Source: an uncultured Roseburia sp. (GTDB lineage: Bacteria > Bacillota_A > Clostridia > Lachnospirales > Lachnospiraceae). Taken from it: a stretch of DNA of 20,119 nucleotides. Positions 1 through 20,119 of the stretch are shown here, in pieces (within the stretch, counting starts at the first letter, position 1; each line of letters begins with the position of its first letter). The position numbers and the translations under genes were made by a program. The notes under the pieces were generated by a model. It had not been told where the DNA came from, did not search any database, and saw only the letters and a program-made list of their open reading frames with translations. The DNA is taken from contig CAAEAE010000106.1 of the NCBI GenBank assembly GCA_900753715.1, positions 1-20,119 of the forward strand, written 5' to 3'.

Positions 1-657
1 AATAAAAAGACCTGTTAAAAATACAAAGACATATGCCTGTATCAATCCGTCAAACAGATCAAAGTACAAGCTGAATACCACCGGCAGACCCACCGGCATG
101 ATGTACTCGATCAGCTTCATAATGACAAACGCACCAAGCACATTCCCGAACAAACGCATGCACAGCGAAAGGGGTTTGATAAACAGCTCCAGTATATTGA
201 TGGGCGTAACCAGCACAATCGGCTCCGCAAAGCCCTTGATCCACTTCTTGATTCCTTTTTTATGGATCCCGGAGAACTCGATCAGCACAATGCTCATGAG
301 CGCCAGCGCCGCCGTCACGTTCATATCCTTGGTGGGCGGCTTAAACCCGAACACGCCGACCAGATTGGCTGCGCCGATATAGATCAGCACCGCCGTCAGA
401 TAGGCTGCATACCCTTTGCCTTCCGTTCCCACGATTCCCTCGCTCACGCCCTGTATCCACGTCACCGCATGCTCCAGCAGCAGTTGTCCCTTTCCGGGAT
501 TCTCCACCTTGAGTTTTCTGGTAACCAGCAAAGAAATAAGGAGTACCACTCCCATAATGATCCAGGTCACTACCACGGATTCCGAAATGCCGATGCCGCC
601 GACCGTAAAGACATTTTCACAGTTCAGCTCTTCCCTCAGCGTCTCTCCCAAGCTCAT
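1..657 (-). CDS. atpB: F0F1 ATP synthase subunit a (partial, 3' end outside window)
   Basis: Membrane stator subunit of the F0 sector, which forms the ion half-channels against the c-ring. The 219 codons in the window start at ATG 655-657, preceded by AGGAAGG. Visible are an N-terminal outer segment, a first membrane span around residues 28-46, the block GFKPPTKDMNVT around 104-114, and the hallmark MRLFGN with the essential arginine at R168. A DLFDGLIQA block follows at about 200-208, where the C-terminal spans begin. Order and motifs are those of the bacterial family, usually 220-270 residues, so little is missing. It would be expected to be the first gene of an atp operon running left out of the window. 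Whether the enzyme uses H+ or Na+ cannot be judged, because the c subunit is not in view. Confidence 0.95.
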   Translation of the reverse strand, partial: MSLGETLREELNCENVFTVGGIGISESVVVTWIIMGVVLLISLLVTRKLKVENPGKGQLLLEHAVTWIQGVSEGIVGTEGKGYAAYLTAVLIYIGAANLVGVFGFKPPTKDMNVTAALALMSIVLIEFSGIHKKGIKKWIKGFAEPIVLVTPINILELFIKPLSLCMRLFGNVLGAFVIMKLIEYIMPVGLPVVFSLYFDLFDGLIQAYVFVFLTGLFI

Positions 658-914
658 GTCCGCACTTCCTTCCTTTGTTTATTCTGAGTCAATCTCTATT
701 ATCTGTCGATCCCCTATATAATAATTCTCTTTTTCCGCAAAGTCCATAGTTTATTTTTCAATCTTTCACAATACAACTTTTTGTATATCTTTCTTTCTAT
801 TTTGATGGGCAACGCCATATCTTGTGTCCGTCATTCTTTTTTCGTAAAATAATAATTATTTTTTTTCTACATCTTCTTCCCGCATATTTCCTTGCGCATG
901 ACGGCAGACTGTGA
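658..914. other. A/T-rich intergenic region upstream of atpB
   Basis: No gene is supported here. The minus strand carries the atpB ribosome binding site and a possible weak promoter (TTGCGG, 16 nt, TATAGG, about 714-741), too poor for a firm call. A 22-codon minus-strand frame (679-747) ends just before atpB but has no ribosome binding site. It does not resemble the hydrophobic AtpI protein often found at this position. Confidence 0.4.
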
Positions 915-977
915 TATACACTCTGTATAACAAACTTCTATCTTTTCTCAGAAAGGACACATCTACGCACCGACGAG

Positions 978-1985
978 GTGCATTCCGTTGACATCGCTAA
1001 TCACGTGGAGCTCGGCAGCGCCATCGACGCCAAGGACTTTGTTCTGGATGTCAAGATTCTGTTGAACAACCACACGCTCCTCAACCTTGAAATGCAGGTA
1101 CTCAACGAAGGAAATTGGCCCGACCGCTCCCTGTCCTACCTCTGCCGCTCCTTCGATCAGCTGAACCGCGGGCAGAACTACGGGGATGCAAAACCGGTTC
1201 TGCACATCAGTTTTCTGGATTTTACGCTCTTTTCCGACCACCCGGAATTTTATTCCACCTATATGTTATTAAATGTGAAAAATTATACGATTTATAGTGA
1301 CAAATTCGTCCTGTCTGTGGTAAACTTAACTCAGACGAAACTGGCAACCCCGGAAGACAAGGCCTGTCATTTAGACGAATGGGCTGCGCTTTTCAAAGCA
1401 ACCACATGGGAGGAAATACGTATGCTTGCATCCGAAAATGAGTTTATTGCCGAAGCTGCACAAACCATGTATAAGCTCACGGCAGAGGAACAGATCCGAC
1501 AGCAGTGCGAGGCCAGGGAAGATTTCTACCGGCAGCAGAACTATGTAAAATACAGACATGAGAAGGAAATGGCGGAAGCCAGAGAGGATTTTGAGCGACA
1601 GCAGAACTATGTAAAATACAGACATGAGAAAGAAATGGCGGAAGCCAGAGAGGATTTTGAGCGACAGCAGAACTATGTAAAACACAAGCATGAGCAGGAG
1701 ATGGCGGAGGCCAGAGAGGATTTTGAGCGACAGCAGAACTATGTAAAGCACAAGCATGAGCAGGAGATGGCGGAAGCCAGAGAGGATTTTGAGCGACAGC
1801 AGAACTATGTAAAGCACAAGCATGAGCAGGAGATGACGGAAGCGCGGGCAGGTTTTGAAAGGCAGAAACAAGATACCGAGACTGCTCATGAGAGAGAGAT
1901 GGCAGAACAGAAACAGCAGTTTGAGCATGAAATCGCAGAAAAGGACGCCCTCATCGCCCGGCTTCTGTCAGAAAAAGCCAAATAG
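978..1985 (+). pseudogene. Rpn-family PD-(D/E)XK nuclease/putative transposase, N-terminally truncated
   Basis: The frame matches the Rpn (recombination-promoting nuclease, PDDEXK_2) family from its nuclease core onward. Counting from GTG 978, D24 lies in FVLDVK and E38-M-Q40 in LNLEMQV, which are the expected D and ExQ catalytic positions. WPDRSLSYLCRSFD and HISFLDFTLF follow as in the family. The N-terminal region of about 60-70 residues that normally precedes this core is missing. The frame stays open back to 915 without an ATG, and the GTG is about 20 nt from the only ribosome-binding-like sequence (AGAAAGGA, 950-957). The C-terminus is a long charged helical tail made of 22-residue repeats. 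I read it as a decayed or barely translated remnant; the core residues themselves are intact. No terminal inverted repeats were seen. Confidence 0.7.
1512..1907 (+). repeat. 66-bp tandem repeat (five near-identical copies plus one degenerate)
   Basis: Units start at 1512, 1578, 1644, 1710 and 1776, with a diverged sixth at 1842-1907. Each encodes 22 residues of the type AREDFERQQNYVKHKHEQEM followed by AE, rich in charged residues and Gln. Copies 1-2 carry KYRHEK and copies 3-5 carry KHKHEQ, which suggests recent duplication within two sub-groups. The unit equals two 11-residue hendecads, so the encoded segment is probably an extended helix or coiled coil. Copy number could vary between strains by slippage. 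Confidence 0.9.
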
Positions 1986-2024
1986 CCCCGCGGCAGCCTG
2001 CCGCAGAACCATCCGGCTTTTTTT
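1972..2024. terminator. Bidirectional terminator between convergent genes
   Basis: A perfect GCGGCA-GCC-TGCCGC hairpin (1990-2004) is enclosed by an outer pairing of AAAAAGCC (1972-1979) with GGCTTTTT (2015-2022). The T-run at 2018-2024 serves the plus-strand Rpn frame. The A-run at 1972-1976 gives the matching T-run for the minus-strand ABC operon. Confidence 0.75.
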
Positions 2025-2798
2025 CTAATTTCCGCACTCAACACTGATTTTGTTGAATGTGCTCATAATATCCTCAGTGGTAGTGGACGCCTTCTCCGCC
2101 CCGGCGCGATCTATGATCGCCTCGCCCTGATGCATCATGATCAGGCGGTTTCCGTACTCTACCGCATATCGCAGATTGTGCGTTACCATGATGGTCGTGA
2201 CCTTCTTTTCCTTCACTACCTGATTGGTCAGCTCCATAATGCGGTCTGCCGTCTTGGGATCCAGCGCTGCCGTGTGTTCATCCAGAATCAGGAACTCGAT
2301 GGGCGTCATGGTCGACATCAAAAGTGCCAACGCCTGTCTCTGTCCGCCGGAGAGCGCTCCCACCTGCGTATGAAGCTTATCCTCCAGCCCCAGATTCAGT
2401 TCTGCCAGCAGCTCGCGGTAAGCATCAATTCTTGCCTTATTCACTCCTCTCCCCAGGTTGTAAGGCTTTCCCTTATTATCCGCAATGGAGAGGTTTTCCA
2501 GAATCGTCATGGACGGGCAGGTTCCCTTCGACGGATCCTGATAGACGCGCCCGATCTTGCGGTGCCGCAGAAAATCCTTCTTTCCGACAATGGAAGTGCC
2601 GTTTACCACAATGTCACCGGAATCAATGGGGATGCTGCCGCAAATAATGTTCAGCATGGAGGTCTTTCCCGAACCGTTGCTTCCCACCACTGCCACAAAG
2701 TCACCGTCCTGTATAGTCAGGGAAAAATTCTGGAACAGACACAGCTCGTTGACAGAGCCGGGATTGTAATATTTATGGATGTTCTTTAACTCTATCAT
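2025..2798 (-). CDS. trpZ: ABC importer ATP-binding protein (TrpZ-like)
   Basis: Cytoplasmic ATPase of a small-molecule importer. The 257-residue protein has Walker A GSNGSGKT at 39-46, Q-loop Q87, signature LSGGQ at 149-153, Walker B FLILDE at 169-174 and the switch histidine H207. The HTAALDP run after Walker B is typical of the COG1101 ATPases that pair with COG4120 permeases. Its ATG overlaps the permease stop by 4 nt (ATGA), so the two are translationally coupled. It ends at the bidirectional terminator. The Trp assignment rests on the Trp T-box in front of the operon and on the known trpXYZ arrangement, not on residues in this ATPase. Confidence 0.88.
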   Translation of the reverse strand: MIELKNIHKYYNPGSVNELCLFQNFSLTIQDGDFVAVVGSNGSGKTSMLNIICGSIPIDSGDIVVNGTSIVGKKDFLRHRKIGRVYQDPSKGTCPSMTILENLSIADNKGKPYNLGRGVNKARIDAYRELLAELNLGLEDKLHTQVGALSGGQRQALALLMSTMTPIEFLILDEHTAALDPKTADRIMELTNQVVKEKKVTTIMVTHNLRYAVEYGNRLIMMHQGEAIIDRAGAEKASTTTEDIMSTFNKISVECGN

Positions 2799-3697
2799 GC
2801 CTCTTTTCCTCCCTGCTGCCGGATCTTCGCCGCACGGTTGCGATCCATGCAGATCACCAGTATGATCAGGAACAACACTGCCGTGATCATCTTCAGATCC
2901 GTGGACGGCAGACCCATTTTCAGTGCAAGTGCAACACAGCCTTTGTAGATCACGGAACCGATCACCACGCTGGTCGTCACACGCATAAACGTTATCCTCT
3001 TGAACAGACTGGTTCCGATAATTACGCTGGCAAGACCGATCACCATGGTACCGGTTCCCATGGAGACGTCAAAGAACCGCTGCTGCTGTGCGTAAACGCA
3101 GCCCCCCAGCGAGACAAGTCCGTTGGCGATGGCAAGACCGATGATCTTTACCTTTCCCTTATCCACACCGAGGGAGGTAACGATGGTATCGTTATCTCCC
3201 ACAGCTCTCAGCAAAAAGCCGGATTTGGTGCGCAGATAGGCATCCAACAGATATTTTGTCACAAGCATGATCAGAAAGACAATGACCACCGTCCTGTATG
3301 GCTGCAGAGCCTGAGGACAGATTCCGTTCACCAGATCGTTATCGAAGATTGTCTGGTTGCTGTAAATCGGGAAATTTGCGCGTCCCGCCACGCGGAGATT
3401 GACCGTATAGAGCGCCGTCATCATAATAATTCCGGACAGCAGATCCCTCACCTTCAGCTTAACGTGGATCAACCCTGTAAGCGTTCCCGCCACCGCGCCC
3501 GCCAGAAAGCTGATCGGCAGGGTAAGCAGTGGGGCAACGCCTTTGGAAATGAGCACACATGTCACTGCCGCGCCCATGGGAAAGCTGCCATCCACCGTCA
3601 GATCCGGAAAATCCAGAATCTTATAGGTAATGTATATTCCCAATGCCATAATGGCGTAAATCATTCCTTGCTCCAAAACACTCAGTAACAGTGACAC
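2795..3697 (-). CDS. trpY: ABC importer permease (TrpY-like)
   Basis: Integral membrane permease of the branched-chain-amino-acid type (BPD_transp_2/COG4120). It is 300 residues long with roughly eight to nine hydrophobic segments. The N-terminus (MSLLLSVLEQGMIYAIMALG) and the conserved FPDLTVDGSFPMGAA and TKSGFLLRAVGDN blocks fit the family. The start is GTG at 3695-3697, six bases after a strong GGAGGA; no better ATG lies nearby. It sits between substrate-binding protein and ATPase, with a 15-nt gap upstream and a 4-nt overlap downstream. It would form the channel taking ligand from the lipoprotein receptor. Confidence 0.88.
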   Translation of the reverse strand: MSLLLSVLEQGMIYAIMALGIYITYKILDFPDLTVDGSFPMGAAVTCVLISKGVAPLLTLPISFLAGAVAGTLTGLIHVKLKVRDLLSGIIMMTALYTVNLRVAGRANFPIYSNQTIFDNDLVNGICPQALQPYRTVVIVFLIMLVTKYLLDAYLRTKSGFLLRAVGDNDTIVTSLGVDKGKVKIIGLAIANGLVSLGGCVYAQQQRFFDVSMGTGTMVIGLASVIIGTSLFKRITFMRVTTSVVIGSVIYKGCVALALKMGLPSTDLKMITAVLFLIILVICMDRNRAAKIRQQGGKEA

Positions 3698-3712
3698 GAT
3701 GCTTCCTCCTTG

Positions 3713-4717
3713 TTATTCTACCACGATTTCATCAAATTTCTCATAGGCGCCTGCAACAAAGTCATCGGCAAGAACCAGATTAACCTTTGCGGCTGCGGCT
3801 GTATTGACATACAGGCTGGGCTCGGTGATGGATTCAAAATTCATGTCCGATGCCGCTGCCTCTCCCTTCAGCACCTTTGCAGCCATGTGACCGGTCTGCT
3901 TTCCCAACTCAAAGTATTCAAGACCCATGGATGCCACGCAGCCCGCCTTCACCTGCTCAACCTCGGAGCCGAATACCGGAATGCCGGCGTCATTTGCCTT
4001 TGCCAGCACCGTCTGCAATGCTGATACCACCGTGTTATCGGTCAGGTTGGTAATGCAGTCCACCTTTGTCACCAGATCTGCTGCCGCAAGATCCACATCC
4101 GCGATGGTGTTGATTCCCACATCCACGATCTCAAATCCGTAATTGTCAGCGACTTCCTTGTACTCCGCAATGGTGCTTACGGAATTTGCTTCGCTGGTGG
4201 TATAGATGATGCCAACCTTCGTCGCATCGGGAAGGATCTGGCGGATCATCTGCAGCTGTGCGTCAACTGCCAGTGCATCACAGGTACCTGTGATATTCCC
4301 CACAGGAGAACCGTCCTCCTTTGCGAGTCCCGCGCCCACCGGGTCGGATACCGCCGTATAGATCACCGGAATGTCCGTGTTCATGGTGGAGTTGTAAGCA
4401 CTCATGGCACAGGGTGTGGCAATGGCGCAGATCAGATCCACCTTCTTTGATACATAATTGTCGGAGATGGTACTTGCAGTACCCGTATCCGTCTGTGCAT
4501 TATCAAACAGCACCGTCAGGTTTTCCCCCTCCACAAATCCTTCCTCCGCAAGACCTGCCAGAAATCCCTCACGGCAGTTGTCCAGAGAACCATGCTCTGC
4601 AAACTGGGAGATACCGATGGTGTAGGTTTTCTCTTTCGAGGAACCGGTGTTACCGCATGCTGCAAGTCCGAATACCATCATTGCCGATAAGATTGCTGCC
4701 AAAACTTTTTTCTTCAT
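3713..4717 (-). CDS. trpX: ABC importer substrate-binding lipoprotein (TrpX-like)
   Basis: Surface receptor of the importer (ABC_sub_bind/COG2984), 334 residues. The N-terminus is a lipoprotein signal: basic KKK, hydrophobic stretch, then lipobox LAAC with the lipid cysteine at C21. The mature protein has the two-lobed periplasmic-binding fold, with sequence marks such as YTIGISQFAEHGSLD near the start and IPVIYTAVSDPVGAGL in the first lobe. GAGGAG lies six bases before ATG 4715-4717. It is the first gene after the T-box leader, so its transcription should depend on uncharged tRNA-Trp. Tryptophan or a precursor is the inferred ligand; Tyr/Trp cannot be separated from protein sequence alone. 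Confidence 0.88.
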   Translation of the reverse strand: MKKKVLAAILSAMMVFGLAACGNTGSSKEKTYTIGISQFAEHGSLDNCREGFLAGLAEEGFVEGENLTVLFDNAQTDTGTASTISDNYVSKKVDLICAIATPCAMSAYNSTMNTDIPVIYTAVSDPVGAGLAKEDGSPVGNITGTCDALAVDAQLQMIRQILPDATKVGIIYTTSEANSVSTIAEYKEVADNYGFEIVDVGINTIADVDLAAADLVTKVDCITNLTDNTVVSALQTVLAKANDAGIPVFGSEVEQVKAGCVASMGLEYFELGKQTGHMAAKVLKGEAAASDMNFESITEPSLYVNTAAAAKVNLVLADDFVAGAYEKFDEIVVE

Positions 4718-4802
4718 AAGAAACTCCTCTCTGCGCCGTGCGCAATAAAAAATGTTGTGTGATTGGATTATGATAGTTTTGAGACCGGTTTCCTATGGTA
4801 AC

Positions 4803-4834
4803 AAAAAACCGCCTCAAGATTTCCTTGAGGCGGT
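4803..4834 (-). terminator. T-box intrinsic terminator
   Basis: A perfect 11-bp stem ACCGCCTCAAG/CTTGAGGCGGT (4834-4824 with 4818-4808) and a 5-nt loop are followed on the minus strand by a T-run at 4808-4803. It is the OFF state of the T-box; the antiterminator forms from the T-box sequence just upstream. Confidence 0.93.
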
Positions 4835-5090
4835 AATCATCATTAACGCGGTGCCACTCAATTTCGATGAACCAAATGATTCATCCTTTGTTCCATGCAC
4901 TATCATACATGTCGCCATGATAACGGGTGCGAATCCCGCCGGTGCCTACTATCGTTTCGGACCGTCCTCGAAAGCCCATTCAGCAGTTGTCCCCATGCCA
5001 CCGTCCCACCAATCGGCAGCTCTCTGTAATAGTTGTCAAAAGCCTACTCTTCTTTCTCACAGGTTTGAAGCACTATTCATTTGTTGTAAA
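4803..5090 (-). promoter_or_regulatory. T-box riboswitch leader, Trp-specific
   Basis: The leader reads uncharged tRNA and decides between termination and readthrough into trpXYZ. Seen on the minus strand: a stem I start with GAGTAGG and AGAGAGC (about 5050-5018), and a specifier loop CTGAA-TGG-GCTTTCGAG with TGG at 4978-4976. The T-box GAGTGGCACCGCG lies at 4859-4847, followed by the terminator. TGG is the Trp codon. The T-box bulge base after TGG is C, which would pair with a G discriminator, as bacterial tRNA-Trp has. The two signals agree with each other and with the downstream importer. Confidence 0.93.
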
Positions 5091-5094
5091 TTAC

Positions 5095-5121
5095 AATATA
5101 CCCATCCTGCCGAATTGTCAA
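5095..5121 (-). promoter_or_regulatory. Promoter of the T-box/trpXYZ operon
   Basis: Perfect -35 TTGACA (5121-5116) and TATATT (5100-5095) are separated by 15 nt, a short but usable spacing. The -35 overlaps the last codons of the upstream XRE-AbrB gene, so that gene has no room for its own terminator. Confidence 0.65.
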
Positions 5122-5516
5122 CCGTTTTTTTGAAAGAAAAATTCTTCCTTGAGCAGCGCCATCCCCTGCTGCTCATCTCCCAGAAGGAGAAGCCTGTCCC
5201 CCGGCTTGATGTCGAATATCCTGCGCGCCCTTGCGGGAATCACGATCTGCCCTTTCTCCCCCACCGTCACGACGCCAAACGCATATTTTCCTTTGGGAGG
5301 AACCCCGAGCCCGCATTCCTCCTTTTCATATTTCACCAGATCATCCAGCGTCACGCCGAATATTTCCGCCAGCAGGCGGCTTTTCCCGATGTCGGGCAGG
5401 GATTCTCCCGTTTCCCACTTTGACAGGGTCTGCCTGGACACATTAAGCTTTTCCGCCAGTTCCTCTTGGGACAGATGATTCAATTTCCGCAATTCTATCA
5501 GATTATCCGCAAACAT
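5118..5516 (-). CDS. XRE-HTH / AbrB-fold transcriptional regulator
   Basis: A 132-residue fusion of two DNA-binding folds. An XRE helix-turn-helix spans about residues 3-60 (LSQEELAEKLNVSRQTLSKWETG). A SpoVT-AbrB swapped-hairpin spans about 83-122 (VTVGEKGQIVIPARARRIF, then IKPGDRLLLLGDE). The start is placed at ATG 5514-5516, which has AGGAG four bases upstream and gives the usual family N-terminus. An in-frame ATG at 5531 lacks proper spacing, and one at 5564 would run into the upstream gene. It starts 12 nt after the acyltransferase stop, so the two are probably cotranscribed. The AbrB domain suggests DNA binding as a dimer or tetramer; the target is unknown. Confidence 0.85.
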   Translation of the reverse strand: MFADNLIELRKLNHLSQEELAEKLNVSRQTLSKWETGESLPDIGKSRLLAEIFGVTLDDLVKYEKEECGLGVPPKGKYAFGVVTVGEKGQIVIPARARRIFDIKPGDRLLLLGDEQQGMALLKEEFFFQKNG

Positions 5517-5527
5517 GATTCTCCTTG

Positions 5528-6604
5528 TCATTCCTTTTTCTTTCGTTTGATTCCAAGCACACACCAGCGCAGTACCGGTATTCCGGAAATAACGGCGTTA
5601 AGCAGATATCCGCCTCCAAAGGCGGCAAGCCCGGTGAGCAGATAGGACGGAAACGCAGTCAGTGCAGTGTGGCGGTGCAACAGATAGGCGCATGCCGCCA
5701 GCGGCACATAATGAAATACATACAGTCCGAAATTCCGCTCAGACAGCCAGTCGGACAACGGGGAAGAAAAATCGCCCCATCTTTTTGCAAACGCCAGAAC
5801 GGCAAGCACCGCAGCCCACCCATACAATACGGAAAACGGACTGTTCACCACCGGTTCCACCGCATAGTTTTGTCCGAAGTAATGCCATGTATAGGCGGCG
5901 CCCAGTACCAGGGCGGCTGCCGTCAGCACAAGCCAGCAGCGCGAAAGTCTCTCCATGACCGCGTCATTTGCAAACACAAAGTACCCCAGAAGAAAGCAAA
6001 GACCGTAAATACCGAAACGATACACCGCGATCACAGGTGTATTCAGGATCTGCGCCGCACCGTAGACCGGTATCACAAGCAAAATCAAAAACCGGACATT
6101 CGCCTTTTCGCAGAATCCGTACAGCTTTCCTTTTTCCACCTTGCGGATCAGGGCAAGCACCATGGAAAACAGCCACAAAAGCTGAATGTACCACAGCACG
6201 CCCGTACCGGAAACCACCATGATCGGATACAGAATGAAAACAGGCATCTGCTCCGGCATTTTGGAAAAGGCATCGGAAATCGCCATGTTGAAATATCCCA
6301 GTATCCACTGGAACACAAACAGCCCGATTGTGGACGGAACCAGCAATTTCCGGGTTCTGGAACTCACAAACTCCTTCACCGTGTGTCTGTCCAGATAAAA
6401 TCGGGAGCACATCCCCGACACCACAAATAAAATTACCATAAACCACGGATACAACAGGTATTGCAGGCAATCCTGATACTGCGGTGTGCAAAACGGGCCG
6501 ATTACCCCGTCCGTCGCCACCCCGTTATACATGTAGATCACATGGTAAAGCACCACCAGCAGCACTGTGGCGCAACGCACTTTGTCTATATAGTATTTTC
6601 TCAT
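5528..6604 (-). CDS. Acyltransferase-3 family membrane protein
   Basis: A 358-residue polytopic membrane protein of the acyltransferase 3 family, which typically O-acetylates cell-surface sugars or peptidoglycan. The first span carries the family arginine and histidine (KVRCATVLLVVLYH, R10 and H21). VSGMCSRFYL and SRTRKLLVPS follow, as in the family, then about eight further hydrophobic segments and a basic KRKKKE tail. AGGTGGG precedes ATG 6602-6604. It stands alone with the XRE-AbrB gene and has no glycosyltransferase neighbours in the window, so the acceptor cannot be named. Confidence 0.82.
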   Translation of the reverse strand: MRKYYIDKVRCATVLLVVLYHVIYMYNGVATDGVIGPFCTPQYQDCLQYLLYPWFMVILFVVSGMCSRFYLDRHTVKEFVSSRTRKLLVPSTIGLFVFQWILGYFNMAISDAFSKMPEQMPVFILYPIMVVSGTGVLWYIQLLWLFSMVLALIRKVEKGKLYGFCEKANVRFLILLVIPVYGAAQILNTPVIAVYRFGIYGLCFLLGYFVFANDAVMERLSRCWLVLTAAALVLGAAYTWHYFGQNYAVEPVVNSPFSVLYGWAAVLAVLAFAKRWGDFSSPLSDWLSERNFGLYVFHYVPLAACAYLLHRHTALTAFPSYLLTGLAAFGGGYLLNAVISGIPVLRWCVLGIKRKKKE

Positions 6605-6702
6605 ACATTTCCCACCTTTGCAATGAATTTTAACTTATTGTATCAGGTGGAAGCTGCATTTTCTACCAACCGAATTTAACGTAAAACAGCAAATTATGTT
6701 AA

Positions 6703-6723
6703 AAATCGTTGCACGATACAACG
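6703..6723 (-). terminator. Weak terminator after the ABC-2 permease
   Basis: On the minus strand ATCGT-GCA-ACGAT is followed by a TTTTT run (6707-6703). An alternative CGTTG/CAACG pairing (6723-6719 with 6711-6707) overlaps it. Both stems have only 5 bp, so efficiency is uncertain. Confidence 0.35.
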
Positions 6724-8322
6724 TTACAGGTTCTCAAACACTTCGGTGCCCTTTTTCCTGAGCCAGCTGTACAGCGCACCACAGAGCAGTGCCGTCAGGA
6801 TTGCGGCAATCGCCAGATACAGGACGGGCCCGATCCTGTAACCGCACACCAGATAAACCACTCCCAGAACAGCCGTATAACCCCACCCTCCAAACAGGGC
6901 GATTGTAACGCACATGCTCTGTTTAATGGGTGCAATCTCATTTGTCCATGTCAGGTTGGGCATCTTGAGCCCCAGATACAGACCAAACAACGCCGAAAAC
7001 ACCGTGTAGAGCAACGGCAGCAAAATCAACAGAATGACTAAAAGAGGCTCAGCCTGCAGGATAATCGTCATGCATACCGCGCAGAACAGCACCGGAATTC
7101 CGGTCATCAAAATCTGCACGGACAGCTTGGCGCACAGAGCCTTCCACGCATCTGCCGGCAGGGACTGCACGATCCAAAGATTTTTTCCTTCCAGAGAGAC
7201 GGAGGGCGCCGCCATATCATTCATGGATGCCGCCATACACAGCACGGCGCAGAGCAAAACCGCCGTGCAGCCCGATTCCGCGCCAAAGACCTGATCCAGT
7301 GTGGAAACCAATGTATTTCCTTTAATGAGCAGCACAATGCCGCAGATGAAAATAATAAGCGTTCCGAGCCCACAATTCAACATATAGTTGGGGCTGGAGG
7401 TGAATCTTTTCCATTCCTTGAACAACAGCGCGCCGAGCACGCTCTTTGCCTTGGCGGTCTTTTCCCTGTATACCGCCCTCTCCGTTTTGCCTGTGGCAGT
7501 CACGATGCCGATAAAGCTGCGGGACAGTACGATCCAGACAGCAGCAAACAGAATGGCAACCACCGCCGTCCATACGAGCAGGGCAAAAATGCTTCCCGTC
7601 CCCACCTGACCGAACAGATACACCGGATATGCCGCTCCCTTGATCTTTTCCCCGTAAGCAGCCGCGTTTGAAATGAGCTCCCCGATCAGAGTCTGCGCCT
7701 TGAAATACAGGAAATAATAGGCTCCGATAAAGAGCAGGGAAAGCAACACCGTCACAAAGCTCTTGTTTTTCAGTTTCAGGCTTGCCTTCGCCACCACCCA
7801 TCCGAGCAGACAGGACAGAATTAGCACGATCACGGAAATAAGCGCTACAAGCAGCACGGAACCGATCACGGAAAGAGCTGTCACGGGTGTCACGACCCAG
7901 TAGACGATCACCGCCGGCACAATCACCACCGCCGCGTACATCAGACCCATCAGATACACGCTTAACAGGCGGGATACCAGAAGGTAGCGCACCGGAATCG
8001 GCAGGGACAGCATCAGATCATTGTCCTTGGACAGATACAGCCCCGAAAAGGTGTTAAACACACTGCCAAAGGATCCCAGTGCAATGGCAATCAGCCCCAT
8101 CAGCGCAAAATACAGCCACCCCATGCCCACATCCGAAAACGGCTTGCAGATAGCAATGGCCAGGTAGGTGAATATCCCCCCAAGAATCCCCACCATAATA
8201 AACACGTACATAACAATGAACATGATCGTAGAAGCCTTGGAGCGCTTCCGGTTTTTCTTTGCATCATACAGATAGCTTTGGAAGATTTCCGCCATCTGTT
8301 TTTTAAGCAGCGTCTTCAGCAT
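6724..8322 (-). CDS. ABC-2 type exporter permease
   Basis: A 532-residue membrane protein with about twelve hydrophobic segments and an N-terminal basic cytoplasmic part (KKNRKRSK, about residues 22-29). The short motif LSKDNDLMLSLPIPVRYLL around 97-115 is typical of large ABC-2 permeases of Firmicutes. The gene starts inside the end of the ATPase gene (7-nt overlap), with GGAGGAGAAGTC before ATG 8320-8322, so the two are translationally coupled. With a single ATPase partner it would form a drug, peptide or lipid exporter. No substrate can be read from the sequence. Confidence 0.85.
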   Translation of the reverse strand: MLKTLLKKQMAEIFQSYLYDAKKNRKRSKASTIMFIVMYVFIMVGILGGIFTYLAIAICKPFSDVGMGWLYFALMGLIAIALGSFGSVFNTFSGLYLSKDNDLMLSLPIPVRYLLVSRLLSVYLMGLMYAAVVIVPAVIVYWVVTPVTALSVIGSVLLVALISVIVLILSCLLGWVVAKASLKLKNKSFVTVLLSLLFIGAYYFLYFKAQTLIGELISNAAAYGEKIKGAAYPVYLFGQVGTGSIFALLVWTAVVAILFAAVWIVLSRSFIGIVTATGKTERAVYREKTAKAKSVLGALLFKEWKRFTSSPNYMLNCGLGTLIIFICGIVLLIKGNTLVSTLDQVFGAESGCTAVLLCAVLCMAASMNDMAAPSVSLEGKNLWIVQSLPADAWKALCAKLSVQILMTGIPVLFCAVCMTIILQAEPLLVILLILLPLLYTVFSALFGLYLGLKMPNLTWTNEIAPIKQSMCVTIALFGGWGYTAVLGVVYLVCGYRIGPVLYLAIAAILTALLCGALYSWLRKKGTEVFENL

Positions 8323-9029
8323 GACTTCTCCTCCAATTCCAGAAATACCTCCTCCAGACTGTCATCGCCCCTGACTTCCTCCATGGTACCAGAGCGGATC
8401 AACCTGCCGCCTTTGATGATGGCAATCTTATCACAGAGCTTTTCCGCCACCTCAAGCACATGGGTGGAGAAGAAAATTGCGCCGCCCTGATCGCAGACCT
8501 CGCGCATCATTCCCTTTAAGAGATGCGCTGCCTTGGGATCCAGCCCCACAAACGGCTCGTCCATAATGATGAGCTTTGGTTCGTGGATCCATGCGGAAAT
8601 AATGGCAAGCTTCTGCTTCATGCCGTGGGAGTAAGCCGCGATGGGCTGAGCCAGATCCGCAGTCAGTTCAAACAGCTCTGCATACCTGTGGATCCTCTCC
8701 TTTCTGTCCACCGCGCCGACGCCGAAAATATCCGCAATGAAATTCAGGTATTGGATGCCGCTCATAAACTCATACAGATCCGGGTTGTCCGGTATGTACG
8801 CAATCTGCTTTTTGCACGCCAGTGAATTTTCCTTAACGGAGATTCCACCTATGGTGATTTCTCCCTCGTCAAACTGTTGAATCCCAACCACGGATTTCAA
8901 TGTGGTTGTCTTTCCCGCACCGTTATGCCCGATGAATCCGTAGATTTCGCCCGGTGCAATATGGAGATTCAGGTCATCCACCGCCTTCTTCTCTCCGTAT
9001 GTCTTTGTCAAATGCTCAATGTTCAGCAT
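8316..9029 (-). CDS. ABC-2 type exporter ATP-binding protein
   Basis: A 237-residue cytoplasmic ATPase with Walker A GHNGAGKT at 34-41, signature SHGMKQK at 134-140, Walker B LIIMDE at 153-158 and H190. After the Q-loop region the protein reads YIPDNPDLYEFMSG, the usual form in this exporter subgroup. The start is ATG 9027-9029, nine bases after GGAGG. The frame is open further back to a GTG at 9098, but that start would lie inside the leader terminator hairpin, so it was rejected. The C-terminus SLEEVFLELEE is the normal end of the family. Expression is probably set by the leader attenuator upstream. Confidence 0.9.
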   Translation of the reverse strand: MLNIEHLTKTYGEKKAVDDLNLHIAPGEIYGFIGHNGAGKTTTLKSVVGIQQFDEGEITIGGISVKENSLACKKQIAYIPDNPDLYEFMSGIQYLNFIADIFGVGAVDRKERIHRYAELFELTADLAQPIAAYSHGMKQKLAIISAWIHEPKLIIMDEPFVGLDPKAAHLLKGMMREVCDQGGAIFFSTHVLEVAEKLCDKIAIIKGGRLIRSGTMEEVRGDDSLEEVFLELEEKSC

Positions 9030-9066
9030 TTTTTCATTCCTCCTCATAGTATAGTATACATGATAC

Positions 9067-9130
9067 AAAAAACCGGACCCAAGAACGCTCCTGAACACCT
9101 CGGTGATCAGCGCTGCTTCTTTGAGTCCGG
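9067..9130 (-). terminator. Leader terminator / putative attenuator ahead of the ABC-2 exporter
   Basis: The outer stem pairs CCGGACTCAA (9130-9121) with TTGGGTCCGG (9082-9073), with one T-G pair, and continues into AGAA/TTCT. The 58-nt element has smaller internal hairpins and is followed on the minus strand by a T-run (9072-9067). It lies between a good promoter and the ATPase start, so RNA polymerase must read through it to express the exporter. No leader peptide with an ATG was found. Confidence 0.7.
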
Positions 9131-9155
9131 CAATTATCCGTTTGGTTACGCTATT

Positions 9156-9184
9156 ATTCTAGTGAACCGACGCCGCTTTGTCAA
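9156..9184 (-). promoter_or_regulatory. Promoter of the ABC-2 exporter operon
   Basis: TTGACA (9184-9179), a 17-nt spacer and TAGAAT (9161-9156) form a near-consensus vegetative promoter. Transcription should start near 9149, about 120 nt before the ATPase start codon. Confidence 0.8.
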
Positions 9185-9201
9185 TCCTATTCTGTTTTTC
9201 A

Positions 9202-9324
9202 GACAGCATTTTCCTCCGACAGTATACTGTGAAGATATTGTCTTACCTCCGCCTCCGTTGGCATCTGCATACAGCGCTGCGCCATCTTTTCGGCGTCTTC
9301 TATGGAGATTTCTGCCAGCGCCGG
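9202..9324 (-). pseudogene. Orphan coding fragment, 41 codons
   Basis: An open stretch between TGA (9327-9325) and TGA (9201-9199) reads like a protein C-terminus: EISIEDAEKMAQRCMQMPTE, then VRQYLHSILSEE. It has no start codon with a ribosome binding site and lies just after the PAS gene in a different frame. I cannot assign a family. It may be the tail of a deleted gene or of a frameshifted extension of the PAS gene. Confidence 0.3.
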
Positions 9325-9329
9325 TCACC

Positions 9330-9695
9330 CTATATATCGTACTGCTTCATGGTCTCCGGATCCCGGAACTCATGCTTCTCATAATAGCCGATCAGTTCGC
9401 CCGTCTCATCCCGAAGTGCCACCATATACACATCCTTGTTCTGCTTCTCATTGTGGAATGTGTATACCAGGTTGTTGTCCTTAGACTTCTGAAACCATGC
9501 AATGACCTGCTCGATCTTCTCCACAGACTGCGGATTGTGGCAGTCGAGCAGGCTTTTCCCCACAAGTGCACTTCCGCCCCGCTTCTCATAGTTTGCAACC
9601 GCCGCCGGATTCATGTAAAGAATCTCATGTTTCAAATTACAGATCACAACAGACGCTCTGTCCTGATTGATAATGCTTTTAAAGTAAGCCTGCAT
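9330..9695 (-). CDS. Small PAS-domain protein
   Basis: A 121-residue protein that is essentially a single PAS sensor fold. ICNLKHEILYMNPAAV (about 18-33) is the PAS core start, and GKSLLDCHNPQS (about 46-57) is a block typical of single-PAS proteins in Firmicutes. The closing strands read VYMVALRDETGELIGYYE. No kinase, cyclase or DNA-binding output domain is attached. The start ATG 9693-9695 has GAAAGGA about ten bases upstream. A ligand such as heme, flavin or a small metabolite is possible but cannot be read. It may act through a partner protein. Confidence 0.7.
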   Translation of the reverse strand: MQAYFKSIINQDRASVVICNLKHEILYMNPAAVANYEKRGGSALVGKSLLDCHNPQSVEKIEQVIAWFQKSKDNNLVYTFHNEKQNKDVYMVALRDETGELIGYYEKHEFRDPETMKQYDI

Positions 9696-9724
9696 ATTGG
9701 GTCGTCCTTTCTATTTCAATATAA

Positions 9725-10105
9725 GTGCTTTATCTACCGCTTTTTTCTCCTCTTATCGCCGCGCTTTCCGGAGAAGCGGTTGCGGGATATCACGCTGACG
9801 GAAAATACTACCTGACCAAATCCAAGCGCGAAATAGAGTATTACCGGAAGCGGGCGGATGAAATGCTTGCAAATGCATGCCCATTGATAGATATTTACCG
9901 CAGTAAACGAGAGAATGAGCTGAACGCCTTTCTGCTTGCGGATACAGGCAAGCCGGGGAACCGTCGCAGCATTCTTTCCACTCTGCCGCTTTATACCATA
10001 AGCGATGCACTTTTGGAGCGCATCCTCACACGGAACGGCATCGAGGAAAAACAGAAGCTGTGCAGCGCAATAGAACATTTTATTCCACCCATAACGGAAG
10101 AATAA
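9725..10105 (+). pseudogene. Unrecognised plus-strand gene fragment
   Basis: A 126-codon frame with protein-like composition, including KSKREIEYYRKRADEML and ALLERILTRNGIEEKQKL, ending at TAA 10103-10105. It begins right after an in-frame TAA (9722-9724) with only a GTG and no ribosome binding site. An internal ATG at about 9860 also lacks one. It runs against all its neighbours and converges on the XRE membrane gene with 20 nt between. I read it as the C-terminal part of a lost gene. I do not recognise the family. Confidence 0.4.
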
Positions 10106-10125
10106 CTTTCTCCCCGCCGCAACGC

Positions 10126-11115
10126 CTACACCACGAACATAGCGCCAAACAGGAGAATGCTTGCCGCCGCACAGAGTAAACCGGCTTTTCCCGCACGGTA
10201 CTCCTGCTTCTCCGGATCCCATTTTTTGATGTTGCTGCTTTCCGCAAAATAGCCGGCTGTTGCAGCGCCTGTTCCCAACAGCATCACCATCGACAGCCTG
10301 ATTGCCGGCACGGTATTGTTTTCAATTCCCCTTGTGAGGAACAGGTAACACACGATTCCTGCGCCCAAAAACAGTAATATGATATATACTGCTGTGACCG
10401 GCATACTTTTCCATGCCCTCTTTTTGTCTGCTTCACGGATATACAGCCTGTCAATCACTTTATAGTTGCTGATCAGAATGCATGCTATTATGTTGAACGC
10501 ATAGGCAATAAGCAGGAAACCATTGAGGAATTCGCTGACCCTGCCAAGCTTTGGCTGAAAACAGTCAAACATGCAGAACAGAAAAACATATACCGTAGAA
10601 AAGGAACCGATCCAGATATCCAACTGCGTCAGATATTTTTTTACTTCCGGTATGTTATACTCCGTTTTACTGTCATATCCGGCAATCATGTCAAACGATT
10701 CTTTATCGATCGCATATGTAAAACAAATGTGTAAAAACATCTGGATCGGCACGCCTATGATAAACATGCATATCAGCGTACCGACATGGAAAGTATGGTT
10801 TACTACGCAGAAAACAATATATGCCATAATGCAGAGGAGTGTGATCCCTATAAACAGCCAAGGCATCTTACTGTTCTGATACGGTTCTTCCCTCACTTCG
10901 GCATCGTTCTGCTTCCTGCCCAGCAGCTCCTCCACTGTGATTCCAAATATTTCCGAAAGTCTGATCAGATTCTCCGTGCTCGGCCTCGAAAGATTGGCTT
11001 CCCATTTTGTTACAGCCTGCCTGCTCACCTCCAGATATTCCGCAACCTTTTCTTGCGACATCCCTTTTTCAGTACGATATTTTGCAATATTTTCGCCTAA
11101 ACTTTTTTGTTCCAT
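10126..11115 (-). CDS. XRE-HTH regulator with C-terminal seven-span membrane domain
   Basis: A 329-residue protein. The XRE helix-turn-helix is at about residues 6-64 (MSQEKVAEYLEVSRQAVTKW). Seven hydrophobic segments follow, at roughly 85-104, 111-135, 168-187, 197-219, 238-261, 270-290 and 311-329. Membrane-bound XRE regulators of this kind are common in Firmicutes; the signal they sense is generally unknown. GGAGGTGA stands four bases before ATG 11113-11115. The upstream region carries a direct repeat and an inverted repeat that could be its own operator. No cotranscribed partner is visible. Confidence 0.82.
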   Translation of the reverse strand: MEQKSLGENIAKYRTEKGMSQEKVAEYLEVSRQAVTKWEANLSRPSTENLIRLSEIFGITVEELLGRKQNDAEVREEPYQNSKMPWLFIGITLLCIMAYIVFCVVNHTFHVGTLICMFIIGVPIQMFLHICFTYAIDKESFDMIAGYDSKTEYNIPEVKKYLTQLDIWIGSFSTVYVFLFCMFDCFQPKLGRVSEFLNGFLLIAYAFNIIACILISNYKVIDRLYIREADKKRAWKSMPVTAVYIILLFLGAGIVCYLFLTRGIENNTVPAIRLSMVMLLGTGAATAGYFAESSNIKKWDPEKQEYRAGKAGLLCAAASILLFGAMFVV

Positions 11116-11144
11116 ATCGTCACCTCCGCCGTTTTGATGGTATC

Positions 11145-11200
11145 AGTATACGGAAAAACTCGGTTGCATACCACCAACTATATGGCAACTATCGGTTGCC
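11145..11200 (-). promoter_or_regulatory. Putative promoter and operator of the XRE membrane regulator
   Basis: A TATACT -10 lies at 11150-11145. TCGGTTGC (plus strand) occurs at 11160-11167 and again at 11192-11199, 32 bp apart or about three helical turns. The second copy is part of an inverted repeat GGCAAC-TATCG-GTTGCC (11184-11200). No good -35 was found. I infer autoregulation. Confidence 0.45.
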
Positions 11201-11218
11201 GGGGGTGGGAAAATAAGG

Positions 11219-11560
11219 TTACTTTTGAAAATAACATTCACTAAATGCAGGTCTCATATATTCTATCTGCCCACGTGAGAGGCCGTATTTTTTTGCGAGT
11301 TTCTCCCAATTATCCCTGACAATTTCAAGTATTTCTTCTGCCATCTTTTCCGCAGCATCTTTTTGAATTCCAAAACGGCAGGATGTATGAATAGCTAATT
11401 CTATTGATATTTTATTGTCCTCGTCGTCCACAAGAAGCGATAGCTCATCCGCAAATAATCCAAAAATATTTTTTCCGGTTGAAAACCGGCGACCTAAAAA
11501 TGGTTGCAGCTGCGGGTCAAGATTCTGAAAAATCATCATATACATGTATGATTTTTTCAT
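11219..11560 (-). pseudogene. HipA-family toxin with internal deletion (kinase core lost)
   Basis: The 113-codon frame starts with ATG directly after the HipB-like stop (TAGATG), the normal hipB-hipA junction. Residues about 11-38 (FQNLDPQLQPFLGRRF, then GLFAD) match the stretch that ends the N-terminal HipA domain just before the usual SSPDRWGR. Residues from about 39 (ELSLLVDDEDNKIS to the end) match the extreme C-terminal helices of HipA. The roughly 250 residues between, which carry the Ser/Thr kinase active site, are absent without a frameshift. A second loss after MKKSYMYM is also likely, because about 40 residues normally precede the LDP block. The product should lack kinase activity. 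Family matching is from memory. Confidence 0.6.
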
Positions 11561-11890
11561 CTATCGCCATTCACTCTTCCTCCTCGTTGCACGTTTCCTT
11601 GTCATAAGGTTAAGATCCTGCATCTGCCTCCCCATTTCGTCGTCCTTCGCCACAAGAAGCATATCCTTGTCCATATCACCTAACGCATGCAAGACAGCAG
11701 CGTAAATCCCGATGGCAACAGCCGGACTGCCCGACTCAACCTTCCATAAAGATGCTCTGCTGATCCCCGCGCGCTCCGCCACCAACTCTGCAGACAAATC
11801 TCGCCGTAATCTCGCTAATTTGATTTGCTCTCCCATTGTTTTCAATATTTCTTCTGTTGCAGGTAATATGTTATAAGCTGCTTTTCTCAT
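11561..11890 (-). CDS. HipB-like antitoxin / XRE-HTH regulator
   Basis: A 109-residue DNA-binding protein of the HipB type found ahead of HipA kinases in gut Firmicutes. The helix-turn-helix spans about residues 20-60 (LSAELVAERAGISRASLWKVE), followed by AIGIYAAVLHALGDMDKDM and a basic tail TRKRATRRK. The start is ATG 11888-11890, with GGAG eight bases upstream; the in-frame ATG at 11905 contains that site itself and is less likely. In an intact pair it would bind and silence HipA and repress the operon. Here the partner has lost its kinase core, so HipB may act only as a repressor. Confidence 0.78.
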   Translation of the reverse strand: MRKAAYNILPATEEILKTMGEQIKLARLRRDLSAELVAERAGISRASLWKVESGSPAVAIGIYAAVLHALGDMDKDMLLVAKDDEMGRQMQDLNLMTRKRATRRKSEWR

Positions 11891-11920
11891 TCTTACACAC
11901 TCCATTGTTTTATGTTTACT

Positions 11921-11950
11921 ATTATATATGTTTCCCTGCTTTTTTGTAAA
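11921..11950 (-). promoter_or_regulatory. Promoter of the hipB-like operon
   Basis: TTTACA (11950-11945), 18 nt, and a perfect TATAAT (11926-11921). It lies 30 nt before the HipB start codon. The sequence upstream (GTTA/TAAC around 11962-11975) could be a weak operator. Confidence 0.65.
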
Positions 11951-11995
11951 TAATAATAAACGTTATTAGTGTAACAATATGTGATATTATGAATG

Positions 11996-12226
11996 TTAAT
12001 CTGCTTCTTTATAATATACCTCGTTGACTGCCTTCTGCGTTTTGAAAGTTTTGCAGAGAAGATTTGATAAAGAATCAGAAATTATTTCGGAGTCATCCAC
12101 GGTGAGATCAAGCCCTGCCACCAGTTCCGACGGATCCGATATGGAAATGGCAGAGGTGTCCGCATCCATGTCTCCGATGACTTCTTCATACTGTGTTCCC
12201 TTTGTGTCGATGATGCGGTGCTGTTC
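11996..12226 (-). pseudogene. Detached C-terminal part of the upstream unrecognised protein (after in-frame TGA)
   Basis: Directly after the TGA at 12229-12227 the same frame stays open for 76 codons to TAA 11998-11996. It reads like normal protein (EQHRIIDTKGTQYEEVIGDM, then ISISDPSELVAGLDLTVDD). It has no start codon with a ribosome binding site. The simplest reading is one ancestral gene of about 282 codons broken by a nonsense mutation. A sequencing error or a programmed stop are alternatives. Confidence 0.5.
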
Positions 12227-12844
12227 TCATCTGTCGTAAAAATATTGCCGCCATGCCGCTTCCTCTGTCATTTCGGTGCTCTCCGTACCAAAATCCTCCT
12301 GATACCTTCTGGCATATTCCAGATTCCGCTGCAACTCTATAAAGCGCCGCCGTTCCTCCTCGACATAGTCTGGTTGTGTTTCTTCCTCACGGACCTCCGG
12401 CTTGGGCATGGTGGTTTTTGTCAGAAATACATCATAGTCAAAATCCTCCTCTTCCTCCCTATGCCTTTTCTTTTCCGTTTTCGCCTTTTTCAGGTGTTCA
12501 AAATCGACGATGCCCTCTATCATCTTTCCGCGTTCAAACGGTTTGTCATAACGAAAAGTCTGTCTGGAAATGATTTGTGTAATGTCCAGTCCCACCTCCA
12601 CCTGCACTTCACACCCCTGCACATCTGCCCATACATGGGTGTAATGCGTTCCGTCCGGTTCCTCCCAGACGACCATGGCGGGAAGTCCGCTGCAGATACA
12701 CTGGTACGCTTCCCTCGTATCATACCATCTTGTCGCCTTGTCAAAAATCACGCTGACCAGATTCAGAATATCTTCCATCAGAGTAATTTCATCCTGTGAC
12801 GGCATATAATGGTCTATATTTTCCTTCACTTCTATCCGTACCAT
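12227..12844 (-). CDS. Unrecognised cytoplasmic protein, last gene of the sigma-factor cluster
   Basis: A 205-residue soluble protein of no family known to me. The N-terminal half is a compact mixed domain with a WEEPDGTHYTHVWADVQG segment around 61-78 and several aromatic residues. The second half, from about 117, is very charged (KKAKTEKKRHREEEEDFD, then EEERRRFIELQRNLEYARR) and probably helical. AGGAGGAAACTTT precedes ATG 12842-12844, and the gap to the BspA-like gene is 14 nt, so it belongs to that operon. It ends at a TGA after which coding sequence seems to continue, so the native product may be longer. Confidence 0.6.
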   Translation of the reverse strand: MVRIEVKENIDHYMPSQDEITLMEDILNLVSVIFDKATRWYDTREAYQCICSGLPAMVVWEEPDGTHYTHVWADVQGCEVQVEVGLDITQIISRQTFRYDKPFERGKMIEGIVDFEHLKKAKTEKKRHREEEEDFDYDVFLTKTTMPKPEVREEETQPDYVEEERRRFIELQRNLEYARRYQEDFGTESTEMTEEAAWRQYFYDR

Positions 12845-12858
12845 AAAGTTTCCTCCTG

Positions 12859-14112
12859 TTAATTTACATAATTGACAGCGGGCTGAACATCATATCCCGC
12901 GCAGGCGGAATCAACCGTGCAACCCTCATAAACAGTCAGTGTTTGTAAAGAAGGTGTGTTATAAAAACAATTATATCCAATACTCGTCACAGACGCCGGA
13001 AACGTCACTTCCTTTAACGCCTCATTATCCCGGAAAATATCATTGGCGGACTCAATCTGTGCCTCTATCGTTACTTTTTCAATGAAATTGTTTCCCTCGA
13101 AAATTCTTGCCAGTTTTGTCACCGGATACCCCTGTATTTCCTTCGGCACAGTCACCTCTGCACTGTCACCGATATATCTTCTCAACTGAACGGAGTCCTC
13201 CTGAAACCGGAACTGAAACTGACCGTCCGCGGTATAATAATTGTGTCCCTCCACCATCTCGATATGGGAAGTATCGCTCACTCCCTCGGACATTTCCACA
13301 TAATTGATGAGCGGCGAAACTTCGTAGGCAAATTCATCACTCACATAGCACCCTTTGTCCACTGTAACCTTTTCCAGTGCCGGTGTATTATAAAACGTAC
13401 CGTATCCGATTTCGTTGACAGTAACCGGGTAAACCACCTCTTTCAATGCGGCACAGTCTCTAAAGTCCAATTTGGAGATTTCAGACTCCACCACCACGTT
13501 TTCCACCGTGTTATTTCCTTCCAGTGTACTCCGGTCAATCTCTACCACCGGATACCCCTGTATTTCCTTCGGCAGCGTCACCTCTGTGGCATCTCCCAGA
13601 TATCCTGTAATGGTCAGCCCCTCCTGTCCGGCATATTTTCCGTCGTTATAGGTAAATTCAAATTGTCCGTCCGCTGTGCGGTATGTCTCACCGGGTTTCA
13701 GTTCCGTTCTTTTTACATCCTTGCCGGAGTCGGAATCTCCATCCTCATCCGCTACGATAACATCCGCGTAATTTTTGGAGGCTTCCTCTTGCATGTTCTG
13801 GATAAAGCTGCTGATACTGTGTACAATGCCAAATGCCACGAAAAGTCCGGCAAAGGTAAGCACCGCCACTTTGGGAAGTGCAAAAGGCTTATCGTCTTTT
13901 TTGTGCAAATATTCCTGTACCCTGTTATCGTCCACAGGCGCTACCATATGCTTTGCCTTTCCCCATTCTTCCGCCACAGGCACTCTTTTTAAGCCTCTGA
14001 CATCCCCCTCGGTACTTCTGATGGGAACACCGTTTAAAGCATCCGTTTCCTTTGACCACTCATCCAATTCATCAAACATATCTTCCAGCGTTACATTTTC
14101 GTTGTCCATCAT
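12859..14112 (-). CDS. Membrane-anchored BspA/LRR-like surface protein with duplicated module
   Basis: A 417-residue protein with a cytoplasmic acidic N-terminus (about 1-79), one membrane span at about 80-104, and an outer region made of two similar modules (about 145-272 and 292-416). Both modules share TADGQF, then VTLPKEIQGYPV or VTVPKEIQGYPV. ALKEV, VNEIGYGTFYNTP or VTSIGYNCFYNTP, and a closing NYV follow in both. These are degenerate leucine-rich repeats of the BspA type, which usually bind proteins or glycans outside the cell. GGAGG lies six bases before the first of two adjacent ATGs. It follows the NERD gene by 3 nt, so it is cotranscribed. Confidence 0.8.
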   Translation of the reverse strand: MMDNENVTLEDMFDELDEWSKETDALNGVPIRSTEGDVRGLKRVPVAEEWGKAKHMVAPVDDNRVQEYLHKKDDKPFALPKVAVLTFAGLFVAFGIVHSISSFIQNMQEEASKNYADVIVADEDGDSDSGKDVKRTELKPGETYRTADGQFEFTYNDGKYAGQEGLTITGYLGDATEVTLPKEIQGYPVVEIDRSTLEGNNTVENVVVESEISKLDFRDCAALKEVVYPVTVNEIGYGTFYNTPALEKVTVDKGCYVSDEFAYEVSPLINYVEMSEGVSDTSHIEMVEGHNYYTADGQFQFRFQEDSVQLRRYIGDSAEVTVPKEIQGYPVTKLARIFEGNNFIEKVTIEAQIESANDIFRDNEALKEVTFPASVTSIGYNCFYNTPSLQTLTVYEGCTVDSACAGYDVQPAVNYVN

Positions 14113-14115
14113 ATT

Positions 14116-15219
14116 CTACCTCCGCTCCTCATATCTCAGATAAGGAATGGTAATCCAAAGGGGATTTCTCTCATTCTCATCTACCTTTATCTGGGTAAAT
14201 ACTTTGTCCTGTCTCAATAAGGTGTCATCATCCGTAAGTCCCGGTATTCCGTTTGGAAACTCATAATATTTGTAATTTTCTCTGACAAATTCTTTGTTCT
14301 TTGCCCTGCTTTCTCTTTCTATCAGCATAGACTCTCTTTTTGCCTTGGGAAACAGCGCATAGGGAAGCAGTGCCCTGTATACCCTTTCCATGAAATCATC
14401 ATCTCTGACGGCATTCTGATTCTTTTCCATATCCTCCATGGATTTTTTGTGCAGATTATAATTTCCAAAACTGAAATCTGCAGGCGCTTCATTGATATCT
14501 CCCATATCCAGCCGCATTTCTCCGCCGGTAAGAATAGCGTTGTCACAAAAGACTCCCATATCGGGAAGCACCTGTCTGGATTTCAGAAAATATTCCAGTG
14601 CCGCTATATGGGACGCATTCTGTTTATAAATATTTTTCACCCTGTGTTCTTCCCTGCCAAGATGCTGAACCCAGATTTCACTGTTAAAGTTTCCGGTGAA
14701 ATATCCTGCCCGGTTCTTACATTCCAGCACGTGAATCCAGCGATTGGTGATGATAATGGCGTCAATCTCCTGATAACTTCCGTTCGGCATGGGAACACAT
14801 ACATTGTATAATGTTCTGTGCGGAATTTTCAGTTTCCTGCTGAGCACATAGGCGTAAAACTCTCCCAGCACGCCCTTGTCGTTGACAATGTCTTTTCTTG
14901 TCACTCCCGTTGCCAGATAATACTCTGACTTTTGGGGACTCTGGAAAAAGCATGCCAGCGCCGTCATGTCATAGCTTACCAGTATCACTCCCATAAGAAA
15001 CAGTCCCAATACCAATACCGTTTCCAGCACGTTGTTTGCGTCGAGAAGCGGGTTGATAAAGAACAGATACAGCAGCCACCATGCCAGAAGTATAAGGAAA
15101 ACCGCCATTCCTCCATACTTTAATGTCCTTTCCAGCCATCTGCCGAAACTGCTTCCACATTCCTCAATACCGGGAAGTCCCAATGCTTTTCGTATGTTTT
15201 CCTGAATCGCTTTTATCAT
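14116..15219 (-). CDS. Membrane protein with NERD (nuclease-related) domain
   Basis: A 367-residue protein. Two hydrophobic segments near the N-terminus (about 37-55 and 66-82) anchor it, with the rest in the cytoplasm. The NERD fold spans about 115-205: GEF at 119-121, EID at 151-153, LECKN at 165-169, and KQNASHIAAL from about 199. The acidic residues and the E-x-K lysine of this PD-(D/E)XK-like fold are present, so it may cleave nucleic acid, although NERD activity is poorly characterised. GGAGG lies eight bases before ATG 15217-15219. It is the first gene after a copy of the promoter box shared with the sigma factor. Confidence 0.82.
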   Translation of the reverse strand: MIKAIQENIRKALGLPGIEECGSSFGRWLERTLKYGGMAVFLILLAWWLLYLFFINPLLDANNVLETVLVLGLFLMGVILVSYDMTALACFFQSPQKSEYYLATGVTRKDIVNDKGVLGEFYAYVLSRKLKIPHRTLYNVCVPMPNGSYQEIDAIIITNRWIHVLECKNRAGYFTGNFNSEIWVQHLGREEHRVKNIYKQNASHIAALEYFLKSRQVLPDMGVFCDNAILTGGEMRLDMGDINEAPADFSFGNYNLHKKSMEDMEKNQNAVRDDDFMERVYRALLPYALFPKAKRESMLIERESRAKNKEFVRENYKYYEFPNGIPGLTDDDTLLRQDKVFTQIKVDENERNPLWITIPYLRYEERR

Positions 15220-15262
15220 GGTTTTTACCTCCGTTGCCTCATGATTTGTTTCTTTCTATCCT

Positions 15263-15292
15263 TAAGTACCCGTTCATTCCTGTTTGGTTTTA
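15263..15292 (-). promoter_or_regulatory. Putative ECF promoter ahead of the NERD gene (copy 2 of shared box)
   Basis: On the minus strand TAAAACCAAA (15292-15283), 12 nt, GGTACTTA (15270-15263). Both boxes are identical to those ahead of the sigma gene. AACC to GTAC spacing is 16 nt, as in ECF promoters, and an A-rich tract lies upstream. The box ends 44 nt before the NERD start codon. Confidence 0.6.
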
Positions 15293-15308
15293 TTTTTTTG
15301 AAAAAAAT

Positions 15309-17999
15309 CTACATTTCTTTAAAATCTATTTCGTATTTCTGTGCATACTGTTCGGCGGCGGAACCTTTCTCACCGTAAATCACCAGATGGGAGTTGCCGC
15401 TCATGAAAATTCCGTCACCTATCTCAGTGACGCTGGCAGGAATGACAATCTTTTCCAGAGAGTAGCTGTTAAAGAATACCTTGTCCCCAATCTCCTCCAC
15501 GCCGTCCGGAATTACGATTTCTTTCAGGTTACTGCAGGAAGAAAACGCCCTGTCTCCAATCTTTTTTAGAGATCCCGGCAACGTCACGTCGGTAAGATTC
15601 AGATAACCGCTGAATGCCATCGGAGAGATACTTGTCACGCCTTCCTCGATAATGACAGTTGTGGGATCCCCGCGGAAAACATCATACGTCCACGGTGCAA
15701 CCTCTTTCCTTGCGTTGTAATCCGGCATTTCTCCTTCCCCTGATACGGTGAAAACTCCGTTTTCAAAGTGCATGGTAACAGTATCCGTCAGCTGCCATGT
15801 CGTACCGTCGTTGGTCAGGTGAACACCGGAGTCCGTGCTGTTTTCTGCGGATGGTGTCACGGTATTGTTATGCTCATCCGTGTCCAAAACGGGGGAGGAT
15901 AATTTCTTGTAAACATAGTCCGGTGTATCACGGAATGCGTAAGACTCCCAGTCCTCGCCGTCCGGTATATCCACATATATCATTCCGTCCTCTTCCAGAT
16001 AATAAAAGGCAATTCGTCTGTCTATGGGATTTCCTTCCATGTCTGTCAGTGTAAGCGGCTCCAAATCTTTTCCGGTAAAATGGATTTCCTGACCGTCTAA
16101 CGTCCAGTACCCGTCATACTCCCAAAGAGTCTCATAAATATCACCATAGATGTGAACGGACTCCGAACCAATCTTTTTTACATATAGGGTAGGCCCGTCA
16201 GAACCGTCTTTGGGACCCCACTTTTCATACTCCCGCAGATTATCCACATTCGCTATGGTTTTGGGCTTCGTCTCCTCAACCTCCTCAACCGGTCTTCCGT
16301 GGCTTCCTTCAAATTTTTTTACTTTTATGATAATGTCATTCCCGGTAGACAGGGTGAAATACCATCTGTTGGCATCCTCTCTGGATACCTGCATGTAATC
16401 TATCATGGTTCCCGGAGCAGCAGCATCCTCACCTGTCACGGAAACAAACTCAATGGTATACGGAAGATTTAACCGGATTCCCACCGTCTGTCCGTCTTTG
16501 AAGGTACTCCTTAATGCCGCGGTGCTAAAACGGTATTCCCCATCACTCACTTTTTCTGCAGTCAGTGTAGGGCCGTCATACTGATATTCAAACACATAGG
16601 GCTCCGATACCGCCACCTCATACATCTTAATAAACTCAGAGTAATCTTCCTCCAATTCCCAAGCGTCAAATACTTCCTTGACAGAGGTATCCACCAGCCG
16701 GATGATAAAACCTTCTGCTGTACTGATCTGAAATGTAAAGGAATCTGCGGTAAAGTGATACAGATATTGAGGCACCAGCATATCCGGCGTCAAATCCGTC
16801 TGACTGTTGCAATAGGCAACCGCCAGTTCCACGCCCTCTGGCAATCCGCTCATTTTATCTTTTACGATACTGCAAGTTACCATATCTCCGTATTTTTGCA
16901 AATCCTCCGGTCGGAAACGGTATTCCGTATCGGACACCTTGTAAGGATATGCCGCCTCGGCATCCTCTCTCCAGTATTCGCCAAAATACAAGCCAAGGTA
17001 CTCTGACAAATCATCCTCAAGTGTCAGCTTTTCCCCACTTTCGGACTCATCGTTTTCTCCGCCGAATTCATTATCCACCGTCTCTGCCCGGTTGTGGTTG
17101 ATTACACTGATGGCACCCGCGATTCCCGCCCCGGCAACAATCACTGCTCCCGCAATCAAAAATGCCTTTACCGTTGTACTGATGGCAACTGCTTTCGCCC
17201 CTGCTCCTGCGGTTGTCGCTGCCGTGGTTGCGGCTTCTGCAGCGGCAACTCCTGCTGCGGTTACTGCCTCTGCCGCAACGGCACCGCCGGCGGTAATGGC
17301 GCTTGCCTGTAAGCCGATGCCGGAGCAAGCGCCGTTGTATATGGTCTGTGCTGCCTGAACCGTGAGCGAGGTTCTGTCGGACATGGTTCTAATTGCATAC
17401 CAGAGCACCGGCAGTCCGAGAACATGAAGTCTGTAGCCCTCTTTCTTTTCTTTTTCCTCTACTCTTTCTTTGATATACTTTCTGGCATAATTTAACCGAC
17501 TCTTAATCGTATTGACGGAGCACTCCATCAATTCTGCAATCCTCTCCACCTTCAAACCGTCAAAATAATAGGCGACCACTGCCGCCTTCTGCAGTTCGGG
17601 CAGTTCCTCAATAATCCCTTTCACAATCTCGGCAGTTGCCTTCTGGTCTGCCGTGAGTTCCGGCATGAAAGAAATGTCATTGTTTTCAAGGATGTCAAAC
17701 ATTCCCTCTGCCTCTTCCGTCAACAATACATCTCTCTGTTTTCTGTAAATTTTCATTCCCTGATTGTAAGTAATTCCATCCAACCATGAGTACAGTGCTT
17801 CCGCTGCCTGTAGTGTATGTATGTTTTTGTAGGCCTCCACAAAAACAATCTGTGTTAAATCCTGAGCGTCTTCCTCTTTCTTCATAATCTGTTTCGCTCT
17901 GAAATACACCCTGTTATATGTTGCCGAATATACTGCATTAAAACCCGTTTCTTCCCCATTTTTCATCTGCTGTATGGCTTTTTTCAAACTGTCGTCCAT
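15309..17999 (-). CDS. ECF-like sigma factor fused to membrane span and extracellular LRR domain
   Basis: An 896-residue protein. Sigma region 2 spans about 20-90 (DAQDLTQIVFVEAYKNI) and region 4 about 118-180 (LPELQKAAVVAYYFDGLKVERIA, with recognition helix VNTIKSRLNYARKYI). An Ala-rich linker (about 214-275) and one membrane span (about 278-300) follow. Outside are two modules sharing KVSDxEYRF (354-362 and 483-491), further beta-rich sequence, and about four BspA-type LRRs (788-875; LKKIGDRAFSSCSNLKEIVI). Typical ECF factors have about 180-200 residues. The start is ATG 17997-17999 with AGGAG seven bases upstream; the in-frame ATG at 18005 is too close to it. An open frame back to 18077 has no ribosome binding site. 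I infer a transmembrane sensor that carries its own sigma factor. Confidence 0.85.
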   Translation of the reverse strand: MDDSLKKAIQQMKNGEETGFNAVYSATYNRVYFRAKQIMKKEEDAQDLTQIVFVEAYKNIHTLQAAEALYSWLDGITYNQGMKIYRKQRDVLLTEEAEGMFDILENNDISFMPELTADQKATAEIVKGIIEELPELQKAAVVAYYFDGLKVERIAELMECSVNTIKSRLNYARKYIKERVEEKEKKEGYRLHVLGLPVLWYAIRTMSDRTSLTVQAAQTIYNGACSGIGLQASAITAGGAVAAEAVTAAGVAAAEAATTAATTAGAGAKAVAISTTVKAFLIAGAVIVAGAGIAGAISVINHNRAETVDNEFGGENDESESGEKLTLEDDLSEYLGLYFGEYWREDAEAAYPYKVSDTEYRFRPEDLQKYGDMVTCSIVKDKMSGLPEGVELAVAYCNSQTDLTPDMLVPQYLYHFTADSFTFQISTAEGFIIRLVDTSVKEVFDAWELEEDYSEFIKMYEVAVSEPYVFEYQYDGPTLTAEKVSDGEYRFSTAALRSTFKDGQTVGIRLNLPYTIEFVSVTGEDAAAPGTMIDYMQVSREDANRWYFTLSTGNDIIIKVKKFEGSHGRPVEEVEETKPKTIANVDNLREYEKWGPKDGSDGPTLYVKKIGSESVHIYGDIYETLWEYDGYWTLDGQEIHFTGKDLEPLTLTDMEGNPIDRRIAFYYLEEDGMIYVDIPDGEDWESYAFRDTPDYVYKKLSSPVLDTDEHNNTVTPSAENSTDSGVHLTNDGTTWQLTDTVTMHFENGVFTVSGEGEMPDYNARKEVAPWTYDVFRGDPTTVIIEEGVTSISPMAFSGYLNLTDVTLPGSLKKIGDRAFSSCSNLKEIVIPDGVEEIGDKVFFNSYSLEKIVIPASVTEIGDGIFMSGNSHLVIYGEKGSAAEQYAQKYEIDFKEM

Positions 18000-18057
18000 T
18001 CTCATTCTCCTTTGTGCAATTATTTTGGTGGAATTACTTACTGCTCCTTTCTGATAA

Positions 18058-18087
18058 TAAGTACCTGTCGGGAGCAATTTGGTTTTA
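18058..18087 (-). promoter_or_regulatory. Putative autoregulated ECF promoter of the sigma-LRR gene (copy 1 of shared box)
   Basis: TAAAACCAAA (18087-18078), 12 nt, GGTACTTA (18065-18058) on the minus strand, with an A/T-rich tract upstream. The downstream AGAAAG also recurs at the same distance in copy 2. The AACC core fits the AAC motif common in ECF -35 elements. Confidence 0.6.
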
Positions 18088-18186
18088 AATTTTTTTATAT
18101 TTTTAGTTTACCTTTTCATGCAGCTGTTGTCTATTTGAAAACATACTCTGTCTGATACCCCTGCAGACATATGCACCTGCCTATAT

Positions 18187-18230
18187 AAAGGGAAACTGCC
18201 GGGTATATTGTCGGCGGTTTCCCTTTTTTT
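18187..18230. terminator. Strong hairpin terminator
   Basis: Stem AAAGGGAAACTGCCG (18187-18201) with CGGCGGTTTCCCTTT (18212-18226), one T-G pair, 10-nt loop. On the plus strand a T-run continues to 18230. On the minus strand it is followed by TTTATAT. It sits just after the CAP fragment stop, so it probably served that gene. Confidence 0.8.
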
Positions 18231-18236
18231 ATCTTT

Positions 18237-18404
18237 TTACTTAAATGTTTCTACCCAATATGCGATATAAACATACTGACCGGTTTCCACGCCGTTTTTG
18301 TATACGGGACATCTTTTATAAAATACGCTGATGCTGGTCCGGTTTTGCTGTCTGTTGTCATACTCAATATTATTTCTGTGTCCTTCCGATGCCAGCCATA
18401 TCAT
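18237..18404 (-). pseudogene. C-terminal fragment of a CAP/SCP-domain protein
   Basis: 55 codons ending at TAA 18239-18237. The start reads IWLASEGHRNNI, which matches the conserved W..S.GHR.NI motif near the end of CAP (SCP/PR1-like) domains of secreted proteins. The end reads VETGQYVYIAYWVETF, the usual closing strands. A TGA lies four codons upstream, and the rest of the domain and the signal peptide are missing. The nearby terminator fits a formerly complete minus-strand gene. Confidence 0.55.
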
Positions 18405-18415
18405 AATTACTTTTC

Positions 18416-18452
18416 AAAAATAAAACGCTACAAACCAGATCTTTCCGATTTG
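18416..18452 (-). terminator. Probable terminator after the Fic gene
   Basis: Minus-strand CAAATCGG (18452-18445), loop AAAGAT, CTGGTTTG (18438-18431), including G-T pairs, followed by a T-rich stretch TTTTATTTTTG. It lies about 50 nt after the Fic stop codon. Confidence 0.5.
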
Positions 18453-18500
18453 TGGCACTAAAAGGATTAATACAATCTTAATTTTGCCTTCTATCAATAC

Positions 18501-19418
18501 TTAAGCATTGTGCGGAATATCTAACATATCAAGAATCCTTACAAATGTATCTTGTCCATCAAGGCAAGTATCTATAAGCCATCCCTTCTCATTTCTCCAT
18601 TCAGACAAGCCTCTGTAATAAAAACCTTTTTTGCTATCTTCAATAATAAATGGAATAATATTATTCTTAAGACACTCCTTTAAAACAATTAACCTGCCAA
18701 CTCTTCCATTCCCATCTTGAAATGGGTGAATATACTCGAACTCAGCATGAAGCGCAATAATATCTTCAATCTTTATACTTTCTTTTGAATTGTAATTTTC
18801 AAGAAGTTCCCTCATATGTTTAGAAACCTCTGATGGTTTTGATGTTTCCCTTCCTCCAACCACATTAGCACGTTTTTTGTAATCTCCAACTGCAAACCAA
18901 GAAAACGTCGAATCCTTGGTATCATGTTTAATAATGTAATGCAGTTTCTTTATTATTTCTTCTGTTAATTCATCTTCAGCGATATCAATACAATAGTCTA
19001 TTGCTCTGAAATGATGAACTGTCTCAAGAATATCATCTACAGGAATACCGTCTCCCATATCAATTGTATTCGTTTCAAAAATAAGTCTTGTCTGGTCTTC
19101 AGATAGTTTACTTCCCTCAATATGATTTGAATTGTATGTCATCCTGATCTGAAGTTCATGATAAAGACCACCAGGAAGATGTATCTCTTTCTCATCTCTT
19201 AGCATCTGAAGTATTTTATTATTCGATTCTATACGGTAAAGTAATTCTGGCGTAACCTCCAAATAATTAGCAATTTTATTTAGAGTATTTTTCGAAAGTT
19301 TTTCCCCTTTAGCAATCTTAGCGACTGTTCGTGTGGATAATCCCAATTCTAAACGGAGTTCTGTTTTACCAATACCTTTTTCTTTCAGTAACATTTCTAA
19401 CCCATTATAAGAGAACAT
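18501..19418 (-). CDS. HTH-Fic protein (AMP-transferase type) with built-in inhibitory helix
   Basis: A 305-residue protein. An N-terminal XRE-type helix-turn-helix spans about 8-62 (KTELRLELGLSTRTVAKIAKG). The inhibitory motif S97-N-H-I-E101-G102 fits [S/T]xxxE[G/N] and places it among Fic proteins with an N-terminal self-inhibiting helix. The Fic active site HPFQDGNGRVGR is at 231-242, complete with the catalytic histidine and nucleotide-binding residues. It probably transfers AMP to a protein hydroxyl when released from inhibition; the target is unknown. GGGAGGT lies eight bases before ATG 19416-19418. It stands alone without a separate antitoxin gene. Base composition is clearly A/T richer than the genes to the left, which suggests acquisition. 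Confidence 0.9.
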   Translation of the reverse strand: MFSYNGLEMLLKEKGIGKTELRLELGLSTRTVAKIAKGEKLSKNTLNKIANYLEVTPELLYRIESNNKILQMLRDEKEIHLPGGLYHELQIRMTYNSNHIEGSKLSEDQTRLIFETNTIDMGDGIPVDDILETVHHFRAIDYCIDIAEDELTEEIIKKLHYIIKHDTKDSTFSWFAVGDYKKRANVVGGRETSKPSEVSKHMRELLENYNSKESIKIEDIIALHAEFEYIHPFQDGNGRVGRLIVLKECLKNNIIPFIIEDSKKGFYYRGLSEWRNEKGWLIDTCLDGQDTFVRILDMLDIPHNA

Positions 19419-19437
19419 CCTTGCATACCTCCCGTCT

Positions 19438-19480
19438 ATCTTTACTTAACATACCATATTTTTTACCAAAAAGTAAAGAT
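19438..19480 (-). promoter_or_regulatory. Inverted-repeat operator over the Fic promoter
   Basis: Perfect 10-bp arms ATCTTTACTT (19438-19447) and AAGTAAAGAT (19471-19480) are separated by 23 nt. The minus-strand promoter TTTACT-N18-TATGTT overlaps them. The arms could bind the XRE domain of the Fic protein itself and so provide autorepression. Confidence 0.55.
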
Positions 19481-19625
19481 ATCCTTGTCACTATTAAGAT
19501 TTATATTAAAATGCAGATAGAACATATCTAATTGCCCTATCTGTATCCCATCATTATATCTCTTCATCCTTTTCTTTGCTGGTTATATTTGTGTTGTTCT
19601 GTAATCTTAATATTTATAAATGCTT

Positions 19626-20000
19626 CTAGCATTTCCATAGTCCATGCAGATTACAATATGCATATACTTCTTCTACCAGTTCACCATCGCAAAGACAAAA
19701 ATCTGCTACCGGCTCCTGCCCCGGATTTAACTGTTTTCTGTATATTCCTTGATTGGTACTTAATGTAATCCACTCAATGAAATGCTCTTCAAGCATAGGA
19801 TGTTTTGTCTCTCCGACTACAACATGAACATGACCGCCTTCCACTGTATATACAGGTACGTGCTTCTCAACAGCAGCATCTGTCACTCCAGCTTTTAATT
19901 CCTGCATAGGTTCTCCGCAACAAATTACAGGTACACCTTTATCCTTTACCTTTTCAACAATGTTTCCACAATGCGTACAAATATAATACCTTACTTCCAT
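19626..20000 (-). CDS. dfx: Superoxide reductase (desulfoferrodoxin)
   Basis: Cytoplasmic iron enzyme that reduces superoxide to hydrogen peroxide without making oxygen, typical of anaerobes. The 124-residue protein has both family domains. The N-terminal desulforedoxin iron site has C8, C11, C27 and C28. The catalytic domain has the site II ligands H47, H67, H73, C116 and H119, with E45-K46 in the EKHVP motif that lines the active site. HVHVVVGETKHPM and YAYCNLHGLWK are diagnostic, and the length is that of the two-iron class. GGAG precedes ATG 19998-20000. The gap to the upstream dehydrogenase stop is 27 nt, so they may share a transcript. Confidence 0.95.
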   Translation of the reverse strand: MEVRYYICTHCGNIVEKVKDKGVPVICCGEPMQELKAGVTDAAVEKHVPVYTVEGGHVHVVVGETKHPMLEEHFIEWITLSTNQGIYRKQLNPGQEPVADFCLCDGELVEEVYAYCNLHGLWKC

Positions 20001-20027
20001 GCTTTTTTCTCCTTCCGTGTGTAAAAT

Positions 20028-20119
20028 TTATAATTCAATTGTCTCTATAATCTTTTTCAAAGAATCTGCAGATTCCTTAAGCTTTAACGCCTCATCGCCA
20101 CTTAAATTAATAGGTATAT
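20028..20119 (-). CDS. C-terminus of a probable lactate/malate dehydrogenase (partial)
   Basis: About 30 codons ending at TAA 20030-20028; the gene continues beyond the window. The sequence IPINLSGDEALKLKESADSL, then KKIIETIEL, resembles the last helix of L-lactate/malate dehydrogenases (PI.L...E...L..SA..LKK.I). No active-site residue is in view, so the call rests on this short tail only. Confidence 0.5.
   Translation of the reverse strand, partial: IPINLSGDEALKLKESADSLKKIIETIEL

What the first reader, a model, noticed from the sequence alone, without database searches (positions are those of the whole stretch)
15263..18087. Identical two-part promoter box ahead of the sigma gene and the NERD gene
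TAAAACCAAA-N12-GGTACTTA occurs at 18087-18058 and 15292-15263, both on the minus strand, 44-59 nt before a start codon. The 12-nt spacers differ in sequence but not in length, and AGAAAG follows at the same distance. Eighteen fixed positions at fixed spacing are unlikely by chance. The AACC core and 16-nt spacing to GTAC look like an ECF promoter. I infer that this sigma factor activates its own gene and the three genes behind the second copy.
Basis: partly seen in the sequence, partly recalled or inferred. Interest (0 to 1): 0.82.

Follow-up and report, generated by a model that had tools for sequence, protein, structure and literature searches.

The report
Private promoter of membrane-anchored sigma factor
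Two identical DNA boxes in this bacterium look like on-switches read by one membrane-anchored regulator, one in front of its own gene and one in front of the neighbouring genes, and the same arrangement recurs in its relatives.

Summary
Observation confirmed: the box occurs exactly twice, at 18087-18058(-) and 15292-15263(-); shuffles give 0.02. Across relatives the core is TAAAAC(C/T)-N15-(G/T)G(T/A)AC(T/A), an ECF-type promoter. In 564 kb around related sigma genes it occurs 58 times at spacer 15 and never at 10-14 or 16-20; 57 of 58 lie on the sigma strand. In a tree of 77 sigma proteins, 37 of 40 rows of one clade have the box before or near the gene, against 0 of 37 outside. In L001 (sigma domain 82% identical) the same operon keeps both boxes. 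The sigma is fused to a membrane helix and a variable ectodomain. Best reading: it activates its own gene and the NERD operon, a small local regulon; release by proteolysis is inferred from IutY. Caveats: the window's genome is not held; no transcripts were seen; at two mismatches a scan of 12 relative genomes shows no excess (108 vs 167 control); 17 of the 37 have the box only near, not directly before, the sigma gene. New variant of a known kind.

The parts
18058..18087 (-). Box 1: promoter TAAAACC-N15-GGTACTTA of the sigma gene (putative -35 TAAAACC, -10 GGTAC)
   Evidence: exact; conserved upstream of relatives
18047..18052 (-). AGAAAG at fixed distance after box 1; in relatives a weaker TAGAA-like element at this place, possibly around the transcription start
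   Evidence: unforced columns
15263..15292 (-). Box 2: internal promoter between sigma and NERD genes, 16 nt after the sigma stop
   Evidence: same place in L001
15252..15257 (-). AGAAAG at the same distance after box 2
15309..17999 (-). Sigma gene, 896 aa: ECF sigma domain, transmembrane helix, beta-rich ectodomain ending in BspA-type LRR
   Evidence: Sigma70_r2, Sigma70_r4_2, LRR_5; TIGR02937 73.1 bits, cutoff 42.9
17430..17999 (-). ECF sigma domain, residues about 1-190
   Evidence: best solved match SigW 5wuq
17136..17192 (-). Predicted transmembrane helix, residues about 270-288
   Evidence: hydropathy
14116..15219 (-). NERD-domain protein, 367 aa, N-terminal hydrophobic region
   Evidence: PF08378 56 bits; 46% to L001
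12859..14112 (-). 417-aa predicted membrane protein with LRR_5 ectodomain
   Evidence: part of its N-terminal region 38% over 91 aa to L001
12227..12844 (-). 205-aa protein, no Pfam family, third gene of the NERD operon
   Evidence: 41% to L001

Best explanation
The two boxes are promoters of one ECF-type sigma factor, the 896-aa protein encoded at 17999-15309. That protein is a single-chain receptor: an N-terminal sigma2-sigma4 module, a transmembrane helix and a large variable ectodomain. When the module is active it directs RNA polymerase to box 1 (its own gene, positive feedback) and to box 2 (the NERD / LRR-membrane / 205-aa operon just behind it). The regulon is essentially local. Supported by comparison: both boxes, their fixed geometry, conservation with the sigma clade and the linkage. 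Inferred: that this sigma itself reads them, and that an outside signal frees the sigma module by proteolysis in or near the membrane helix, as in IutY.
For: Exact pair in the window. Spacer test: up to 1 mismatch, 34 matches at spacer 15 and none at spacers 9-14 or 16-21 in 33 loci, 488 kb; relaxed core, 58 at 15, none at 10-14 or 16-20, 57 of 58 on the sigma strand, reversed control 2. Tree: 37 of 40 rows in the clade, 0 of 37 outside. Same 397 genomes: sigma with E<=1e-60 in 6, exact box in 6, both in 4, hypergeometric P 2.2e-7, kinship ignored; the other two sigma genomes (G392, G078) have the relaxed box just before the sigma gene. Syntenic operon with both boxes in L001. Boxes in one locus resemble each other more than boxes of different loci: 6.3 vs 9.6 differences in 29 columns, 0 of 2000 label shuffles as low. 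Relaxed core in 17 genomes: 28 hits within 8.5 kb of a sigma gene, 0.28 expected from the rate elsewhere. ECF fold and family.
Against: No transcript, binding or reporter data. The window's own genome is not held, so its full regulon is unknown. At two mismatches, or with the relaxed core, there is no genome-wide excess (108 vs 167 reversed; 84 vs 103 in total). With two mismatches other spacers also occur by chance in the sigma loci (0-5 each, against 41 at spacer 15). In 17 of the 37 box-bearing rows the box is near, not within 450 nt before, the sigma gene (for example L040, L126, L121, L122). Two of 6 exact-box genomes lack a close sigma (G117 none at 1e-12, probably chance; G313 only a weak match, box beside what looks like a truncated relic). 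The E<=1e-60 limit was set after seeing the list; at 1e-25 the sigma is in 36 of 397 and the overlap is still 4. The -10 element is GGTAC, not the textbook CGT. Release by proteolysis is untested.
Confidence: 0.88

Rival explanations
1. The box is an operator for a transcription factor, not a promoter: TAA-ACC and GGT--TTA form an imperfect dyad about two helical turns apart.
For: The halves are partly inverted (TAAAACC against TAAGTACC, read).
Against: A symmetric operator should occur in both orientations, but 57 of 58 point the way of the sigma gene. A further TAGAA-like element lies only on the downstream side. Presence follows the sigma phylogeny. AAC and the spacing fit ECF promoters such as SigW TGAAAC-N16,17-CGTA (PMC2375139, passage).
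Confidence: 0.06
2. Box 2 is a recent duplicate of box 1 or a passive sequence, and the NERD operon is expressed by read-through from the sigma gene.
For: No terminator-like site was found between 15309 and 15219 on the minus strand, so read-through is likely to add to expression.
Against: The spacers of the two window boxes match at only 6 of 15 positions; L001 keeps both boxes, and its spacers match the window's at 4 of 15 (box 1) and 8 of 15 (box 2). Second boxes precede unrelated genes in other loci.
Confidence: 0.08
3. Another ECF sigma of the same genome reads the boxes, and the membrane-anchored sigma is only one of the target genes.
For: Some box-bearing loci lack the box directly before the sigma gene (L040, L121, L122, L126).
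Against: The box is tied to this sigma clade. Of 17 sigma-bearing relative genomes, 16 have one sigma of this kind at E<=1e-50 and G342 has four. Other, distant ECF sigmas were not examined.
Confidence: 0.06

Closest known systems
Autoregulated ECF sigma factors such as Bacillus SigW (TGAAAC-N16,17-CGTA)
   Same: AAC in the -35 element, 16 nt to the -10, own gene among the apparent targets, sigma2-sigma4 similarity to SigW; that SigW is autoregulated was seen only as a cited title
   Different: -35 is TAAAACC, -10 is GGTAC(T); no recognisable separate anti-sigma gene; regulon apparently confined to the own locus
IutY of Pseudomonas putida (ECF243), sigma and anti-sigma in one chain
   Same: Sigma module, membrane segment and outside domain in one polypeptide (PMC5411451 and PMC8999054, passages)
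   Different: IutY answers aerobactin through a cell-surface receptor; here relatives are Lachnospiraceae, the ectodomain is LRR/beta-rich and variable, and proteolysis is untested
ECF52 SCO4117 and the ECF48/ECF53 groups of Actinobacteria
   Same: C-terminal fusion to membrane helices and further domains (PMC8999054, passages)
   Different: They are described with a zinc-finger domain; none was detected by Pfam here
SigI/RsgI of Clostridium thermocellum
   Same: Outside sensor, membrane domain and autoregulated sigma (PMC6056542, passages)
   Different: Sensor and sigma are separate proteins and the promoter is A-tract/CGAA

Membership tests
ECF (group IV sigma70) sigma factor | sigma2 and sigma4 domains with ECF-type similarity | tested here: met
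   Sigma70_r2, Sigma70_r4_2; TIGR02937 73.1 bits over cutoff 42.9
ECF (group IV sigma70) sigma factor | Promoter with AAC in the -35 box | tested here: met
   TAAAACC in both boxes and relatives; that it is a -35 box is inferred
ECF (group IV sigma70) sigma factor | Promoter with CGT in the -10 box (early hallmark; PMC8103513) | tested here: not met
   GGTAC or GGAAC instead; the review says the defining features were later restricted to sigma2/sigma4 (passage), so this does not exclude membership
ECF (group IV sigma70) sigma factor | Positive autoregulation | tested here: inconclusive
   promoter box conserved upstream of own gene; no expression data
ECF (group IV sigma70) sigma factor | Co-transcribed separate anti-sigma factor | tested here: inconclusive
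   no neighbour matches an anti-sigma family in Pfam or NCBIfam, but the 205-aa gene has no family at all; a membrane part is fused
IutY-like fused sigma/anti-sigma | Sigma module, membrane helix and outside domain in one chain | tested here: met
   hydropathy; topology is predicted, not shown
IutY-like fused sigma/anti-sigma | Recognisable anti-sigma domain | tested here: inconclusive
   no Pfam hit between 190 and 270; two low-confidence helices at 196-227
IutY-like fused sigma/anti-sigma | Activation by Prc and RseP proteolysis | not testable with these tools
   needs experiment
SigI/RsgI system | SigI sigma with separate RsgI, A-tract/CGAA promoter | tested here: not met
   single chain, different promoter
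A numbered ECF group of the 2021 classification | Match to a group model | not tested
   paper not held, no group models available

The most novel reading that the evidence does not exclude
A clade of Lachnospiraceae and related gut and rumen bacteria carries portable one-protein switches: a sigma factor anchored in the membrane by a swappable outside sensor, reading a private promoter that occurs almost only at its own locus, where it drives itself and neighbouring cell-surface genes. Here the output is a membrane NERD nuclease-like operon whose NERD gene was found in 1 of 397 family genomes, the one with the closest sigma, so the cassette could be a contact- or phage-triggered response.
Probability: 0.35. 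Interest if true: 0.7.

Novelty: new variant of a known kind. Interest (0 to 1): 0.52.

Why it matters
It gives a defined promoter for a clade of single-chain membrane sigma factors and so makes their likely targets predictable from sequence. Because sigma, sensor and target promoter sit in one short stretch, the whole pathway can be rebuilt and tested in a laboratory host. It also shows that the useful signal is the exact box at the sigma locus, since loose genome-wide scans are swamped by chance.

Tried and rejected
Whole-genome scan of the window's own genome: not possible, none is held; relatives were used instead. Genome-wide scan with two mismatches: no excess over the reversed pattern, so only exact or local matches were used as evidence. 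Relaxed core genome-wide: 84 hits against 103 control; only the 28 near sigma genes are informative. Viral contigs: 36 stretches matched a pattern, none encodes a relative. Anti-phage library: the NERD protein has only a weak PglW match (E 0.0005; NCBIfam 17.1 bits against a cutoff of 990), so no defence system is claimed. Rfam: no RNA family over the boxes in the 9 sources searched; a T-box elsewhere in the window. Structure of the full sigma: mean pLDDT 64, pTM 0.34; only the sigma and LRR folds were used. Linkage of NERD and sigma in metagenomes is only hinted at by identical longest-contig lengths and is not used as proof.

Results against a simple picture: the motif score also reached 8 for L039, L066 and L073, which lie outside the clade and lack the relaxed core (L066 and L073 have TAAAACC...GGCACC); a related specificity beyond the clade is possible. 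In one search and no further NERD-sigma pair was found, so the second box before NERD rests on the window and L001 alone.

Choices that affect counts: one search used 33 loci at 44% identity or more and 40 under 40%, leaving out 6 loci between these limits (L020, L031, L032, L033, L037, L041); its 3 hits in the low group are in L035 and L056, which are members of the box clade. In some searches L005, L008, L019, L023 and L030 were dropped as overlaps or near-copies; one search also dropped L010, L011, L062, L076 and identical or short rows. In one search, 86 of 88 sigma genes had enough upstream DNA, and near-copies (L004/L005) were not held out from each other. In one search the forced columns of the search pattern are conserved by construction; only the unforced ones are evidence, and pairs with 9 or more equal spacer positions were left out. 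In one search two boxes (L031, L033) had no frame of 60 aa behind them, the background is a crude ORF set, and taking the longest frame missed some likely true starts (L126, L122, L006). One search covered 10 of the genes behind second boxes, not all.

Full report
WHAT IS THERE. The window carries TAAAACCAAA-N12-GGTACTTA exactly twice, at 18087-18058(-) and 15292-15263(-); shuffles of the window give on average 0.02 matches even with 3 mismatches. AGAAAG follows both after 5 nt, and ATG follows after 58 and 43 nt. Box 1 precedes an 896-aa sigma gene (ATG 17999). Box 2 lies 16 nt after its stop and precedes NERD (15219-14116), a 417-aa LRR membrane protein (14112-12859) and a 205-aa protein (12844-12227), with gaps of 3 and 14 nt. 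The next gene (11905) has a sigma70-like site of its own (11 of 12 matches, a consensus match only), so three genes behind box 2 is a fair reading.

THE SIGMA. Pfam finds Sigma70_r2 and r4_2 and a C-terminal LRR_5; NCBIfam TIGR02937 scores 73.1 against a cutoff of 42.9; the closest solved sequence is SigW. Hydropathy puts a membrane helix at about 270-288. Of 88 sigma genes found in 84 sources 83 are untruncated, and 82 of these have such a helix starting at residue 237-363, followed by 135 to 687 residues; L024 misses the threshold. In the 31-row alignment nearly all invariant columns lie in the first 230 residues and the rest varies strongly. The AlphaFold2 model is modest (pLDDT 64, pTM 0.34), with sigma helices, a disordered stretch and a beta-rich ectodomain; fold search returns ECF sigmas and BspA-type LRR proteins.

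CONSERVATION. One scan gave the best 80 of 240 relatives in genome contigs. With a leave-locus-out motif, 24 of 86 scorable sigma genes have a box (score 8 or more) within 200 nt upstream. In 33 loci with sigma at 44% identity or more, up to one mismatch, there are 34 matches at spacer 15 and none at any other spacer from 9 to 21; with two mismatches 41 at spacer 15 and 0 to 5 at each other spacer. In 40 loci under 40% identity there are 3 matches with up to one mismatch, all in L035 and L056. With the relaxed core in loci at 40% or more, there are 58 at spacer 15, none at 10-14 or 16-20, 57 of 58 on the sigma strand, and 2 for the reversed pattern. On a tree of 77 sigma rows, one side of a supported branch (98/85; 40 rows) holds all boxes: 20 rows with the box within 450 nt before the sigma gene, 17 with it within 8 kb, 3 none (L017 has almost no upstream DNA, L022 has a variant box, L028 has one on the other strand); 0 of 37 outside. 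So this looks like the promoter of one sigma clade.

THE SECOND BOX. In L001 the operon is the same: sigma, 363-aa NERD (46%), 110-aa membrane protein (38% over 91 aa), 225-aa protein (41%), with both boxes exact; its spacers match the window's at 4 and 8 of 15 positions. Elsewhere a box precedes other genes near the sigma: lipoprotein-like (L004, L021, L041), choline-binding (L037, L126), M48 peptidase and transglutaminase (L121), fn3 (L122) and LRR (L126) proteins, among others; 2 of the 10 scanned have no Pfam family. Of 28 non-sigma first genes, 19 have an N-terminal hydrophobic segment, against 116 of 357 background ORFs (P 3e-4). Boxes in one locus share variants, such as GGAAC in both boxes of L007 and AAAACT in both of L014; over pairs with unlike spacers the difference is 6.3 within (22 pairs) against 9.6 between loci (1453 pairs). 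L036 is a partial exception.

GENOME-WIDE. In 12 relative genomes 11 of 12 exact matches lie within about 4 kb of the sigma gene; at two mismatches there is no excess (108 vs 167). In 397 family genomes the exact box occurs 12 times in 6 genomes, the reversed pattern 4 times in 4; the sigma at E<=1e-60 occurs in 6, and 4 genomes have both (P 2.2e-7, ignoring kinship, limit set afterwards; at 1e-25 the sigma is in 36). The two sigma genomes without an exact box, G392 and G078, have the relaxed box just before the sigma gene. Of the two with a box and no close sigma, G313 has it before a truncated copy of the small HTH gene that precedes sigma in G002, which suggests a relic; G117 is probably chance. 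With the relaxed core, 28 of 84 hits in 17 genomes lie near sigma genes against 0.28 expected, and the other 56 look like background; the core was drawn from such loci, so this figure is descriptive. The NERD protein (E<=1e-25) occurs in 1 of the 397, the one with the closest sigma.

HOW IT PROBABLY WORKS. An outside signal acts on the ectodomain; the sigma module is freed or exposed; with core polymerase it reads box 1 and box 2 and raises both the sensor-sigma and the NERD operon; read-through from box 1 into NERD is likely to add. The promoter part rests on the comparisons above. The release step is inference from IutY, where Prc and RseP cleave a one-chain sigma/anti-sigma (PMC5411451 and PMC8999054, passages seen). 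Function of the NERD operon is open; a weak PglW match is not enough to call it defence.

COMPARISON AND NOVELTY. Early ECF hallmarks are AAC and CGT boxes and autoregulation, and a prediction tool put about 55% of ECFs as autoregulated (PMC8103513, passages). SigW reads TGAAAC-N16,17-CGTA (PMC2375139, passage). The box fits this plan with TAAAACC and GGTAC. Fused membrane ECFs are described for Pseudomonas and Actinobacteria (PMC8999054, passages). In the listings of ten library searches (two were on SigW promoters and NERD) I saw no paper on a Lachnospiraceae clade of this kind, but the listings are capped and the 2021 ECF classification is not held, so it may already bear a group number. 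I rate it a new variant of a known kind.

Noticed in passing
window 4823-5069 (-): Rfam T-box leader (107.5 bits) upstream of an ABC-transporter-type substrate-binding lipoprotein, permease and ATPase (the latter names read from the translations, not searched).
   Followed up: no
window 978-1985 (+): 335-aa reading frame with several near-identical repeats of about 20 residues (AREDFERQQNYVKHKHEQEMAE and the like).
   Followed up: no
window 18501-19418 (-): Fic/DOC protein with N-terminal HTH beside the sigma gene.
   Followed up: no
window 11219-11905 (-): Small HTH gene followed at once by a 113-aa gene without a Pfam family; looks like a HipB/HipA-N-like pair (an impression, not a search result).
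   Followed up: no
L032, about 1.5-1.8 kb downstream of the sigma start: Five boxes in tandem 66-68 nt apart before one secreted-protein gene, four of them with the same spacer; L121 has tandem pairs about 110 nt apart.
   Followed up: partly
L009:7725-7994 and the like in L010, L011, L013: Box 200-270 nt before the sigma ATG with a long leader holding AGCCGAT and ATCGG stretches that could pair near the ribosome site; no Rfam match in L009 and L013, the two of these that were searched.
   Followed up: partly
L066, L068, L073, L078 upstream of sigma: These relatives (three titled Flavonifractor) share another conserved stretch, TAAAACC-N15 followed by a CAC-AA-CAGAC-like part, perhaps a different promoter specificity.
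   Followed up: no
L124:7638-7667: Exact box before a truncated HTH frame without a close sigma in that genome, apparently a relic of a lost sigma cassette.
   Followed up: partly
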